The notes under the pieces: model-generated | Seen by the model: the letters and a program-made list of their open reading frames with translations, nothing else | What the model was told of the DNA's origin: nothing | Databases searched by the model: none | Assembly (NCBI RefSeq): GCF_002250115.1 | Contig: NZ_CP019985.1 | Coordinates: forward strand, 558,001-622,000 | Length of the DNA stretch: 64,000 bases | Origin: Shouchella clausii | Lineage (GTDB): Bacteria; Bacillota; Bacilli; Bacillales; Bacillaceae_D | Direction: 5' to 3' | In this document: in pieces, positions 1 through 64,000 of the stretch | Layout: each line of letters begins with the position of its first letter | Numbering within the stretch: position 1 is the stretch's first letter | Position numbers and translations under genes: made by a program

Positions 1-1645
1 ACCATTCATTCACTTCCGCTGTCATATCATCGCCACCTGAAGCTTTCCATTGGTCAACAAGAGACTCAAAATCATCGATTGGTTTTTCTCCATAAATCAT
101 TTTGCTAAAATTCTCCTTTAGCAAACTATCAAGCGTATCGCCTTTTTGGAGCATGGTGTCAGTCGGGGCTCCCGTAAACATGCTTGGAATTTGAGCATCC
201 TGCCCATCTACGACAATTCGTGCTCCCTCCCAGGCTAGTTCTGGATATTGCAAGTACATTTTCTTTTGGAACGGCGTTTCTGGCTCCTGTCCCCGTGCAA
301 AATCAGCAAGTGTTTTAATATAAAGCGATGGCATTCGCGCCCCGTCAAATGTGAGCGTGTATTTAACAGGATCAATGCGGCCGCCAGGAATCTCCTCATC
401 GCTGTACTTCACTTCACCATCTTCAATGACGTAGTCATAGCCTTCTGCAAATCCATATTCAAATTCGCTACCTTCAGTTGGGTTGGCAAAATGATCAAAT
501 AAATAATTTTGGTAAACGAAGAATGCTTGGATTTCTTCTTCTGTCGCGTTCGCATTGATCATCACTGCACCATTGTGAGATGAAATTCCAGTAGAACGCC
601 CTTTTTGCCCGTCTGGACCACTTGGAATGTCGTAAGCCTGGTACTCTGCGCCCTCTACATTTTGCTTTAGCTCGCTTAAAGGCCAGTCAGGCATCCAATG
701 AGGACCAGCAATGATGCCGGCTCGCCCAGATGTGAACAGTTCCGCCGCTTTGCCCTCGTCCCAAAGGCCTGACTCTGGATGGATATAGCCTTTCTCCATC
801 CAACGCCTCATCGTTTCCAGTCCTTCTTTTATTTCTGGTTGAACCGAGCCATGTTCTAAAGTGCCATCGTCAGCTAAATTCCACTGGTCAGGCATGCCGC
901 CATAGGCGCCAAACACCCAATCAACTTCAGACATCCATGTGTTTAAAGCATTGGCAAACCCAACAGCTAGCCCATACGTTTTCTCGCCAGTGCCAGTCGG
1001 ATCTTCATTGACAAAAGCGTCCATAATTTCTTCGATATCATCCATCGTTTCCGGAGGTTCGAGCCCAAGGGCGTCCATCCAGTCTTGGCGGATAAACAAG
1101 ACCGAATCGCCATTCATCTCGTAATCCAAAATGGGGATTGCCATCCGCCCTTCCTCACGGATATAGGGATCCCAAGCGTGTGGATCAGCGGCCATTGCTT
1201 CTTTCCATGTGTCTGAGGCATACTTGTCAAACAGTTCACCGACTTCCATCACACGGCCAGAATCAATGAGATCTTGTGTAATATCGCTGCGCAATGCTAA
1301 AATCGACGGCAATTCTTCATTAGCTGACATGCTTAGCTGTAGCTTTGTGTCAAAGGTTTCCCCTGGCCCACTCGTTGTCCATAAATAATTCAAGTCAATA
1401 TTAAATTGTTCTTTGGCCCAATCTGTGTGGACATTGTCTTCTATCGTTTCCCCGTCGCGAAAGAAAATATCGCCCGACACATGCTTGATGACATTAAGCG
1501 TCACCGGCTCTTCAAACGTTTGTGGCAACTCATTTGCAGATGCGACTGGTTCGACTGAGCTTTCCTTTTGGTTTGACTCTTCGCTACACCCAGCAAGCAC
1601 CAGCGTGAGCATGCCAAAACATAAATAGGTGATTTTCGTCTTCAT
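1..1645 (-). CDS. Extracellular solute-binding lipoprotein (LplA/YtcQ-like), 3' end cut by window
   Basis: This is a membrane-anchored substrate-binding component of an ABC importer, most like the large (about 550 residue) LplA/YtcQ family that binds oligosaccharides. The start ATG at 1645 follows a strong GAGGGGGGAG ribosome binding site. The first residues form a lipoprotein signal with lipobox LVLAGC, so the mature protein should be lipidated at Cys18 on the outer face of the membrane. About 548 codons are visible and the reading frame is open to base 1, so the stop and any permease partners lie outside the window. A cre-like palindrome lies just upstream. The family call comes from overall pattern (lipoprotein, length, alternating Trp/Asp-rich segments); the substrate is unknown. 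Confidence 0.85.
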   Translation of the reverse strand, partial: MKTKITYLCFGMLTLVLAGCSEESNQKESSVEPVASANELPQTFEEPVTLNVIKHVSGDIFFRDGETIEDNVHTDWAKEQFNIDLNYLWTTSGPGETFDTKLQLSMSANEELPSILALRSDITQDLIDSGRVMEVGELFDKYASDTWKEAMAADPHAWDPYIREEGRMAIPILDYEMNGDSVLFIRQDWMDALGLEPPETMDDIEEIMDAFVNEDPTGTGEKTYGLAVGFANALNTWMSEVDWVFGAYGGMPDQWNLADDGTLEHGSVQPEIKEGLETMRRWMEKGYIHPESGLWDEGKAAELFTSGRAGIIAGPHWMPDWPLSELKQNVEGAEYQAYDIPSGPDGQKGRSTGISSHNGAVMINANATEEEIQAFFVYQNYLFDHFANPTEGSEFEYGFAEGYDYVIEDGEVKYSDEEIPGGRIDPVKYTLTFDGARMPSLYIKTLADFARGQEPETPFQKKMYLQYPELAWEGARIVVDGQDAQIPSMFTGAPTDTMLQKGDTLDSLLKENFSKMIYGEKPIDDFESLVDQWKASGGDDMTAEVNEW

Positions 1646-1665
1646 GCTTGCTCCCCCCTCATTAA

Positions 1666-1679
1666 TGAAAACCCTTTCA
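1666..1679 (-). promoter_or_regulatory. Candidate CcpA cre site before the solute-binding lipoprotein
   Basis: The palindrome TGAAAACCCTTTCA matches the cre consensus TGWAANCGNTNWCA at all but one fixed position. It lies about 20 bases before the start codon of the lipoprotein gene, where CcpA would block transcription during growth on preferred sugars. It is a pattern match only. Confidence 0.5.
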
Positions 1680-1774
1680 TAAATGAGTGTACGCGCTTTT
1701 CTCGTTCGCATAAATAGGAGTTTTTTAAGCTTTACGGTATTTCTTTGTGGATGATCGTGCTCGCCTGAGTAAAC

Positions 1775-1798
1775 AGAAAAAAGCTCTAAGAGGGCTTT
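1775..1798 (-). terminator. Terminator beyond ywiC
   Basis: Read on the minus strand, AAAGCCCTCTTAGAGCTTT folds with one mismatch and is followed by a run of T. It closes the ywiC transcript beyond the small repeat element at 1799-1895. Confidence 0.5.
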
Positions 1799-1895
1799 CA
1801 GACTGTAGACAAACGCTCGCATACGTCGTCGTTTGCCGCACTCCTCGTCTGACAAGCGTTTTCTATCAGTCTGAGTGCGGTTGTCACAAAATCAC
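1799..1895. repeat. Diverged copy of a miniature IS1182-like palindromic element
   Basis: The segment begins CAGACTGTAGACAAACGC and contains GACAAGCGTTTTCTATCAGTC, so its first part folds on itself. It is closely similar to the 99-bp element at 45750-45848 (the left end and the block TGACAAGCGTTTTCTATCAG are shared) and its left end resembles the left end of the IS at 4458. The other end (GTTGTCACAAAATCACTC) is only loosely like the IS right end. No target duplication is obvious, so this may be an old copy. The ywiC stop codon lies at its edge. Confidence 0.6.
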
Positions 1896-2630
1896 TCAGA
1901 TTGTTAGAAAAACCACCACTGTGACAATAAGAAACTGAACGGCGCCGACGATTTCCAGAATGCCCACTTTCATTGGTTTCATGGTTGTACCGGAAAACTT
2001 GAGGGCGCGCAGCAGCGGAAACAAATACGCCAGGCTCATCCATGGATTGCCGAACAACAGTGGCGCCGCTAAAATGACAACGTGATAGATCTTCGAGTAG
2101 TATGTATACCGCCTGTTCTTCCGCTCACGAAACACGGATTTCACAAAAAACACCGTTCCGGTAAAATACAAGAAATTAAACAGAACTACTGCCGTAAGCC
2201 CGTTATCGAACCCGCCTCCGCCTAGGAAATAAGCTGCTGCACCTCCAGTGCAAAACAGTAGAATCGCACAAATATCATTAAATAGCGCGCGCTCCGCTTT
2301 TCGGCGAACATGCCAGATATGGACCATGATGAATGCAAGCAGAACAGGCGCGAATCCTAGCACCCAAGGCTCCAGCAACACAACCGGAATGAGAAACGCA
2401 GCAGCGCTGGCAGCATAGCCGAATCCCCATTTTAACCAGCTTTTTTTCTTGCTCCCCCTCTTTAAAGCTTGCAACAATGGATAAGAAGCTAAATACAGCA
2501 ACAGCCACGCCAGGAAGAGCGGCAGATGGAGCACCACTGGCTGTGCTGCCATCATGCCGATGATATAAGGCACGCTGATCATCGCCCAACCGCCATGCTC
2601 CCGGGGAATGACCACTTTTGCTTTTTTCAT
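1896..2630 (-). CDS. ywiC: YwiC-like integral membrane protein
   Basis: This 244-residue polytopic membrane protein matches the YwiC family, which in Bacillus subtilis lies between narK-fnr and narGHJI. The N-terminal signature PREHGGWAM is typical of the family. Hydrophobic segments are spread over the whole length, giving about seven to eight membrane spans. The biochemical role is unknown; its repeated linkage to nitrate respiration suggests an accessory job in anaerobic metabolism. The start at 2630 is preceded by AAAGGGGG. The gene follows narK by about 95 bases in the same direction and is probably cotranscribed. A repeat element sits directly at its stop codon. Confidence 0.85.
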   Translation of the reverse strand: MKKAKVVIPREHGGWAMISVPYIIGMMAAQPVVLHLPLFLAWLLLYLASYPLLQALKRGSKKKSWLKWGFGYAASAAAFLIPVVLLEPWVLGFAPVLLAFIMVHIWHVRRKAERALFNDICAILLFCTGGAAAYFLGGGGFDNGLTAVVLFNFLYFTGTVFFVKSVFRERKNRRYTYYSKIYHVVILAAPLLFGNPWMSLAYLFPLLRALKFSGTTMKPMKVGILEIVGAVQFLIVTVVVFLTI

Positions 2631-2724
2631 TTCTTCGCCCCCTTTTCAGCTAGGTTTAGGCGCACATTCTCCAGTCGCCCCGATTTGCAGACCCACCATG
2701 CCTAGGTCTTGCTGAAATCGGTCG

Positions 2725-4242
2725 TTATACGAGAGCGTCATTTGTCCCCGGCGGGCGGCCTGTAATATCGCTGAACGTGCCGACATAATGAACGACGTCC
2801 CCCGTTTCATCTTTTACAGCATTGATGGTTAACAGCTCGAGATACTCTTCTCCATTCTTTCTGCGGTTCCAAATTTCACCTTGCCAGCTGCCCTTCTCCA
2901 TAATCTCCGACCACATGATTGAATAAAAATCCGATGATTGCCGCCCTGATTTAAGCAGGCTTGGATTCCTGCCCAATACTTCCTCTTCTTCGTAACCCGT
3001 CAATTTAGTAAATGCGGGGTTCACGGCATGAATGCGCTTTTTGGCATCAGTCACCAAAATGCCCTGTCCAGTGGAGTTGAACACTTGGGAAGCAACGGTC
3101 AATTTGTCCTGATAATACATCCACACTACTAGCACAAAGCTGGCAAGCGCAACCTGTGATAAAGCCATGAATCCAATCGAGTATTGGCCTGTCACTGAAT
3201 GGATGAACGAGAGCATCAACGGCGGGAAAAATCCGCCCAGACCGCCCATCATCGATACGATTCCATTGACAATGCCTGCTTGTTTATTAAAATAAAACGG
3301 CACCAACTTAAAAATAATGCCGTTGCCAAGACCTGCACAAACAGCTATCGTCAGACATCCAACCGTATACAAAGCGAGTGATGGGGAAAACGCCAGCACC
3401 ACCGCAGCCAATGTCAAACCGATAAACACCCCCATTAGCAAAAACAAAGGCTTAAATTTATCGGCAAGCCACCCTCCCATGGGGCGGAGAAACGTTGCAA
3501 TCAAGATGAAGCCTGCGGTCCGCAGTCCTGCATCCACTTTCGGCAGTTCGAAATGACTGACCAAAAAATTTGGCAAATAGACAGTGAAGGCCACAAAGGA
3601 GCCGAACGTAATAAAATAAAACAGTGAGAAATACCATAGTTTGTCATTTTTATATACACCTTTGATCTGCTCCATAATTGGGGTTTTGACTTTCGTTTCT
3701 TTGCGGTCGCCGAAAACGGCGTTTAGGGCAACAAATAGCAGCAGCAGAATTAAGTATAGTTGAACGGTAGCTGACCAGCCGATCTGGGTAGCAACGACTG
3801 GCGCGGCAAATGTTGTGATTGCTGTCCCCAAATTGCCCATTCCATAGATACCATTTACTAGCCCTAACTTTTCCTTCGCATGGTATTTGGGTAACGAGGT
3901 GACGCCTACCGAAAACACGGCCCCTCCGATGCCAAGAAACAACCCTCCAATCACGAGATGGGTAAAACTTGTCGCGATGCTGATAAAATAGACCGGGAAC
4001 AATAGCAAAATAAAACTAGTGATAAATACCATCCGCGCGCCCACGACGTTGGCGTAATAGCCGAGGGGAATCCGTAGAACAGATCCAAGGACAACAGGAA
4101 TCGCGGTCAAAATAGCAATCCGATCGGCGGGAATCGCGATATCTTCCTGTATAAAGGGCAACAGCGCCGAGATGATTACCCACACCATAAACCCCAGTAC
4201 CAGATTCATCGTTTGCAGCGGCAGCTGCAGCTTATTGATCAT
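2725..4242 (-). CDS. narK: Nitrate/nitrite transporter NarK fused to a C-terminal PAS domain
   Basis: Residues 1 to about 375 are a twelve-span major facilitator transporter of the NarK/NasA nitrate-nitrite family, with glycine-rich nitrate signatures such as GMGNLGTAI and SMMGGLGGFFPP. Residues from about 380 to the end form a complete PAS/PAC module (VNPAFTKLTGYEEEE, then NRRKNGEEYLELL and GTFSDIT), which ordinary NarK proteins lack. The PAS domain would face the cytoplasm and could tie transport to redox, oxygen or nitrate state. I chose ATG 4242 because AAAAGGTG lies seven bases before it; GTG 4251 and ATG 4248 are too close to that site. An Fnr-type box and two NreC-like boxes lie upstream, so expression should be anaerobic and nitrate-dependent. 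Confidence 0.88.
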   Translation of the reverse strand: MINKLQLPLQTMNLVLGFMVWVIISALLPFIQEDIAIPADRIAILTAIPVVLGSVLRIPLGYYANVVGARMVFITSFILLLFPVYFISIATSFTHLVIGGLFLGIGGAVFSVGVTSLPKYHAKEKLGLVNGIYGMGNLGTAITTFAAPVVATQIGWSATVQLYLILLLLFVALNAVFGDRKETKVKTPIMEQIKGVYKNDKLWYFSLFYFITFGSFVAFTVYLPNFLVSHFELPKVDAGLRTAGFILIATFLRPMGGWLADKFKPLFLLMGVFIGLTLAAVVLAFSPSLALYTVGCLTIAVCAGLGNGIIFKLVPFYFNKQAGIVNGIVSMMGGLGGFFPPLMLSFIHSVTGQYSIGFMALSQVALASFVLVVWMYYQDKLTVASQVFNSTGQGILVTDAKKRIHAVNPAFTKLTGYEEEEVLGRNPSLLKSGRQSSDFYSIMWSEIMEKGSWQGEIWNRRKNGEEYLELLTINAVKDETGDVVHYVGTFSDITGRPPGTNDALV

Positions 4243-4304
4243 TCTCATCACCTTTTCTGTGCATAATGAATGGCTCTTGCGCTTGATCCCCGTCTCTTAT
4301 TGTA

Positions 4305-4320
4305 AGTGAATTTTTTCACA
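4305..4320 (-). promoter_or_regulatory. Candidate Fnr box upstream of narK
   Basis: AGTGA, six bases, TCACA matches the Fnr/Crp-type consensus TGTGA-N6-TCACA with one mismatch. It is centred about 70 bases before the chosen narK start, a position compatible with activation. Fnr control of narK is established in B. subtilis; no fnr gene is in this window. Confidence 0.55.
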
Positions 4321-4327
4321 AACATAA

Positions 4328-4341
4328 TAGGGAAGTTCCCT
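4328..4341. promoter_or_regulatory. Candidate NreC box 1 upstream of narK
   Basis: TAGGGAAGTTCCCT resembles the staphylococcal NreC site TAGGG-N4-CCCTA and the copy found upstream of narG at 14814. Together with box 2 (4352-4365, opposite orientation) it also makes a 13-bp-stem hairpin, so a structural role cannot be excluded. Confidence 0.5.
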
Positions 4342-4351
4342 GATTCTCGCC

Positions 4352-4365
4352 AAGGAACTTCCCTA
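4352..4365. promoter_or_regulatory. Candidate NreC box 2 upstream of narK
   Basis: On the minus strand this reads TAGGGAAGTTCCTT, nearly the same as box 1 and the narG box. Paired, inverted boxes suggest cooperative binding of dimeric NreC ahead of narK. Confidence 0.45.
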
Positions 4366-4395
4366 TGATCTTATCAACAGACTCCCTAAAGACCT

Positions 4396-5901
4396 TTAAA
4401 AAGAAGTAGATAAATGAAGATTCAGCTTAATAAAAATAGCCGTGTAGCCCACGGCTCCAGACCGTAGACAAAACGCCTTTGAGAAAATGATTCTCAAAGG
4501 CGTTTTGTTGATGATAAAGAGATGGATGGATTTTGGAGACTTTGGAGTTGGAGGGGTGTTCTTCCTCCAACTCCAGGTGGCTAATTTTTTCAAGTTCATC
4601 GCAGCGAAAACAAGCATCGCCTGCATTGCATTTTTTTCCAACCCTTTCAGGTTGGTCCAACGCAGACCATGCTTCTGTTTCAGATCGGCAAAGACACGCT
4701 CAATCGTTTCTTTTCGCTTGGCATAGATGTCTCGGTTCCGTTCCGTATGCCTCAGATGTTCTGCCTCATCCAGAGCATCTTGCCAAATATGGCGAAGAAC
4801 GAGCTTTTGGTGGTTTTGGCTCTTTGTACATTGAGCGAGCAGTGGGCACGTCTCACAAATCCGAGGGTCGGAGACATATTCCCGGTACCCCTCTCGATTC
4901 GTCGTTCGGTAAGAAAGCACCTGGTTTTGTGGGCAGAGAAAACAATCGTAGTATTCATCATAGACAAACTCGTTTTTTCGGATATAGCCTTTAGGGGTCA
5001 TCGGGCGTTTATACGGCATAACCGGATGAACGCCTTCTTCTTGAAGTTTTTTGGCAATGGCAGGCGTTTTATAGCCCGCATCCACAGCGGCGACCTTCGG
5101 TCGGCACACCTTGTCTTTCAATTGGTCAAACAGTTCGTGGAATACTTGGCTGTCGTGGACATTCCCCGGTTTTACGATCGTACCTAAAACAAATCCATTG
5201 GCATCACAAGCGGTATGGAAACTGTAGGCAAACATCTTTTCCCGCTCGCTTTTGACGTAATAACCGCTCTCAGGATCCGTGGTACTCTCCTTGACCTCCC
5301 TCGTAGGATCTTTTTTCGAGGGAGGCAGGGGCTTTTTTCCGTTTTTCACCCGTTCCCCATTGATTTCTTCTTCTAGTTGGTTTTGATAGGCACGCGTCTC
5401 GGTGCGTACGACCTTTTTACGATGCTTTCGTTTATTGGCGTTGGCTTTAATGGAAGTCGAGTCGATAAAAGCCACCTCTGGACTCACAAATCCTTTGTCC
5501 ATAGCTTGTTTCAGAATCCGATAAAAGAGTTGTTCAAACACGTCACTGTCCCGGAAACGACGAACGTAGTTCTTCCCAAACGTAGAAAAGTGGGGAATCT
5601 TGTCCTCAAAGCCAAATCCTAAAAACCAACGGTAGGCCACATTGGTTTCGATTTCTTTAATCGTTTGGCGCATCGAACGAATCCCAAAGATGTATTGAAT
5701 GAAAACCATTTTGATTAACACCACGGGATCGACACTCGGCCGGCCCCTGTCTTTTGAATAAAGGTCTTCGACAAGGTCATAAATGAAATCAAAGTCAATC
5801 GCCGCATCAAGCTTCCGAACGAGATGATCCTCTGGCACCAGCTTTTCAATCCAGACCATCTCCATCTGCATCCGTTTATCTTCCAGCTGTTTGGACAACA
5901 T
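4396..5901 (-). CDS. IS1182-family transposase reading out of its element
   Basis: This protein of about 500 residues is a DDE transposase of the IS1182 type. It has an N-terminal DUF772-like region (RGRPSVDPVVLIKM), a catalytic Asp in AFIDSTSIKANANK, a second Asp in AAVDAGYKT, a cysteine cluster (CPQNQVLS to CPLLAQCTK) and a C-terminal ERVFADLKQKHG with the likely catalytic Glu. The start ATG 5901 follows GAGAGG. The element itself ends at 4458, but the frame has no stop inside it: the last 20 or so residues and the stop codon come from the flanking DNA. The copy looks otherwise intact. Confidence 0.9.
   Translation of the reverse strand: MLSKQLEDKRMQMEMVWIEKLVPEDHLVRKLDAAIDFDFIYDLVEDLYSKDRGRPSVDPVVLIKMVFIQYIFGIRSMRQTIKEIETNVAYRWFLGFGFEDKIPHFSTFGKNYVRRFRDSDVFEQLFYRILKQAMDKGFVSPEVAFIDSTSIKANANKRKHRKKVVRTETRAYQNQLEEEINGERVKNGKKPLPPSKKDPTREVKESTTDPESGYYVKSEREKMFAYSFHTACDANGFVLGTIVKPGNVHDSQVFHELFDQLKDKVCRPKVAAVDAGYKTPAIAKKLQEEGVHPVMPYKRPMTPKGYIRKNEFVYDEYYDCFLCPQNQVLSYRTTNREGYREYVSDPRICETCPLLAQCTKSQNHQKLVLRHIWQDALDEAEHLRHTERNRDIYAKRKETIERVFADLKQKHGLRWTNLKGLEKNAMQAMLVFAAMNLKKLATWSWRKNTPPTPKSPKSIHLFIINKTPLRIIFSKAFCLRSGAVGYTAIFIKLNLHLSTSF
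4437..4457. repeat. 21-bp target duplication, left copy (nreC terminator hairpin)
   Basis: This copy is identical to 5995-6015. The core AGCCGTG-TAGCC-CACGGCT folds as a hairpin. Read on the minus strand it is followed by ATTTTTATT, so this copy still has the T tract of a factor-independent terminator that originally served nreC. Confidence 0.7.
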
Positions 5902-5994
5902 GTTTCCTCTCACCCCGTACCCTTTTTCTCTTTTTTATTGTACAAAAAAGCCTGTCGACTGTCTCGGGAAAACCGAGACTTTGTCGACAGGCTG
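4458..5994. mobile_element. IS1182-family insertion sequence (1537 bp) in the nreC terminator
   Basis: The ends are imperfect inverted repeats: CAGACCGTAGACAAA on the left and, on the other strand, CAGCCTGTCGACAAA on the right (12 of 15 match). Outside both ends lies the same 21-bp sequence, read as a target duplication. Just inside the left end is a strong hairpin (CAAAACGCCTTTGAGAA stem), and just inside the right end a longer hairpin (AGCCTGTCGAC arms) upstream of the transposase, which could stop read-through transcription from outside. Borders were deduced from the repeats and not from another copy. Confidence 0.8.
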
Positions 5995-6015
5995 TAGCCG
6001 TGTAGCCCACGGCTC
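5995..6015. repeat. 21-bp target duplication, right copy, abutting the nreC stop
   Basis: It is identical to 4437-4457 and begins at the last base of the nreC stop codon. This copy lacks the T tract and is followed by the IS right end, so nreC termination now depends on the IS hairpin. Confidence 0.7.
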
Positions 6016-6662
6016 TAAAACTCTAGCAGTTTTTTCTTCAGCGCATATTCAACCAACTCCGGCCGGCTCTTCAGGTTGAGCTTCTCCATAATCTTGGCTT
6101 TATGGGCCTCGACGGTTTTGACGGATACATACAGCTTCTCGGCAATCTCTTTGTTCCCGAATCCCTTCGCAATCAATGGCAATATTTCAACTTCTCGCTG
6201 GGACAAGCTATTGAACGGATCTTGCTCGGCGCTTCCGCTGTCTTTTTTTATGAATTCCCGTACTAAAGAAGTAGCCATTTGAGGATGAATATAAGTGCCG
6301 CCAGAATGAACCATTCGTATAGCCGAGAGGAGCTCGTCATCAGGCGCATTTTTGAGCACATACCCTGCTGCTCCATTCTTCAAGACATGGAACAGGTAAT
6401 CCTCGTCATCATACATGGTCAAAATAATAATTTTCGTGTCTGGAAACTCGCTGCTGATTTTGCCTGTGGCAATGAGCCCACTTTCCCCGGGAGGCATGCT
6501 TAAATCCATCAGCAGCACATCTGGACGATGCCTTGCCACCATTGCGTAGGCTTCCAGGCCATCGGCTGCGGTGGCTATCACCTCCATATCCGGCTGATAG
6601 TTCAAAATCATAGAAAACCCGCTTCGAACGACAGCATGATCGTCTGCAATGACAATTTTCAT
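6015..6662 (-). CDS. nreC: NreC, nitrate/oxygen response regulator (NarL/LuxR type)
   Basis: This 215-residue response regulator has a receiver domain at residues 1-120 (acid pair IADDH, phospho-acceptor Asp in LLMDLSMP, conserved Lys near KNGAAGY) and a LuxR-type helix-turn-helix at about 148-212 ([15 protein letters not shown], then [18 protein letters not shown]). By homology with staphylococcal NreC it is phosphorylated by NreB without oxygen and activates narG and narK. Its ATG overlaps the nreB stop (ATGA), so the two are translationally coupled. Its own terminator was split by an IS insertion directly at the stop codon. Confidence 0.9.
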
Positions 6663-7738
6663 GCCTCCACCTCCGGTTTCTCCTCAATCTTCGGCAGCGG
6701 GATGCTTAGCTGAACGGTAGTCCCTTCGCCCACGGCGGAGTGGATCGTAAACTGACCGCCCACCAGCTCGGCCCGCTCCCGCATCCCATATAAACCGAGC
6801 CCTGTTCCCTTTGCTTCGTTAATGACCATATCAAATCCCACGCCCTCGTCTCTAACCACCAGTTGAAGTTGGCCATGCTCCTCGCACAGCCGCACATAAA
6901 CCTCATCGGTTTCTGCGTATTTCAAAGCATTGAGCACAGCCTCTTGACATATACGATAAACAACGGTCTCGATCTCGCTGCCGTAGCGAGCTGCGGCAAG
7001 CTCTGCTGAGAACTTCACCAGCAGTCCGTAATTCTTTTCCATCCACTTGAAATGGGAGCGAAAGGCTGCTTCCAGCCCGAGATCATCTAGCGAAGAGGGG
7101 CGCAGCTCCACCGCCAAATGGCGGATATCATCCAGCAGCCGTGTCAAAGATTGCTCGGTATGCTGGAGCTTCTTCAGCACATCTTCCCCGACATCCATAT
7201 ATTTGACAACGCGCAGGTCGACGAGTGAGCTTAACAGTTCCTGGGCTACGCTGTCATGAAGCTCCCGAGAAATCCGCTTACGCTCGTCCTCCTGTGCTTT
7301 AATGACATATTTAAGCATATGATTGCGCTGTAGCATCTCCTGCGTTTTCTGCTGCTTCGTCAGATCCAACAACATGAGCACCCGCACGCCGCCTTCCTCG
7401 TCAATCGTATGGTAGCTGGCGGCAAACGGAACGACACCACCATCCTTTGTCTTAAGAAACAATTGAAAGGATGAAAACTCTCCTTGGGGATAATCGAGGT
7501 AGCAATTGGCACAAGAGATCAGTTCTTGCTCATCCGTGTAGCCTTTGCAAGTTTGACAGAACGATTCGTCAGTTCCGGCGCGAATTCGCCTAATGACTTG
7601 CGGGTCAATAATCTGCTCCGCCGCGGGATTCATATCAATCACGTTGCCCTCTTCATCGATGAAGATCATAGCCTCCATGCTATTCCGGTATAGCTTGTTC
7701 ATCAATTCGCTCAAGTGTTCCCCGGTCATCGTTTTCAA
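6659..7738 (-). CDS. nreB: NreB, oxygen-sensing [4Fe-4S] PAS sensor histidine kinase
   Basis: NreB is a cytoplasmic kinase that holds an oxygen-labile [4Fe-4S] cluster in its PAS domain. Here the N-terminal PAS region contains CQTC, eleven residues, then CANC, the exact C-x2-C-x11-C-x2-C spacing known from staphylococcal NreB. The dimerisation/phosphorylation part has His in [16 protein letters not shown] (HisKA_3), followed by an ATPase domain with [18 protein letters not shown] and [12 protein letters not shown]. There is no membrane segment. I chose TTG 7738 because GGGAGG precedes it and it overlaps the nreA stop as TTGA; a longer frame to 7879 would overlap nreA by about 140 bases and is unlikely. 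Confidence 0.9.
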
Positions 7739-8205
7739 GGCTGTGACACCTCCCTGATCTGAAAAGCTCCAAACGTCGATCCTAAGCTTTCTTGGAAGCT
7801 CGCAAACGATGGTTGATTTAAAACATTCTCCTTGCGAAAGCCGACTAGCAGCACGCCTACGACACGTGCACCTTCCCATAGCGGCAACGCCCCGAGGCTT
7901 TTCAACTGTTCTGACACAATAATAGGATAATTGAACAAGTCCCTTGTGCCGATATCGCTGTTCACATTTTGGAGCAGTATCGCTTTTCCTGTTTTAAAAA
8001 CGATCCCGGCAACGCCTTTGCCTGAATGGAGCACAATCCGCTTGTACCGGTCATTCATGTTCCCGGACACATACTGCCACGTTAATACAAACCGATCTTC
8101 GGCCGGCTGGACGAGAGCTAGGGATACAAAGTCAAACTTCCATCTCTTCCGGATGTCGTCAATCTCCTGTTGATAATTGATTAAAGGGAGATCCGCCATT
8201 GTCAT
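7735..8205 (-). CDS. nreA: NreA, nitrate-binding GAF protein
   Basis: This single GAF-domain protein of about 156 residues corresponds to NreA, the nitrate receptor that modulates NreB activity in staphylococci. The features visible are a GAF-like alternation with GKGVAGIVFKTGKAI and GALPLWEGARVVGVLLVGF. The ATG at 8205 is best placed after GAGGAG; ATG 8211 is too near. It is the first gene of nreABC and overlaps nreB by four bases. A terminator hairpin separates it from narI, so nreABC may have its own weak promoter or rely on read-through. Confidence 0.85.
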   Translation of the reverse strand: MTMADLPLINYQQEIDDIRKRWKFDFVSLALVQPAEDRFVLTWQYVSGNMNDRYKRIVLHSGKGVAGIVFKTGKAILLQNVNSDIGTRDLFNYPIIVSEQLKSLGALPLWEGARVVGVLLVGFRKENVLNQPSFASFQESLGSTFGAFQIREVSQP

Positions 8206-8221
8206 AACCATAACTCCTCTG

Positions 8222-8252
8222 GCGTAGAAAAGAAGGCTGCTTTAGCCTTCTC
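8222..8252 (-). terminator. Terminator between narI and nreA
   Basis: An eight-bp perfect stem (AGAAGGCT and AGCCTTCT, loop GCTTT) is followed on the minus strand by TTCTTTTCT. It would end most narGHJI transcripts before nreABC and lower regulator expression relative to enzyme. Confidence 0.75.
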
Positions 8253-8262
8253 TTAGCTACGT

Positions 8263-8949
8263 TCATATTTTACGGTGCTTTCTATAAAGGATATATCGTC
8301 TGCCGATATAATTCAACGGCACACTCCATACATGGACAAGTCTAGTAAACGGCCACAACGCAAAAATGAGCAAGCCAGCGGTAATATGAATTTTAAATGA
8401 CAGCGGCACGTCTGTCATTAAACCCGCGTCCGGTCGGAAGATAAAAAGCTGGCGGAACCAGACCGACACCGTCTCACGGTAATTGAAGTCCGGCTGTAGA
8501 GCATTGGTGACAAGGGTGCTGTACATGCCTACCGCTACAATAAACAGCAGCAGTACATTCACGATCATATCCGAGGCGGAGCTGAGCTGGCGCACATTCT
8601 TCATCGTAAATCGCCGAAAAGTAAGCAGGACCATGCCAGCGAGTGTCAAAAACCCGAACGCGCCGCCAATATATACGGCTCCGATATGATATAGATGTTC
8701 ATTCACACCGACTGCCTCCATCCAGGACTGAGGTATGCCCAGTCCTGCTACATGGCCCATAATAACCGGGATGATGCCTAAGTGAAACATCAGGCTGCCT
8801 GCTCTCAGTCTTTTTTTCTCAACAAACTCGCTCGACTTCGCCGTCCAGTTAAACTGGTCTGTTCGATACCGGTAGATATGTCCGACCACAAAAACGGAGA
8901 AACATATATAGGGGTAAATCACCCACAAAAACGGATCCATTATACTCAT
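8263..8949 (-). CDS. narI: Respiratory nitrate reductase gamma subunit (cytochrome b)
   Basis: NarI anchors the nitrate reductase in the membrane and passes electrons from menaquinol through two b haems to NarH. The 228-residue protein has five hydrophobic segments and conserved haem-ligand histidines near VVGHIYRYR, FHLGIIPVIMGH, FKIHITAG and TRLVHVWS. The ATG at 8949 overlaps the narJ stop (ATGA) with AGGAGG ten bases upstream; an ORF extension to 8976 is not needed. It is the last gene of narGHJI. Confidence 0.95.
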   Translation of the reverse strand: MSIMDPFLWVIYPYICFSVFVVGHIYRYRTDQFNWTAKSSEFVEKKRLRAGSLMFHLGIIPVIMGHVAGLGIPQSWMEAVGVNEHLYHIGAVYIGGAFGFLTLAGMVLLTFRRFTMKNVRQLSSASDMIVNVLLLFIVAVGMYSTLVTNALQPDFNYRETVSVWFRQLFIFRPDAGLMTDVPLSFKIHITAGLLIFALWPFTRLVHVWSVPLNYIGRRYILYRKHRKI

Positions 8950-9515
8950 GTGCCTGGAGCCTCCTGTATAACGCATGCCTTAAACGTTTCCCGCAGTCCC
9001 TGGATTAGATGAAAATAAGGGCTGTCTGCTTTTTCTAAAGCATTCAGCAAATGGTAGGTTCCATCTTCCATTACCGCCAGCATCAAATCCAGGCTGCTTG
9101 CAGCTTGCTGCTCATGGCCCTGCCAAGGGGCGGCGTAGAGAAATTCACACATGAGCGGCAAGTAATCTGAGAGTTCGGTGCCTTCGATCGCAAGACCAAA
9201 CAGCTCATATGCTTGTTTGAGCCGTACGAGGAGCGCTCCCCGCTCCCGGCTGTCCTCATATTTGTAAAAGGTCATGTACAAGGTTGTGTCTTTTTGAAAA
9301 TCAAACGTCTTCACATACATCTCTTCGATCTGCTCGAAGCTGTAATTTTGCATGAGATGCCAGTATTTCTGGAGTGAAGGATGGGCCGGGTGTCCGGCAG
9401 TCAGCGCTTCCGTCCACACATCAGGATGAAAATCCAACTTCTCTGGGTACATAAGCTGTCGGGCAAAAAAGGCGAATCGTGACTTCTGCTCATGTAGCTT
9501 CTCAAGATCAATCAC
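8946..9515 (-). CDS. narJ: Nitrate reductase assembly chaperone NarJ (delta subunit)
   Basis: NarJ binds apo-NarG and controls molybdenum-cofactor insertion; it is not part of the mature enzyme. The 189-residue helical protein carries typical TorD/NarJ-family features such as FARQLMYPEKLDFH and the tail LPLMCEFLYAAP. The start is taken as GTG 9515 (MIDLEKLHEQ), preceded by GGGGGG at seven bases and overlapping the narH stop by eight bases. The longer open frame to 9695 runs inside narH and is rejected as a start. Confidence 0.92.
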   Translation of the reverse strand: MIDLEKLHEQKSRFAFFARQLMYPEKLDFHPDVWTEALTAGHPAHPSLQKYWHLMQNYSFEQIEEMYVKTFDFQKDTTLYMTFYKYEDSRERGALLVRLKQAYELFGLAIEGTELSDYLPLMCEFLYAAPWQGHEQQAASSLDLMLAVMEDGTYHLLNALEKADSPYFHLIQGLRETFKACVIQEAPGT

Positions 9516-11043
9516 GCCAAATCCCCCCGTAGAAATTTTCTTCATACAGCTCTTTGCCGCTTTTGCCACCAAAGCCCTCTGGGCCGCAGCCCGTGCAACC
9601 GAGCCCGAAGCCTTCATCCCCTTGGGAGCGATACACATCCATGTACGCCTCCTTATGCGAAGTAGGGATGACAAACCGATCTTCATATTTGGCAATTGCC
9701 AGCAAACGATACATTTCTTTCACCTGAGTTGAAGTGAGCCCCACCCGTGTTAAGCGGCGTTCGTCAAAGTCAGCGCCTGATGAGACGGCCCGCATCATCG
9801 ATCTCATCATCGCCATTTTCTGCAGTGCCCCCTTTACCGTCTCGGCATCCCCGGCCGTAAGCAAGTTTGCTAAATACTGAATCGGTGTGCGCATCTCCTC
9901 GATCGCAGGAAATATTAAATCTGGGTTCCCGATTGAATCCTTGCCTTCAAATAGATTCATGATCGGGCTGAGCGGCGGTACATACCAGACCATTGGCAGC
10001 GTCCGGTACTCTGGATGAAGTGGAAATGCCAGCTTGTATTCAATCGCCAGCTTATACACAGGCGACTGCTGTGCCGCTTCGATCCATTCCTCGAGAAGCC
10101 CGTCCGCCCGGGCCTGCTCGATAACGGCCGGATCGTTCGGGTCGAGAAACAAATCACACTGAGCCTGGTACAAATCCTGCTCATTCGCTACGGAAGCCGC
10201 TTCTTGAACACGGTCGGCGTCGTAGAGCAGCACGCCGAGATAGCGGATCCGTCCAGTACACGTTTCAGAGCAGACAGTCGGCAAACCGGCTTCGATTCTT
10301 GGAAAGCAAAATGTACATTTCTCCGCTTTATTCGTTTTCCAATTGAAATACACTTTTTTGTAAGGACAGCCTGTCATACAGTACCGCCAGCCCCGGCAAG
10401 CTTCCTGGTCAACTAGCACAATTCCATCCTCATCGCGCTTATACATCGCCCCTGACGGGCAGGAAGCGACACAGCTCGGATTGAGACAGTGTTCGCACAA
10501 CCGTGGCAAATACATCATAAACGTTTGCTCAAAGTTGAACTTGATCTCTTCTTCGATCTTTTCGATATTCGGATCGCGGGGGCCCGTTACGTGGCCTCCC
10601 GCGAGATCATCCTCCCAATTAGGTCCCCACTCTAGGTCGATCGTGTCCCCGGTCACTGCCGACTTCGGACGGGCTACCGGCTGATGCTTTTTCTCCCCGG
10701 CGTTTGTCAGATGTTCATAGTTATAAGTCCACGGTTCATAGTAATCCTTCATTTCCGGCATGTCAGGATTGTGAAAAATGCTGCCGAGGGCGATTTTGGA
10801 CAACTTGCTGCCAGATTTCAGTTCCAGCTTGCCGTTCTTAAGTGTCCAACCCCCTTTGTATTGCTCCTGATCCTCCCAACGAACTGGGTATCCGATCCCC
10901 GGTTTTGTCTCCACATTGTTGAACCATATATACTCGGCCCCTGGTCGGTTGGTCCACGTACTCTTGCAAGTCACGCTGCAAGTATGGCAACCAATGCATT
11001 TGTCTAAATTCATCACCATGGCCACTTGCGCTTTAATCTTCAA
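9508..11043 (-). CDS. narH: Respiratory nitrate reductase beta subunit (Fe-S)
   Basis: NarH relays electrons from NarI haem to NarG through three [4Fe-4S] and one [3Fe-4S] cluster. Four cysteine groups are present in the expected order: CIGCHTCSVTC near the N-terminus, CEHCLNPSCVASCP, CRGWRYCMTGCP (Trp replacing a Cys gives the 3Fe cluster) and CTFCFPRIEAG to CSETC. At 511 residues it is close to the usual length. The start is TTG 11043, with GGTGG six bases upstream, overlapping the narG stop by 11 bases. Confidence 0.95.
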   Translation of the reverse strand: MKIKAQVAMVMNLDKCIGCHTCSVTCKSTWTNRPGAEYIWFNNVETKPGIGYPVRWEDQEQYKGGWTLKNGKLELKSGSKLSKIALGSIFHNPDMPEMKDYYEPWTYNYEHLTNAGEKKHQPVARPKSAVTGDTIDLEWGPNWEDDLAGGHVTGPRDPNIEKIEEEIKFNFEQTFMMYLPRLCEHCLNPSCVASCPSGAMYKRDEDGIVLVDQEACRGWRYCMTGCPYKKVYFNWKTNKAEKCTFCFPRIEAGLPTVCSETCTGRIRYLGVLLYDADRVQEAASVANEQDLYQAQCDLFLDPNDPAVIEQARADGLLEEWIEAAQQSPVYKLAIEYKLAFPLHPEYRTLPMVWYVPPLSPIMNLFEGKDSIGNPDLIFPAIEEMRTPIQYLANLLTAGDAETVKGALQKMAMMRSMMRAVSSGADFDERRLTRVGLTSTQVKEMYRLLAIAKYEDRFVIPTSHKEAYMDVYRSQGDEGFGLGCTGCGPEGFGGKSGKELYEENFYGGIWRD

Positions 11044-14000
11044 GCCAATCCACCTCTTTCATTTTGCGGACAGCCACGTACACATCCCGTTGGTTTCCGA
11101 TCGGTCCGTAGTAATTAAATCCATAGCTCAGTTGGGCATACCCCCCGACAACTTGTGTCGGCTTCACGTGGATCCGAGTCGGGGCATTGTGGCTACCGCC
11201 GCGGTTTTTCGTAATTTCGGAGCCTGGGACGTAGATATGTTTGTCTTGGGCATGGTACATATACATCGTCCCTTTCGGCATCCGATGGCTAACGACAGCT
11301 CTGGCTGTGACCACTCCATTTCGGTTGTATACCTCGAGCCAGTCGTTGTCCTGAATGTGATGAGCAGCGGCGTCTTCATTGTTCAGCCATACTGTCGGCC
11401 CGCCCCGGAATAGTGTCAGCATGTGCAGATTATCCTGATACGTGCTGTGGATATTCCACTTCCCATGTGGTGTTAAATAACGCAGCACGAGCGTTTCGTC
11501 GCTGCCATCCACCTGCCTGTCGCGAGGCCCGAATACTATCGGCGGCAACGTCGGTTTGTACACTGGCAGCGCTTCGCCGAATTGCAGAAAAATCTCATGA
11601 TCGATATAAAAATGTTGTCTGCCAGTCAATGTCCTAAAAGGTACCAAGCGTTCAATATTGGTCGTAAATGGGGAATACCTTCTTCCCATCTTATTGGATC
11701 CGGTAAACACCGGTGTTGGGATAACCTCCCGTGGCTGGGCCGTGATGCTTTGGAACGTAATCCGCTCCGCTGACCGATCCGCTGAAATATCTGCAAGCTG
11801 GACGCCGGTATCCTGTTCGAGCGCCTCCCAGGCACGCTGGGATACACGGCCGTTGGTGGCTGATGATAGCGTCAATATGGTTTCAGCCGCATGACGTGCC
11901 GTATACAATTTCGGCAGTCCCTGCTTAATCGTGTCGTCCTCATAGATGCCGTTGATCCGCTTCAGTTCCTCGTATTCCTCGGCCACCGGGAAGCTGACGC
12001 CGTGCGCCCCTACCTTGCCGTTGGCCAGTCCTGGGCCAAGCGAAATATATTTGTTATAAATTTGTGTATAGTCCCGTTCCACAATCGTCAAATTCGGCAT
12101 CGTTTTGCCAGGCACCGCTTCAATCTCGCCCTTGCGCCAATCCTTGACGACGCCATAAGGCTGGGCAATTTCACTCGCAGAATCATGGGCGAGCGGCGTA
12201 GCGACCAAATCTTTGTGTACGCCGGGGAGATGCTCTTTGGCCATCTCTGAAAAGGTCTTGGCAAGGGTTCTGTAAATATCCCAGTCCGAGCGCGATTCCC
12301 AAAGAGGATCAACGGCGGGATTAAACGGATGGACGAACGGATGCATATCGGTTGAAGAGAGATCCGTCTTCTCATACCAAGTCGCTGCAGGCAGGACGAT
12401 ATCGGCATAAATCGGCGTCGCAGTCATGCGAAAATCAAGCGCAACAAGCAGGTCCAGCTTGCCGACTGCTTCTTCCCGCCAGACCATCTCCTCCGGCTTC
12501 TGCTCCTCGTTCGGAGAAGAGAGCAAATTATCCGCTGTGCCTAGCAGATGTTTCATAAAATATTCCTGCCCCTTAGCCGAACTGGAAATTAGGTTAGACC
12601 GCCATACAAACATCGTGCGCGGAAAATTTTCCGGTGCACCGGGATCCTCGGCTGCAAATGTGGTTTTGCCAGAGACGATTTGCTCATAAGCATGCTTGAC
12701 GATGTCCTCGTTGTTTGTTTTTCCCTGCTGCTTCGCCTCCTCTGCAAACGCTAGACTGCTCTTGTTGAACTGGGGATAGGACGGGAGCCAGCCGAGCCTT
12801 GCAGCCAGAACGTTGTAATCGGCAGGATGGGTGTACCGAGTTTCGCCACCTGTAGGCGATTTCAACGATTCAGTGTCCATCTCCTCATACTTCCATTGAT
12901 CGGTGGCGAAGTAGAAGAAGGAAGTCGCGTTTTGCTGCCGCGGTGGCCCCTGCCAGTCTTTCGCAAACGCTACGGTCGACCAGCCTTCGATCGGGCGGCA
13001 TTTCTCCTGACCGACATAGTGCGCCCATCCTCCACCATTTACGCCTTGCGAAGCCGTGAGGATGACCAGATTCAGAATCGCCCGGTAGATCGTATCGCTG
13101 TTGAACCAGTGATTGATCCCAGCTCCCATAATGATCATGGAGCGTCCACCTGTATCCAGAGAATTTTGGGCAAATTCCCGGGCAATTTGTACGACAACGG
13201 AGGCTTTCACGCCAGTAATGCCCTCCTGCCATGCAGGCGTGTACTTCGAGGTTGCATCCTCATAGCCGCCAGCCTCCCACTCGCTTCCGATACGACGGAT
13301 GCCGTACTGGCTTAGCATCAAGTCATACACGGTTGCTGCCAGACGTTTCGTTCCGTCGGCCAACTGGATCGTTCGAACAGGAATCACCCGTTTAAATGTG
13401 CCGCTGCCTGCGTTATCAAAGAACGGAAAATGAATCGTTTGAAAATCCCCTCCATGGGGTTCGACCGAAAGTGCCGGCGATATGACCGAACCGTCCTCAC
13501 GCTCCAAAATCAAGTTCCACTGTTTCCCCTCTTCCCAGCGCTGTCCCATCGTTCCGTTTGGCACCAAAATCTCTTCCGTTATTTCATCGATAAGAACCGG
13601 CTTCCATTCCGCGTGGGGGGACGTTTCCCCGAGATCACTTGCCCGGAGGAAGCGGCCCGCTTTATAGCCATCCTCAAACTCCTCTAGCAAAATTAGAAAA
13701 GGCATATCCGTATACTGCTTCGCATAATTCAGGAACATTGGCTCCTGGCGTTTATGGTAATATTCGTCCAAAATTACATGTGTCATTGCCTGGGCAATCG
13801 CTGCATCAGTTCCTGGATTCGGAGCCAGCCAGTTGTCAGCGAACTTAACGTTCTCGGCATAATCTGGAGCAACGGAGACCACCTTGGTTCCTTTATAGCG
13901 TACTTCGGTCATGAAATGGGCATCCGGCGTGCGCGTCAAAGGTACGTTTGACCCCCACATGATGAGGTAGCCGGCGTTATACCAGTCGCTCGATTCTGGC

Positions 14001-14770
14001 ACGTCGGTTTGCTCTCCCCAAATTTGCGGAGAAGCCGGCGGCAGATCGGCATACCAGTCGTAAAAGCTGAGCATCTCGCCTCCCAGCAGAGAAATAAAGC
14101 GGGCGCCTGAGGCATAGCTGATCATCGACATTGCCGGAATCGGCGTGAATCCGGCTATCCGGTCTGGACCGTATTTGCGTATCGTATAGATTAACTGGGC
14201 GGAGATTAGCTGTGCCGCATCCTGCCAAGATACGCGGACATGGCCGCCTTTTCCCCGTGCCTGCTTGTATGATTTAGCCTTCTCGGGATCCTCCACAATG
14301 CTCGCCCAAGCGGCGACTGGATCGTCGTGCTGCTTGAGTGCCTCTTTCCAGAGCCGCCATAGCCGTCCGCGCATATAAGGATATTTCACGCGCAACGGAC
14401 TGTACTCATACCAGGAGAATGACGCTCCCCTCGGACAGCCTCGCGGTTCAAATTCGGGCATATCCGGCCCGCAGGAAGGATAGTCAATTTGCTGATTTTC
14501 CCACGTAATGATGCCGCTCTTCACAAACACCTTCCAGCTGCAGGAGCCAGTACAGTTAACCCCATGTGTAGTTCTGACAACCTTGTCATGGGACCACCGG
14601 TTTCGGTACATGTCTTCCCATTCCCGGCTCTTTTCCTCGAGAATGGACCAATTGTCCGAATAGCTTTCTACTTTTTTAAAGAATGTCAATCCCTTGTTTC
14701 GTTTCATAGGACGCTTCAACTCCTTATGCTTGAATGACGATGATTGGCGGGGAATCAATGCGTCGTCCAT
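11033..14770 (-). CDS. narG: Respiratory nitrate reductase alpha subunit (molybdopterin)
   Basis: NarG reduces nitrate to nitrite at a bis-MGD molybdenum site on the inner face of the membrane. The 1245-residue protein has the FS0 cluster ligands His69, Cys73, Cys77 and Cys112 (THGVNCTGSC and RGCPRG), and the molybdenum-ligand Asp lies in PESSDWYN. There is no Tat-like cleavable signal, as usual for cytoplasmic-facing NarG. The start ATG 14770 has AAAGG seven bases before it. It heads narGHJI, and an NreC-like box lies 44 bases upstream. The frame is intact. Confidence 0.96.
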   Translation of the reverse strand: MDDALIPRQSSSFKHKELKRPMKRNKGLTFFKKVESYSDNWSILEEKSREWEDMYRNRWSHDKVVRTTHGVNCTGSCSWKVFVKSGIITWENQQIDYPSCGPDMPEFEPRGCPRGASFSWYEYSPLRVKYPYMRGRLWRLWKEALKQHDDPVAAWASIVEDPEKAKSYKQARGKGGHVRVSWQDAAQLISAQLIYTIRKYGPDRIAGFTPIPAMSMISYASGARFISLLGGEMLSFYDWYADLPPASPQIWGEQTDVPESSDWYNAGYLIMWGSNVPLTRTPDAHFMTEVRYKGTKVVSVAPDYAENVKFADNWLAPNPGTDAAIAQAMTHVILDEYYHKRQEPMFLNYAKQYTDMPFLILLEEFEDGYKAGRFLRASDLGETSPHAEWKPVLIDEITEEILVPNGTMGQRWEEGKQWNLILEREDGSVISPALSVEPHGGDFQTIHFPFFDNAGSGTFKRVIPVRTIQLADGTKRLAATVYDLMLSQYGIRRIGSEWEAGGYEDATSKYTPAWQEGITGVKASVVVQIAREFAQNSLDTGGRSMIIMGAGINHWFNSDTIYRAILNLVILTASQGVNGGGWAHYVGQEKCRPIEGWSTVAFAKDWQGPPRQQNATSFFYFATDQWKYEEMDTESLKSPTGGETRYTHPADYNVLAARLGWLPSYPQFNKSSLAFAEEAKQQGKTNNEDIVKHAYEQIVSGKTTFAAEDPGAPENFPRTMFVWRSNLISSSAKGQEYFMKHLLGTADNLLSSPNEEQKPEEMVWREEAVGKLDLLVALDFRMTATPIYADIVLPAATWYEKTDLSSTDMHPFVHPFNPAVDPLWESRSDWDIYRTLAKTFSEMAKEHLPGVHKDLVATPLAHDSASEIAQPYGVVKDWRKGEIEAVPGKTMPNLTIVERDYTQIYNKYISLGPGLANGKVGAHGVSFPVAEEYEELKRINGIYEDDTIKQGLPKLYTARHAAETILTLSSATNGRVSQRAWEALEQDTGVQLADISADRSAERITFQSITAQPREVIPTPVFTGSNKMGRRYSPFTTNIERLVPFRTLTGRQHFYIDHEIFLQFGEALPVYKPTLPPIVFGPRDRQVDGSDETLVLRYLTPHGKWNIHSTYQDNLHMLTLFRGGPTVWLNNEDAAAHHIQDNDWLEVYNRNGVVTARAVVSHRMPKGTMYMYHAQDKHIYVPGSEITKNRGGSHNAPTRIHVKPTQVVGGYAQLSYGFNYYGPIGNQRDVYVAVRKMKEVDWLED

Positions 14771-14813
14771 TCGTATACCTTTATTATGAAGAAACCACAG
14801 CGGCCGCTCCTAT

Positions 14814-14827
14814 TAGGGAAACTCCTA
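14814..14827. promoter_or_regulatory. Candidate NreC box upstream of narG
   Basis: TAGGGAAACTCCTA fits the staphylococcal NreC consensus TAGGG-N4-CCCTA with one mismatch and shares TAGGGAA-N2-TCC with the two boxes upstream of narK. The position just ahead of narG and the presence of nreABC in the same cluster make the assignment plausible. Confidence 0.6.
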
Positions 14828-14870
14828 TATTGCTTCGTGAACTCCCTTGTTTTGCGGCATGATCCGTTTT

Positions 14871-14921
14871 AACCCAACAAAAAGACGCCGCTCAGACCTT
14901 ATCGATCCGAGCGGCGTCTTT
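14871..14921 (-). terminator. Terminator downstream of ric
   Basis: Thirteen-base arms (AAAGACGCCGCTC and its complement) with a 15-base loop form a strong hairpin between ric and narG. It insulates the nar promoter from the upstream gene. Confidence 0.8.
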
Positions 14922-14960
14922 CAACGATTGTATATTTGATTGGGTTTTAAGTCGTTTCCA

Positions 14961-15659
14961 TCACATCACTGTACGGACATTCCGGAATAATATGTTATTT
15001 TCTAGATGAATATGATCAAACGTATCTTGTTCCAGGTGGGCAAGGCGCTGATACACAAGACGATAAGTGCCGCAAGCATCAGCCGGAAGCACAAAACCGC
15101 TCGTAACTTCCCGTATTTCTTTAAGCAAACAGCCAGCAGACTCGTGCTCACCCTCAAGCTCAGAGATATGCGGCCTCAACGCTTCCGTTGTTTCCGAATT
15201 GGGCTCATTCATAAAACGGGTGATTAATGGGAATACAACTTCATCCTCGTCGGTAGTATGATCGAGCAGCTCCTGCTTCAAATCCGAAAACAGCTCCTGA
15301 ACGCGAAGCAGCTCGGGATGGGAACCGCCATGAACGCGGGCCAGCTTGGTTACATACGGCACCAGGGCGGGCAACTCTTCTTTTAGAAAAGCATGGTGCT
15401 TCTTTTAAATATAGTCGATCAGTTCCAGTTCTGTCAGATCGGCCGGTCGACTCTGCTCACATTCCGCAAACTTGCTTTCCACAAGCTGCACCTGCTCCAA
15501 CACCTCGTTTGGCTCCAACCCCCGCTTTAAAGCTGCCTGTTCCAGTGGGACTTGTCCGCCGCAGCAAAAATCAATGCGAAGCTTGCGAAATACATCCGCC
15601 GTCTGCGGTACAGCTGTCACGATATCGGCTACTTGAGACTGAAGTGTGAGTGAACTCAT
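14961..15659 (-). pseudogene. ric: Iron-sulfur repair di-iron protein Ric (ScdA), interrupted by an in-frame stop
   Basis: Ric/ScdA/YtfE proteins repair nitrosative damage to Fe-S clusters. The 5' half starts at ATG 15659 after GGAGGAG and carries the N-terminal ScdA domain (DIVTAVPQTADVFRKL, RIDFCCGG). The second half has the hemerythrin-like domain with the His/Glu ligands (ARVHGGSHPEL, HTTDEDEVVFP, GEHESAGCLL, HIHLENNILF). Between the halves the reading frame is unchanged, but a TAA at 15405-15407 replaces what should be a Leu codon (...DYI-stop-KKHHAF). Downstream TTG 15374 could restart the second half. It is either a nonsense mutation or a sequencing error. Confidence 0.85.
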
Positions 15660-15965
15660 GTTGACTCCTCCATTCATATGGCTGTTTGTCTCGCTTCCTA
15701 TCAAGTATATCGAAGCAAGCTCCATTGGCAGCCATCCCAAATCAAAACGATCTGTGACAAAGCGGCTAATGACTCCATTAGAAAAACCCATCTTCGGAGT
15801 CGGATGCATCATGAGCGAGCTGCCCTGTTAAATAAATAGACGGGGCAAAAGTTCCGTTGCACCGCAGTGCTTATCTTGTTTTTTAACAGCCTTTTTCCCC
15901 GCAACCGTTGCCTCTAACAGCCACTTTGCTTATAGAAGCACTTCCCCGTCACCAGGCGGCATCGC

Positions 15966-17192
15966 CTATTTTGCCCGCTGAGCAACAAGATTGGCGATAT
16001 TGACAATCACTTGGACTGCTTTTTCCATATTGTCTACTGACACATATTCATAGCGGCCGTGGTAGTTTTCCCCTCCAGTAAAAATGTTCGGTGTAGGCAA
16101 CCCTTTATAAGAAAGTTGAGAGCCATCGGTACCGCCACGAATCGGCCCTACTTTCGGCTCAATGCCAAGCTTCTCCATCGCCTCCAACGCAACCTCGACT
16201 ATTTCCTTCTGTGGCTCTATTTTTTCACGCATATTGTAATATTGGTCACGAAGCTCGATGGATACTTTTCCCTTTCCATGCTTTTCTTGCATTTCCCAGG
16301 CAATGGCCTCCAATTTTGCTTTTCTATTTGCAAATTGCTGACGGTCAAAATCACGAATAATATAGTGGAGTTCAGCAAAATCAGCATTGCCTTCCATTGA
16401 AAGCAAGTGGTAAAAGCCTTCATAGCCTTCCGTGAATTCTGGCGCTTCGTTCGCTGGAAGCTGTGAATGGAATTCGATCGCCCGTTTGATCGCATTCACC
16501 ATTTTATTTTTGGCTGTTCCTGGATGGGTGCTAACGCCATAAAAGCTGACTTTTGCTGCCGCCGCATTGAAACTCTCATATTGGAATTGACCTAAAGGTC
16601 CGCCATCAAGCGTATAAGCAAAGGCAGCCCCAAAAGCGTCAACATCAAAATGGGCCGGTCCACGTCCAATTTCCTCATCAGGCGTAAAGGCAACACGAAT
16701 CTTCCCATGCTCTATTTCTGGGTGCTTGATCAAATAATCCATCGCTGTCATTATCTCGGCAATTCCGGCTTTGTCGTCGGCGCCAAGCAACGTGGTTCCG
16801 TCTGTGGTAATCAATGTATGGCCTTCGTACCCTGCTAATTCTGGAAATTGCTTAGGCGAGAGCACGTAGCCATGGCCAAGCTCAATATCGCCGCCGTTGT
16901 ACTCGTGCACTTGCGGATTGACGTTTTTGCCTGTAAATTCCGTTGCCGTATCAAGATGAGCAAGAAAGCCAATAGTCGGGACTTCCTTATTTGTATTGCT
17001 TTCCAATGTCGCCATCACATAGCCATTATCATCCATCGTCACTTCTGTTAAGCCAAGCGCTTTCAACTCTTCTACAAGGATGCGGCCTAGTTCCAATTGT
17101 CCTTCTGTTGTCGGAACAGTATTGCTCGCCTCTGTTGATTGTGTGTCCACTTTGGCATAGCGAGTAAAGCGGTCAATGATTTCTTGTTTCAT
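15966..17192 (-). CDS. pepT: Peptidase T (tripeptide aminopeptidase)
   Basis: PepT is a cytosolic dizinc M20-family peptidase that removes the N-terminal residue of tripeptides. The 408-residue sequence shows the metal-binding elements AHLDTATE (His and Asp), LLGADDKAG (bridging Asp), [10 protein letters not shown] (catalytic Glu pair) and the C-terminal [12 protein letters not shown]. The dimerisation domain lies in the middle ([13 protein letters not shown]). ATG 17192 is chosen with AAGGGA about ten bases upstream rather than GTG 17210. The gene stands alone between ric and the PTS operon. Confidence 0.95.
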
Positions 17193-17502
17193 ATTTTGCA
17201 ATCCCTTCACCGATTTGGTTTATTTCCCTCCATTATAGCAAAAACCGCCAATAAGCAGAAGGAACCCATTGGTTTCTGTCTGACCTGCAGCAGCGTCAGC
17301 AATCACTCTTCCCTTGCCAATCAAGTTCATTTTTATGCCGAACGCACCAAGCATACATCTTGCCGTACGGCGACACTATCTCGTGGCAGTAACCCTCTAC
17401 TAACGTAATTAGCGCCGGATAACAGAAGCTGAGGATAAATGGTTTAAAGCCGAGGAAAAATGAATTTAGTAAACATCAAAATCTCCATCATCTATGAAGG
17501 AA

Positions 17503-17516
17503 ACAAACCGCTTTCA
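17503..17516 (+). promoter_or_regulatory. Weak cre-like box before the PTS operon
   Basis: ACAAACCGCTTTCA matches 12 of 14 cre positions. It lies just upstream of the -35 element, where CcpA could act as activator or weak repressor. Confidence 0.3.
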
Positions 17517-17526
17517 TTTATTTCCA

Positions 17527-17555
17527 TTGCCAAATCAGGAAAACAACTATATAAT
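17527..17555 (+). promoter_or_regulatory. SigA promoter of the EIICB-nanE operon
   Basis: TTGCCA, a 17-base spacer and TATAAT form a near-perfect vegetative promoter about 33 bases before the PTS start codon. An RpiR operator would be expected to overlap it, but none was identified with confidence. Confidence 0.75.
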
Positions 17556-17587
17556 CTTTGTAAATAATTTACCTCAAAGGAGTGAAA

Positions 17588-19126
17588 ATGATGAGTGTTT
17601 TCTTCGAAAAGGCACAACGGTTCGGAAAATCGTTTATGCTTCCCATCGCTGTTTTACCTGCCGCTGGTTTATTGTTAGGCATTGGCGGCGCTTTAAGCAA
17701 CCCAAACACGCTTGTCGCCTATCCGTTTTTGGACCAGCCGTTTTTGCAAGGCTTGTTTACGATCATGAGCTCAGCAGGAAACATTGTCTTTGCTAATCTT
17801 CCGCTTTTATTTGCGATCGGCCTTGCTGTCGGTCTAGCGCGGGCCGATAAAGGCACCGTCGGCCTTGCCGCCGTTATCGGCTACTTTGTCATGAATGCGA
17901 CGATTAATGCCATGCTAACGATTACCGGCACGCTCGCCGAGGACTCTCTTGCGGATGTCGGCCAAGGAATGAGCGTAGGCATTCAAACACTGGAAACAGG
18001 CGTTTTTGGCGGTGTGCTCGTCGGAATTATGGCGTATGTTCTCCATAAACGCTACTATAAAATTGAGCTTCCTCGCTTTCTTGGTTTCTTTGGCGGCTCC
18101 CGTTTTATTCCGATTATTACCTCTGTCGCTGCGATGGTTCTTGGTGTCCTATTGTTTTATATATGGCCATTTATTCAACAAGGCATTTTCTCGCTCGGTT
18201 CTTTAGTAGAAATGACCGGCTATATCGGAACATTTTTATACGGCTTTATTCTACGTTTGTTAGGGCCATTCGGCTTGCACCATATTTTTTACATGCCATT
18301 TTGGACAACAAGCCTTGGCGGCTCGATGATTGTCGATGGCACACTTGTCGAAGGCACACAGCGAATTTTCTTCGCACAGCTCGCTGATCCAAGCGTGACT
18401 CAATTCTACGAAGGAACGTCGCGCTTTATGTCCGGGCGTTTTATTACGATGATGTTCGGTTTGCTCGGTGCATGCTTAGCCATTTACCACACAGCAAAAC
18501 CTAAAAACAAAAAGATCGTTGCTGGCCTTTTACTCTCAGCAGGGCTCACTTCCTTTTTGACAGGCATTACTGAGCCAATTGAGTTCTCATTCCTGTTCAT
18601 TGCTCCTGCTCTTTATGTCGTCCATGCCTTTTTTGATGGTCTAGCCTTTATGCTCGCCCACATCTTTTCGATTACAATCGGGCAGACATTTTCTGGCGGC
18701 TTCATCGATTTTATTTTGTTCGGCGTGCTTCAAGGCAACGATAAAACCAATTGGGTGTTTGTCCCGCTTATTGGCATTGTCTGGTTTTTCCTTTACTATT
18801 TCACGTTCCGCTTTATGATTAGGAAATTCAATTACAAGACGCCAGGCCGAGAAGACGAGGAAATCACTGCACAAACTGTATCTGGCACAGAGAGGGCCAC
18901 CGCCATCGTCGCTGCTCTCGGGGCTGCGGCAAACATTAAAGATGTTGATGCCTGCGCTACCCGCTTACGCGTTAGTGTCCATGATGGTGAGAAAGTCGAT
19001 AAAGACCAATTCAAAGCAACAGGCGCCAAAGGTGTTATTATTAACGGCAATGGCGTACAAGTGATCTACGGACCGGAAGTGACGGTCATTCGCAATGAAG
19101 TTGATGAACTGTTAGGAGATAAATGA
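17588..19126 (+). CDS. PTS sugar transporter EIICB (glucose/N-acetylglucosamine family), probably for N-acetylmannosamine
   Basis: This is the membrane permease and phosphotransfer subunit of a PTS. The first 410 or so residues are the EIIC channel ([22 protein letters not shown], ten or so hydrophobic segments, [15 protein letters not shown] substrate signature). The last 90 form EIIB with the phosphorylated Cys in [10 protein letters not shown]. There is no EIIA domain, so phosphate must come from an EIIA encoded elsewhere. The start is ATG 17588 (AAAGGAG five bases before); ATG 17591 is equally possible. It overlaps nothing and nanE begins one base after its stop, which suggests the sugar enters as a substrate for NanE, i.e. 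N-acetylmannosamine 6-phosphate. Confidence 0.85.
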
Positions 19127-19127
19127 C

Positions 19128-19811
19128 ATGCATGCTGTGTTAAAAAAAATGAAAAACAAACTGGTCGTTTCCTGCCAAGCATTAGAAGAAGAACCGCTCC
19201 ATTCTTCCTTTATTATGGGGCGCATGGCTCTCGCCGCTAAACAAGGCGGCGCTTCAGGAATTCGTGCCAATTCGAAAGAAGACATACTTGAAATCAAATC
19301 AACAGTCGACTTGCCTGTCATCGGAATTGTGAAGCGCCATTATCCAGGAAGCGACGTTTATATTACGGCGACGATGACGGAAGTGGACGAATTAATGGAA
19401 GCCAACGTGGACATGATTGCCATGGATGCGACCAAACAAAAACGCCCTAAGCAATCGCTGGCGGAAATGGTAGCAGCAATCCGCAACAAGTATCCGGACG
19501 TTGCCCTTATGGCGGACGTCTCTACACTGGAAGAAGCAATCGAAGCAGACCGCCTTGGCTTTGACTGCATCTCGACCACATTAGTCGGCTATACCGCTTA
19601 TACGGCAGGCGCGTCGGCGTCAGACAATGATTTTGCTCTTTTAAAAGAGATGGCCCAATCCGTTAAAGCGCCAGTCATCGCAGAAGGAAAAATGAACACT
19701 CCTGCCCTTGCCAAAGGTGCTCTTAAAGCAGGCGCCCATAGCGTTGTCGTCGGTGGAGCGATTACCCGCCCTCAGCAAATTACAAAGACGTTTGTGGAAG
19801 CCTTGCAGTAA
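19128..19811 (+). CDS. nanE: N-acetylmannosamine-6-phosphate 2-epimerase NanE
   Basis: NanE converts ManNAc-6-phosphate to GlcNAc-6-phosphate, feeding amino-sugar breakdown. The 227-residue TIM barrel has the family signatures [46 protein letters not shown] and AEGKMNTPA; the catalytic Lys is probably that of GIVKR. It follows the PTS gene by one base and shares its transcript. No other nan genes (lyase or kinase) are adjacent, in line with uptake of ManNAc rather than sialic acid. Confidence 0.93.
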
Positions 19812-19825
19812 AATTCAGTTATAGA

Positions 19826-19861
19826 CAAAACGCCTTTGGGAATGATCTCAAAGGCGTTTTG
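19826..19861. terminator. Bidirectional terminator with CAAAACGCCTTTG stem
   Basis: CAAAACGCCTTTG and its complement CAAAGGCGTTTTG enclose a short loop, with T tracts on both sides. It ends the convergent nanE and rpiR transcripts. The same stem occurs inside the left end of the IS at 4465-4508 and the sequence before it (TATAGACAAAACGC) resembles the IS end. Confidence 0.8.
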
Positions 19862-19877
19862 TTTATAGCAGCGGCTA

Positions 19878-20684
19878 CTAGATCTTTTTTAATTGGCTGA
19901 GCGCGTGAAGTGTTTTTCGGCGCGCTTCTGCTCGTTCTTCATTTTGGGCGAGTACAAGGCTGATTAAATCAAGCACGTGGACGATGGAGAGCTGGGCGTT
20001 GAGAAAGCCACGGGCGTAAAAAGGTTTAGGGCTGAAACTTAATAGCAGCAAGTCTGCCATTTCGCTTAATGGCGTATGTTCATGGTTCGTCAACAAAATG
20101 ACCGTTGCCCCATTTTCTTTTGCTAACGCTACCGCTTCCTGAATATCAACGGTATGGCCAGAATTTGAAATGGCGAGAACCACATCAGCCGCTGTCAAAA
20201 GCGAGGCGTTCATCACCATTGTATGGGAATCGATATGGCAGTCAACGCGCATCCCCATCCGCATTAGCCGAAACTTCATTTCCTGACCAGACAAGCCTGA
20301 ACTACCGATTCCATAAATTTCAATCCGGTTCGCGTTCTCAAGCAATGTAGCCGCTTGGACAATGTCGTCCTGATTTATCAGTTCCCGACTTCCGCCAATA
20401 ATCGCTTTGTAAATTGACTCCATTTCAGCGATTAGTTCTCCGCCCTCTTCTTCTGTTCGAATGCTGTCTCTCACCGACATTTTAAATTCAACAAAATTGG
20501 CGGCTCCGACTTTTCGGCAAAAACGGGTGATTGTCGCTACAGAAACACTGCATTTTGCCGCCAAGTCTTTAATATGGATATTGGCAAGTTCTTCTGGCGC
20601 GCTCATCACATAATCAGCAATACGTTTCTCCGCAGCGCTGAGCGCATGATAATTCACTTGGATTTGTTGCAGCATTGGCAACAT
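19878..20684 (-). CDS. RpiR-family transcriptional regulator (SIS domain)
   Basis: The 268-residue protein has an N-terminal RpiR helix-turn-helix at residues 1-77 (CSVSVATITRFCRKVG) and a SIS sugar-phosphate binding domain at about 110-245 (IYGIGSSGLSG, ISNSGHTVDI, LTNHEHTPL). RpiR regulators respond to sugar phosphates; facing the EIICB-nanE operon, this one probably senses ManNAc-6-P or GlcNAc-6-P. The start ATG 20684 has GGGAGG eight bases before. It is convergent with the operon, sharing the terminator at 19826. Confidence 0.88.
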   Translation of the reverse strand: MLPMLQQIQVNYHALSAAEKRIADYVMSAPEELANIHIKDLAAKCSVSVATITRFCRKVGAANFVEFKMSVRDSIRTEEEGGELIAEMESIYKAIIGGSRELINQDDIVQAATLLENANRIEIYGIGSSGLSGQEMKFRLMRMGMRVDCHIDSHTMVMNASLLTAADVVLAISNSGHTVDIQEAVALAKENGATVILLTNHEHTPLSEMADLLLLSFSPKPFYARGFLNAQLSIVHVLDLISLVLAQNEERAEARRKTLHALSQLKKI

Positions 20685-20874
20685 GAGCGAAACCTCCCTG
20701 CCGTTCTTTCTCTATCATACACGATTTTTCGTCGTTTTACCCTTTATATCTCTAGTAAAGTAAACGTTAAAAATAGTGTACAGCCTTCCACGCTGAAGAA
20801 ACCTAGCAAGAAAAGAAGTGTTCCAATCGGAGACTCATTTATACGAACCTACGTTCTTGCATCTTTGAATATGG

Positions 20875-20880
20875 TATACT
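20875..20880 (+). promoter_or_regulatory. Extended -10 promoter of the type I toxin mRNA
   Basis: TGG-TATACT gives an extended -10 element. Transcription would begin near 20887, where the leader GGCAATTGAAT is complementary to the 3' end of the same RNA. Confidence 0.5.
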
Positions 20881-20959
20881 AAAACAAGGCAATTGAATAA
20901 GGCTTTGGAGTGGTCGTTCGCCCCCTTGCATGTTTTTGCTAACGAAAGGGGGTGAGGCC

Positions 20960-21043
20960 TTGACAGTATTTGACACGCTGGTTGTCACGTTTGCGGCGGC
21001 AAACTTACTCGTTGCCATACTGTCGTATAAGAAAGACAAATAA
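20960..21043 (+). CDS. Putative holin-like type I toxin, 27 residues
   Basis: The peptide reads MTVFDTLVVTFAAANLLVAI followed by LSYKKDK: a short polar N-terminus, one membrane span and a basic tail. This is the pattern of the Hol_Tox family of small hydrophobic toxins of Firmicutes type I systems. The TTG start is preceded by AAAGGGGGTG. The first 10 bases of the presumed mRNA (GGCAATTGAAT, 20888) can pair with ATTCAATTGCC at 21109-21119 near its 3' end, and CGTTCGCC with GGCGAACG, as in txpA- and bsrG-like mRNAs whose closed ends block early translation. An antisense RNA overlaps the 3' part. Confidence 0.8.
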   Translation: MTVFDTLVVTFAAANLLVAILSYKKDK

Positions 21044-21168
21044 CCACTCCTAAGCCCGGGAAGCTAGAGTGGTTATTGGAATCACTTAGGCGAACGCCCC
21101 TTTAGGGCATTCAATTGCCATTGGCCTCGGTGTTCGCGCACCAGGCCTTTTTTATCCTATGTCTTTGT
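21037..21168 (-). ncRNA. Predicted antisense antitoxin RNA
   Basis: A minus-strand promoter (TTGCGT, 17 bases, TATAAT at 21175-21203) would start an RNA near 21168 running into the 3' end of the toxin mRNA. A hairpin (AATAACCACTC arms, 21039-21077) followed by TTTGTCTTTCTT would end it. The product, about 130 bases, is fully complementary to the toxin mRNA 3' region, the arrangement of RatA/SR4-type antitoxins. No sequence database was consulted. Confidence 0.65.
21123..21153 (+). terminator. Terminator of the toxin mRNA
   Basis: GGCCT, GGTG, a TTCG-containing loop, CACC and AGGCC form a stable hairpin followed by six T residues. It defines a toxin mRNA of about 265 bases that overlaps the antisense RNA. 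Confidence 0.75.
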
Positions 21169-21174
21169 AGCCTT

Positions 21175-21203
21175 ATTATACCGGCGATTTGGCCTAAACG
21201 CAA
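21175..21203 (-). promoter_or_regulatory. Promoter of the antisense RNA
   Basis: TTGCGT and TATAAT are separated by exactly 17 bases on the minus strand. It is the strongest promoter-like match in the area and points into the toxin gene. Confidence 0.7.
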
Positions 21204-21300
21204 ACGTAGCTTATCAAAAAGGCATTGTAGCGGCATTTGCCGTTTGAGACTGCTCCCTCCTAAGAAAGAGGTGTTGATAGGAAGACCATCCACTCAGCTT

Positions 21301-21807
21301 TTACGAAAAACTCCGATTTGCGACTTGGTTGATCCAGTTCAAATCTGCTTCTAAATGCAGCAACATGCCTGTAATTAATAAGTACTTGTTTTCGTCGCCT
21401 TCAAGCAAAAACGTTGTTTTTAATTTCGTTAACTCCATTACTTCTTTAATCACTAATGCTTTTTGTTGTTCCAACATGTCCTTTTCTTGGGCAAATTCGA
21501 TTTTCCGCGCACAACTCCATTTAAAGAAAAAATCATCTTTTGTTGAATCGTACGTTACTGGTTCCAGCAACCATTTTTGTAGCTCTTTTTCACCGGCGGG
21601 CTCTAACGTGAATAATTTCCGTTCCTGCTCATCCGCTCCAGGAGAGGAAACGAGTTGATCCCGAATTAAGCGATCAAGGGTCGTATAAATTTGGCCAGGA
21701 TTGATCTTTCCTTTAATCCCCAACAGCGAATCGAGTTCCAATTTCAATTCATATCCATGGCGATGTTGCTGGAACAATAAAGTTAAAATCCCATATTTAA
21801 CTGACAC
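21301..21807 (-). CDS. PadR-family transcriptional regulator
   Basis: The 168-residue protein has the PadR winged helix at residues 1-80 (KYGILTLLFQQHRHGYEL, GQIYTTLDRL) and a C-terminal helical dimerisation part (the 'AphA-like' region). The start is GTG 21807, after AAGGGTG, five bases beyond the stop of the permease. It is the last gene of an ATPase-permease-padR operon and probably represses that operon through the palindrome at 24994-25010. PadR repressors with ABC exporters often respond to drugs or cell-envelope stress. Confidence 0.85.
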   Translation of the reverse strand: MSVKYGILTLLFQQHRHGYELKLELDSLLGIKGKINPGQIYTTLDRLIRDQLVSSPGADEQERKLFTLEPAGEKELQKWLLEPVTYDSTKDDFFFKWSCARKIEFAQEKDMLEQQKALVIKEVMELTKLKTTFLLEGDENKYLLITGMLLHLEADLNWINQVANRSFS

Positions 21808-21811
21808 ACGA

Positions 21812-24274
21812 TCACCCTTCTTTAAGAGATGAGTGTATATCCATTTTACTTGCACTGTGACTAGATATCCAGGCTGCGCACAGGCTTAGCCCAATTCCGG
21901 CAATGATAGCTAAGATCATATTGCCAACAGGCAATTGAAAAGACATAAAGCCTTCCATTAGTTCAGATTGACTGGTGACAAAAATCAATAGTACACCAAT
22001 AGCCATCCCGATCACCACGCCTGATAAACCAATAAGGAGCCCTTCAGCAATGATCATCTTTCGAACTTGTTGCTTGGTGAAGCCAAGTGCACGCATCGTT
22101 CCAATCTCCGTTATCCGTTCCATTGTATTCATCACCAACGTATTCGCCGTGCCAATACTCGCTAATCCGATCATCATAAACAACATAACAGAAATCAGTT
22201 CATTCATGCCAGAAACGGCTGACGTTGTCGAGCGAATTTCATCTTCTACCGTTTCCACTTTTGAAAGCTGCCCGCCAAAATCAGACCATACCTGTTCTCG
22301 AATTGTATCATACGCTTTCCGATCAGCCGTAAGCAACAAATCAAAGCTATTGGTCCAGCCAAATTCGTGCTGAAGGTGGCTCTCGTCCATAAAAGCGACA
22401 TAGCCAGAATAGTGGGATGTCTGCACGACCCCAACTACTTCAAAAGATTGCCGGCCGTTTGGCGTGTTCATTTGTATGTGTTCGCCTATCTGTCCTCCCC
22501 ATTCTTTGAAGGCACGCTCCCCAAGCAACATAGAAGGGTTCAGCTTTAACTGCTTAAGAAGCCCTTTTTCATCGGGATCGGCAAATAAGACAGGGCCATC
22601 TTCACTGACGGCAAGGACCGAAAATTGCCTGCTTTCCTCGCCCGTCGTTTCCCACGTTATCGGCGTTGCTTCTGTAAACGGCTCTACCGCTTCAATCTCT
22701 TCATAAGAAAGCAATTTGGCGCGATCTTCCTCTGTCCATGGCGCTTCAGACGTCATTTTCAAATCTCCGCCATACGTGTTTCGAATGTCGTTCTCGAACC
22801 CTTCAGGAGCAGATTTTATGACAGCGCCAAGCAATAAAATAACCGAAATACCGATAGCAAGAATCGCCGCTGTATTGGCATTGCGATTTAGTTGCTGGCT
22901 TATATGGTTGGCAGCCATAACCCCTAGATAATGAAATAGCTGTCTCAATATCGGTTTAAAGATCTTGTTCAACCCTAGTAACAGCATAGGAAGCAAAAGA
23001 ATAACACCAACTATTATCGCAGCATAAGCGACTGGATGGGCGAAAAATCCTAAGCAAAGAAGTGCGCCGCCAACTACTGCCCGTTGCCACAACCGTCTCG
23101 ATGACTGTTTCGTTTCCGTTTCCATTTTTAACGTCAATAAAATCGACGTCTTGCCGGCGTGGTAAATCGGGAAAAGAGAAAAAGCAATTGGGAACAGCAC
23201 ACCAATGATGATCGCTGTCAATGCTGGCAGCTGCCAGTTTAGCGTATAGACCATATCAAATTCAAAAACACCTAGAAGAACCTCCATGAATACATCCCCG
23301 AGCCATATCCCAAGGGGTACGCCTATTGCCGTGCCCAACAACGACAAAAGCAGCATTTCCATAAGCACGAGCTTAGAAACAGCACGCTGTGTATACCCTA
23401 AGCTTTTCATAATCGCAAATTCTTTTCTTCTTTCAATGACGCTCGTATAAATCACATTAAATACAATAAACCCACTGATAAACATCGACAAGCCGGCGAT
23501 TAAATAAAAGAATGTATAAAGCCCGCCAATATCATTGCTTTGAAGGTCATCTGCCACTACAGGCTCTATAAATACATCAGTATCACGAAATTGTTGCTGA
23601 AATGATTGAAACAAATCCTTGCCGTCGCCTTGCACTTGAAAACGCATATAGGAAATATCTTGGTCGTTTCCTGTCCACTGCCTTAATAAGTCAAGTGGCG
23701 CCATAATCCGAAAGCTAGACGACTCGGCGCTTTCCCAATTATTAGGGCTTGCCAGCAGTTGCGTATACTCAACGATCGCAGAGACTTGCGCCTCTCCCAT
23801 ATTGGCTAGGCGAATCGTGTCGCCAACCCCTACCCCTAAAAGATTTGCAACGTTTTTTGGTACGACCAATCCTTGATTGTCTAGTTCCCCATCTATGACA
23901 GGCAATTTCAGCAAAGGGCTATTTTGGTCACTGACTCCGGTAATTCTTACAGCCCGTTGATTTAAAGAGCGGTCGCCCTCAAGCTCAAAAAAAGCGTGCT
24001 TGTCGAGAGCTTCCAATGTATGGGTGACAATTGGGTCATTTTGGATGGGCGCAATCATTTCTTCAGAATACGTATGTTCATCGCTTAATACCCAGTAATC
24101 GGCATTGCCGACATACATTTGCTCGTAGTAGTCAAAGACGTCATTTGTTGTTTTATCAGCTACTAGCATAGCCGTTACAAAAGACGTTCCTAGTATAATA
24201 GCGAGCAACGTCAAGCAAAACCTTTTCTTGTTATGGGTGATATTACGCCAAGAAATTCGCCAGGTATTTAGCAT
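21812..24274 (-). CDS. ABC transporter permease of FtsX/MacB type
   Basis: This 820-residue permease has two FtsX-like units. The layout is one N-terminal span, an extracellular domain (about residues 40-250), three spans near 255-370, further spans near 420-500, a second extracellular domain and three C-terminal spans ending in an FtsX-type tail (ERITEIGTMRALGFTKQQ). Such proteins move lipids, peptides or lipoproteins outward or transmit mechanical signals. ATG 24274 is chosen because GGGAGG lies nine bases before it; it overlaps the ATPase gene by 32 bases. The substrate is unknown. Confidence 0.88.
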   Translation of the reverse strand: MLNTWRISWRNITHNKKRFCLTLLAIILGTSFVTAMLVADKTTNDVFDYYEQMYVGNADYWVLSDEHTYSEEMIAPIQNDPIVTHTLEALDKHAFFELEGDRSLNQRAVRITGVSDQNSPLLKLPVIDGELDNQGLVVPKNVANLLGVGVGDTIRLANMGEAQVSAIVEYTQLLASPNNWESAESSSFRIMAPLDLLRQWTGNDQDISYMRFQVQGDGKDLFQSFQQQFRDTDVFIEPVVADDLQSNDIGGLYTFFYLIAGLSMFISGFIVFNVIYTSVIERRKEFAIMKSLGYTQRAVSKLVLMEMLLLSLLGTAIGVPLGIWLGDVFMEVLLGVFEFDMVYTLNWQLPALTAIIIGVLFPIAFSLFPIYHAGKTSILLTLKMETETKQSSRRLWQRAVVGGALLCLGFFAHPVAYAAIIVGVILLLPMLLLGLNKIFKPILRQLFHYLGVMAANHISQQLNRNANTAAILAIGISVILLLGAVIKSAPEGFENDIRNTYGGDLKMTSEAPWTEEDRAKLLSYEEIEAVEPFTEATPITWETTGEESRQFSVLAVSEDGPVLFADPDEKGLLKQLKLNPSMLLGERAFKEWGGQIGEHIQMNTPNGRQSFEVVGVVQTSHYSGYVAFMDESHLQHEFGWTNSFDLLLTADRKAYDTIREQVWSDFGGQLSKVETVEDEIRSTTSAVSGMNELISVMLFMMIGLASIGTANTLVMNTMERITEIGTMRALGFTKQQVRKMIIAEGLLIGLSGVVIGMAIGVLLIFVTSQSELMEGFMSFQLPVGNMILAIIAGIGLSLCAAWISSHSASKMDIHSSLKEG

Positions 24275-24962
24275 AGTCACGATCCTCCCTCGAAATAACT
24301 TGGTCGATGACCCCGTCCCTAAAAAGAATGATGCGGTCTGCAAAACCAGCGGCAAAAATGTCGTGTGTCACCATCACGACCGTTTGCTTATCCTTGCGGT
24401 GGAACGTTGACAACAAGGCCAGTATTTCTTCTGCTTTTGCTCGATCTAAATTTCCAGTCGGTTCATCCGCTAACAAAACAGTCGGATTATGAACAAGCGC
24501 CCTTGCTATCGCCACTCGTTGCTGTTGGCCTCCACTAAGCAAGTTCACCCGTTTGCGGTTTAGTCCCTCTAACCCAACTGAATCAATCAAGTCATTGACC
24601 GCTTGGCTATGTTCACTCGTCCACTTTCCGTCCGCATGGAGGGGAAATGCGACATTTTCTTCAACCGTTAACGTAGGCAACAATTGATAATTTTGAAACA
24701 CAAACCCTACCTGTTGTCGCCGAAAGATCGTTCTATCTTTTTCCTTCATCTGATGCAACGGTTTTCCGTCTATCTCTATTTCCCCAGCAGTAGGGACATC
24801 CAGTCCGCCTAGCAGTTGAAGCAACGTGCTTTTCCCAGAACCACTCGGCCCCATGATTGCTACGAATTCACCTTCCTTAATGGTAAAATCAACCCCTTTT
24901 AACACTTGCGTGACCTCTTGCCCTTGCATAAATTCTTTGGTCAAATTGCTCACTTTAATCAT
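24243..24962 (-). CDS. ABC transporter ATP-binding protein (LolD/MacB type)
   Basis: The 239-residue ATPase has Walker A GPSGSGKST, Q-loop FVFQNYQLLP, signature LSGGQQQR, Walker B VLLADEPTGNLD and the switch His in MVTHD. ADEPTGNLD is typical of the MacB/LolD/FtsE branch, consistent with the FtsX-type permease that follows. ATG 24962 (MIKVSNL) is chosen after AGGAGGGGACAG. It is first in the operon; a perfect palindrome overlaps the likely -10 region. Confidence 0.92.
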   Translation of the reverse strand: MIKVSNLTKEFMQGQEVTQVLKGVDFTIKEGEFVAIMGPSGSGKSTLLQLLGGLDVPTAGEIEIDGKPLHQMKEKDRTIFRRQQVGFVFQNYQLLPTLTVEENVAFPLHADGKWTSEHSQAVNDLIDSVGLEGLNRKRVNLLSGGQQQRVAIARALVHNPTVLLADEPTGNLDRAKAEEILALLSTFHRKDKQTVVMVTHDIFAAGFADRIILFRDGVIDQVISREDRDYAKYLANFLA

Positions 24963-24993
24963 TCTGTCCCCTCCTCTTAACAATCTCACTCAT

Positions 24994-25010
24994 TATATAC
25001 TAAGTATATA
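24994..25010 (-). promoter_or_regulatory. Palindromic operator at the ABC-padR promoter
   Basis: TATATACT-A-AGTATATA is a perfect 17-bp palindrome. On the minus strand it includes AGTATATAAT, a likely -10 element, 32 bases before the ATPase start. A partial copy (TATATACTAAGTA) recurs at 25083-25095. The best candidate binder is the PadR protein of this operon. Confidence 0.55.
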
Positions 25011-25311
25011 TAAAAACGGAAGTTAAAATTGTAAAATCAAATTAATTTCCGTAATACACAACATCAACGGATTTAGATTTGTTATATACTAAGTAACTAT
25101 AGTTTGATTTTCAAGTGAGAAAAAGTTTGCTTGCAAGCGTTGATAAAAGGAGGGTATCCTCCAGCGATGTTTGCTCCATCCATATATAGTGTAATTTTAC
25201 TTTCATACTATAAAATTAAAATGTCGAAAAATTTTTGTTTATTTTTACATTTTTATATGTTAGACTAAATTTGCCAATAGATGGCTAAAACTTCCATAAG
25301 GAGATGTAACT
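25011..25311. other. AT-rich intergenic region before the secreted protein
   Basis: This stretch contains a second TATATACTAAGTA half operator at 25083 and a small palindrome GGAGGGTATCCTCC near 25150. There are AT-rich promoter-like sequences near 25245-25265 (TTTACA, 16 bases, TAAATT), which could drive the gene at 25312. No gene was seen. Confidence 0.4.
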
Positions 25312-25878
25312 ATGTTTAAAAAAGTCTTTACATTCGTTTTTTTGAGCTTTATCATGGTATTTGTAATGTCTTTAGACGCTTTTGCATCATCCTCCTCGAT
25401 CGCTAAAAGTTCATTGTCAGAAAATGATTTACCAAGCATTACATTTGACTACACAGATCTAAGAACCCATACTGACACGGTAGTTTTAGAAGATGGCACA
25501 GAACTAACAGTAGGTGCCGAACCTGTCATAAATGATGAGATATCAGCTTTAGCAGCTCTAAATGGCACTTGGAGAATTTGGGGGGACAATGGTTTAGCTA
25601 GAATGGAATACTATATCGTTTTAAGGCCAGTTTCCTCAGGCAGTAAATATACAAGAATCAACAGCACTTATGGTTTAGCAGTTACAGGACGACTCTCTAG
25701 CTTTGAAAACGAAAAAATTAATGTTGTAAGGAGAAATGAAACATCTTCAGCTGGTTCTGTAGTAGAAGGATATGCTAAGTTTAATTATCTTGGCAATCAA
25801 TGGGTGTCTATTTGGACTCAGAGTGGCGGCGTCCGTGCAACCATTAAAGGTGGAAAAGTTACCACAAAATTATACTAA
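25312..25878 (+). CDS. Secreted protein of unknown function, 188 residues
   Basis: The N-terminus is a Sec signal peptide (MFKKVFTFVFLSFIMVFVMS, likely cut after AFA at residue 25). The mature part of about 160 residues begins Ser/Asp-rich and is mostly beta-like, with Trp and Tyr spread through it. No cysteine, transmembrane segment or catalytic motif is evident. I do not recognise a family with confidence. AAGGAGATGTAACT precedes the start. A mini membrane protein follows 24 bases later and may be cotranscribed. The local sequence is AT-rich compared with the surrounding chromosome, which suggests acquisition. Confidence 0.8.
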   Translation: MFKKVFTFVFLSFIMVFVMSLDAFASSSSIAKSSLSENDLPSITFDYTDLRTHTDTVVLEDGTELTVGAEPVINDEISALAALNGTWRIWGDNGLARMEYYIVLRPVSSGSKYTRINSTYGLAVTGRLSSFENEKINVVRRNETSSAGSVVEGYAKFNYLGNQWVSIWTQSGGVRATIKGGKVTTKLY

Positions 25879-25902
25879 TCAACACAGAGAAAGGTGTTGG
25901 AG

Positions 25903-26022
25903 ATGACCATTTCAGCTACTATCGGTAGTATTGTGACTTTATTATTGCTGACAACTGGTTTAGTTTTAGGTGTGGTTGGGTTAGTGAGGTATATTAAAAA
26001 AAAAGAGGCTAATTTAAAATAA
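25903..26022 (+). CDS. Small membrane protein, 39 residues, copy 1
   Basis: The peptide begins MTISATIGSIVTLLLLTTGL, continues with one hydrophobic span and ends in a basic KKKEANLK tail. The start follows AAAGGTGTTGGAG. A near-identical leader and coding sequence occur at 26826 (MTISATIGSIV, same spacing), showing that this is a real gene family and not chance. The architecture resembles type I toxins or other single-span mini proteins, but no family is recognised. It follows the secreted protein gene and is followed by a terminator. Confidence 0.65.
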   Translation: MTISATIGSIVTLLLLTTGLVLGVVGLVRYIKKKEANLK

Positions 26023-26028
26023 AATTAT

Positions 26029-26066
26029 TAGTGGCAAGTTCGTTTGAGGGAGCTTGCTACTTTTTC
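26029..26066 (+). terminator. Terminator after mini membrane protein copy 1
   Basis: AGTGGCAAG pairs with CTTGCTACT (one G-U) across a 15-base loop, followed by TTTTTCTT. It closes the 25312-26022 transcript. Confidence 0.65.
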
Positions 26067-26404
26067 TTAAGTTCGGGCAAGACAAGTCATAATTATTGCC
26101 GATTACGAGATCAAATTTGGGCGATTACCACTCCCCCATCACATAATTAATACCGCAACCACCTTCATCGACGGTAGGTCCCACTCCCTTATCCAATCCA
26201 TGATTAGGAAACAATACCTTAAGAGTCTAAGCTAAAATTAAGGTTTTACTCCCTTTGCAAATGTACAAGGAGTTTAGAGCCGAAAATTTGAAGTCCAGAC
26301 CAAATTAAACAATTCAAAAAGAGCAGCTCCTTTTATTTTTGTCTATAAAGAAAGCGACCCTTCTTCATGGGTGACAAAAATTGTCCATCCTTTTCATCTC
26401 TCTC
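26067..26404. other. AT-rich stretch without recognisable gene
   Basis: No frame with start, ribosome binding site and sensible composition was found on either strand. Together with the neighbouring fragment it looks like decayed accessory DNA. Confidence 0.4.
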
Positions 26405-26450
26405 AATAAAAAAGAGCCCTTCGAAAAAATCTTTATATTTCTGAAGGGCT
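26405..26450 (-). terminator. Terminator of the remnant at 26462
   Basis: AGCCCTTC and GAAGGGCT form the stem and the minus strand then reads CTTTTTTATTG. The terminator survives although the gene in front of it is reduced to a fragment. Confidence 0.7.
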
Positions 26451-26461
26451 AATCACCATAC

Positions 26462-26640
26462 TTACATGTCGCTTTCTAAACGCGACAGTTTCACTGTCTC
26501 ATTCGGGTCAGGGACTGGAAGTTTTTGCGGGCTCAACTCTTCTTTTTCTGCGGCGGCATTAGGGTTCACTTTGTTTTCATGCTGGTCTTCCTCAAACTCA
26601 AACAACCTTGGCGTCGATCCTCGACCATACGTATCTCTCC
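26462..26640 (-). pseudogene. C-terminal remnant of an unidentified gene
   Basis: A frame of about 55 codons without start ends in KLSRLESDM-stop and contains GRGSTPRLFEFEEDQ and acidic EKEEL stretches. It has codon-like composition, is followed by its own terminator, and lacks any ribosome binding site, so it looks like the tail of a deleted gene. The parent family is not recognised. Confidence 0.4.
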
Positions 26641-26825
26641 GGTAAGTTTAATAATTGCTTATCTGACTAGTACACACTTTTGTTGCCTATTTCTTTAATC
26701 GTTGTTTAGCAAACAAATAAAATTTCCACTTTACTGACTATTATATACCGATTATGCTATCATTTATATGACGTATGCTCAAGGGCTAGGCGGAATTTTC
26801 ATTTTACAAACGGAAGGTGTTCGAG

Positions 26826-26933
26826 ATGACCATTTCAGCTACGATTGGTAGTATTGTGATTTTATTGTTGCTGGCAACTGGTTTTGTTATGGGTGTAATT
26901 GCGTTAGTGGGGTATGTAAAAAAGAGAAGCTAA
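26826..26933 (+). CDS. Small membrane protein, 35 residues, copy 2
   Basis: The peptide begins MTISATIGSIVILLLLATGF and ends VKKRS, so it is a paralog of the 39-residue protein at 25903 with the same single span and basic tail. The upstream GGAAGGTGTTCGAG matches the leader of copy 1. Differences are mostly conservative or silent, so both copies appear to be kept under selection. A hairpin-like stretch with seven T residues follows at about 26940-26968. Function unknown. Confidence 0.6.
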   Translation: MTISATIGSIVILLLLATGFVMGVIALVGYVKKRS

Positions 26934-27003
26934 CTTAAAGCTTCCCTGACTAAGCTGCTGCTTTTTTTATGGATGGTTTTACTAAAAAAGGGGGGAATTT
27001 CTT

Positions 27004-27081
27004 ATGAAAAGATTTCTTGGAATATGTTTTGTTTTAGCTCTGATTACTAGTACGTCAGCCCCCATACAGAATCAGAAGTAA
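27004..27081 (+). CDS. Short signal-peptide-like ORF, 25 residues
   Basis: The frame reads MKRFLGICFVLALITSTSAP then IQNQK and is preceded by a G-rich GGGGGG site. It looks like a Sec signal peptide with almost nothing after the cleavage site. It may be the head of a truncated secreted protein or a small exported peptide. It lies between mini protein copy 2 and the glucanase gene. Confidence 0.35.
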   Translation: MKRFLGICFVLALITSTSAPIQNQK

Positions 27082-27318
27082 TACCTTTTGGTGATCCCCC
27101 ATTCATATCGGTCAAGAGGGTTCTTTTTTATTTTATTGAGTATTTTTATTAATTCCTCCAACGTTTCTGTCCTATGTGAACGTGTGCATGTGTTTTTCTC
27201 ATTGCAAACAAAAGCTACTTTTTCCCAACTGATTTCTATTGTGTTCTTTTTTATAATGGGCTTAGAAGCTTGATAACAGCCAAGTCTAACACCATTTTTC
27301 TTTTTAGGAGGATGGCTA

Positions 27319-28161
27319 ATGAAAAAGACTATTGGTACGTTGATTGTGGTGACTATGATGGCAATGGGGGTTTCATCTGAAGTCGATGCATCAGAAAATT
27401 CTGCCGAACAGGAAGGGTGGAGACTCGTCTGGAGCGATGAATTTGACGGCAATACTCTTGACCAGAGCAAGTGGCGATACGATATTGGAAATGGCTATCC
27501 AAATTTACCTGGCTGGGGAAACGAAGAATTGCAATATTACAGCGATCACCCGAAAAATGTACGGGTGGAGAATGGCGAGTTAATTATTGAAGCTCATCAA
27601 GAAACTGTTTCCGACCAATATGGTACCTATGGCTATACATCAGGAAAAGTGTTAACAGATGGCCGCTTTAGCCAAACATACGGGCGGTTCGAGGCAAGAA
27701 TGCGTTTGCCTGCCGGACAAGGGTTTTGGCCCGCCTTTTGGATGATGCCACAACATGACCGTTATGGCGGTTGGGCCGCATCAGGCGAAATTGATATTAT
27801 GGAAAACGCAGGCGCTACGCCACACAAAGTTGGAGGAGCGATCCATTACGGCGGCCCTTGGCCCGACAATCGATTTTCTGCGGGTGATTACTATTTCCCA
27901 AGTGGGACAAACGCTACTGACTACCATGAGTACGCTGTTGAGTGGGAGCCAGGTGAAATTCGCTGGTACGTCGACGGGAACTTGTACCTGACACTAAACG
28001 ATTGGTACACGGTTGGAGGCCCTTACCCCGCACCCTTTGACCAAGAGTTCTATTTGATTCTCAACCTTGCTGTTGGCGGTTGGTATGGCGGCAACCCAGA
28101 TGGCTCTACCCCATTCCCTTCCACCATGGCCGTTGATTATGTTCGCGTGTATCAGCGATAG
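27319..28161 (+). CDS. Secreted GH16 beta-glucanase (laminarinase type)
   Basis: This 280-residue glycoside hydrolase of family 16 should cut beta-1,3- or mixed-linked beta-glucans outside the cell. Residues 1-25 form a signal peptide. The catalytic signature GEIDIMENAG at about residues 154-163 supplies the nucleophile and acid/base glutamates, and WSDEFDGN, FWPAFWMMP and the C-terminal MAVDYVRVYQR are family hallmarks. The beta-bulge form with Met between Ile and Glu fits laminarinases rather than lichenases. It has no carbohydrate-binding module. AGGAGG precedes ATG 27319, and a terminator follows. Confidence 0.93.
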   Translation: MKKTIGTLIVVTMMAMGVSSEVDASENSAEQEGWRLVWSDEFDGNTLDQSKWRYDIGNGYPNLPGWGNEELQYYSDHPKNVRVENGELIIEAHQETVSDQYGTYGYTSGKVLTDGRFSQTYGRFEARMRLPAGQGFWPAFWMMPQHDRYGGWAASGEIDIMENAGATPHKVGGAIHYGGPWPDNRFSAGDYYFPSGTNATDYHEYAVEWEPGEIRWYVDGNLYLTLNDWYTVGGPYPAPFDQEFYLILNLAVGGWYGGNPDGSTPFPSTMAVDYVRVYQR

Positions 28162-28165
28162 TATT

Positions 28166-28210
28166 AAAGCTAGGTGGCTTAAATGAGTTGCCTGGCTTTC
28201 ACTTTTGTTT
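28166..28210 (+). terminator. Terminator of the glucanase gene
   Basis: AAAGCTAGG pairs with CCTGGCTTT (one wobble), followed by CACTTTTG. It lies five bases after the stop. Confidence 0.6.
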
Positions 28211-28246
28211 ATGGCTAATATAAGATGTCCATTGATTTCGATTTAT

Positions 28247-28642
28247 TTATTCAATGATCCCCTTTTCCTTTAATAAATTTTTAAAGTTGTCTTCTTCTAT
28301 ATTTCCATTATGTACATACAAATAAAGGCTTTCCGTTCCGCCTACCTCTTCTCCATTTGAGAGTACAAGAGGTACGGTTCGCATTTTTCCAATGCTTTTA
28401 GTAATTTCTTCATATACTTTTATCCAATTTCCTTCCTCTACTTCTTTTTGAGGAAATTCAATCGTAGGGAAAGCTTTAGAAACAGCCTTCCACCTTTCCA
28501 TCATCTCTTTTGTCCGTTTTGTAGGCGTTAACGTAATATCATCAATATTTTCTCCTTTTCCATAATTACTAAAATCAATTTCCATACGAAGAAAGTCCGC
28601 TGTTTGAGCATAAACTTTTAATTTACTTTCTTCTAACCACAT
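28247..28642 (-). CDS. Truncated paralog of the immunity-like protein at 30279
   Basis: The 131-residue product matches residues from about 40 to the end of the membrane-anchored protein at 30279 (TADFLRMEIDF versus TADTLRMEIDY, LTPT, MERWKAVSKAFPTIEFPQ, and the tail LLKEKGIIE versus MLKEKGVIK). It lacks the N-terminal membrane anchor, which has been replaced by DNA coding for the tail of an effector-like fragment. There is no clear ribosome binding site at ATG 28642. It is probably a leftover module. Confidence 0.5.
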   Translation of the reverse strand: MWLEESKLKVYAQTADFLRMEIDFSNYGKGENIDDITLTPTKRTKEMMERWKAVSKAFPTIEFPQKEVEEGNWIKVYEEITKSIGKMRTVPLVLSNGEEVGGTESLYLYVHNGNIEEDNFKNLLKEKGIIE

Positions 28643-28800
28643 TTGTTCTCTTCCATTAATTCTTCCACTGTGGCATCTTCTCCAATTTGATTACGAATAA
28701 TATAGTCTTGCAAATCTGGATAAATGGTCGTCGTTGAACGATCACTGCTTCCCCTCAACTTCCACTGACCGTTTGCCAGCCTTGATTTCGAATCGCTGGA
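28633..28800 (-). pseudogene. Orphan fragment of the effector C-terminus, frameshifted
   Basis: In one frame the minus strand reads AIRNQGWQTVSGS, then after a shift LRGSSDRSTTTIYPDLQDYI, ending ELMEENKCG-stop. This parallels the end of the effector at 30804 (AIQNQDWPTVSQN, LRGSSDDSTTTIYPSLQEYI). It is therefore a decayed second copy of that C-terminal module. It overlaps the start of the truncated gene at 28642. Confidence 0.6.
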
Positions 28801-29031
28801 AACTAAACTAGCACTTTGACGTTTAGATGTGCTAGCAAAGGCTCTATTCTCTAATTGCTCACGCTTTTCAATTGATTAATGCACTAGAATAAAAAAACTA
28901 CCGTTCAAGTTTTGGATTGCTTCTGAAGGCGGAAAAAGGAAGCCATCCAGCCTCCCTAAGTTGTGTTTCTTATTAAAATCCGTTCTTTCCTCCACAAACA
29001 TCTCTTCCTCATGTGACACTAACAATCCCAA

Positions 29032-29548
29032 CTACTCTAGTCTTCTCTGATCTGGCGCCTCAATTCCATTTTCTTCAAGAAATTCGCGGAAGTCGTCATT
29101 GTATACTGATCCTACATCGATATAATCATTAATGACCATTGAATTCGCGGATCCATACTCTTCTCTTTCAGTAATCTCCTCTGACGCGTCCATTGCTTCA
29201 AATCGATTATGCTCCAGTTTTATAAACCTCAAACCAGTTTTCTTCTTTAATTGCTTTTTCAGGATAATCAATTGTGGGAACCACTTCAGAGATCGCTTCC
29301 CAACGTTGTAGCAGATCATATGTAAGGTCCGTTGGCGTTAATTCAATGTCATGGGGATCGCCTGTTTCATCATACTTACTGGTTTCTGCCTCCATATGCA
29401 AAGCCCCACCTGCATAGTTGTATTCCTCAATCAGGGCATACTTTTCCTCCAATTCCTTTTGTCGTTGCTCTTTATGCAAAAAGTAGAAGGCTATGCAAAG
29501 AATGATGGCAATTACAGAAGCTATTACAATAACCCATTTTCGGTTCAT
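29032..29548 (-). pseudogene. Membrane-anchored immunity-like protein, frameshifted
   Basis: The 5' part (29548 to 29207) has a start after GGAGCCGAAGTA, one membrane span (WVIVIASVIAIILCIAFYFL) and the shared domain core LTPTDLTYDLLQRWEAI. A single shift near 29205-29222 moves the rest into another frame that continues to 29032 (LEHNRFEAMDASEEI, then FREFLEENGIEAPDQ). Joined, it would be about 170 residues, the size of the intact paralog at 30279. It is a broken third copy of the family. Confidence 0.65.
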
Positions 29549-29675
29549 TACTTCGGCTCCGTTTCGTCAGGTAGCTGTTTTTCTGCGGAAGTACTGCTAG
29601 TTCCTAAGTTGTGCTCCTTTATGGTAAATTGCCACCGATAATGTATTTGCTCATCTCACCTTTACAAAAATATAA

Positions 29676-30194
29676 CTAAAAGAAATAGTCCGCATAGATC
29701 GCTTCGACGATTTCTGCATCATTGATTTTCCATTCTCTGTCCTCTTTTGTCATCTCGATATCGATAAAATTGAGGTTTTCATGAAGCGGGTTTACTTTTT
29801 GAGGAACTAATCGGTATTTGACTGTTCCCTCTTGGCGTTTGACCTTCGAGTAAAGGACACAATACTCATTATTAGCAGACAACCCAGCCTCAGTTTTTCT
29901 TAAAAAAAATAAATTCATGCTAATAGACTGGCCTGACTCAATGATTTTACTCACTTTGCCTTGATAATCTTTAGTGAACCATCTCTCATATTCTTTTTCG
30001 ACCATACCTTGGATCGGTTCTTCATTACCTTCTTCTAGCAATATTTCACCCGTTTCAAAAGCTGATAAAAATCCTTCTAATACTTCTAGACTCTCTTTTT
30101 CTGCTGCTTTCGCATTTAAAATACAACCTGTAGTAAATAAAAGTACCATACCAAATAAAATAGGTAACCGTATTCGTCTCACTTGATCACTCAT
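29676..30194 (-). CDS. Lipoprotein of unknown function in the type VII accessory array
   Basis: The 172-residue protein starts with a basic region and a hydrophobic stretch that ends in lipobox LLFTTGC, so it should be lipidated and face outward. The mature part has an NTF2-like feel (repeated SKVKRQEGTVKYRL, IDIEMTKEDREWKINDAEI, the last being a pattern common in DUF4878-like lipoproteins), but I cannot name the family. It lies between two membrane-anchored immunity-like genes in the same direction. A role in self-protection from the exported effector is possible by context only. Confidence 0.65.
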   Translation of the reverse strand: MSDQVRRIRLPILFGMVLLFTTGCILNAKAAEKESLEVLEGFLSAFETGEILLEEGNEEPIQGMVEKEYERWFTKDYQGKVSKIIESGQSISMNLFFLRKTEAGLSANNEYCVLYSKVKRQEGTVKYRLVPQKVNPLHENLNFIDIEMTKEDREWKINDAEIVEAIYADYFF

Positions 30195-30278
30195 TTCCTT
30201 ATTACTTTAAAAGGCTAGCGTCATTTGATCTCAAAAAATACTACGTAGCAAACGTCCCAAAGGCTTTGTTGCTGAAAT

Positions 30279-30788
30279 TCATTTGATAACCCCTTTCTCC
30301 TTTAACATTTCTTCAAAATTCCCTTCTTGTATAACTCCATTCTGAACATATATATTTAAACTCTCTACACCACCCATAGTTTCTCCTTCAGGCAACTCGG
30401 AAGCTAGAGACACAACTACTTCCCTCATTTCTCCTTCACTCCCAAGAAGCCTTTGACATACTTGAACCCAATCTCCTTCTTCTACTTCTTCCTGTGGAAA
30501 TTTAATTGATGGGAACGCTTGAGATACAGCTTCCCATCTTTCTATGGTTCTTTCCGTCTCTATGGTAGGCGTTAATACTATATCTTTTACAGTTCCGGTC
30601 TTCTCGTAATTACGGTAATCAATTTCCATACGAAGTGTGTCGGCTGTACGTATATACAGTCTTAACTCCCTTTCCTCATCTCGAAGCTGCACACGTTCCT
30701 TCTCCTGATAATTCCAATACCAGAGGGATAAGGCCCCTACAAAGACGATACTCAATATAATAAGGAGTTTCCATTTTCTTTTTTTCAT
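30279..30788 (-). CDS. Membrane-anchored protein paralogous to the effector C-terminus; candidate immunity protein
   Basis: The 169-residue protein has one N-terminal membrane span (KLLIILSIVFVGALSLWYW) and an outward-facing domain. That domain shares a consistent pattern with the last 115 residues of the effector encoded directly upstream: PT, then IERW, P-x-I-x-(F/Y)-P, DW, SL-x-x-Y, and a final EE-x-LK. Its start follows GGAGCGATGAA and the gene begins 15 bases after the effector stop. Position and membrane topology fit an immunity protein that protects against an effector arriving from outside. The homology to the effector itself is unusual. Confidence 0.6.
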   Translation of the reverse strand: MKKRKWKLLIILSIVFVGALSLWYWNYQEKERVQLRDEERELRLYIRTADTLRMEIDYRNYEKTGTVKDIVLTPTIETERTIERWEAVSQAFPSIKFPQEEVEEGDWVQVCQRLLGSEGEMREVVVSLASELPEGETMGGVESLNIYVQNGVIQEGNFEEMLKEKGVIK

Positions 30789-30803
30789 TTCATCGCTCCG
30801 CTT

Positions 30804-32345
30804 CTATTCCTTACTTTCATGACGCTGTTTATTTCTTTTTACTAGATCCTCCACCGTATCATCCTCCCGAATGTCTCCACTTATAATATACTCTTGCAAA
30901 CTTGGATAAATGGTCGTCGTTGAATCATCACTGCTTCCTCTCAAGTTTTGACTGACCGTTGGCCAGTCTTGATTTTGAATCGCTTCTTCTGGATACTGAA
31001 TGTTTGGATCAATTAATTTAACTTCTTTCCAACGTTCCAGTATACTATAAGTTACATCGGTTGGCTGTACCTCTACGGCATATTGGTTCTTACCATAAAC
31101 ATTCCGCTCGGAAATAAGCAACTCCATTCCTAAATTGCCTGCTGTTACCTTCGCCTCTTTCACTGTTAACTGATTATCGAGCTCCTGTTTCCCCGTTTCG
31201 TGCCTAGTAACTACATCAGCTATATTAACTACTCCACCGACTCGCTTACTAAGCTCCCCTAGTACTAGCTGCTGTATTTCTTCTCCAATAAAGTTTTTTG
31301 TATAATTTGCACGCTCTTTCATCAGTTCTGCATACTCTTCTGCTTCCAAACTATTTACTGCATTCCCACCAATATAATAGTTCACTGTCGATTCATTGAT
31401 TCGGACTAAAACTGGGAACTCCATATTGAGAAATTCTTCCCTCGTCATATCGCCGGCATATTGCGAGATGTTTAACGTCAGCTCTGTTTCAAAGGTATGA
31501 ATATGCGGATCTACGTTTCGTTTATATGATAAATGGTCAACTTTGGCAAGGAAAGGAATGTCGACACCGCCTTTTTTAGCCTCTGCTTCCAAATCCAAAA
31601 TAGCAGTTTTGTATTGGGTTAACAACGACAAATATGCTCTCACTTTTTCAGCACTATACTTTTCCTCTTCACCACCAAAATGAGTGTTTGGCCCATTATT
31701 CCCCAAGTACAAATACGCTTGTAACATCGCTATCTCTTGATCAAGGGCTTCTTTGGATACTAACACTTTATCATTTAAACGATCCTGCAAAGCCTCTACA
31801 CCTTCGTTGCTGATCATGCTTTCGATTTCTTTAATTTCGGCGATGGTGGCCTCGTCCAACACCTCACTCTGTATATACTGATACAGCAACTCTCGCTCCC
31901 CATAGTTGAGGGCTTCGCCGCTTTCCATTTTGATGAGCAGGCTGGTAATGAGGCTCTTGTCTTCGAAGATCGCTTGTTTTAGCTGTTCGACGTTTAAGGT
32001 GGCGAGGCCTGCGCCATTTTTGCCGAGTCCGTTTGTGAAGGCGTTCAGGGCGGAGTCGAGGGCACTCAAGCCGGTTTGCGCGGCGGAAAAGTCGGCTTTT
32101 GCGGTTGAGTCGGCTGCGACCATGCCGTCCCAAAAGCGGTGGATGGCTTGGAGGTCTCCGTAAATGTCGCCTTCTTCTACGACTGCAATGTGCGGAGGGG
32201 AAAAACCTCTATTTGCCAATAGTTCTTGCGCGCCTATTCGGACAGAGTTTGCACGGAATACGCTATCCATGTACTCCGCCATAATCTGTTTGTATTCCTG
32301 AATTAACCGGTTTAGTTCCTCGCGGTCGGCGCGGTGGTTGCCCAT
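30804..32345 (-). CDS. Large type VII secretion effector candidate, 513 residues
   Basis: The gene follows the secretion operon and three small helical adaptor genes, the usual position of LXG/YwqJ-type polymorphic toxins. The first 200 or so residues are helical (EELNRLIQEYKQIMAEYMDS, IHRFWDGMVAADSTAKADF), the middle 200 are mixed, and residues from about 395 form a domain shared with the membrane-anchored proteins at 30279, 29032 and 28247. I do not see a known catalytic motif. Base composition falls visibly in the 3' two thirds, as in modular toxins whose ends are exchanged. AGGAGGAAGGTG precedes the start. Classic LXG signature residues are not obvious, so the family name is tentative. 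Confidence 0.6.
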   Translation of the reverse strand: MGNHRADREELNRLIQEYKQIMAEYMDSVFRANSVRIGAQELLANRGFSPPHIAVVEEGDIYGDLQAIHRFWDGMVAADSTAKADFSAAQTGLSALDSALNAFTNGLGKNGAGLATLNVEQLKQAIFEDKSLITSLLIKMESGEALNYGERELLYQYIQSEVLDEATIAEIKEIESMISNEGVEALQDRLNDKVLVSKEALDQEIAMLQAYLYLGNNGPNTHFGGEEEKYSAEKVRAYLSLLTQYKTAILDLEAEAKKGGVDIPFLAKVDHLSYKRNVDPHIHTFETELTLNISQYAGDMTREEFLNMEFPVLVRINESTVNYYIGGNAVNSLEAEEYAELMKERANYTKNFIGEEIQQLVLGELSKRVGGVVNIADVVTRHETGKQELDNQLTVKEAKVTAGNLGMELLISERNVYGKNQYAVEVQPTDVTYSILERWKEVKLIDPNIQYPEEAIQNQDWPTVSQNLRGSSDDSTTTIYPSLQEYIISGDIREDDTVEDLVKRNKQRHESKE

Positions 32346-32369
32346 AGGATCACCTTCCTCCTATTGATT

Positions 32370-32882
32370 TTATAGAGCACGGAGCTTGCTTTGTGTACTA
32401 GCGATGTTGGCTTTGACAGAGTGGATCGACGCTTCGTTGCTGGCGATTAGGCGCTCTAGTTGAAGGGTCGCTGCCTGTTGTTGTTTAATCTCGTGTTGGA
32501 TTTGCCGGGCTTGATGCTCTAGTTGTTCGATCATTTCTTGGATGTTTTGTCCTGTCGTTTGTTGGGTCATCCGCCGGGATTGTATTCGTTCTTGGATCTT
32601 TTCTAATGCTCGGCTTTCCAGTTGGCCCGTTTTGACGAATTGGACTGTGGCCATGGGAGATGCTTCGCCGCTAGTCAATTCCTCGAGTCGTGCTTGTTCA
32701 AATGCAATGTTTTGTTGGTATTGCCGAAGTTCTGCTAATTCTTGTTCTAGTTTTTGGATGGCCATTATGCCGCTGTCGTAGCGTTGCTGGTAATCGGCAT
32801 TTTGCCGGTATAGCGATTGTAACTGGGATTGGTTCGCTGACAAGTGCGCGTTTAGCTTTGTCAGTTCTGCCTGTTTGTCCAT
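32370..32882 (-). CDS. Coiled-coil adaptor protein (YwqH/DUF5082-like)
   Basis: The 170-residue protein is almost wholly alpha-helical with heptad-like Gln/Glu/Leu patterns (KLEQELAELRQYQQNI, ENL-type repeats and HEIKQQQAATLQLERL). It corresponds by position and character to YwqH in the B. subtilis ywqHIJK toxin cluster. Such proteins probably pair with the effector N-terminus for targeting to the secretion system. GGGGGGTACT precedes the start. Family assignment rests on pattern and gene order. Confidence 0.6.
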   Translation of the reverse strand: MDKQAELTKLNAHLSANQSQLQSLYRQNADYQQRYDSGIMAIQKLEQELAELRQYQQNIAFEQARLEELTSGEASPMATVQFVKTGQLESRALEKIQERIQSRRMTQQTTGQNIQEMIEQLEHQARQIQHEIKQQQAATLQLERLIASNEASIHSVKANIASTQSKLRAL

Positions 32883-32900
32883 AGTACCCCCCTTATCGGC

Positions 32901-33221
32901 TTATTGGTCGGCTAGATAATGGTCGACTTTCGTTTCAAATTTGCTGCTCATTTCTTCGTCTGTCTCGTTCATCTGCTCGATGGCTTGGTCGAGCGTTGCT
33001 AGCATTGCTTCCATCAACGCCTGCGTTTGCACAAGCGCCTTTCTCAAGTCTGCGCTTGCGAGGTCGTGCTCGGCTTTGGCGTCTCCTTTCCAATCGGACA
33101 CAGCGTCGATTAAGGCGTCTAGTTTGCTAATCGCTTCTTCCATCCGTTCGCCTGGGATTAGTCTCGCTTTCTCGATTAGGCTTTGTACGGCAGCGGGGTC
33201 GACTTTGATTTCAAGTGACAT
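32901..33221 (-). CDS. WXG100-like helical protein (YwqI/DUF5344-like)
   Basis: This 106-residue all-helical protein has a central turn SDWKGDAKAEH between two long helices, which resembles the WXG turn of EsxA-type proteins (W-K-G). It is the likely counterpart of YwqI. It sits between the other two adaptor genes and upstream of the effector. It may form a helical bundle with them on the effector N-terminus. Confidence 0.65.
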   Translation of the reverse strand: MSLEIKVDPAAVQSLIEKARLIPGERMEEAISKLDALIDAVSDWKGDAKAEHDLASADLRKALVQTQALMEAMLATLDQAIEQMNETDEEMSSKFETKVDHYLADQ

Positions 33222-33230
33222 GTGTTCACC

Positions 33231-33527
33231 TCACCCTGTAAATGGTTCAACTTCATTGATTTTTTGTTGGAATGTCGCAGCGGCTGCTTGTAATTCTTCT
33301 AGCGACAGGGAAAAGCGGGTTAGGAGATATTCTTTGATTAGCGCGCTGCTTTCCGCAAAAGCGTCAGCGGACTCGCCTGTAAAGATGCCTTCGCTTTGCA
33401 TCAGTTCAAAAGGTGTAAAAAAATCAGTCAATATGCTGGTGACTTCTTCTAACAGCTCTGCATACGTGTCGTTTAACTTGTTTAATTGCTCGTCGCTTAT
33501 TTCAATTTTGTCTGGGCCGACCAACAT
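33231..33527 (-). CDS. Small helical type VII adaptor, 98 residues
   Basis: The protein begins with a short strand-like MLVGPDKIEIS and then forms two helices separated by GIFTGESADAFAE, where G-x-x-A-x-A-F recalls the turn of WXG-related adaptors. It precedes the YwqI-like gene by about ten bases. LXG-associated proteins of this size bind effectors in other Firmicutes. The family name is uncertain. Confidence 0.6.
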   Translation of the reverse strand: MLVGPDKIEISDEQLNKLNDTYAELLEEVTSILTDFFTPFELMQSEGIFTGESADAFAESSALIKEYLLTRFSLSLEELQAAAATFQQKINEVEPFTG

Positions 33528-33587
33528 CGTCTCTTCACCTCTATTCTCGCTTGCATGTCCGTATTTTCTGTTTTGACAAAAACATAG

Positions 33588-34043
33588 TTATTCGTTCATT
33601 TGCGCGGTTTTAGGAATAATATAAATCAATAAAACAGAAACGAGCACGGTGGCCACAGCTGCTAATATCCATGGCAGCACGTTTACTTTTTCTTCTGCCT
33701 GCACCACTTGGCGGGCCAACTCTTTTTCCTCTGTAAACAGCCCGGCGCTTGCGGCGAGGTTTTCCTCACGGTTTGCATCCGCACTACTCGCAAACAGGCT
33801 GTCTTGTAGTTCTGCGTATGTTTCTTCCAATGGCTGAGTAAATGTAAGTATTTTCTGTTCTTCAGGCACTCTGATTTCCCTCTGCTCCGCTTCTGGTTTG
33901 TATTGGCGCAGCTCTAACAGCACTTCCCGCTCTTTGTAAACACCAGGTTCCACTCGTTCTTCTTCGGCAAAGCTTGGAGTTGCCAAGGACAGGAGCAGCG
34001 TTACGCATGCTCCTGCCCCGGCAATGATGGCCTTACATTTCAT
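33588..34043 (-). CDS. essA: Type VII secretion protein EssA
   Basis: The 151-residue protein has an N-terminal signal-like hydrophobic segment, an extracellular Glu-rich domain (EPGVYKEREVLLEL) and a C-terminal membrane span (PWILAAVATVLVSVLLIYII), the EssA layout. The start is ATG 34043, overlapping the end of esaA by 11 bases, with GAGG nine bases upstream. EssA is a core membrane component needed for Ess secretion in Staphylococcus aureus. A longer frame to 34118 is unlikely. Confidence 0.8.
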   Translation of the reverse strand: MKCKAIIAGAGACVTLLLSLATPSFAEEERVEPGVYKEREVLLELRQYKPEAEQREIRVPEEQKILTFTQPLEETYAELQDSLFASSADANREENLAASAGLFTEEKELARQVVQAEEKVNVLPWILAAVATVLVSVLLIYIIPKTAQMNE

Positions 34044-37000
34044 AATCGTCATCCTCTTCTTTTCGGCTGTTAACGACCAAATGGCGAATGATTGGCAAAG
34101 CAATCGTTGCTGCTGCAATGAGAGCCAATGGGATCATGCCTGCGAGAAACGCATTTTGCGGGCTTGCTTGAATGGAAATGTACAGCTCCGCAATTGGGTT
34201 ATTTGTACGGAAGTTTGGCATGGCCATATCAAGAAGCGGGCTTGTAAAGAATAGAATGAACGCGACACTAAGCAGCCATCCGACCCACGGGCCCGCCATA
34301 AAGGCAACGCGGATAAGGCCAGCTGTCGCCAAAATCAAGAGGACGGTAATGATCGTCCATTGAATCGATTGGCTCTCGCTCATTGTGTAAATCGTCAGTC
34401 CATAAATGCTGATGACTAAACCAACAATGATCGATAAAATGCTAAACAACGCGATATTAACGGCAATTGGCACAGAGCTATAGTGGTGTGTCAAAAAGCC
34501 GATCAGCAAGCTCGACAATAGTACGATCACAAGAACAATGATTGGCGGCGTCATTCTTTCTGCAGGTCCTGTTACTTGCTCGCCGCTTATATCAACAGGG
34601 CTAGAAAGATGGTTATAGACATAGTCATTATGGTGCCCGTCTGACAGCGCGTTGCCAAGAATCGTGTGAATGTCCTCGTAAACAAGTTCAGTTGTTTGGA
34701 CATTGTCCGACCATCTCGAGTTTAAATCATCGGATTTGGCTTGGACTGCCGTCACATTGTTGTGTAGGTCTTCTGTTTGGGCAATAATATCGTCTTGGCG
34801 GTTGCTAAGAGACTCAACTGCTGCTCCTAATTGTTGGACTTCGCCTAATGACATTTGTTGATTGGTCACGACCATTTGCCCATTTAACCCTTCGACAGGC
34901 GCTGGTTCTGTTTCAATCGCTCCATAGCTTTCAGATAAGTTCGCTCCAATAGCGTTGCCCGTTTCTGCAATCGCCGCCACTTCTTCGCGAATCGCTTGTT
35001 GTTCTTCAGCAATTGCTTGTTCTAACTCGTTCAGCACGTTGTTTGCATCGGTGATAAATTGATTAAATTCTGCTTCTGCTTCCTCAACCGATTGTTGGGC
35101 TTCTTCCAATTGCGTTCGCTTGCCCATAAACGAATCGACTGATTGCCGCGCCTCGTCAATTTTTTCCTGAACCTCGCGGACACGGTTGTCTTCATCGACA
35201 ATTTGCTTAATCCGGTCTTGATTCAAGTAGCCTTGCTGGCTGTATGCCCAATCCAATTTGGCCAGCTCGCCGTAATAGGTAAGCAGTTCCCGTACATTTG
35301 TCGACTGAATCGGACTGTTAATAACGGACGGAGATGCGCCTATACGGTTGAAAACGGCTTGTTCTTGCTTGTGAACTTCCTCGATGACTGGATCAATCAC
35401 TTGCGCTTCCAGTTTCTCCACATACTTTTCCAAACGCGTTGCATAACGTTCCAGTTTTTCGACATATTCGAGGAACGCCTCGGTCACTTCTCGATGGTCA
35501 TCGATTTTCCATTGTGCCACTTCTAACGTTGGCTCCATACTATCAAGGAGCTCCATTGCTTCTTCCCAAACGATTTGCAGTTCTTCCGGAGTAAAAGTGA
35601 CAAGTTGGGCATGGAATGGCGTAAAGGAGAGCGCTTCCTCTCTGTCTCCATCTTGTTCGCCATCTCCTGCTGGCGGCTCTTGCTCAGGATCCCCGTCTCC
35701 GTCGCCATCTCCACCGCCATTGCCGTCTCCATCGCTATCTTCATCTTCAGGAGGCTCTGTTGGCTCTGGCGGGGGTTCCTCTCCACCGTTTCCATCGTCA
35801 TCGCCGTCTCCTGGTTCTGGTGGTGTAGGCTGTTCATTATCGTCGCCGTCACCACCGTCGCCGTCACCGCCATCTCCGTCCCCATCGCCTGGCTCAGGTT
35901 CTGGTGGCGGCGGCTCTGGAAATTCAATTTCTTCAGGGTTTAACTTGCCGACTAGCTTTTCAATCTCGGCAATCGTTTCTTCTGCGTCTTTCAGTAGGTC
36001 TTCGTCAATCGGCTCTAGTGCTTCCTCTGGTTGTTCAGGGCGAGGGATGTTCTGTGGAGGCCGCTCGTCCTTTGACAAATGCCGGCGCACACTTAACGTT
36101 TGCCGAAACTGAGCTTCTGCCCGTTCTCCTTGCGTCGCATTTGCATATTTTCCAATCAGTTCAGCCTGTGCATTTGGCAGCCGATCGACGGCTAAATCTT
36201 GGGCAGCATATACTTGGTTTATTTCGCTATTAAACCCATTCATTTCGCCATTAAACTTATAGGCGCCGATTGCCCAATCGTCAAACAAAGAAACCACTTT
36301 GTCGCCTTCATTGGAAAGCTGTGGCGCAAACGCATGCTGGCCTTCCTGGACGTTGCCGCTCCCTGCCTGCAATGTCTGTTGATAGTCAGCCACTGCTTGG
36401 TTGACAAGCTCCCCATTTTGAGCGTTCGCTTGCACCATCATCTCCGTTTGCTCATTATGGTAAGCCATGTAGGTATCAATCGCATTGGTAAGTTCATCAA
36501 AGCCGGCTTGCGCTTCTTCTAAACTAGTGCGAGAGCTTTCCGACAAATTGACAGTGTCCGAAGAAGTAGCGAATAACTGGTCAAGACGGCCTCGCTGCGT
36601 TTCAATTTCATCTGCCAATTCTTGTGAACTTGGTGAGTAAAATGAATACATTTCATTTAGGAAATCGACTTCCTTTTGTAGCACTTCATCAAAGTTGTTT
36701 CGAACTCGGTCGACTTCCTCAGACACATAGCGCCAATATTGGGTGCTAATTTGCTGGTTCATTTTTAGCTGCGCACTCTCTAGCTCTTTTTGCACCCGCT
36801 CTTGGTTTTCTGCATTTAAGTTATTATAAATTTCATATTGTACACTGGCCCGGTTCGGCAGTGAATCTTGAAAAGACATAATGTTCTCGGAAAAAGAGGA
36901 GTCAATATAAACGATCGCATCATATTCCTGATTGGCTAGTCCTGCTTGGGCAGAGGCCCTGCTAGCCACTACCCATTCGTATTCCGAGTCACCTTGCAAT

Positions 37001-37203
37001 GTTGGCACAATATCATTTCCTAAAATAAGTGGTTCATTCTCCTCATATTGGTACCCTTTGTCCTCATTGACAATCACGATCTTGCCAGACGCTTTTTTTT
37101 CTTCACGCATCGGTTCTTTCCCGATGTACTGAAAAAAGGCAAACGGTACGGCGATGATGATTGCCACAAGCAACAACAGTTTTAACATATGTTTTTTCTG
37201 CAA
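34033..37203 (-). CDS. esaA: Type VII secretion protein EsaA (YueB-like), with Gly/Asp/Pro-rich insert
   Basis: This 1056-residue membrane protein has one N-terminal span (KLLLLVAIIIAVPFAFFQYI), a very long extracellular part and six C-terminal spans from about residue 830. B. subtilis YueB, the same family, is the receptor of phage SPP1. Within the extracellular part, roughly residues 420-520 are an acidic run of Asp-Gly, Glu-Pro and Asn repeats, flanked by coiled-coil-like helices. The insert probably reaches through the wall. It starts at TTG 37203 after GAGGTGG and lies between essC and essA. Confidence 0.9.
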   Translation of the reverse strand: MQKKHMLKLLLLVAIIIAVPFAFFQYIGKEPMREEKKASGKIVIVNEDKGYQYEENEPLILGNDIVPTLQGDSEYEWVVASRASAQAGLANQEYDAIVYIDSSFSENIMSFQDSLPNRASVQYEIYNNLNAENQERVQKELESAQLKMNQQISTQYWRYVSEEVDRVRNNFDEVLQKEVDFLNEMYSFYSPSSQELADEIETQRGRLDQLFATSSDTVNLSESSRTSLEEAQAGFDELTNAIDTYMAYHNEQTEMMVQANAQNGELVNQAVADYQQTLQAGSGNVQEGQHAFAPQLSNEGDKVVSLFDDWAIGAYKFNGEMNGFNSEINQVYAAQDLAVDRLPNAQAELIGKYANATQGERAEAQFRQTLSVRRHLSKDERPPQNIPRPEQPEEALEPIDEDLLKDAEETIAEIEKLVGKLNPEEIEFPEPPPPEPEPGDGDGDGGDGDGGDGDDNEQPTPPEPGDGDDDGNGGEEPPPEPTEPPEDEDSDGDGNGGGDGDGDGDPEQEPPAGDGEQDGDREEALSFTPFHAQLVTFTPEELQIVWEEAMELLDSMEPTLEVAQWKIDDHREVTEAFLEYVEKLERYATRLEKYVEKLEAQVIDPVIEEVHKQEQAVFNRIGASPSVINSPIQSTNVRELLTYYGELAKLDWAYSQQGYLNQDRIKQIVDEDNRVREVQEKIDEARQSVDSFMGKRTQLEEAQQSVEEAEAEFNQFITDANNVLNELEQAIAEEQQAIREEVAAIAETGNAIGANLSESYGAIETEPAPVEGLNGQMVVTNQQMSLGEVQQLGAAVESLSNRQDDIIAQTEDLHNNVTAVQAKSDDLNSRWSDNVQTTELVYEDIHTILGNALSDGHHNDYVYNHLSSPVDISGEQVTGPAERMTPPIIVLVIVLLSSLLIGFLTHHYSSVPIAVNIALFSILSIIVGLVISIYGLTIYTMSESQSIQWTIITVLLILATAGLIRVAFMAGPWVGWLLSVAFILFFTSPLLDMAMPNFRTNNPIAELYISIQASPQNAFLAGMIPLALIAAATIALPIIRHLVVNSRKEEDDDYEM

Positions 37204-37228
37204 TTAAACCACCTCGCTTGTTCTCCCT

Positions 37229-40200
37229 TTATGGAGCTTCCGGTATTTTGATTTTCGTCTCGATTCCATTGACGACATAGTAGCCAAAACCTGGGGCAAT
37301 CTCTTCTTCATTTCGCGTGAACGAAAGATTGACAAGGGTTTGGTCTGACTTTTTCATGACGATGATATAGTGGCGCACCAACTTCAATTCTGCAGTAAGA
37401 GGATCGAAGCCTTTCGTAAATTCTACGGAATTGCCGCACACAATCATACGAAAGCCTAAATGGCTCGAATTTTTCATTAGCTTCGCCAATTTATCTTGAA
37501 TGGCCGCATCAACCGTTTGTTGGAAGCGAATTAGGCTGTCGATTAATAACAGCACTGGCGCAAAAGCTGGAACCGTTTCTCCATTGTTTAACGCGTCCAT
37601 GTAAGCTTGTTCCCGAACAGCCATTTTTTCTTCAACGGCTGACACCCAGTCTTTAATCTGTTCTTTTTGGTCTATATAGGAAATAAGCTTCTGTCCGACA
37701 AATGCAGACAGCTTGCGGTCTGTGCCGTCAAATAGTCCAATCTCGTCAACTTCCTGTTGCAAATAGTAGTTTAATAGTACTTTGGCAACGTTCGTCTTTC
37801 CTTTCCGCGGCTGGCCGACAACTAACAAATGAGGCTCTGACTTCGTTTGAAGGAATACGGGCTTGACCGTATCTTCGTCAAGGGCAAAGGGAATGCTGTC
37901 GCCTGGATCGCCAACACGCGTTTGGAAAGAAGCCAGCGATAGCTGTGTAGGCAGCATCGCAATTTTTTCCGGCAGCTTGGCGTCTTGATAACGCTGGCCT
38001 AAATCGGCAATCGTGTTTCTTGTTGCTGCCATCATTTCCTGGTCATCTTCACCGGCTTCTGGCAAATACATTTGCGCAAAATAATGGCTGTCTTTCGCTA
38101 AAATGGCGCGGCCAGGTATCGGTTCGATTTCGTACTTGCTGCGGCCGAGCAGCGTGATAACATCGTTTCGGTCGTTCATAAAGTGGACGATCTTTGTTTT
38201 CATTGTATTCATAAGTGGCTGACGCAAAGCATTTGCCCGCGTCGCTGTTAGGCTTACGTAAATTCCTAGAGACTGGCCATCACGGGCAAATTGGATAAAG
38301 GTTGATTCCAACTGCTCGTATTCTTCCTTGATTAAATCAAAGTTGTCAATGAACATAAATAGAACAGGCAATGGCTCTGTTGCTGTTTGGTTATACATCG
38401 TCAAACTATTGACTTCTTGAGCCAGGAACCGTTCGCGGCGATCGTCCATCTCCGCTTTTAGCAAGGCAATGGCCTTTTCGATTTTGCGTTTTTCATCGAT
38501 TTTAAAGTAATCGGCTGTATGAGGAAGTTGCCTAAACGGCAACAACGCGCCATTCCCAAAATCAAAAATGTAAAAGTGAAGTGCTTCTGGGCTAAACGAC
38601 TTTGCAAACTGGAGCATCAATGCCATAAGCGTTGTCGATTTTCCGTAACCGCCAGAGCCAAATACAGCAATATTGCCGTCTTTTAGCCATTCATAATAAA
38701 CATTGAATTGCCTTTGTTCCTCTGGCTCATCAGCAAGCGCCAACGGGAACATGCCCACCTCTGTATCTGGTTGCACAGGGGGGAGCCATTCTTCAAGAGG
38801 GTCAAGCCATGGGCTTGAGGCTTTTTGAATGCACAGACGTTCAGTTGTCGCTTCAATCTCTTTAACAACAGCTTCAATTTCAGAGATGCTCTTTTGTTTT
38901 TTCCCAGTAGCAGCCTGGACGTTGGAAATGGGCACTAAGCCTGCATCAGTGACTAACGCCACATCTTCCTCGCCTTCATGGGTTTCGCGTAAATACGGCG
39001 CCCCGCTCCATGCGGACTGGAACAATTCATACAGCTCGTTATTGCCGACTTGCAAATAGGCGCGCCCTGTTACCGTCAAATTGGCGGCATCGGGATTTTT
39101 CAGAATTTCTTTAGAATCTAGAGCATCTTGCACTTTTAATGCGACTCGGAAGCGGGCGTTACTCCAAATTTGGTTGTCGATAATTCCGCCTGGCTTTTGT
39201 GTGGCAAGAATGAGGTGGACGCCAAGGCTACGCCCGATCCGCGCTGCACTTACGAGTTCTTTAATAAATTCAGGTTCCTCGTTTTTCAATTCCGCAAATT
39301 CATCAGATATGATAAACAGATGTGGCATCGGTTCCAATACCTGCTTCTGTTTATACAACTCCATATAATCATCGATATGGTTAACTAAGTTTTGGTCAAA
39401 CAGCCGCTGCCGCTTGCGCAGTTCGCTTTTGATCGACGCCAACGCCCGCATACTAAAGTTCTTGCTGTCGTTGATGTTGGTAATGGTGCCGAGCAAATGG
39501 GGAATATTTTTAAACGGCTGTGCCATCCCCCCACCTTTGTAGTCAATGAGAAGAAAAGCAACTTCGTGGGGATGGTAATGGACTGCTAACGATAAAATAT
39601 ACGTTTGCAGAAATTCACTTTTTCCCGAACCCGTTGTCCCTGCAAGCAAACCATGGGGGCCATGGGCCTTTTCATGGATGTTCAGCTCAAGAAGTTCATC
39701 CTTTGCTTTAAATCCGACGGGCACAGCGAGCGACTCGGCGCTGTTTGTCGTTTGCCACCGTTGTTCAATAGCAAGTTCTTTTGTATGCTGGACGCCAAAC
39801 ATTTCGAGAAAAGACGCCATCTCCGGGATAGAACGGCTCATGCCTCGTTGGTGGTTCAATGATGCCAGCAAGCGGGCATACCTTTCATTTGTCGTTGCAT
39901 CCTGAGGATCAAAGGTAAAGCGTTTATGCTCCGCTTTCCGTTCCCGGATGACAATCTCGCCTTCTTTTTGGTTAACAACCTTGACGATCGTATGGACATA
40001 CTCGGTTAAATTTTCTTGTGCATCGGTGAGAAAAATAACCGACATGCCAAGCACTTTATCCGGGCCTTCCAAATATTCCATGATGGCATGGTCGCTTATC
40101 AAACTGCGATTAGCGACTAAAAAGACAAAGTGAGGGATGAAACGCTTTGGCTTGTCTTGGCTTTGTTCCAACTCCCGCTCCCGCACCATTTCATAAATCG

Positions 40201-41653
40201 ATGTCAATAGTTGGTCTCGTGTCCGCTCATTGTAAATAAACCCTTTCGCGTACATGTGCGGCAATTGAAAATGAGGGAGCCATTTCATCCATTCCCAATT
40301 TGCATACTGATCTTCGCTGAAAACAGCAACGAAACGAAGGTCATGGTAGCTTTGAAAAAAGGCAAGTTGCCCAACCATTTGAGCGACTTCCCGCTGTACC
40401 GTCTTCAGCTGGCCGACATAGCCAATGGAACCGCTCGCTAAGCTAAGGCTAAGGGGCGTATCATTAATATGAGAATAATGCTCTTTTAACTTTTCGCCTT
40501 CTTCTAGCAGCTCGTCACGATCTCGATTCGCTAAATCGCCACCTGGATCGGCAATCTGAAAACTTATCGGGATCGACGATTTCCCAACACGGACATGCAT
40601 AAAATCATCGTCGCCAACGGTTTTCTCCCAGATACGGCCATTCAAGTTAGCTGCCATATATTTATTTTCCTCAAACGACGGAAAATGGTAATCAAGTACA
40701 TGCCGTTGTTTGTCGGCCATTTCCTGGAGTTCGACGCGCTTTTCCTTCAAGTAGCGTGTATAAACACGTTGCCGTTTTTCCTCTTTTTGCTTGCGGATTT
40801 TCCGCTCGCGAAAATAGTTGACGGTCGAAGTGATCAGCGTTACGGTGAACATGGTGGCCGAAATAATGATAAAAATGCCCCGAGGGATGAGCAATGCGAC
40901 AATTCCCATGACAATGAGCATCGCTAACGGCGGCAATACGATGAGCCAGAGGGCACGATGATTATCGTCCAACTCCTGACCTGGAATGGAGAAAGTCACC
41001 CGGTCTTTTGGCTCTTCATAAATAATCCGCGGCGTCCGCCTGTATTCAGGGTATTTTTTTTTGCTTTCTGAAGTAGGAACCGCTATGCGCGCGAGTCGCG
41101 TTTGCAAAGAATCGCTTGATTCAATTGCCAATAAGTCGCCTTCTTTAATGACAAGCGCTGTATAGCCAAGCAATAGCACATCGCCATTCTTTAACGGTTG
41201 CTTGTTTGTAAGGGCTTCGCCATTTACAAATGCATGACTGTGCTTTTCTGGATAAGCAAACCAATTGCCGCCTTTCTTTATGAGCGTACAAGAGGCTGAA
41301 GGCTTCTCACTAGGCAAGACAATGTCGGCTGATTCCTCTGGCCCAATGGAAAGGAACGTTTCTTCACCAATAAAATACATCCGTTCGCTTGCCGCTTCGT
41401 CTTTATACACAAATGTGACGGCAGCGTCATTTTCTTTATACTGGAATGATTCACCAGCCGCTAAAATTTGCTCGCCTGCTCCTTCTATGTCAAGCACACA
41501 TTGCTTTTGGCCACTTACCATTTTTGCGCGGATTTTAGCATGCAGAGGCGGAACGAGCAAATCAACGTCCTCGCTTGCGCCCAACAAACGCTCAGTTTGG
41601 CTTAAGTCAAGCTGCTGTACATACGAATCATAAAATACCCACAGTCTATCCAT
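37229..41653 (-). CDS. essC: Type VII secretion ATPase EssC (YukBA)
   Basis: EssC is the motor of the secretion system. The 1474-residue protein has two FHA-like domains in residues 1-190 (MYFIGEETFLSIGPEES), two membrane spans at about 230-275 and then FtsK/SpoIIIE ATPase domains. Walker A motifs are GTTGSGKSE at about 671, GSGGYGKST at about 1004 and a weaker GQPRKGKTN at about 1284. The first Walker B is at HLFIISDEFAELK. YukB and YukA are fused in one frame, as in current B. subtilis annotation. AGGAGATGG precedes the start. Confidence 0.96.
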   Translation of the reverse strand: MDRLWVFYDSYVQQLDLSQTERLLGASEDVDLLVPPLHAKIRAKMVSGQKQCVLDIEGAGEQILAAGESFQYKENDAAVTFVYKDEAASERMYFIGEETFLSIGPEESADIVLPSEKPSASCTLIKKGGNWFAYPEKHSHAFVNGEALTNKQPLKNGDVLLLGYTALVIKEGDLLAIESSDSLQTRLARIAVPTSESKKKYPEYRRTPRIIYEEPKDRVTFSIPGQELDDNHRALWLIVLPPLAMLIVMGIVALLIPRGIFIIISATMFTVTLITSTVNYFRERKIRKQKEEKRQRVYTRYLKEKRVELQEMADKQRHVLDYHFPSFEENKYMAANLNGRIWEKTVGDDDFMHVRVGKSSIPISFQIADPGGDLANRDRDELLEEGEKLKEHYSHINDTPLSLSLASGSIGYVGQLKTVQREVAQMVGQLAFFQSYHDLRFVAVFSEDQYANWEWMKWLPHFQLPHMYAKGFIYNERTRDQLLTSIYEMVRERELEQSQDKPKRFIPHFVFLVANRSLISDHAIMEYLEGPDKVLGMSVIFLTDAQENLTEYVHTIVKVVNQKEGEIVIRERKAEHKRFTFDPQDATTNERYARLLASLNHQRGMSRSIPEMASFLEMFGVQHTKELAIEQRWQTTNSAESLAVPVGFKAKDELLELNIHEKAHGPHGLLAGTTGSGKSEFLQTYILSLAVHYHPHEVAFLLIDYKGGGMAQPFKNIPHLLGTITNINDSKNFSMRALASIKSELRKRQRLFDQNLVNHIDDYMELYKQKQVLEPMPHLFIISDEFAELKNEEPEFIKELVSAARIGRSLGVHLILATQKPGGIIDNQIWSNARFRVALKVQDALDSKEILKNPDAANLTVTGRAYLQVGNNELYELFQSAWSGAPYLRETHEGEEDVALVTDAGLVPISNVQAATGKKQKSISEIEAVVKEIEATTERLCIQKASSPWLDPLEEWLPPVQPDTEVGMFPLALADEPEEQRQFNVYYEWLKDGNIAVFGSGGYGKSTTLMALMLQFAKSFSPEALHFYIFDFGNGALLPFRQLPHTADYFKIDEKRKIEKAIALLKAEMDDRRERFLAQEVNSLTMYNQTATEPLPVLFMFIDNFDLIKEEYEQLESTFIQFARDGQSLGIYVSLTATRANALRQPLMNTMKTKIVHFMNDRNDVITLLGRSKYEIEPIPGRAILAKDSHYFAQMYLPEAGEDDQEMMAATRNTIADLGQRYQDAKLPEKIAMLPTQLSLASFQTRVGDPGDSIPFALDEDTVKPVFLQTKSEPHLLVVGQPRKGKTNVAKVLLNYYLQQEVDEIGLFDGTDRKLSAFVGQKLISYIDQKEQIKDWVSAVEEKMAVREQAYMDALNNGETVPAFAPVLLLIDSLIRFQQTVDAAIQDKLAKLMKNSSHLGFRMIVCGNSVEFTKGFDPLTAELKLVRHYIIVMKKSDQTLVNLSFTRNEEEIAPGFGYYVVNGIETKIKIPEAP

Positions 41654-41676
41654 TGTTCCATCTCCTACGTGCGCAC

Positions 41677-42987
41677 TTACTCATCTGCGTTCTCCTCTTC
41701 CTCGTTTTGCTCAGGCTCGTCCTCGTGCTCGTTTTCTTCGCCATCTTCCGAACGCTCTTCGCTTTGCTCTGGCTCTTCTTCAGTTGCATTGTCATCAGCA
41801 GGAGCGTCCGCTTCTTCCTCCGCTTCCCGTTCTTGTTGCTCTCGCATATAACGGTCAATATCAGCTTGAATATCGTTAAGCAATTCTTCACGCTCATCTC
41901 CTGACAAGCTAAGATCTTGGCGAATGGCATCACGCCACTTTAAATTCGCATACATTTCTAGCTCTCCGTCCTGCAACTGGCGAGCAATTTCATTGGCTTC
42001 CTCATGTTCACCGCGGCCAATGGCAATCCAATATTGGAAATAAAGCTCTTCAGCTTGAAGCGTCAACGTATTTTGCACATTTGCCGTCTGATCCATGTTC
42101 AAGTCTTCATTAGCAACATACGATTGAGCCAACTGGTACTGGACAACGCGGGGCATTTGGCTCGGGTTATATGGTTCCAATGCAGTAATGACATCGCTTG
42201 GCTTGCTGTTAATATAGGCCTCATTGCTGGCAATAAAGGCGTCGTGACGCGGATGAAGGAAAAAAAGCGCATAGACGGTAAAAACAATAGCCGGAATAAG
42301 CAGTCCTGTAACAGCAAAAAACAAGCTTTTTTGCAAGCGCCATTTTTGCTTTGGCACCATATGCATCTGGCTAGCGCGTCGCTCTTCTTCTTGGATCCAT
42401 GTCTCTACACAGCTCAAAAGCGCTTCGATTGTATCAGCCTCTAGCAATTTTTTTGCTCTTGCCGACAATTTCATTGTGTCCGTAAAATTCATGTACTCAA
42501 CAAAGCGATACTCGCCATCAAGCAACACAAGCAACGTTGTCTTAAGCTCAGCAAACAGCTTTTCTTCGTTCTTTTCATATGGCGGGAGGCTTTCTTTAAT
42601 GCCATAATGGATAAAGTGAACATCAAGCCCCTCTGTTACTAATAAGTTCTCCGGACAGACAATTAAATGCAGCCTGGAACTGTGATGCTCGGCAACCGCG
42701 CGAATAAGTGAGTGGCCAATGATTTGTTTGGCGTAATCGCCTTTTTTCCGAAACTTGCTAAAAGGCTGCATTGTCTCTTGCGGATGAACGGTAATGACAA
42801 GCTCATCTTCTGCTTCAGCAATTGTACGCTCGAGCAGCGGATCTTGTTGTTTTAACAACTCCGCTTCTAGCGAATTCGACAGCTTTATTTCTGCGGTTTG
42901 AAATGTTAATGTATATGTATTCGATTCTGCGTCCCTGTAAAAAGCTGCACCTGTTTGTTCTTCTAAATAAAATCGCTTCTTCTCCAT
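41677..42987 (-). CDS. essB: Type VII secretion protein EssB (YukC)
   Basis: The 436-residue protein has an N-terminal pseudokinase-like cytoplasmic domain (residues 1-215), one membrane span (LFFAVTGLLIPAIVFTVYAL) and an extracellular helical domain. The tail is strongly acidic (repeats of EE, EQ, ED). EssB/YukC bridges EssC and the other membrane parts. ATG 42987 is chosen, with AAGGGG about 11 bases upstream; the frame extends to 43011. It lies 26 bases after yukD and before essC. Confidence 0.92.
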   Translation of the reverse strand: MEKKRFYLEEQTGAAFYRDAESNTYTLTFQTAEIKLSNSLEAELLKQQDPLLERTIAEAEDELVITVHPQETMQPFSKFRKKGDYAKQIIGHSLIRAVAEHHSSRLHLIVCPENLLVTEGLDVHFIHYGIKESLPPYEKNEEKLFAELKTTLLVLLDGEYRFVEYMNFTDTMKLSARAKKLLEADTIEALLSCVETWIQEEERRASQMHMVPKQKWRLQKSLFFAVTGLLIPAIVFTVYALFFLHPRHDAFIASNEAYINSKPSDVITALEPYNPSQMPRVVQYQLAQSYVANEDLNMDQTANVQNTLTLQAEELYFQYWIAIGRGEHEEANEIARQLQDGELEMYANLKWRDAIRQDLSLSGDEREELLNDIQADIDRYMREQQEREAEEEADAPADDNATEEEPEQSEERSEDGEENEHEDEPEQNEEEENADE

Positions 42988-43013
42988 TGCATGTCCGACC
43001 CCTTCAACCAATG

Positions 43014-43253
43014 CTATAAGATTTCCAAGCGGTCTCCATTTGTTACACCACGTTCAGCAAGTATTTGGCTCCCGTAGACATGAGTTTCTTTGTTTTGGAC
43101 ACGGATCCAGCTCCCATCACGCCGTGGAACTTCCAGCTTCTCAATGCCCCAAACGAGATCAATGACTTTTTTGACTGTATATTGATCAGAGAGGCGCAAA
43201 TCAAACCGTTTCCCTGAGTATCGGTTCATGTCAACTGTTACAGTGATGTACAT
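43014..43253 (-). CDS. yukD: Ubiquitin-like type VII protein EsaB/YukD
   Basis: YukD has a ubiquitin-like fold and modulates type VII secretion. The 79-residue product equals the usual length and has the family pattern YITVTVDMNRYSGKRFDLRL and ITNGDRLEIL-like end (TNGDRLEIL). ATG 43253 follows AAAGGGTGG by seven bases. It is between esxA and essB in the canonical order. Confidence 0.93.
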   Translation of the reverse strand: MYITVTVDMNRYSGKRFDLRLSDQYTVKKVIDLVWGIEKLEVPRRDGSWIRVQNKETHVYGSQILAERGVTNGDRLEIL

Positions 43254-43277
43254 CAAATGCCACCCTTTCATAAGGAA

Positions 43278-43303
43278 GGACGCAATTGTAAGGAATTGCG
43301 TCC
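43278..43303 (-). terminator. Hairpin between esxA and yukD
   Basis: GGACGCAATT and AATTGCGTCC form a perfect ten-bp stem with a six-base loop, followed by TTCCTTA only. It is probably a partial terminator or 3' stabiliser that keeps esxA transcripts in excess over the machinery genes. Confidence 0.6.
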
Positions 43304-43327
43304 CAAGATGTTTCTATTCGTCGCCAA

Positions 43328-43621
43328 TTAACCGCGAATGTTGCCCGCGATTTGTTGGTCTGTTTCTTCAAGTGTCCGTCCGCTGTTGCGAAGCTGTTCA
43401 GATACTTCGCCAAGCAAGTCGCCCATGCGGACAAAGGATGGCTTCAATTCATCGTACTGTTGAATGAACGCCTCTGAAGCTTGGCCATCCCACATTCCTT
43501 GAAGCTGGTCTCTGTAACCATCTAATCTGCTCACGAGATCATGGATCTCGCCACTTGAGCGGTTGTAATCATCAGCTTTTTGGTAAAGTTCTTCTGGAGT
43601 AACGCGAATAAGTCCAGACAT
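43328..43621 (-). CDS. esxA: WXG100 protein EsxA (YukE)
   Basis: EsxA/YukE is the small exported substrate that marks type VII systems. The 97-residue helical hairpin has the turn motif WDG (GMWDGQASEAF) at residues 43-45 and a C-terminal YxxxD/E-like signal region near the end of helix two. AAGGAGGG precedes ATG 43621. It is the first gene of the operon esxA-yukD-essB-essC-esaA-essA. Confidence 0.96.
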   Translation of the reverse strand: MSGLIRVTPEELYQKADDYNRSSGEIHDLVSRLDGYRDQLQGMWDGQASEAFIQQYDELKPSFVRMGDLLGEVSEQLRNSGRTLEETDQQIAGNIRG

Positions 43622-43952
43622 AGTAAATCCCTCCTTAATGGTTTATATTATCATGGTAGCCAGTGGAGATTTTACCAGTCAACCATGATCTTACAAATTT
43701 ATAGAAAACAGTTATATAGTACTGATATTATCAATTTTCGCACACTGGAGTCGAGACCTTCTTCCTAGAACAACTTAGCTAGTTTTTTACCGTTCTAATG
43801 CTCAAGCCTCATCAGATTTGCCATTAATTTCAAAATTATACTATAAATAAGAATAATCATTTTTTATTTGCGGTACCAACGCATTGAAAAGCCCAGCCGC
43901 TTGAGCTGGGTTTCACGGAACATTAGCTATGTTGTTTCCTAAACGGACGGGT
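43622..43952. other. Intergenic region upstream of esxA
   Basis: This AT-rich stretch must hold the type VII operon promoter. I see only weak candidates (for example TTGACT with TACCAT 18 bases downstream on the minus strand). The far end carries the terminator of the ABC importer operon. No gene was seen. Confidence 0.4.
43886..43913 (-). terminator. Terminator of the ABC sugar importer operon
   Basis: CCCAGC and GCTGGG enclose a short loop; the minus strand continues CTTTTC. It follows the MalG-type permease gene. Confidence 0.7.
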
Positions 43953-44837
43953 TTATCCTTTTACACCAGTAAGGGCAATCCCCTCAATAATTTGCCGTTG
44001 AGCAAAAAAGTAAACAATCAGCACAGGGACGACGGAAATCGTTGCACCCGCCATCATTAACGGCCAGTTAGTGACATAAAGTCCTTTAAATGTTGCTAAT
44101 AGCAACGGAACAGTAAACAATGTCGTATCACTTAAAAACACGAGCGGCTGGATAAAGTTATTCCAGATGCCGATAAATGAAAAAATCGCGAATGCTGCTA
44201 GTGCCGGTTTAATGAGTGGCAGCATGATTTTCGCATAAATATACAATGGGTTGGCGCCGTCCATCACAGCCGCCTCTTCCATTTCTTTTGGAATCCCCAT
44301 CATAAATTGCCTTAACAAGAACACGCCAAACGCATTAAATAGCGCATTCGGAACGATGATTGACAGATGTGTGTTGACCCAGCCGATGTTATCCATAATG
44401 ATGTAAAGCGGAATGAGCGTTACTTGCATAGGCACCATCATTGTTGCCAAAAAGGCGATGAACAGCACCTTAGAGCCTGGAAATTTCAATTTGGCGAAAG
44501 CGTAGGCTGCCATTGAACACGTCAAGACTTGGCTGACGACAACAATCGTTGAAATATAAAAGCTGTTAAAATAGGCACGTCCAAATGGCATTGCTTGCAA
44601 GGAATCGGTGAAGTTGCTCCATACAAACGGATCAGGAATCCAAACAGGCGGAACGGCAAAAATTTGTTCAAACGATTTTAAGCTGCTAAGCGCCATCCAA
44701 ATAAACGGGCCTGCCATAACGATCGAGCCAATGATTAAAGCTAAGTGCAACAAGATTTGTGAGATGCGGATCCGGCCGCGTTTTTTTTGCTTAACTGGCC
44801 CTGGGTTAAGAACTGGATTATCTGCCGCCGTCTTCAT
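43953..44837 (-). CDS. ABC sugar permease, MalG type
   Basis: This 294-residue inner-membrane permease has six predicted spans and the EAA loop EEAAVMDGANPLYIYAKIMLP near residue 190, typical of carbohydrate CUT1 importers. It overlaps the upstream MalF-type gene by 20 bases. The ATPase is not encoded here and is probably the shared MsmX-type ATPase, a common arrangement in bacilli. Confidence 0.92.
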   Translation of the reverse strand: MKTAADNPVLNPGPVKQKKRGRIRISQILLHLALIIGSIVMAGPFIWMALSSLKSFEQIFAVPPVWIPDPFVWSNFTDSLQAMPFGRAYFNSFYISTIVVVSQVLTCSMAAYAFAKLKFPGSKVLFIAFLATMMVPMQVTLIPLYIIMDNIGWVNTHLSIIVPNALFNAFGVFLLRQFMMGIPKEMEEAAVMDGANPLYIYAKIMLPLIKPALAAFAIFSFIGIWNNFIQPLVFLSDTTLFTVPLLLATFKGLYVTNWPLMMAGATISVVPVLIVYFFAQRQIIEGIALTGVKG

Positions 44838-45699
44838 AATGCACCCACTTTCTTGATACAGAGAATTGGATTAAGGTAAAAATGAGGATGATCGCAAACA
44901 AAATCATCGCAGAGGCTGTACTTGGCCCAAATGCCGTCCGTGTAAATGCCATGTCAAAAATATGGTACACAAGCGTATAACTCGCTTTTCCAGGACCACC
45001 TTGAGTCATGACATAAGCTTGGTCAAACACTTGGAAAGAAGCGATTACAATCATGATCGCCACGAAAAAAGTCGTTGGCGATAGTAGCGGAAACGTAATA
45101 TGCCGGAATTTTTGCCACGGCGTCGCTCCATCAATGTCAGCCGCTTCATAATAACTGCGGGAAATTCCTTGCAGCCCTGCTAAAAAGATGACCATGTTTG
45201 TCCCAAGCCCCCACCAAATGCTGAGCGCTGCAATCGAAGGCAACACAAGCTTTTGATCAGTCAGCCAGTTTGGTCCATCAATGCCGATCATCGCAAGGAG
45301 CTGGTTGATCAAGCCAATATCCCCATTTAAAAGCCACATCCAAATAACTCCGATTGAAACAGAACTGGTTACAACCGGCATAAAAAACAACATTCGGTAA
45401 AAATCTTTGCCTTTGACTTTATTTAATGCAAGCGCAGCGCCTAAGGCTGCAATAATGCCTCCAGGGATGACGAGCAACGAATAAAGCGTCGTATTTCGTA
45501 AAGCTGTCCTAAAAACAGGGTCTTGAAATTGTTGAATATAATTATCTAAGCCGACAAACGTCCGCTCCCCAAAACCGTCCCAACTCATGAAACTGAGGGC
45601 AAACGCGAATATGAGTGGAAGCAATGAAAACACAATCATGCCCAGCAGCTGGGGAGCGATGAATGCATAGCCCCACCATTTTTCCCGTTTTGTATACAT
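44818..45699 (-). CDS. ABC sugar permease, MalF type
   Basis: This 293-residue permease has six spans, the N-terminal WWGYAFIAPQLLGMIVF and the EAA loop YYEAADIDGATPWQKFRHITF, as in CUT1 family proteins such as AraP and MsmE partners. It forms a heterodimer with the following MalG-type permease. Its start lies about 170 bases after the binding-protein gene; a terminator and a miniature element lie between. Confidence 0.92.
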   Translation of the reverse strand: MYTKREKWWGYAFIAPQLLGMIVFSLLPLIFAFALSFMSWDGFGERTFVGLDNYIQQFQDPVFRTALRNTTLYSLLVIPGGIIAALGAALALNKVKGKDFYRMLFFMPVVTSSVSIGVIWMWLLNGDIGLINQLLAMIGIDGPNWLTDQKLVLPSIAALSIWWGLGTNMVIFLAGLQGISRSYYEAADIDGATPWQKFRHITFPLLSPTTFFVAIMIVIASFQVFDQAYVMTQGGPGKASYTLVYHIFDMAFTRTAFGPSTASAMILFAIILIFTLIQFSVSRKWVHYEDGGR

Positions 45700-45734
45700 C
45701 TCCAGCTCCTCCTTAATCGATGCGCAAGAATATC

Positions 45735-45749
45735 AAGGGGCACAAGGCC
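45735..45749. repeat. 15-bp target duplication, copy 1
   Basis: AAGGGGCACAAGGCC is identical to 45849-45863. It is a piece of the terminator hairpin that follows the binding-protein gene. Confidence 0.7.
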
Positions 45750-45848
45750 TTTAAGACTGTAGCCAAACGCTCGCATCCTTCGTTGTTCGTCTCGGCTGAC
45801 AAGCGTTTTCTATCAGTCTTAGTATTGTTCGACTTCGTCGACAACACT
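45750..45848. mobile_element. 99-bp miniature element with IS1182-like ends
   Basis: The element is bounded by a 15-bp direct repeat. Its left end (AAGACTGTAGCCAAACGC) resembles the IS left end at 4458 (CCAGACCGTAGACAAAACGC). Its right end on the other strand contains TGTCGACGAAGTC, against TGTCGACAAAGTC in the IS right end. Internally GACTGTAG...AAACGCT and AGCGTTTTCTATCAGTC form a hairpin. It has no coding capacity and looks like a MITE moved by an IS1182-type transposase. A diverged relative lies at 1799-1895. Confidence 0.75.
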
Positions 45849-45868
45849 AAGGGGCACAAGGCCCCTTG
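45849..45868 (-). terminator. Terminator/attenuator after the binding-protein gene
   Basis: AAGGGGC-ACAAG-GCCCCTT folds as a seven-bp hairpin just after the binding-protein stop; its first 15 bases are the right copy of the target duplication. Such intra-operon hairpins keep binding protein in excess over permeases. Confidence 0.65.
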
Positions 45869-45872
45869 GCTG

Positions 45873-47150
45873 TTACTCTTCTAACGCAGCTTTCGCAATT
45901 TCCGTCGCTTCTTTTAGAGCGTCTTCAGGCGTCTTGTCGCCAAGTAGCATCAATTCGTATACATCATTTAAGTCCCTATGGAGCCCCGGCGATGTATATT
46001 CAAGACTGACGACACGCCCTGCTTCGCGGGCATCGAGTAAGTACTGGCCATGCTCTGGTTTATCTTGGTTTAATACCACTTCATCAATTCCAGTAACGGA
46101 AGGGACAGCGTTGCCTTCACCATCAAGGCGTGTTTCCTGGCCTTCCTGGGAAGTGTAAAACGAGATGAACTTCATTGCCTCTTCCACGTGCTCACTTTTT
46201 GAGTTTGCAGCCATATACGCAGTGGCAATATTCGCCGTTTCTAACGTATTTTCTGTATTCGAAGGCCATGGAATATAATCAAAATCAATGCTTGTTTCCA
46301 AAAACATTGGTGTCAGCCAACGTCCGGCCCCTACAAAGCCAACTTGGTTCGACATAAACATCGCATCCATGCCCTGTCCTTCTGGCAGTGTCCCTGCAAA
46401 AATAAAGTTGCCTTCCTCTACCATACGATGGACAAACTCGAACGCTTCCAGCACTTTTGGATCAGCGTCGCCTATGACTTCGTCATCTGTCGCAAATTCG
46501 CCACCATTTGTCCAAATCCAGTTTAGCAAGTGTGGATGTCCACCCTCTTGGACAAATCCGTATTTGCCATGGTCACGCAATTTTGCAGTGACTTCTTCAA
46601 ACGCTTCCCAGTTCCAATTGCCTTCTTCGTAATATTCTTGCGGCGACTTTGCGCCAGCTTCTTCAAGCAATGTTTTATTGTAGTACATTAAATACGGATT
46701 ACAATCAACAGGCAGTCCGTATATCGTTTCGTCTTTCCGTGACGCTCCCCAAATGTCATCGGTAAACTCATCTGCTTTCACATAAGAATCTTCTGTCTCC
46801 AAAAAGTCGGACAGCGGTTCAATCGTTCCGTTCTCAATTAACGTTGAGATATCCTCTGCTCCAACGTAGAAAATATCAGGCGCTTGCCCTCCTTGGAGGC
46901 GTGTTGTCAATGTTTGAAAGTAATTGTCATTCGGAATACCAGTGAGCGTGACTTCGATCTCGTCTTGCATGTCATTAAAGGCATCGACTGCACGATTGTA
47001 CACTTTTAACTCAGCCGGATTGCCCCATGCCGAAAATGTCAGTTCTACTTTTCCATCAGCGCCTCCCCCGCCTGAAGTATTCCCACTACAGCCAATGAGC
47101 AAACCAGTCGCAAGTGCAACAGACAGAGATGAGCATATAACCTTTTTCAT
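45873..47150 (-). CDS. ABC sugar-binding lipoprotein (CUT1 type)
   Basis: The 425-residue lipoprotein has a signal peptide with lipobox GLLIGCSG (Cys21) and the family 1 solute-binding fold (KVELTFSAWGNPAELKVYN, GGQAPDIFYVGAEDI). It captures a sugar or oligosaccharide outside the cell and hands it to the two permeases encoded downstream. The particular sugar cannot be told from sequence. A nearly perfect cre site lies upstream and an AraC regulator is divergently encoded. Confidence 0.92.
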   Translation of the reverse strand: MKKVICSSLSVALATGLLIGCSGNTSGGGGADGKVELTFSAWGNPAELKVYNRAVDAFNDMQDEIEVTLTGIPNDNYFQTLTTRLQGGQAPDIFYVGAEDISTLIENGTIEPLSDFLETEDSYVKADEFTDDIWGASRKDETIYGLPVDCNPYLMYYNKTLLEEAGAKSPQEYYEEGNWNWEAFEEVTAKLRDHGKYGFVQEGGHPHLLNWIWTNGGEFATDDEVIGDADPKVLEAFEFVHRMVEEGNFIFAGTLPEGQGMDAMFMSNQVGFVGAGRWLTPMFLETSIDFDYIPWPSNTENTLETANIATAYMAANSKSEHVEEAMKFISFYTSQEGQETRLDGEGNAVPSVTGIDEVVLNQDKPEHGQYLLDAREAGRVVSLEYTSPGLHRDLNDVYELMLLGDKTPEDALKEATEIAKAALEE

Positions 47151-47175
47151 TGAAAAGCCTCCTTTTTCACTTTAG

Positions 47176-47189
47176 AGTAAACGTTTACA
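47176..47189 (-). promoter_or_regulatory. cre site upstream of the sugar-binding lipoprotein
   Basis: AGTAAACGTTTACA is a near-palindrome matching 13 of 14 cre positions on the minus strand. It lies 26 bases before the start codon, which fits carbon catabolite repression of the importer by CcpA. Confidence 0.75.
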
Positions 47190-47266
47190 TAAATAATTAA
47201 GAACGACCAATTTTCTGACGCGTTCTTCTATACATCTGCGAAAGTTGGTATATAATAAGTATACAA

Positions 47267-47280
47267 TGTTAGCGCTTTCT
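47267..47280 (+). promoter_or_regulatory. Weak cre-like box upstream of the AraC regulator
   Basis: TGTTAGCGCTTTCT matches 12 of 14 cre positions and lies about 80 bases before the AraC start. It could let CcpA act on the regulator as well. Confidence 0.35.
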
Positions 47281-47360
47281 TTTGGCTAGTAACATTTTTG
47301 CGAAAGAGGGTAATATTTTGCGGTATAGACCATAATAAGGATGTATGAGGAGGCTCCCAA

Positions 47361-48254
47361 ATGAATAAACAACAACCATTTACAAGAGGGTCCCATTCTT
47401 TTACTTTCCATTTATTCCCTGAGACTGGCTTGCTCAATTTATGGAACGTCGGTTGGGAAGTGCAAACCGACACAAGTTACTACTGGGACGGGAACAAGCG
47501 CGCTAGGGATAATGACAGCATCATTTTCCAATATACAATTGCTGGTTCAGGCGTGCTGGAAATCGGCAAGGAGCGTTACACCGTTGGCCAACATCAGGCG
47601 TTTATTGTATCTGTACCAAGTGACCATCGCTACTACTACCCTGAAAATGCGAAAGAACCGTGGGAATTCATTTACATTTCTTTGCAAGGGGCATCTGTGC
47701 AAGACATTTGGCAACGGCTGATCCAAAAGTCAGGGCCGATTGTTTCACTGCCGCCAAATTCGCCGCTTATCCGCTCCCTATATTCGATTTATGCGGACAC
47801 AAAAGCGGACGGGCTGCGCGATCCTTATTTGGCCGCAACGCAAGGGTACCAATTTTTAATTGAATGTTTTCGGGCCATGGCAGAAGAGCGGCCGCAAAAT
47901 GAGCCCTATCATTACCAGCGTGCCCTCGCTTATATCGAAGCCCATTATCATGAACAAATTTGCCTAGATAACATTGCAGAAGAAGTAGGCGTTTCCCGTT
48001 ATACACTGACACGTTTATTTAAAAAGCAATTGCACACAACACCAATATCCTATGTGACAGACTTGCGCATGCGCAAAGCTTGTTCGCTTCTTCTTCATAC
48101 AAACCGGACAATCAAACAAATTGCTGCAGATGTCGGCTATCCAGACGACAATTATTTCCACAAAGTATTCAGACGTTACACCGGTTCAAGTGCAACCCAA
48201 TTCCGGCGCAACGGCGATTTATCGCAGTTATATGCAAGAAAAATCGTCAAATAA
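47361..48254 (+). CDS. AraC-family transcriptional regulator
   Basis: The 297-residue protein has an N-terminal cupin-like sugar-sensing domain (GSGVLEIGKERYTVG, AFIVSVPSDHRYYYP) and a C-terminal double helix-turn-helix at about 190-290 (ICLDNIAEEVGVSRYTLTRL and IKQIAADVGYPDDNYFHKVF). It is divergent from the ABC importer and is most likely its activator. GGAGG precedes ATG 47361. Confidence 0.9.
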   Translation: MNKQQPFTRGSHSFTFHLFPETGLLNLWNVGWEVQTDTSYYWDGNKRARDNDSIIFQYTIAGSGVLEIGKERYTVGQHQAFIVSVPSDHRYYYPENAKEPWEFIYISLQGASVQDIWQRLIQKSGPIVSLPPNSPLIRSLYSIYADTKADGLRDPYLAATQGYQFLIECFRAMAEERPQNEPYHYQRALAYIEAHYHEQICLDNIAEEVGVSRYTLTRLFKKQLHTTPISYVTDLRMRKACSLLLHTNRTIKQIAADVGYPDDNYFHKVFRRYTGSSATQFRRNGDLSQLYARKIVK

Positions 48255-48306
48255 AAAAACAGAGGCTGCCAAAGATCGTACAATAACGTCTTTGGCAGCC
48301 TTTGTA
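48255..48306. terminator. Bidirectional terminator between araC-type gene and ATPase gene
   Basis: AGGCTGCCAAAGA and TCTTTGGCAGCCT form a 13-bp stem with A-rich and T-rich flanks on opposite sides. It serves the AraC gene and possibly the convergent ATPase gene. Confidence 0.8.
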
Positions 48307-48354
48307 AGTTCTCCTAATGAAACGACTTTCTTCATTAAATATCGCAACGTTTTC

Positions 48355-49167
48355 TCAGTCTCCGTTGTCCAGCCCATGTGCAAATGCGGTTGTTGCTTTT
48401 ACCCATGGCCGTCCATTTGCCCACTCGACCGTAAGAGGCAGCCCCAACGCCTCACTTATTAGGCTAGCTGTCAATACTTCTTCTTTCCTGCCCGCAGCAA
48501 GGACTCTCCCCTTTTTCAGGAGCAATACATGGCTGATGGACGGAAGAATTTCTTCTGGATAATGAGTCACATACAGCAACGTTGGCGCTTGTTTTCTTGT
48601 CAACATCCGTTCTACTTCAGCGAGCAACTGCTCCCGCGCAGACAAATCAAGCCCGCTTGTTGCTTCATCCAGAATCAGCAATTCTGGCTCATTGATTAAC
48701 GCCCTCGCCATAAAAGCTTTCTTGCGTTCCCCTTGCGAAAGCTGGCTTAGAGGCGAGAAAGCAACATGTTCTAACCCCATTGAGCGTGCTAGCGCTAACG
48801 CCCTTTCTCCATCTGCTTTTGTGATCGCTTCGTGAACACCAATCGAGGCATGAACACCACTGACAATCACATCTGCACATGGCATCCCTTCATGCATTTG
48901 GTAACGCTGGTCAAGAGAAGCACTGACCCAGCCAACCCTCTTCCGCAACTCATGGATATTGACAGAGCCAAAAACAGACCCTAATACCGATATCCTTCCA
49001 GCAGATGCCCATTCATACCCTGTAATCAGCTTTAATAACGAGGTTTTTCCTGATCCATTTGCGCCTAATATCGCCCATTGCTCCCCAGGCCTAACTTGCC
49101 AGGAGATGTCCTGTAAAATAGGTTTTTTGGCTTTTTGAAACGAGACATTTTCTAAATCGATAACCAT
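48355..49167 (-). CDS. ABC transporter ATP-binding protein (YlmA/ModF-like)
   Basis: This 270-residue single ATPase has Walker A GANGSGKTS, signature LSQGERKK, Walker B LLILDEATSGLD and switch His in YVTHYPEE. The YVTHYPEEI form and the absence of permease genes nearby place it with the stand-alone YlmA/ModF-like group. ATG 49167 follows GGGGAGAG. Its partner, if any, is elsewhere. Confidence 0.85.
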   Translation of the reverse strand: MVIDLENVSFQKAKKPILQDISWQVRPGEQWAILGANGSGKTSLLKLITGYEWASAGRISVLGSVFGSVNIHELRKRVGWVSASLDQRYQMHEGMPCADVIVSGVHASIGVHEAITKADGERALALARSMGLEHVAFSPLSQLSQGERKKAFMARALINEPELLILDEATSGLDLSAREQLLAEVERMLTRKQAPTLLYVTHYPEEILPSISHVLLLKKGRVLAAGRKEEVLTASLISEALGLPLTVEWANGRPWVKATTAFAHGLDNGD

Positions 49168-49520
49168 GTTTCTCTCCCCACCTCTTGTCCTTTTCCCCTT
49201 TGGAACCACTTTGCAAAAATGCCGATTTTGCCGCAACAGCTCACCTTGCAGCAGGCAATTCCACGACTTCCCCTAAGGCCATACCGAAAGTTCGACACGA
49301 TCATCGGGCTAGTGGCCATTAGCACGATTATACAACAAAAAAGACAAATGTTTCAGAACAAGGAAAAACATCTTTCTAGCGGGAGAAGAGAAGGAGACCA
49401 GAATAACTCTCGGCCTTTGAGTGAGTCCACATTTAAAACGGACCTCCTTCGCATCCTTATTTGAATCAGTTTAAGTATGGTCGGTCTGCGAGACCGTGAA
49501 AAATCGCCAAGATCCTGTCG
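49168..49520. other. Intergenic region between the ATPase and yitT-like genes
   Basis: A small hairpin CGGTCT-GCG-AGACCG lies near 49484 without a T tract. An open frame on the plus strand at 49219-49464 has poor start context and composition and is not called. Otherwise nothing was seen. Confidence 0.4.
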
Positions 49521-50393
49521 CTAATGAATATTACGTTTTCTGAAATTGCCGCCCCTCACTTCTGCAACGTCATATACAGTTACAAAAGCATCTTCGTCAA
49601 TTTCTTGAATAATTTCTTTCATTTTACTTTCTTCCAAGCGGTTAATGACGCAAGTGATTTCCCTAAATTTTTCTTTCGTATAACTGCCATATACTTCATT
49701 GTACGTGGCACTTCGGCCTAAGCGGTCACGTATCGTCTCCCCCATTAATTCAGGTTGGGTTGTAATGATTTTAAAGGTTTTAGACCCACTTAAACCAACC
49801 TCAACGACGTGAATCACTTTAGAAGCGATAAAGTAAGCAATACCTGAGAGAATGGCGCCTTGCAAACCAAATACGGTTGAAACAAAAATAAATACAAACA
49901 AATTTAAGAAAAGTATCAAATCGCTTGTCCCAAACGGTAATTTTCGGGAAAGCAGTACAGCCAGCATATCAATCCCATCCAATGCCCCACCATTGCGCAA
50001 TGCCAGTCCCATCCCAAAACCGAGGACAATACCGCCTACAACGGTAACCAACAACGTATCCCCTTCAATAATCGTTGGAATATGGTGCATAAGACTGGTG
50101 CTAACAGCTAATGAAGCGATCCCGATAATCGAATAAATGGCAAAACTTTTGCCTATTTGTTTATAGCCTAACCAAATAAAAGGGATATTGATGACTGCAA
50201 TAAGAACGCCTAACGGCAATCCAAATAACTGTGAACCTACGATGCTTAGGCCCGTGACGCCCCCATCAGAAACGTTGTTCGGGATTAATACCGCTTCAAG
50301 CCCGTATGCGGCAATAAAGCCACCAATCACGATGGCCATTCCCCGCAAAATCAGTTTGAGTTTTTTCGACTTATGATGTTTTATCGTACTCAT
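49521..50393 (-). CDS. YitT-family membrane protein (DUF161/DUF2179)
   Basis: The 290-residue protein has five to six membrane spans in the first 200 residues (GGFIAAYGLEAVLIPNNVS, GGVTGLSIVGSQLFG, GGALDGIDMLAVLLSRK) and a C-terminal cytoplasmic DUF2179 domain (TYNEVYGSYTKEKFREITCV). This is the YitT/YqfU/YvjA family of unknown transport role. ATG 50393 follows GAGAGAGG. It stands alone. Confidence 0.9.
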   Translation of the reverse strand: MSTIKHHKSKKLKLILRGMAIVIGGFIAAYGLEAVLIPNNVSDGGVTGLSIVGSQLFGLPLGVLIAVINIPFIWLGYKQIGKSFAIYSIIGIASLAVSTSLMHHIPTIIEGDTLLVTVVGGIVLGFGMGLALRNGGALDGIDMLAVLLSRKLPFGTSDLILFLNLFVFIFVSTVFGLQGAILSGIAYFIASKVIHVVEVGLSGSKTFKIITTQPELMGETIRDRLGRSATYNEVYGSYTKEKFREITCVINRLEESKMKEIIQEIDEDAFVTVYDVAEVRGGNFRKRNIH

Positions 50394-50564
50394 AGGAAAC
50401 CTCTCTCCACTATTTTTTCTCCGCTTTCGATAAAATGACATTTTCTGTCCTGGTTTTATAAAAAAGGGATAAACTTAAAAAACCTTTCATCGAAGTTATG
50501 GTATTTTTTATATCAAACTAAGCAAAAAAGTTAAAGCAATATGTACTTTGTTGTTGTCAAATAA

Positions 50565-50753
50565 GAAATAGTTAAGTATAGCGACGACCTAAAACCAGGT
50601 GAAGCATTTGAACAATACTCCTCACAAATCGCCTTGAAGCGATACCAAACGCCGGAAGACGTAGCAAACTTAGTGTCTTTCCTTGCATCTGATGAAGCTG
50701 ATTATATTACAGGCCAAGCAATCCTAACGGATGGCGGCCTTGTTTATAGGTAA
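50565..50753 (+). pseudogene. C-terminal remnant of a short-chain dehydrogenase (acetoin/butanediol type)
   Basis: The frame has no start and ends [33 protein letters not shown]-stop. This is the classic tail of the SDR family, very like acetoin/2,3-butanediol dehydrogenases. The Rossmann fold and the catalytic Tyr-Lys are missing, so the gene is a deletion remnant; its terminator is retained. Confidence 0.85.
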
Positions 50754-50758
50754 GAAAC

Positions 50759-50805
50759 AACTGAAAGGCCTGTGGAGATGAGCCCCCAGGCCTTTCAGTT
50801 TTTCA
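50759..50805 (+). terminator. Terminator retained after the SDR remnant
   Basis: AACTGAAAGGCCTG and its complement form a 14-bp stem followed by TTTTTC. Confidence 0.85.
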
Positions 50806-50891
50806 TCATCCAACTGTCTTGAAGCGCTCTTCTTATTCCCCTTTTTTTTCACTTATAGTAAGATAGCTATGAAAGTTGAGGAGGAGTTTCC

Positions 50892-52594
50892 ATGGTGACA
50901 ATCGGAATTGACTTAGGAACAACCAATAGTTTAGTAGCCTACTGGGATAACGATCAGCCTCGCCTTATTCCTAATGTTTTAGGAGAATACCTTACTCCTT
51001 CTGTGATAAGTGTAGATGAAAATGGCGAGGTGTTAATTGGGCAAATTGCAAAGGAACGCCTCTTAACCCACCCGCATTTAACCGCTTCGATCTTTAAGCG
51101 GTTCATGGGTACAGATAAAAAGTATACGTTAGGCGCTCACACTTTCACCCCTGAAGAACTTTCATCGTTTATCATCCGAGTATTAAAAGCAGATGCGGAA
51201 TCCTATTTCCAGGAGAAAATAACAAACGCCGTGATCAGTGTCCCCGCTTATTTCAATGACGCCCAACGAAAAGCAACCAAACGAGCGGCTGAACTTGCCG
51301 GGCTAACGGTGGAGCGGCTTATCAGTGAACCGACAGCTGCTGCGCTTGCTTACGGACTAAACCAAGAAAAACCAGAAACGAAATTTTTAGTGTTTGATCT
51401 AGGCGGTGGAACATTTGACGTATCGATACTTGAATTATTCGAAGGGATTATTGAAGTCAAATCGATTGCCGGTGATAACTACCTTGGCGGCGAGGACTTT
51501 ACCAATCTATTAATCACGTATTTTATCGATACCCATCAATTAGATAAAAGCGCGCTAGATGCAAAAACGATGTCATTTCTCTATACGCAGGCTGAACGAT
51601 GCAAACTTGCCCTCTGCGAGTCATCCTCTAGTTCGATGAGCGTTACGATTGATGGCAAGACATACGAAACCGCGCTTAGCAAGGAAGACTTTGAAAAACT
51701 TTCGAATCAACTGCTCTTGCGGCTGCGCTACCCGATTGAACGGGCATTGCGTGACGCTGATTTATTACCAGGCGACATGGACGCTGTCATCTTAATTGGA
51801 GGAGCCACACGCATGCCGCTTATTAAATCAGTCGTCTCCAAAATGTTTGGCCGGATGCCCTATACACATATACACCCTGATCAAACCGTTGCTTTAGGCA
51901 CCGCTATTCAAGTTGCTTTAAAAGAAAGAGATAAAACGTTGGAAGAAGTGATTTTAACGGATGTATGCCCATATACCCTTGGAACACACGTCGTTGAAGA
52001 CTTGGGAAATGGCAAAACAGAAAGTGGCTATTTCTTTCCGATTATTGAACGAAATACGCCAATCCCGGTTAGCCGGGTAGAGCAACTGTATACGGTCCAA
52101 GACAATCAAAAAGTGCTTAACGTCGAGGTTTACCAAGGGGAAAGCAGGAAAGTCGCCAATAATATCAAACTGGGAGAACTCTTATCCAAGTACCTCCAGC
52201 TCCCGCTGGGACACAAGCCATTGATGTTCGCTATACATACGATATTAACGGCATTCTTGAGGTTGAAGTCGTCAGTAAAGCGACTGGAGCGAAAAAAAGA
52301 GTCGTCATTGAGCAAAATGCTGGAGACCTTTCTAAGGAAGAGATTGAAGCCAGATTAAAGGAACTAGAAAATATTAAAATTCATCCGAGAGATCGGACAG
52401 AAAATAGGTTGCTGCTCGCTAAAGGAGAACGGCTTTATGAAGAAATGCTTGGAGAGGAACGAGATAAAGTAGCCTTCTTTTTACGGGAATTTGAACGGGT
52501 ATTGCTGACTCAGAATGAAAAAGAAATCAAAAAAGCAGCAAAAATATTCAATGAGCAGCTGGAAACGATTGAAAGGTGGATGTACTCTCGATGA
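50892..52594 (+). pseudogene. hscC: HscC-type Hsp70 chaperone, frameshifted near the 3' end
   Basis: Residues 1 to about 430 are an intact Hsp70 ATPase and start of the substrate domain (GIDLGTTNSLVAYW, AVISVPAYFNDAQRKATKRA, FDLGGGTFDVSIL, ILIGGATRMPLI). After GELL at about 52178-52183 one base appears lost: the original frame ends as nonsense at 52358, while the shifted frame continues with TYDINGILEVEVVSKATGAK and runs to a stop at 52594. Restored, the protein would be about 567 residues, the size of E. coli HscC. The next gene is its J-protein and overlaps the restored stop (ATGA), which supports 52594 as the true end. A programmed shift or sequencing error cannot be excluded. Confidence 0.85.
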
Positions 52595-53838
52595 CCGCTT
52601 GGGAAACGTTAGAAATCGAACCAACGGATAATCTAACAGCTATCAAAAAAGCCTATGCGAAAGGGTTAAAAAAACATCATCCGGAAGAAGATCCTGAAGG
52701 CTATCAGCAGCTTAGGGAAGCCTATGATTTTGCCATGAAACAGGCTAAGCAAGGGATTGTATATACAGCGACAAAGACGGCTGAACCTTTACGAGACTGG
52801 GCATTGGATGAGAAGGCAGTGATTCCAGAACACCCAGTAGACGACTTTATCAAAAAGGTTCAGAACCTCTATGATGATTTTTTCGCACGTCTTGAGATTG
52901 ATAACTGGGAAACGTTACTGCAGGCAGACATTATTTGGAACGTGCAACATTCGGAACAGCTTCAAGATGAGTTAATTGATTTTTTACAGGAGCATCCTTA
53001 TTTACACTCCTCCGTTTGGCAGCTTCTTGAACAAACATTCCATTGGTCTGAACAAAAGGAACAATTGCTAGAACGCTATGGGGAAGAAACGACATCCTTT
53101 TTGATCGAAAATATAGCCCATTATCAACAATTAAGCTATGATTGTTTCCAGAAAGAAGTCGATATGGATTATGAGCGCTACCTTCAATTACGGGCGGATG
53201 CACAAGCTTATTTACGTAATGATCAATTAGAAGCCGCCAAAGTAGTAATTGACCGAGCCTTTAAACTGTTTGCCCGTGACCCTGACTTATGGCATTTAAA
53301 GGGGGTCTATTATTTACGAAACAACGATTACCAGGCTGCTTTGCACATGTTCCAGGAAAAGCTGGCCTTATCTCCAGCAGACCCCGACGGATTGCTTTAT
53401 AGCGCTCAGCTGCATTTTCACTTCAAAGACTTTCAAAAAGTCATTGCCGACTGTGATCAACTTCTTGCCTACCACGATCATCACGTTGAGGGATTATTTT
53501 TAAAGATTAAAGGCCATTTAGAATTAAATGATGAAGTAACAGCCCATCAGTGGATTGAGAAGGCGATTGAATTATATCCGGATCGGCCGGAATTTTTTCC
53601 ATATCGGTCAAGAGTGCTCAATGAAAAAACAAGAAATGAGCAAATTGAACTCCCAGAACCGACGTCTAAAAATAAAAGACGATTGAATAATATGCTCTTT
53701 TATTTATTTATGGTTCTACGGAGAGCATGGATATACGTGTTCGTTTTTCTTATTATGCTTATCCCGCCCGTCCCTTTTCACTATACTGCGTTTTTTCTAA
53801 TCCCGATCTTTTGGGAGAGTGCTATTGGTATTCCTTAA
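52591..53838 (+). CDS. J-domain co-chaperone with TPR-like repeats (DjlB/DjlC-like)
   Basis: The N-terminal 70 residues are a J domain in which the usual HPD is HHPEEDPEG, the form found in DjlB/DjlC partners of HscC. Residues about 190-345 contain TPR-like helix repeats (AQAYLRNDQLEAAKVVIDRA, LHLKGVYYLRNNDYQAAL-type units), and the C-terminus has two hydrophobic segments that may anchor it in the membrane. The start ATG 52591 overlaps the hscC stop; ATG 52576 is an alternative. It should stimulate HscC ATPase activity. Confidence 0.85.
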   Translation: MTAWETLEIEPTDNLTAIKKAYAKGLKKHHPEEDPEGYQQLREAYDFAMKQAKQGIVYTATKTAEPLRDWALDEKAVIPEHPVDDFIKKVQNLYDDFFARLEIDNWETLLQADIIWNVQHSEQLQDELIDFLQEHPYLHSSVWQLLEQTFHWSEQKEQLLERYGEETTSFLIENIAHYQQLSYDCFQKEVDMDYERYLQLRADAQAYLRNDQLEAAKVVIDRAFKLFARDPDLWHLKGVYYLRNNDYQAALHMFQEKLALSPADPDGLLYSAQLHFHFKDFQKVIADCDQLLAYHDHHVEGLFLKIKGHLELNDEVTAHQWIEKAIELYPDRPEFFPYRSRVLNEKTRNEQIELPEPTSKNKRRLNNMLFYLFMVLRRAWIYVFVFLIMLIPPVPFHYTAFFLIPIFWESAIGIP

Positions 53839-54529
53839 GCCGGCAGGGATGTTCAAAAAAACAAAGAAAAGACGGCAAGCTCTTTATTTCCGTTGTCTTT
53901 CCGCAGCTTGCATCGAAAGTGACTTTCTTAATCATTATTTTACTGTATACGATTTTACCTATATTAGAGATCGCCTAATCGGGAAAAAGTTTTTGCAAAA
54001 GGTGTTAGAAAAATGGGGGATTTCCAGTGCAGCCGAGTTAAAACAAAAGATTCAATGGTTGATGGACGTTGGGACCCGCCGGGAATTCGATCACTATCTC
54101 AATCAGCTAATGCCTTTATCAGAAGAAGCAAGGACCCGGTTTGTCCAATCCTTAACGAAGGATGACCCTGATTATCCGAAATTCTATATAGCGAACCGCG
54201 GAGTTCATACGTTAACAGAAGCAGGAGTTGCAGCAGTAGACTGGGCTTGGAGTATTTACCTGTGCCGCATCGGCAGACGACTAGGGTGGTTATCAAAAAC
54301 AGAAGCAAATGAAGTGATGTTAAAGGCTGCCCAACAATCGCAAAACGCATATTTAAATTGGAATGAATATTTCACTGCCTTTCATTTGGCCAGTTATTTC
54401 AATGCCAATGATAGTGAACATGATCAATATGCGAAACACGGCCTTTCCATCATATTTACATTACTTATCAAAGGAAATTCTCCGTTATTAAAGCTCGACT
54501 GGAAAAATGACGAGCTTGTCCATAAATAA
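53825..54529 (+). CDS. DUF1266 domain protein linked to HscC
   Basis: The protein of about 234 residues carries a DUF1266-like domain (AWSIYLCRIGRRLGWLSKTE, then SQNAYLNWNEYFTAFHLASY). In E. coli the HscC partners YbeU and YbeV combine a J-like part with this domain, so here the two parts are encoded in adjacent genes. TTG 53825 (GGGAG seven bases before) or ATG 53849 could start it; it overlaps the J-protein gene slightly. Function is unknown beyond linkage to HscC. Confidence 0.75.
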   Translation: MVFLKPAGMFKKTKKRRQALYFRCLSAACIESDFLNHYFTVYDFTYIRDRLIGKKFLQKVLEKWGISSAAELKQKIQWLMDVGTRREFDHYLNQLMPLSEEARTRFVQSLTKDDPDYPKFYIANRGVHTLTEAGVAAVDWAWSIYLCRIGRRLGWLSKTEANEVMLKAAQQSQNAYLNWNEYFTAFHLASYFNANDSEHDQYAKHGLSIIFTLLIKGNSPLLKLDWKNDELVHK

Positions 54530-54648
54530 AGGAAGAAACATGCAAGCGCTTTGCGTTGCCGTACGGGACCGTGCCACTGTCATCATTTACGCGGTCCTAT
54601 ACTTTGGAGAGATCATTAAGTTCGTTATTGACTTTATCAACACAATCA

Positions 54649-54673
54649 AGCCTGTCAACTTTGTTGACAGGCT
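54649..54673. terminator. Bidirectional terminator AGCCTGTCAAC
   Basis: Eleven-base arms AGCCTGTCAAC and GTTGACAGGCT with a three-base loop lie between convergent genes. The stem resembles the AGCCTGTCGAC hairpin inside the right end of the IS at 5950-5993. Confidence 0.8.
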
Positions 54674-54692
54674 CACTAAAATGATTTCCCCT

Positions 54693-55886
54693 CTACTTCC
54701 CCGTTAATTCCGGCAAGAAACTTGTACCAAATTCGGGCGTTTGTACGCCTGTAAAGTCACTTAGTGTCGCCGCAATATCGGCCATCGTGTCTCGAACACC
54801 TAAACATACTGGCTGAACTTGTTTTCCATATACGAGTATAGGGGTGTGCTCCCTCGTATGTTGGGAGTGGCCGCAAGTCGGGTCATTTCCATGGTCGGCT
54901 GTAACGATAAGTAGGTCGTGTTCTGCCAGTGTCGGCAAAAACTGAGCTAAAAAATGATCGACCGTTTCAAGCACTTCTTTATACCAAGACGGATCTTCTT
55001 TGTGACCGGCCAAGTCAGTTTCTTGGACATTCACGAGGAAAACAGCATCTTCTTCCGCTTCATTGTACATTTTTTTGTATATTGAAAGCAATTCAGGGGT
55101 ATGGACAACAGGGTTTGCAAAGCCTTGTGCCTGAATGACATCAGCTGTTTTGCCAATTCGATAAACTGGCTTTCCTGCTTGTTCGGCCAAATAGGCAAAT
55201 TGCTTTTCAAATGTCACGCCATAGCCTAAATGGAGCACTTGATACCCTTCGCCGTATACACCTGTTTTAGGCGCATTAATGCCCCACTGGCCTGGTTTCC
55301 CTTCTTCCGCCGCAGCTACAATGTCTGTTAGCGGCACAGACTCGTTTCCAAATACAATCACACGGCTTGTATCAACATGCTTTCTGACTACAGCGGCCAT
55401 CTTTGTTGCCGCTTCGAAGGAAATTTGGGTTAAATCAGCAGTCATATTAATGATATTGCCGAGTGCCGACTCCAAATTGTCTCCTACGACGACAGCGCCG
55501 TCAACTAGCAAAATCGGCTTGCCTTCGATTAGTTCTTCTACATGGTACCCATTTGCCGTTAAACCGTCGGCGATTTGCTGCCCAACTTCTTTCATGAGGC
55601 GCTTAGCTGGTTTTCCTGGCTTCGACCCCATTAGTTCTTGATGGCCCATAAATGTATCCGCTCCATGATGGGCAAGTTTGCTTTTGCCATAAGCGGCAAT
55701 GGCTTCGCCTTCATTGTTGACAATTTTTCCTAAGCCCATTTTCATGAGCGTAGGCAACTTTAATCCGACGGTTTCCTGTAGATGGGCGTATGTGGAGGCG
55801 TGGATGTCTTCTGGTTTGGTTTCATGGCAATCTGCCATTGCGCCAACACCAAAACCATCCAACACGAGCAACGTTGCTTTTCCCAT
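54693..55886 (-). CDS. yhfW: YhfW, phosphopentomutase-like metalloenzyme
   Basis: The 397-residue protein belongs to the alkaline phosphatase superfamily and resembles DeoB: metal site VLDGFGVGAM, phospho-Thr motif GADTFMGHQELMG and TADHGNDPT followed by REHTPILVY. As the last gene of the yhf operon and 42% shorter than nothing else in the cluster needs, it is better named YhfW than DeoB. It probably moves a phosphate within a small sugar-like substrate. ATG 55886 follows GGGGG and lies five bases after the yhfX stop. Confidence 0.85.
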   Translation of the reverse strand: MGKATLLVLDGFGVGAMADCHETKPEDIHASTYAHLQETVGLKLPTLMKMGLGKIVNNEGEAIAAYGKSKLAHHGADTFMGHQELMGSKPGKPAKRLMKEVGQQIADGLTANGYHVEELIEGKPILLVDGAVVVGDNLESALGNIINMTADLTQISFEAATKMAAVVRKHVDTSRVIVFGNESVPLTDIVAAAEEGKPGQWGINAPKTGVYGEGYQVLHLGYGVTFEKQFAYLAEQAGKPVYRIGKTADVIQAQGFANPVVHTPELLSIYKKMYNEAEEDAVFLVNVQETDLAGHKEDPSWYKEVLETVDHFLAQFLPTLAEHDLLIVTADHGNDPTCGHSQHTREHTPILVYGKQVQPVCLGVRDTMADIAATLSDFTGVQTPEFGTSFLPELTGK

Positions 55887-55890
55887 ATAG

Positions 55891-57060
55891 CTACATCCCC
55901 CTTTTTTGCTGATGGACAATAACCGGCTTGCCGTTTGCCACACCTCTGACAAAGGCAACGTGGGAACGGGTCACAAACACTTGTGAACGGTAGGCGTACA
56001 CAACCGTATCACCTGTCTGCATTCCCTGTTCACGCTTCAATGCACCATAATAATCAATATTGCCAGGTGAAACGAGATCGACTTCCGCTTTATTAAAAAT
56101 CGTCCTAGGTGAATCACCATAAAACGCATAAGCCATATTTGAGCGTGGGTAAAATCCCCCTGCAATCGTATAAGCATGAGTTTGGTCCTGATGTGAAATT
56201 TCAGAGACATACACCATAGCCGGCAGCTCAGCTAAATCCTCGCGGTAGGCATGCAACGGCGTTGTACCAGTAAGAGCATGGCCTGGCTCTGCGTGTGTCG
56301 CGCCAAGTTGTTTAAGCATTGGGATTGTATTCACACTCGTGGCGCTTGGCGTATTGACATGCTTCACTTCCACTCCAGCTTGTTGGAGAAGACGGACGGC
56401 TTTGACAATCGTTTGCGCATTGCTTGCGTAATGGTAGCTCTTGTCTCCAGGGGTATACGCTAAAACGGGAAAGCTCGTCACACCGATTAAGCGAATTCCT
56501 GTGAATGCCGTTAACTCTTTGATTGCTTCCGGCAATTCTTCCAATAAAAAGCCGCCATATTGGCCTGGAAAAACACAATCTCCTTTGCTGATAACACGGA
56601 TAATAACGTCTTGTACTACTCCTGCTTGTACAGCGGCTTCATTTAATTGTTTAGCCCGTTCAAGTGAGAAGAGCGTGACGACTTCCGGTTTCATTTCTGT
56701 TAATACAAATGGCCATTGGTTTTTGCCAGGTTGGACCAAATGCCCTAAGTTGCCGATCGCACAGCCGCCGTCCTTTAGTTGAATCGCTTCATCGATATCG
56801 ACAGCAACGGCTTTGTGAATGCCGCTCTTTTCAATGTGTTTGCCGACAAAGCCACTTCTACCAATCTGCTTCGTCATGTAATATAGCGTCATGCCATGTT
56901 CTTCCGCTGTCTTTGCAAGAATGGCGGCATTTCGTTCAAGCGCATCGAGATCGATTAAATGGGTATTAGGCGCAAGAGCTCCGCTTTGATGAAGGCAGAC
57001 TGCCGCTTCCACCAACTTCGGGTTACGCTTAGCGATCATGCTAGTAAACATCTCTTGCAT
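55891..57060 (-). CDS. yhfX: YhfX, PLP enzyme of the alanine-racemase fold
   Basis: The 389-residue protein has the N-terminal barrel of alanine-racemase-type PLP enzymes. The PLP Lys is probably in LYYMTKQIGRS, and glycine-rich contacts and HAEPGHALTGTTP follow. The sequence matches YhfX of the E. coli php operon. It may act on an amino or amino-acid-like intermediate. It begins directly after the yhfS stop. Confidence 0.87.
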   Translation of the reverse strand: MQEMFTSMIAKRNPKLVEAAVCLHQSGALAPNTHLIDLDALERNAAILAKTAEEHGMTLYYMTKQIGRSGFVGKHIEKSGIHKAVAVDIDEAIQLKDGGCAIGNLGHLVQPGKNQWPFVLTEMKPEVVTLFSLERAKQLNEAAVQAGVVQDVIIRVISKGDCVFPGQYGGFLLEELPEAIKELTAFTGIRLIGVTSFPVLAYTPGDKSYHYASNAQTIVKAVRLLQQAGVEVKHVNTPSATSVNTIPMLKQLGATHAEPGHALTGTTPLHAYREDLAELPAMVYVSEISHQDQTHAYTIAGGFYPRSNMAYAFYGDSPRTIFNKAEVDLVSPGNIDYYGALKREQGMQTGDTVVYAYRSQVFVTRSHVAFVRGVANGKPVIVHQQKRGM

Positions 57061-58167
57061 TCATCCTTTCTGTGCTTCTTTCACAGCCAAGTGTAAGATG
57101 CGCAGAACAGTGCTTGCACTTGATTTCATCGGGTTAACACGCAGGCCATGCTTTTCTAACTTTGGATCTGCTTCCCTAAAGCTGCCAGATGGACGGTACA
57201 CCATTGGCGCCAACTCATAACGGGACTCCGCGCCGACTGGATAGGTGGCTGCACCAAGACGAGCCGCGTTGGCAATGACTTGGCTTGCAATCGGTTCAGC
57301 AAGCTCAATCATTACGTTTTTAGACTGGGCATTGACCATGTAAACATCTTCAACTCCAGGCAAAGCACCATTTTTAATACGTTGATAAAGTTCTTCGACT
57401 TGTTCATTTTGCGTCGCCAACATGACTGGCGCTAGCGTCAAGCTCCGTAAAAGCTCATGAGCTTCATGGCCTTGTACTTGGCCCCCCCCTGAATAATTGC
57501 GGGCATGGAGGCGTTCAATTGCTGCTGCTTTTCCAACAATAACGCCAATCCCTTCTGGCCCAAGCAACTTAAAACCAGAAAAAGTCGAATAATCGGCGCC
57601 ATATTCACAGCCGATTTTTGGCATCTTGAAGGCGCAATAGTTGTCATCGACTACGACTGGCAAATCAGGACGTATCGTTTTCGCTGCTTCAATGACTTCG
57701 CCAAGCTGATACGTATCATGAGGAGCCTGGCGTGCATGTTGGACATAAACGAGCTTTGCTTCTGTAGCTGCCACGGCGCTCTTAAAAGCAGCAAGATCAT
57801 TGTAGTCAACTGCTTCTTGCTTCAGGCCAAGCTGCCTAAATGTTTCTTTTGTCGTCATGTACATTGGCGCTGTATGAACAAGACATGTATCTCCTGCTGC
57901 CACTAATTCTGCTAAAATGAGGCGAATCGCCCCTGTGCCGCTACCACGGACAAGCGCACAAGCTTCGCTGTCAAATACTCGGGCTAACACACGCTCTGCT
58001 TTAGCTGTTGTTTGCGGGCGCCCAAAATCAGGATGCAGCCCAACATCGCCAAGTTGATAAAATTCGTTGTCGGTAAACTCTTTTGTTATTTCATCGACCA
58101 TTTTAAATTGAAGAGACTGCGCTTCTTCCATTGATCGATTTTTTAACAGTGCTTCGCTGTATTTCAT
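57061..58167 (-). CDS. yhfS: YhfS, aminotransferase-like PLP enzyme
   Basis: This 368-residue fold-type I PLP protein has GSGTGAIRLILAEL for phosphate binding, Asp in LPVVVDDNYCAF and Lys in STFSGFKLLGPEG. It matches the YhfS group near cystathionine and selenocysteine synthase-like enzymes. It overlaps php by four bases (ATGA). The reaction is unknown. Confidence 0.87.
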   Translation of the reverse strand: MKYSEALLKNRSMEEAQSLQFKMVDEITKEFTDNEFYQLGDVGLHPDFGRPQTTAKAERVLARVFDSEACALVRGSGTGAIRLILAELVAAGDTCLVHTAPMYMTTKETFRQLGLKQEAVDYNDLAAFKSAVAATEAKLVYVQHARQAPHDTYQLGEVIEAAKTIRPDLPVVVDDNYCAFKMPKIGCEYGADYSTFSGFKLLGPEGIGVIVGKAAAIERLHARNYSGGGQVQGHEAHELLRSLTLAPVMLATQNEQVEELYQRIKNGALPGVEDVYMVNAQSKNVMIELAEPIASQVIANAARLGAATYPVGAESRYELAPMVYRPSGSFREADPKLEKHGLRVNPMKSSASTVLRILHLAVKEAQKG

Positions 58168-59084
58168 GATGTCCCTTCCCTCTTTGAAAACGCGTTTGCT
58201 GGGTTTTCAATCAAAAGTTTTCGTATTTCCTGCTGCGATAGCCCAGACGCTTCCATTCTCGGTTGAAACTCCCGTAGCGTGTAATCAAAGCCTTGCCCGC
58301 CGGCAGCAAAAAGGTGGGAATTTCTTGTGATATCAGTGGATAACATGATTTTGTCCCCATAGCCTGCTTCGATAAAGCGCAACAGTGAAGTGAGACGTTC
58401 CCGATCAGAACGGTAATTTTCTTTGCCAATCGTATCCATCGCGACGTAACAGCCAGCTGCTAGGACTTCAAGCACCACTTCATCGTTTTCATTTAAATCT
58501 TGGTGCCCAATAATCACTTGGTCGAGCGGCAACCCTTCCTTTGCGAACAGCTCGACTTGCTCAAGCGCCATTGTCCCCAATGTGGTATGTGTCGCTAACG
58601 GCAATCCACTCTCCTTCGCTGCAATGATTGCCCCATGAAATAGCTCTGTCTCCACTGGTTTGAATTCATTTAAACTGCTGCCGATTTCCCCAATAACACC
58701 GGGCTTGCTTAGAGAACCATCAATGCCTTCCTCAATTTCTTGCAACATAAACGCTGCAAATTGCTCCCTGTTCCAAGAAAGGGCCTCCGCCGGAATAAAC
58801 GGGTCTTTGTAACAGCCTGTACTGGCCACAATATGCATATCGAGCTCTTCAGATAAACGCCGCATAAATTGGATGTTCCGCCCCATGCCGACATTGGTCA
58901 TTTCAATAAAGGCTTTTCCGCCGGCTTTAATAAAACGGGCTACGTCTTCTTTTACACGGTCGTAATCGGTTAATGCTGTGTCATTTGACTTTTTAATATG
59001 GCTTAAATCAATATGGACGTGCTCATGGCAAGCACATATGCCAAGTTCTTCGGGCTTAATCGGTCCCCTCACCGTTTCAATCAT
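58164..59084 (-). CDS. php: Phosphotriesterase homology protein Php (YhfV)
   Basis: Php is a zinc-dependent amidohydrolase-superfamily protein related to phosphotriesterase; its natural substrate is not established. The 306-residue sequence has the metal ligands HEHVHID (HxH), Glu in VIGEIGSS in place of the carboxylated Lys, His in LATHTTLG, His in VIIGHQDL and Asp in MLSTDITR. GAGGAGAGG precedes ATG 59084. It lies in the middle of the yhf operon. Confidence 0.9.
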   Translation of the reverse strand: MIETVRGPIKPEELGICACHEHVHIDLSHIKKSNDTALTDYDRVKEDVARFIKAGGKAFIEMTNVGMGRNIQFMRRLSEELDMHIVASTGCYKDPFIPAEALSWNREQFAAFMLQEIEEGIDGSLSKPGVIGEIGSSLNEFKPVETELFHGAIIAAKESGLPLATHTTLGTMALEQVELFAKEGLPLDQVIIGHQDLNENDEVVLEVLAAGCYVAMDTIGKENYRSDRERLTSLLRFIEAGYGDKIMLSTDITRNSHLFAAGGQGFDYTLREFQPRMEASGLSQQEIRKLLIENPANAFSKREGTS

Positions 59085-59099
59085 CGTTTTTCCTCTCCT

Positions 59100-60395
59100 C
59101 TATGCTGGTGGCGTGAAAATCCCTAGTAAGGCTAAGATGTTGCCAATAATTCCAACAGCTATTGCGCCAACAGGGCCTACTGCCATCCGTACAATTGGGC
59201 GGCCTCCGGCTTCGTTTAGTAAATAAAATCCGGCGATGGCAAAGAAGCCAAATCCAGGGACAATCGCATTTGCCGCATTGGCGCCGCCGATGAGCAATGC
59301 CACTTCAAGAACACGTGTCATCGCGGTACGGATATTTTCCCCAGAAGCACGCACGCCTGGATAACGGTCAAGAAACTTCGCTAACTTTGATAACAGCAGG
59401 ACTTCAAGCAAGATCACAATCGCGCCAATCGCCGCGGCAATAAACGGGTTTGGCGAAAAGATACCGACAGCAAAAACGAGTGTAAACCCGGCTGGGCCAT
59501 ATACGCCTGTAGCAATAGCGGTGCTGGCAATGAGTGGCACAAAGCCAAGTGCTTTCGCTAGTGCAGCAATGCCTCCCTCATTAATCCGGCCATCTGCAAG
59601 CAAATTCAGTGTGATCGGATCTCCAGATACAATTAACAAGTTTGCAGCTGCAGCAAGCAACGCACCTGATGCCATGAGCACAACCGCAAACTTTTTAATC
59701 CGGTTCACCCGGTCGACAAACAATGTCGCCATTTGTTCCATGCTTGTGTCATCCGATTTTTCCTGCATGGCAAACGCCATTAAAAACACCATTCCTACAA
59801 CGAGGGCAATCCCTTCCGGACTAAGGGTAACCGATGAACCGCCAATTTCAAGAAGGCCTTTTTCATTGGAAAATACAATCAGCTGCCGGGCAAGCGCTGC
59901 CACCAAAAACGTGACAATCCCTTTCTTGACAGAGAACTGCAAAGCAACAGCAATCGCTGGAAAGACCATAAACGCAACAACAACCGGTTCGCCAACCAAA
60001 TTGAAGCCATCTACAAAGTTAAGCGGCAAGCGAGCAAACAAATCAACAACGACTTGAAGCCCATAATAGATGCCTGCTCCGTAAAGTCCCCCTAACACAC
60101 CTGCTGCCATTGTGGAAAATTTGCCTCTTGCAATCGATAGACCAATGATATCCGTTCCTAGCAAGATGCTATGAATCAAAATAATGCTGCCAGCAATGGA
60201 TATAGGAATGCCGAAACCAATGACAAGCCCGAAGCTCATTGCAAATGCGGTTACTCCTAGTTCTTTCCGCGACATTCGCCCTTCCAAGTTCTCTGGTACA
60301 ATCGGGCGCAACCCATCATTAAAAACGGCGATTCCTAAATTGGCCATCACTGCGCTTAGCGCACCGATCGCAATGAGCAAAATTACATCTACCAT
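59100..60395 (-). CDS. yhfT: YhfT, membrane transporter of the php operon
   Basis: The 431-residue protein has ten to twelve hydrophobic segments and matches YhfT, the putative transporter of the php operon. It probably imports the operon's substrate. AGCTAACGGAGGG precedes ATG 60395. It sits between yhfU and php. Confidence 0.87.
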   Translation of the reverse strand: MVDVILLIAIGALSAVMANLGIAVFNDGLRPIVPENLEGRMSRKELGVTAFAMSFGLVIGFGIPISIAGSIILIHSILLGTDIIGLSIARGKFSTMAAGVLGGLYGAGIYYGLQVVVDLFARLPLNFVDGFNLVGEPVVVAFMVFPAIAVALQFSVKKGIVTFLVAALARQLIVFSNEKGLLEIGGSSVTLSPEGIALVVGMVFLMAFAMQEKSDDTSMEQMATLFVDRVNRIKKFAVVLMASGALLAAAANLLIVSGDPITLNLLADGRINEGGIAALAKALGFVPLIASTAIATGVYGPAGFTLVFAVGIFSPNPFIAAAIGAIVILLEVLLLSKLAKFLDRYPGVRASGENIRTAMTRVLEVALLIGGANAANAIVPGFGFFAIAGFYLLNEAGGRPIVRMAVGPVGAIAVGIIGNILALLGIFTPPA

Positions 60396-60420
60396 GGTAT
60401 CCCTCCGTTAGCTCCTTATA

Positions 60421-60774
60421 TTAAGCTTTTAACGCATCGAGTAAATATTCGACCGCTTTTTCTTTATGATCGCCGGTGAAGCCAAATGCCTTGCCGCCTT
60501 CCTGCACGGCTTGTTCAACTTTTTCTTTCACAGGTGGTTTCCCAGGCATCGAGATCGTGTGGCAGCTTGCCTTGCCGAGCAACGAAATCGCCATCGCCAA
60601 AGCGCCGCCGCCCCCAGTATGGCATGCGCCAAAATAGTAATCTGCTTGGCCTTGTTTAAGCAGCATCGCTGCCTCTAAATCAGACTTGACAACGGTTTCA
60701 ATATCGGGATTCTTCTCTTTAATTAATTTTTCTATATCCTTCTTTTCTACTTGGCCGCCAATAACAATTTTCAT
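60421..60774 (-). CDS. yhfU: YhfU (DUF2620) small protein
   Basis: This 117-residue soluble protein with FGACHTGGGGALAMA and a PTS EIIB-like beginning (MKIVIGGQVEKKDIEKLI) matches YhfU. It may act as a soluble partner of the YhfT transporter. AAAGGAG precedes ATG 60774 by about nine bases. Confidence 0.85.
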   Translation of the reverse strand: MKIVIGGQVEKKDIEKLIKEKNPDIETVVKSDLEAAMLLKQGQADYYFGACHTGGGGALAMAISLLGKASCHTISMPGKPPVKEKVEQAVQEGGKAFGFTGDHKEKAVEYLLDALKA

Positions 60775-60824
60775 CGAAAACACTCCTTTAGTTTTTGGTT
60801 CATTTTCTCACCATACTGCTTTAC

Positions 60825-61172
60825 TTATGAAACAGACGAAAATGTGCTCACAAAATGCATATAGAGAAACTGCTGTTCTTCTTTAGGGAGCGGTTCGCCA
60901 ACAAGGGATTCGATTTTTTCCACAGCCTCCTTAGCTGCAGGCAAGTGTGGGGAAGCAAGGACTTCCTCCATGACCGCATCCCCTGGACCAGTCAACGCTT
61001 CATTCTGTTCAATTCTTGTCAATGCCATTGCCAAATGGGTCACTAACATCGCATAATTCTCATGCAAGTCGTCAGGAACTTGCTCGTCCACTACTTGGGT
61101 GGTGACACGGTATGCTTTGTCCGTGATTGTCCCTGCTTCTTTTAAAATCTGCAAACGTGTATACAATTCCAT
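60825..61172 (-). CDS. yhfY: YhfY, PRD-like domain protein
   Basis: The 115-residue helical protein resembles a single PTS regulation domain (LVTHLAMALTRIEQNEAL contains the typical His, and LPKEEQQFLYMHFVS the second part). It is the YhfY homolog. It has no DNA-binding domain, so it may modulate YhfZ or the transporter. AAGGAGGG precedes ATG 61172. Confidence 0.82.
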   Translation of the reverse strand: MELYTRLQILKEAGTITDKAYRVTTQVVDEQVPDDLHENYAMLVTHLAMALTRIEQNEALTGPGDAVMEEVLASPHLPAAKEAVEKIESLVGEPLPKEEQQFLYMHFVSTFSSVS

Positions 61173-61191
61173 CTTCAACCCTCCTTAATAT

Positions 61192-61213
61192 AATATACAT
61201 TTTTTTGTATATT
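61192..61213. promoter_or_regulatory. yhf operator copy 2 (between yhfZ and yhfY)
   Basis: AATATACATTTTTTTGTATA with trailing TT is an inverted repeat with arms AATATACA/TGTATATT. It matches 18 of 22 positions of the copy at 62168. It lies about 20 bases before yhfY and would let the regulator control the structural genes separately. Confidence 0.6.
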
Positions 61214-61231
61214 GAATGTGAAGGAAAGTTC

Positions 61232-62149
61232 CTAATAAGAAGGAATGATCTCCCCTTCAACGACTTGCTTCTGGATCGTTAACAGTTCTTGTTTGTCTAT
61301 TAATCCTAACAAATAAGAAATTGTTTGTTTATCGCCATGGGCGACAAGCGCCGTTTCACTAATCTCCTGCGAGTTTCTGACTGCAAGAGAAGAGGTAAGG
61401 TCTTTTGCATAAAGTGTCGGACGCTGCACTTCGTCTGCATTCCACACGGTCGCATCGATCAATCCAGCTTCTAAGCTTTGCAGCAAGTGCATGTACGTCG
61501 TTTCTACAAATGTTACCTTTTTTCCTTGTGCTTCCGCTTCGGCTAACGTTCTTTGGTCAGCCGATTTTGAGTCAATGCCAATTCTCATACCATCTTCAAT
61601 TTCGGTTTTGTCGCTGTCAGCAAAATAGATTTTATGCTTGCTGACGTAAGACTGGGCGCCTAGTCTTTTCTCAATCGTGATGTTTGCCTTTTCTACGGCA
61701 TTTTTGGCAGCCATAAACGATACAACGGCAAAATCATAGCGTCCTTCTTTGACTCCTTCAAGACGCGGGTTGCTTCCTCTCATGAAGGCAAGGTTTAATC
61801 GAATGCCCATGTGATGGAAAACAGTCGTCAGAGCGGTTGCCAAGCCTTCATATTTTTTCGAATACGGCAAAGGCATAACCGCTGTAATCGTGTTGACACC
61901 AGCAAATTCCAATAATTTCGAGACATCTTTCTGTAACAGGAATGTGCCCAAGTGACCACGGGACAAAAGCTCGATCGCCTTCGCTTCTTCAAGTATTTTT
62001 AAAGAACTTTGGATAGTGCCTCGCCCTACATTTAGCTGTTGTGCTAAAGATTCGACTTTCGGAATCCGTTGGCCTTTCTCAATCGTGAGTAACAGGGAAG
62101 CAACTTTGAGCAACGTTTTCCCTTTTTTTGACAGAAGCGCTTCGTTCAT
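61232..62149 (-). CDS. yhfZ: YhfZ, transcriptional regulator of the php operon
   Basis: The 305-residue protein has an N-terminal winged helix (ESLAQQLNVGRGTIQSSLKI) and a C-terminal periplasmic-binding-like ligand domain (GINTITAV-type start, RYDFAVVSFMAAKNAV, GIDSKSADQRTLAEAEA). It is YhfZ, first gene of the operon. ATG 62149 follows GGAGGTGAAC. Two operator copies flank it, suggesting autoregulation with the ligand as signal. Confidence 0.87.
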   Translation of the reverse strand: MNEALLSKKGKTLLKVASLLLTIEKGQRIPKVESLAQQLNVGRGTIQSSLKILEEAKAIELLSRGHLGTFLLQKDVSKLLEFAGVNTITAVMPLPYSKKYEGLATALTTVFHHMGIRLNLAFMRGSNPRLEGVKEGRYDFAVVSFMAAKNAVEKANITIEKRLGAQSYVSKHKIYFADSDKTEIEDGMRIGIDSKSADQRTLAEAEAQGKKVTFVETTYMHLLQSLEAGLIDATVWNADEVQRPTLYAKDLTSSLAVRNSQEISETALVAHGDKQTISYLLGLIDKQELLTIQKQVVEGEIIPSY

Positions 62150-62167
62150 GTTCACCTCCACCAAACC

Positions 62168-62199
62168 AATATACTGTTTTTTGTACAATGAAACAGTAT
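62168..62199. promoter_or_regulatory. yhf operator copy 1 upstream of yhfZ
   Basis: AATATACTGTTTTTTGTACA (62168-62187) matches copy 2 at 18 of 22 positions over 62168-62189. The site extends into a second inverted repeat ATACTGTTT...AAACAGTAT (62171-62199). It lies about 20 bases before the yhfZ start. Confidence 0.65.
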
Positions 62200-62202
62200 C
62201 AT

Positions 62203-62216
62203 AGAAAGCGCTTTTA
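62203..62216 (-). promoter_or_regulatory. cre-like site upstream of yhfZ
   Basis: TAAAAGCGCTTTCT on the minus strand matches 12 of 14 cre positions with a palindromic AAAGCGCTTT core. It suggests that the yhf operon is under catabolite repression and therefore serves a carbon source. Confidence 0.55.
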
Positions 62217-62467
62217 CACAAGTGTTTTTGTTAAGATTTCTAACGCACATTTTCTCAGTTGCCGTTTCCCTACTATTACAATTCGGTCACATCGCGATTT
62301 CAAGTTACGTAACACTCTTCAAAAATTACCGCAAACTACAAGCAAATGACTGCACTGCCCTATAGCCCTATGTAAGTTTTGCTCACAAGGTTTTTCGAAA
62401 ACAGAGGATGTGTATACTAGCATTGTAGAGCCACACCTGGAAGTTGATACAGAAAGGGGTTGCTTTG
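62217..62467. other. Intergenic region between yhfZ and the acyltransferase
   Basis: The region must hold the promoters of the two divergent genes. A TATACT -10-like element is at about 62412 on the plus strand; no good -35 partner was seen. No gene was seen. Confidence 0.35.
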
Positions 62468-63523
62468 ATGGACAGCCGAATTAAATGGATCGATGCGGCG
62501 AAAGGGCTTGGCATTGTTCTTGTTGTCATGAGCCATGCGCCTATCGACGAAACGCTTAAAGCCTTTTTGTTTGCCTTTCATATGCCTTTATTTTTTTACT
62601 TGTCTGGAGCTGTATTTCGTCCTCATTCTATGAGTATTTGGGCCTTTATTAAGAAAAAAGCACGAAGCCTATTATGGCCATACTTCGTTTTTTCAGCGGC
62701 TTCCTATCTCATTTGGTACAGTATGACAAGACATTTTCCTTTCACTGCCGGTGAAGACGTCAATCCGATTAATCCATTTGTTGGCATCTTTTTGTCAACA
62801 CCTGGGAATTACCAACTTACGTACAATCCGGCCATTTGGTTTCTCACTTGCCTATTTGTTGTCGAATTGCTCTTTTTTCTTTACTATCGCCTGTCAAAAG
62901 GGAGATTCATTGCGACGTTTCTCGTAGTCGCTGCTATCGCCGGTTACGGGTCGACCATGCTTTCGTTTGCATTGCCTTGGAATGTTTTCGTCGCTTTGAC
63001 GGCTGTTGTATTTTACGGCCTTGGCCATTTGACAAAACATTTTTGGAAGACGCTTCCATGGGCAAATGTGCTGCTTATTGCGACGCCCTTATTTATATCG
63101 GTGTTCTTCATCCAATCGCTCAATACAGAGCGTGTTGACATGCGGGCAAATGTACTCGGCGAATTCGGCTTCTTTTATTTAGCTGCAATAGCAGGCATCG
63201 CCGCCTTTCTCGTGCTCATTCCTAAGCTGCAGCACTCAAAGACATTATTGTTTCTTGGCCAAAACTCGATTGTGATTTTGCTTATCCACTTGCCAATACT
63301 AAACTTTGTCCGCGCTGCCCTTTATTACGGATTTCAAGTTGACTTAAGCACGGCTAACAGTTTGCCTTGGACGTTGTTTTTCACAGCTGTTACGATTGTG
63401 CTTGTCGTCCCATTTATCTATTTGTTGCAAAAATACCCATGGTTGCTTGGAAAAGCACCATTGAAAAAGCAGGGACGGTTGCAGAAGCAACACGCCTTAC
63501 AAGGAAACGCTGTGCCCCGCTAA
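62468..63523 (+). CDS. Acyltransferase-3 family membrane protein (YkrP-like)
   Basis: The 351-residue protein has ten predicted membrane spans and the family start RIKWIDAAKGLGIVLVVMSH, whose His is the catalytic residue, plus FAFHMPLFFYLSGAVF. These enzymes O-acetylate or otherwise acylate cell-surface carbohydrates. ATG 62468 is chosen after AAAGGGG with an eight-base spacer. Its stop lies inside the terminator hairpin. Confidence 0.88.
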   Translation: MDSRIKWIDAAKGLGIVLVVMSHAPIDETLKAFLFAFHMPLFFYLSGAVFRPHSMSIWAFIKKKARSLLWPYFVFSAASYLIWYSMTRHFPFTAGEDVNPINPFVGIFLSTPGNYQLTYNPAIWFLTCLFVVELLFFLYYRLSKGRFIATFLVVAAIAGYGSTMLSFALPWNVFVALTAVVFYGLGHLTKHFWKTLPWANVLLIATPLFISVFFIQSLNTERVDMRANVLGEFGFFYLAAIAGIAAFLVLIPKLQHSKTLLFLGQNSIVILLIHLPILNFVRAALYYGFQVDLSTANSLPWTLFFTAVTIVLVVPFIYLLQKYPWLLGKAPLKKQGRLQKQHALQGNAVPR

Positions 63524-63542
63524 CAGAGCACAGCGTTTTTTT
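63506..63542. terminator. Bidirectional terminator between acyltransferase and tenA
   Basis: AACGCTGTGC and GCACAGCGTT form a ten-bp stem followed by TTTTTTT on the plus strand. The left arm is within the coding end of the acyltransferase gene. Confidence 0.85.
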
Positions 63543-64000
63543 AACCGATCGGCCAGTTTTCTTGTTTATAGGCCATATCCCAAAACATATATTCATAACG
63601 GCTTGTATTCATAAAGATCGTTTCAATCCGGTCTAGCTCGGCCTCGCTCTTTTCTGCGGCAAGCTCGTCTAGCTTTGCAATCAGCCAGTCCGCAATTGCG
63701 CCAAACTCAGGCGAAGAGTACATTTTCACCCATTCCCCATATGCCTCATGTTCTGTGGCGCCAGGAATTTTTGCGAGTTCTGTGCCAATTTCATAATAGC
63801 TCCAAGCACACGGCAAGATCGCAGCAATGAGCTCGGCAAGGGACCCTTTTTGCGCTTCAGCCATCATCGCGCTGCTATAGGCAAGCGTTACTGGGCCAGG
63901 AACCGTCTGTTCCAACTGCTCCCGTGTAATTCCGAGGCGCTTTGCATAAGCACGGTGCAGTTCCATTTCGCTGTTAAGTGTCTCATCAAGCGCTTTAGCA
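63541..64000 (-). CDS. tenA: Aminopyrimidine aminohydrolase TenA (thiaminase II), 5' end cut by window
   Basis: TenA salvages the pyrimidine part of thiamin by hydrolysing aminopyrimidines. The visible 152 C-terminal residues show the family helices with the catalytic region AILPCAWSYYEIG (Cys and Tyr) and the end RYEYMFWDMAYKQENWP. The frame is open to base 64000, so about 70 N-terminal residues are missing. No other thiamin genes are visible. Confidence 0.9.
   Translation of the reverse strand, partial: AKALDETLNSEMELHRAYAKRLGITREQLEQTVPGPVTLAYSSAMMAEAQKGSLAELIAAILPCAWSYYEIGTELAKIPGATEHEAYGEWVKMYSSPEFGAIADWLIAKLDELAAEKSEAELDRIETIFMNTSRYEYMFWDMAYKQENWPIG

Follow-up and report, generated by a model that had tools for sequence, protein, structure and literature searches.

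A miniature element of Shouchella clausii that shares its ends with an IS1182-type insertion sequence and is flanked by copies of its target hairpin

A window of 64,000 nucleotides from Shouchella clausii (contig NZ_CP019985.1, positions 558,001 to 622,000) contains a decayed and diverged miniature element of about 95 bp. We read it as a copy, in the short form, of a MITE family that would be mobilised by an IS1182-type DDE transposase and whose insertion would duplicate the target hairpin; we assign to this reading, based on sequence comparison, a probability of about 0.86. The family itself is a MITE family: its members are short, non-coding and multicopy, they share their ends with an insertion sequence (IS) and they are flanked by a target-site duplication with empty sites elsewhere. 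Both the IS1182 family and the MITE class are known, and the new point is that the duplication is the target hairpin. The features concerned are collected in Table 1, in which the tips of the miniature element are those derived from the family consensus. The genome of the window is called G000 and the genomes compared with it are designated likewise.

Table 1. Positions of the elements and of their hairpins in the window
Feature	Position	Strand	Remarks
Hairpin left of the second, degenerate miniature element	1780..1798	.	
Second miniature element	1799..1890	+	Right end degenerate, end approximate
Transposase ORF	4396..5913	-	NCBIfam NF033551 IS1182; extends beyond the left IS tip
Left hairpin copy at the IS, 21 bp	4437..4457	.	
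IS1182-type insertion sequence, full length	4458..5994	-	Tips CAGACCGTAGACAAA and TTTGTCGACAGGCTG
Right hairpin copy at the IS, 21 bp	5995..6015	.	Identical to left; single copy in G004, G009, G011
Target hairpin, left copy	45735..45753	.	Decayed beyond its first 15 bp; G004, G009 and G011 have one hairpin here
Miniature element, short form	45754..45848	+	Left tip AGACTGTAGCCAAACG, right tip CGACTTCGTCGACAACACT
Target hairpin, right copy	45849..45867	.	Intact; AAGGGGC-ACAAG-GCCCCTT = AAGGGGCACAAGGCCCCTT

Elsewhere in the window, an Rfam match to BsrG, a type I toxin-antitoxin RNA, was found at 20888-21145 (plus strand, 74.7 bits), and a cluster resembling type VII secretion (ESX/Yuk) was recognised at 34033-43621 (minus strand) by gene order and sequences, from ORFs only.

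The miniature element, its family and its empty sites

The first-pass annotation of the window had described a MITE flanked by a 15-bp duplication. The 15-bp direct repeat AAGGGGCACAAGGCC is present, with copies at 45735-45749 and 45849-45863 and 99 bp between them, but it is the remnant of a longer duplication, that of a hairpin of about 19 bp whose left copy has decayed. The annotation had also placed the element in a terminator hairpin. The hairpin stands and is intact on the right, but its description as a terminator needs qualifying: it has no T-tract (GATATTC comes next on the minus strand) and it is located between a solute-binding-protein gene (Pfam SBP_bac_8) and a transport permease gene (BPD_transp_1), both on the minus strand, so that it is probably an intercistronic stem-loop and not a typical intrinsic terminator. 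No ORF of at least 80 amino acids overlaps positions 45754-45848 and no ORF of at least 20 amino acids lies wholly within the element, while three ORFs of 46 to 54 amino acids run across its edges.

The assignment to MITEs was borne out at the genome scale by a search of G000 with the 129-bp stretch, which yielded 67 matches to this short, multicopy sequence devoid of coding capacity. A core pattern of 23 bases, with up to 3 mismatches tolerated, was then searched in six genomes using the reversed pattern as a control. It matched 77 times in G000, 77 in G004, 40 in G009 and 83 in G011, and zero times in G006 and G010; the reversed control gave 0 matches in all six genomes. When the long-form consensus was used as the query, matches were found in 7 of 40 genomes, with at least 21 to 23 scored matches each in G000, G004, G006, G009 and G011, 3 matches in G010 and a weak match in G025, which belongs to another family. 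The long form measures 154 bp and the short form about 90 to 96 bp. Two loci (L032 and L036) carry a variant with about 37 additional internal bases, the insert being identical in both; L036 measures 191 bp. In G025, from another family of the order, a 167-bp element (L090) has a left end similar to that of the MITE and a 21-bp hairpin-like repeat with one mismatch between copies. Truncated MITE units were also observed head-to-tail at G011:C28:47181-47548 and G004:C4:531241-531480, which suggests tandem growth via insertion or recombination.

The flanking repeats were analysed on a G000 sample of 79 stretches (78 fetched and the window) containing 78 core matches. Both ends were found for 37 of them, the other 41 lying outside the repeat counts. 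Of these 37 loci, 27 carry a direct repeat that is 15 bp or longer and has no more than 2 mismatches. A hairpin at -8 kcal/mol or better spans 25 of the 27 repeats, versus 198 of 20000 length-matched segments drawn at random from the window. L035 and the window copy, both with damaged hairpins, miss this threshold. Using a looser test, a spanning hairpin of at least 6 bp, the corresponding figures were 27 of 37 and 201 of 2000. Among the remaining 10 loci, six exhibit hairpin-like repeats with 3 to 4 mismatches and four (L028, L032, L192 and L203) have no repeat. In the well-preserved copies, the direct repeat is the whole stem-loop, 18 to 30 bp long and with a different sequence at each site. 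Among relatives, the analysis covered 24 MITE loci, of which 20 had both ends; 18 of the 20 are flanked by a repeat of 15 bp or more in which no more than 3 positions mismatch. These 18 repeats come from G004, G006, G009, G011 and G025, several of them being the same site in two genomes. As in intrinsic terminators, the hairpin is bordered by an A-tract to its left or a T-tract to its right (4 or more of 6 positions) at 19 of 30 MITE loci, with a T-tract right in 10 of 30, an A-tract left in 13 of 30 and no clear side preference.

We compared the occupied sites with the same sites in three relatives (G004, G009 and G011). Two observations had been named by the first-pass annotation as speaking against its own reading, namely empty-site strains with both 15-bp copies and fixed positions of the element in all relatives. 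Instead, the three relatives all lack the element at the window MITE site and have a single hairpin there, and other MITE copies vary in presence between relatives. The window IS site likewise holds one hairpin in 3 of 3. For twelve further sites, the flanks were joined with one hairpin between them and compared with the relatives; at 8 of the 12, a sequence-checked single hairpin was found in at least one relative. At L040, L037, L036, L013, L019 and L029, each of the three relatives shows a single hairpin with no core of the element close by, and these hairpins differ by as many as 6 positions from those of G000. At L034 the element is missing from G011 but present in G004 and G009, while at L041 it is missing from G009 and present in the other two, G004 and G011. 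For the other sites, L027 is contiguous at 89% in G009 and partial in two relatives, L030 appears contiguous in three relatives from 16 bp left of the hairpin, L031 is occupied in G009 and altered in two relatives, and L042 is partial. At any one site, a single-hairpin allele may correspond to absence or to recombinational loss between the hairpin copies, which cannot be told apart there. At the L029 site, G004, G009 and G011 exhibit about 85 bp more on the left of the single hairpin, absent from G000 and without element core.

For the second miniature element of the window (1799-1890), a right hairpin copy was not seen, and no clean empty site was found in relatives, where other remnants occupy the site. 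In the G009 remnant, a CAGACTGATAGAAAA piece corresponds to the inner MITE motif in reverse complement.

The full-length IS and its kinship with the MITE

On the match of its transposase to the NF033551 model (484.7 bits for a cut-off of 270), we assign the IS of the window to the IS1182 family. The transposase frame is open across the entire model and also matches the Pfam families DDE_Tnp_1_6, DDE_Tnp_1 and DUF772. The terminal inverted repeats, CAGACCGTAGACAAA and CAGCCTGTCGACAAA (the reverse complement of the right tip), are identical at 12 of 15 positions. G000 harbours five copies of this IS with 95 to 100% protein identity; hairpin repeats flank four of the five, and the fifth (L050) keeps both tips, with flanks that differ from each other. 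Within the IS, the transposase frame meets no stop codon; in all 4 own copies checked it reads 41 to 167 bases past the tip into the target DNA, so that the insertion site determines the C-terminus of the protein. Wan et al. (PMC5678879) mention a transposase of TnSha1 that lacks a stop codon. Strong hairpins are predicted at both ends of the IS, at 4437-4540 (z -8.3) and 5935-6014 (z -9.3), in stretches which include the flanking target hairpin. The one at the right end faces inward with a T-run behind it, so it could stop transcription that starts outside the IS from entering the transposase gene.

Scanning public genomes with the transposase gave 66 loci, hence 71 examined with the five own copies. 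Both tips were found at IS distance in 54 of the 71, and 47 of these 54 exhibit a tip-anchored repeat of 19 to 36 bp: 43 of the 66 loci from other genomes and 4 of the 5 own. The 43 foreign loci were found in Anaerovorax sp. IOR16 (37), Halalkalibacter urbisdiaboli (three), Secundilactobacillus kimchicus, Fictibacillus phosphorivorans and an Oscillospiraceae genome (one each). The 47 repeats comprise 46 distinct sequences, L119 and L120 of Anaerovorax sp. IOR16 having the same one. Seven of the 54 loci (L116, L118, L121, L134, L172, L176 and L050) have both tips but no repeat. At 46 of the 47 IS loci, the hairpin is bordered by an A-tract left or a T-tract right as defined above, again as in intrinsic terminators (T-tract right in 39 of 47, A-tract left in 37 of 47, no clear side preference). 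The hairpin-length duplication spans IS copies of six Bacillota groups, with Anaerovorax supplying 37 of the 47 loci.

The likeness of the left ends of MITE and IS, proposed in the first-pass annotation, was confirmed: their consensus left tips are identical at 14 of 15 positions and share CAGAC[C/T]GTAGACAAA. The same is true of the right ends, to which TTTGTCGACA is common. When the proposed right-end motif TGTCGAC(A/G)AAGTC was searched with at most 1 mismatch, the window yielded two matches, one per element and both exact, while shuffled windows contained 0.06 matches on average and 0 of 100 shuffles reached 2. The similarity observed between MITE and IS is limited to the ends and the interiors look unlike, so the MITE does not seem to have arisen from this IS by a simple internal deletion. 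With this qualification, the proposal of a single family that targets hairpins, comprising a full-length mover and a miniature derivative, is supported by the shared ends, the hairpin duplications at both kinds of element and the single-hairpin empty sites. The IS1182-type transposase would then mobilise the MITE.

A search with the family model in 13 genomes of the genus gave matches at E 0.001 in 11 of them, and only G000 had matches above the cut-off (8 matches); G004, G006, G009 and G011 showed partial matches only. The MITE-rich genomes G004 (77) and G011 (83) have no IS1182 match above the cut-off in what are draft assemblies, where IS copies can drop out at contig ends. Several of the matches in G009 are located at contig ends, so that absence from draft assemblies counts for little. 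At other IS1182-like transposase loci of G000 (L053, L054, L057, L060 and others; 3.2 to 4.4 kb), no direct repeat of at least 12 bp was found at a spacing of 1200 to 2800 bp. None of the eight loci scanned is an IS carrying exactly the MITE tips; the relic L055 has the left tip CAGACCATAGACAAA.

Position of the cut in the hairpin and rival explanations

The fixed tips of the element define where each repeat begins and ends. The 77 scored repeats range from 15 to 37 bp in length and their edges track the hairpin; taken with the single-hairpin empty alleles, these lengths show that the target hairpin sets how long the duplication is. Free folding of the joined site is unusable for measuring offsets from the stem base because A/T-rich flanks pair further out. 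Pairing was therefore scored symmetrically about the repeat centre, with at most 2 mismatched pairs and up to 8 bp of flank visible, which dropped 12 of the 77 repeats and kept 65. In these 65, loops are of 3 to 8 nt and the arm between cut and loop has a mode of 10 bp, with 9 to 11 bp in 47 repeats and a range of 7 to 16. The pairing extends outward by at least 3 bp in 24 of the 65, every one of them in the IS set, and the arm is of 8 to 12 bp in 21 of these 24. The arm is not correlated with the outward pairing (rho 0.03, p 0.81, n=65). Of the 77 repeats, 67 start with A and 64 end with T. Together, these values suggest that the cut is placed at a distance measured from the loop; as terminator stems may often be about 10 bp, this claim rests mainly on the 24 repeats with extended pairing. 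A cut at the physical base of the stem, with which the 16 of 65 duplications ending exactly at the end of the pairing are consistent, is the less probable placement, since those same 24 repeats pair at least 3 bp further and nearly all retain an arm of 8 to 12 bp.

Several other explanations of the elements and their flanks were considered. An ordinary target-site duplication of fixed length, about 15 bp, next to which the hairpin would be incidental, describes the window copy taken alone, with its 15 identical bp, but the left hairpin of that copy is decayed and the length variation tied to the hairpin over the 77 repeats contradicts it; we retain it at a negligible probability. Hardly more credible is a vertically inherited structured RNA regulator with the hairpins as mere neighbours. 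The region does fold well (z -7.2 on the minus strand) and a consensus fold exists, but presence at the same site varies between close relatives and no Rfam family reaches its gathering score at the window element. Among 28 distinct full-length sequences of 94% mean identity, 1 of 34 predicted pairs changed on both sides and 23 of 34 are invariant, so the pair variation neither supports nor excludes an RNA function. The sole Rfam hit in the window (BsrG) lies elsewhere, and a structural RNA was set aside, the polymorphic positions making it unlikely. We also rejected a composite element carrying its own flanking hairpins, because the hairpins vary by site and match the empty alleles, as well as tandem hairpins older than the insertion, because the empty alleles have a single hairpin.

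Precise excision, by which an ancestral element would have been lost through recombination between the hairpin copies, would be favoured by long flanking direct repeats, and one site does differ between G011 and G004. It appears improbable given that the three relatives examined all lack the element at six sites, and a site-specific hairpin duplication presupposes insertion anyway. Somewhat less improbable, though still unlikely, is that a transposase other than the IS1182 type of G000 moves the MITE. The abundance of MITEs in G004 and G011, in whose assemblies no IS1182 transposase rises above the cut-off, and the unlike interiors of MITE and IS would fit with it; the tips shared by the two elements and the identical mode of hairpin duplication at both argue against it. 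Mobilisation of the MITE by the IS1182-type transposase, with duplication of the hairpin, therefore remains our preferred reading.

Proposed mechanism and relation to known systems

On the simplest account of the preferred reading, the transposase would recognise an extruded hairpin or cruciform and transfer the two 3' ends of the element, one per strand, to the 5' side of the stem, some 10 bp or one helical turn away from the loop. Fill-in of the two single-stranded hairpin arms would then copy the hairpin to both sides. The outward flanks would be left untouched, so that transcripts from either side would meet one hairpin retaining its original downstream sequence. As each hairpin copy keeps its original outward flank, the terminator should still work in both directions, which would explain the tolerance of insertions at terminators; the copying of the hairpin probably renders the insertion harmless, and it suggests an enzyme that responds to the shape of the DNA and not to its sequence. 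As a tentative model, in which our confidence falls a little short of even, a shape-measuring DDE transposase cuts both arms about one helical turn from the loop, the geometry of loop and arms sets the duplication length, and the terminators stay working and serve as a safe harbour for the IS and the MITE family.

DDE transposases normally generate short duplications fixed by the geometry of the enzyme, and MITE duplications are usually short. The hairpin target and the 18 to 30 bp duplication described here distinguish our family from bacterial MITEs such as BOX and RUP, with which it shares a short length and multiple copies (PMC10969869). As in bacterial MITEs (PMC3049150), the ends are shared with an IS, in several cases there, and the insertions carry target-site duplications.

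Within the IS1182 family, the elements resemble IS1272 and TnSha1 of staphylococci, which belong to the same family, target hairpins, several of them terminators, and have no sequence consensus (PMC4923244, PMC5678879). Insertion of these two is reported in both orientations (PMC4923244, PMC5678879). The outcome for the hairpin differs, since it is duplicated here whereas those elements partly delete or replace it without duplication: the target hairpin of IS1272 is described as replaced (Wan 2017, PMC5678879), and the IS1272/TnSha1 hairpins as partly deleted, with five of seven sites being terminators by RNA-seq (Furi 2016, PMC4923244). Replacement of an inverted repeat, as for IS1272, does not describe our elements, which have the hairpin on both sides. 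Duplication of the whole stem-loop is drawn in Wan 2017 (PMC5678879) as a hypothetical pathway b only. Palindromic targets of some IS1182 members are attributed to Siguier 2015, as cited in PMC4923244 and PMC5678879. The variable repeat length is in line with ISfinder, for which direct repeats of 2 to 60 bp are quoted for IS1182 (PMC7335449); the quoted range comes without what sets the length, whereas here the hairpin sets it. A 4-bp repeat is tabled for ISPse1, an IS1182 member (PMC3281130), and the hairpin duplication is therefore not a behaviour of the whole IS1182 family. Among the open-licence PubMed Central papers that our searches returned, we saw none that describes whole-hairpin duplication as an observed event.

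Class C group II introns insert next to terminators by a retroelement mechanism; they are thus comparable to our elements for the insertion sites and unlike them for the mechanism, and they are not known to duplicate hairpins.

The 2 to 60 bp repeats of IS1182 thereby pass from a recorded oddity to a testable structural rule, and the present elements provide a natural case, at genome scale, for a stem-loop-duplication pathway formerly drawn as a possibility. A transposase that reads structure might serve as a tool for insertion at hairpins. For the elements themselves, the results suggest a way in which a mobile element may colonise terminators at low cost.
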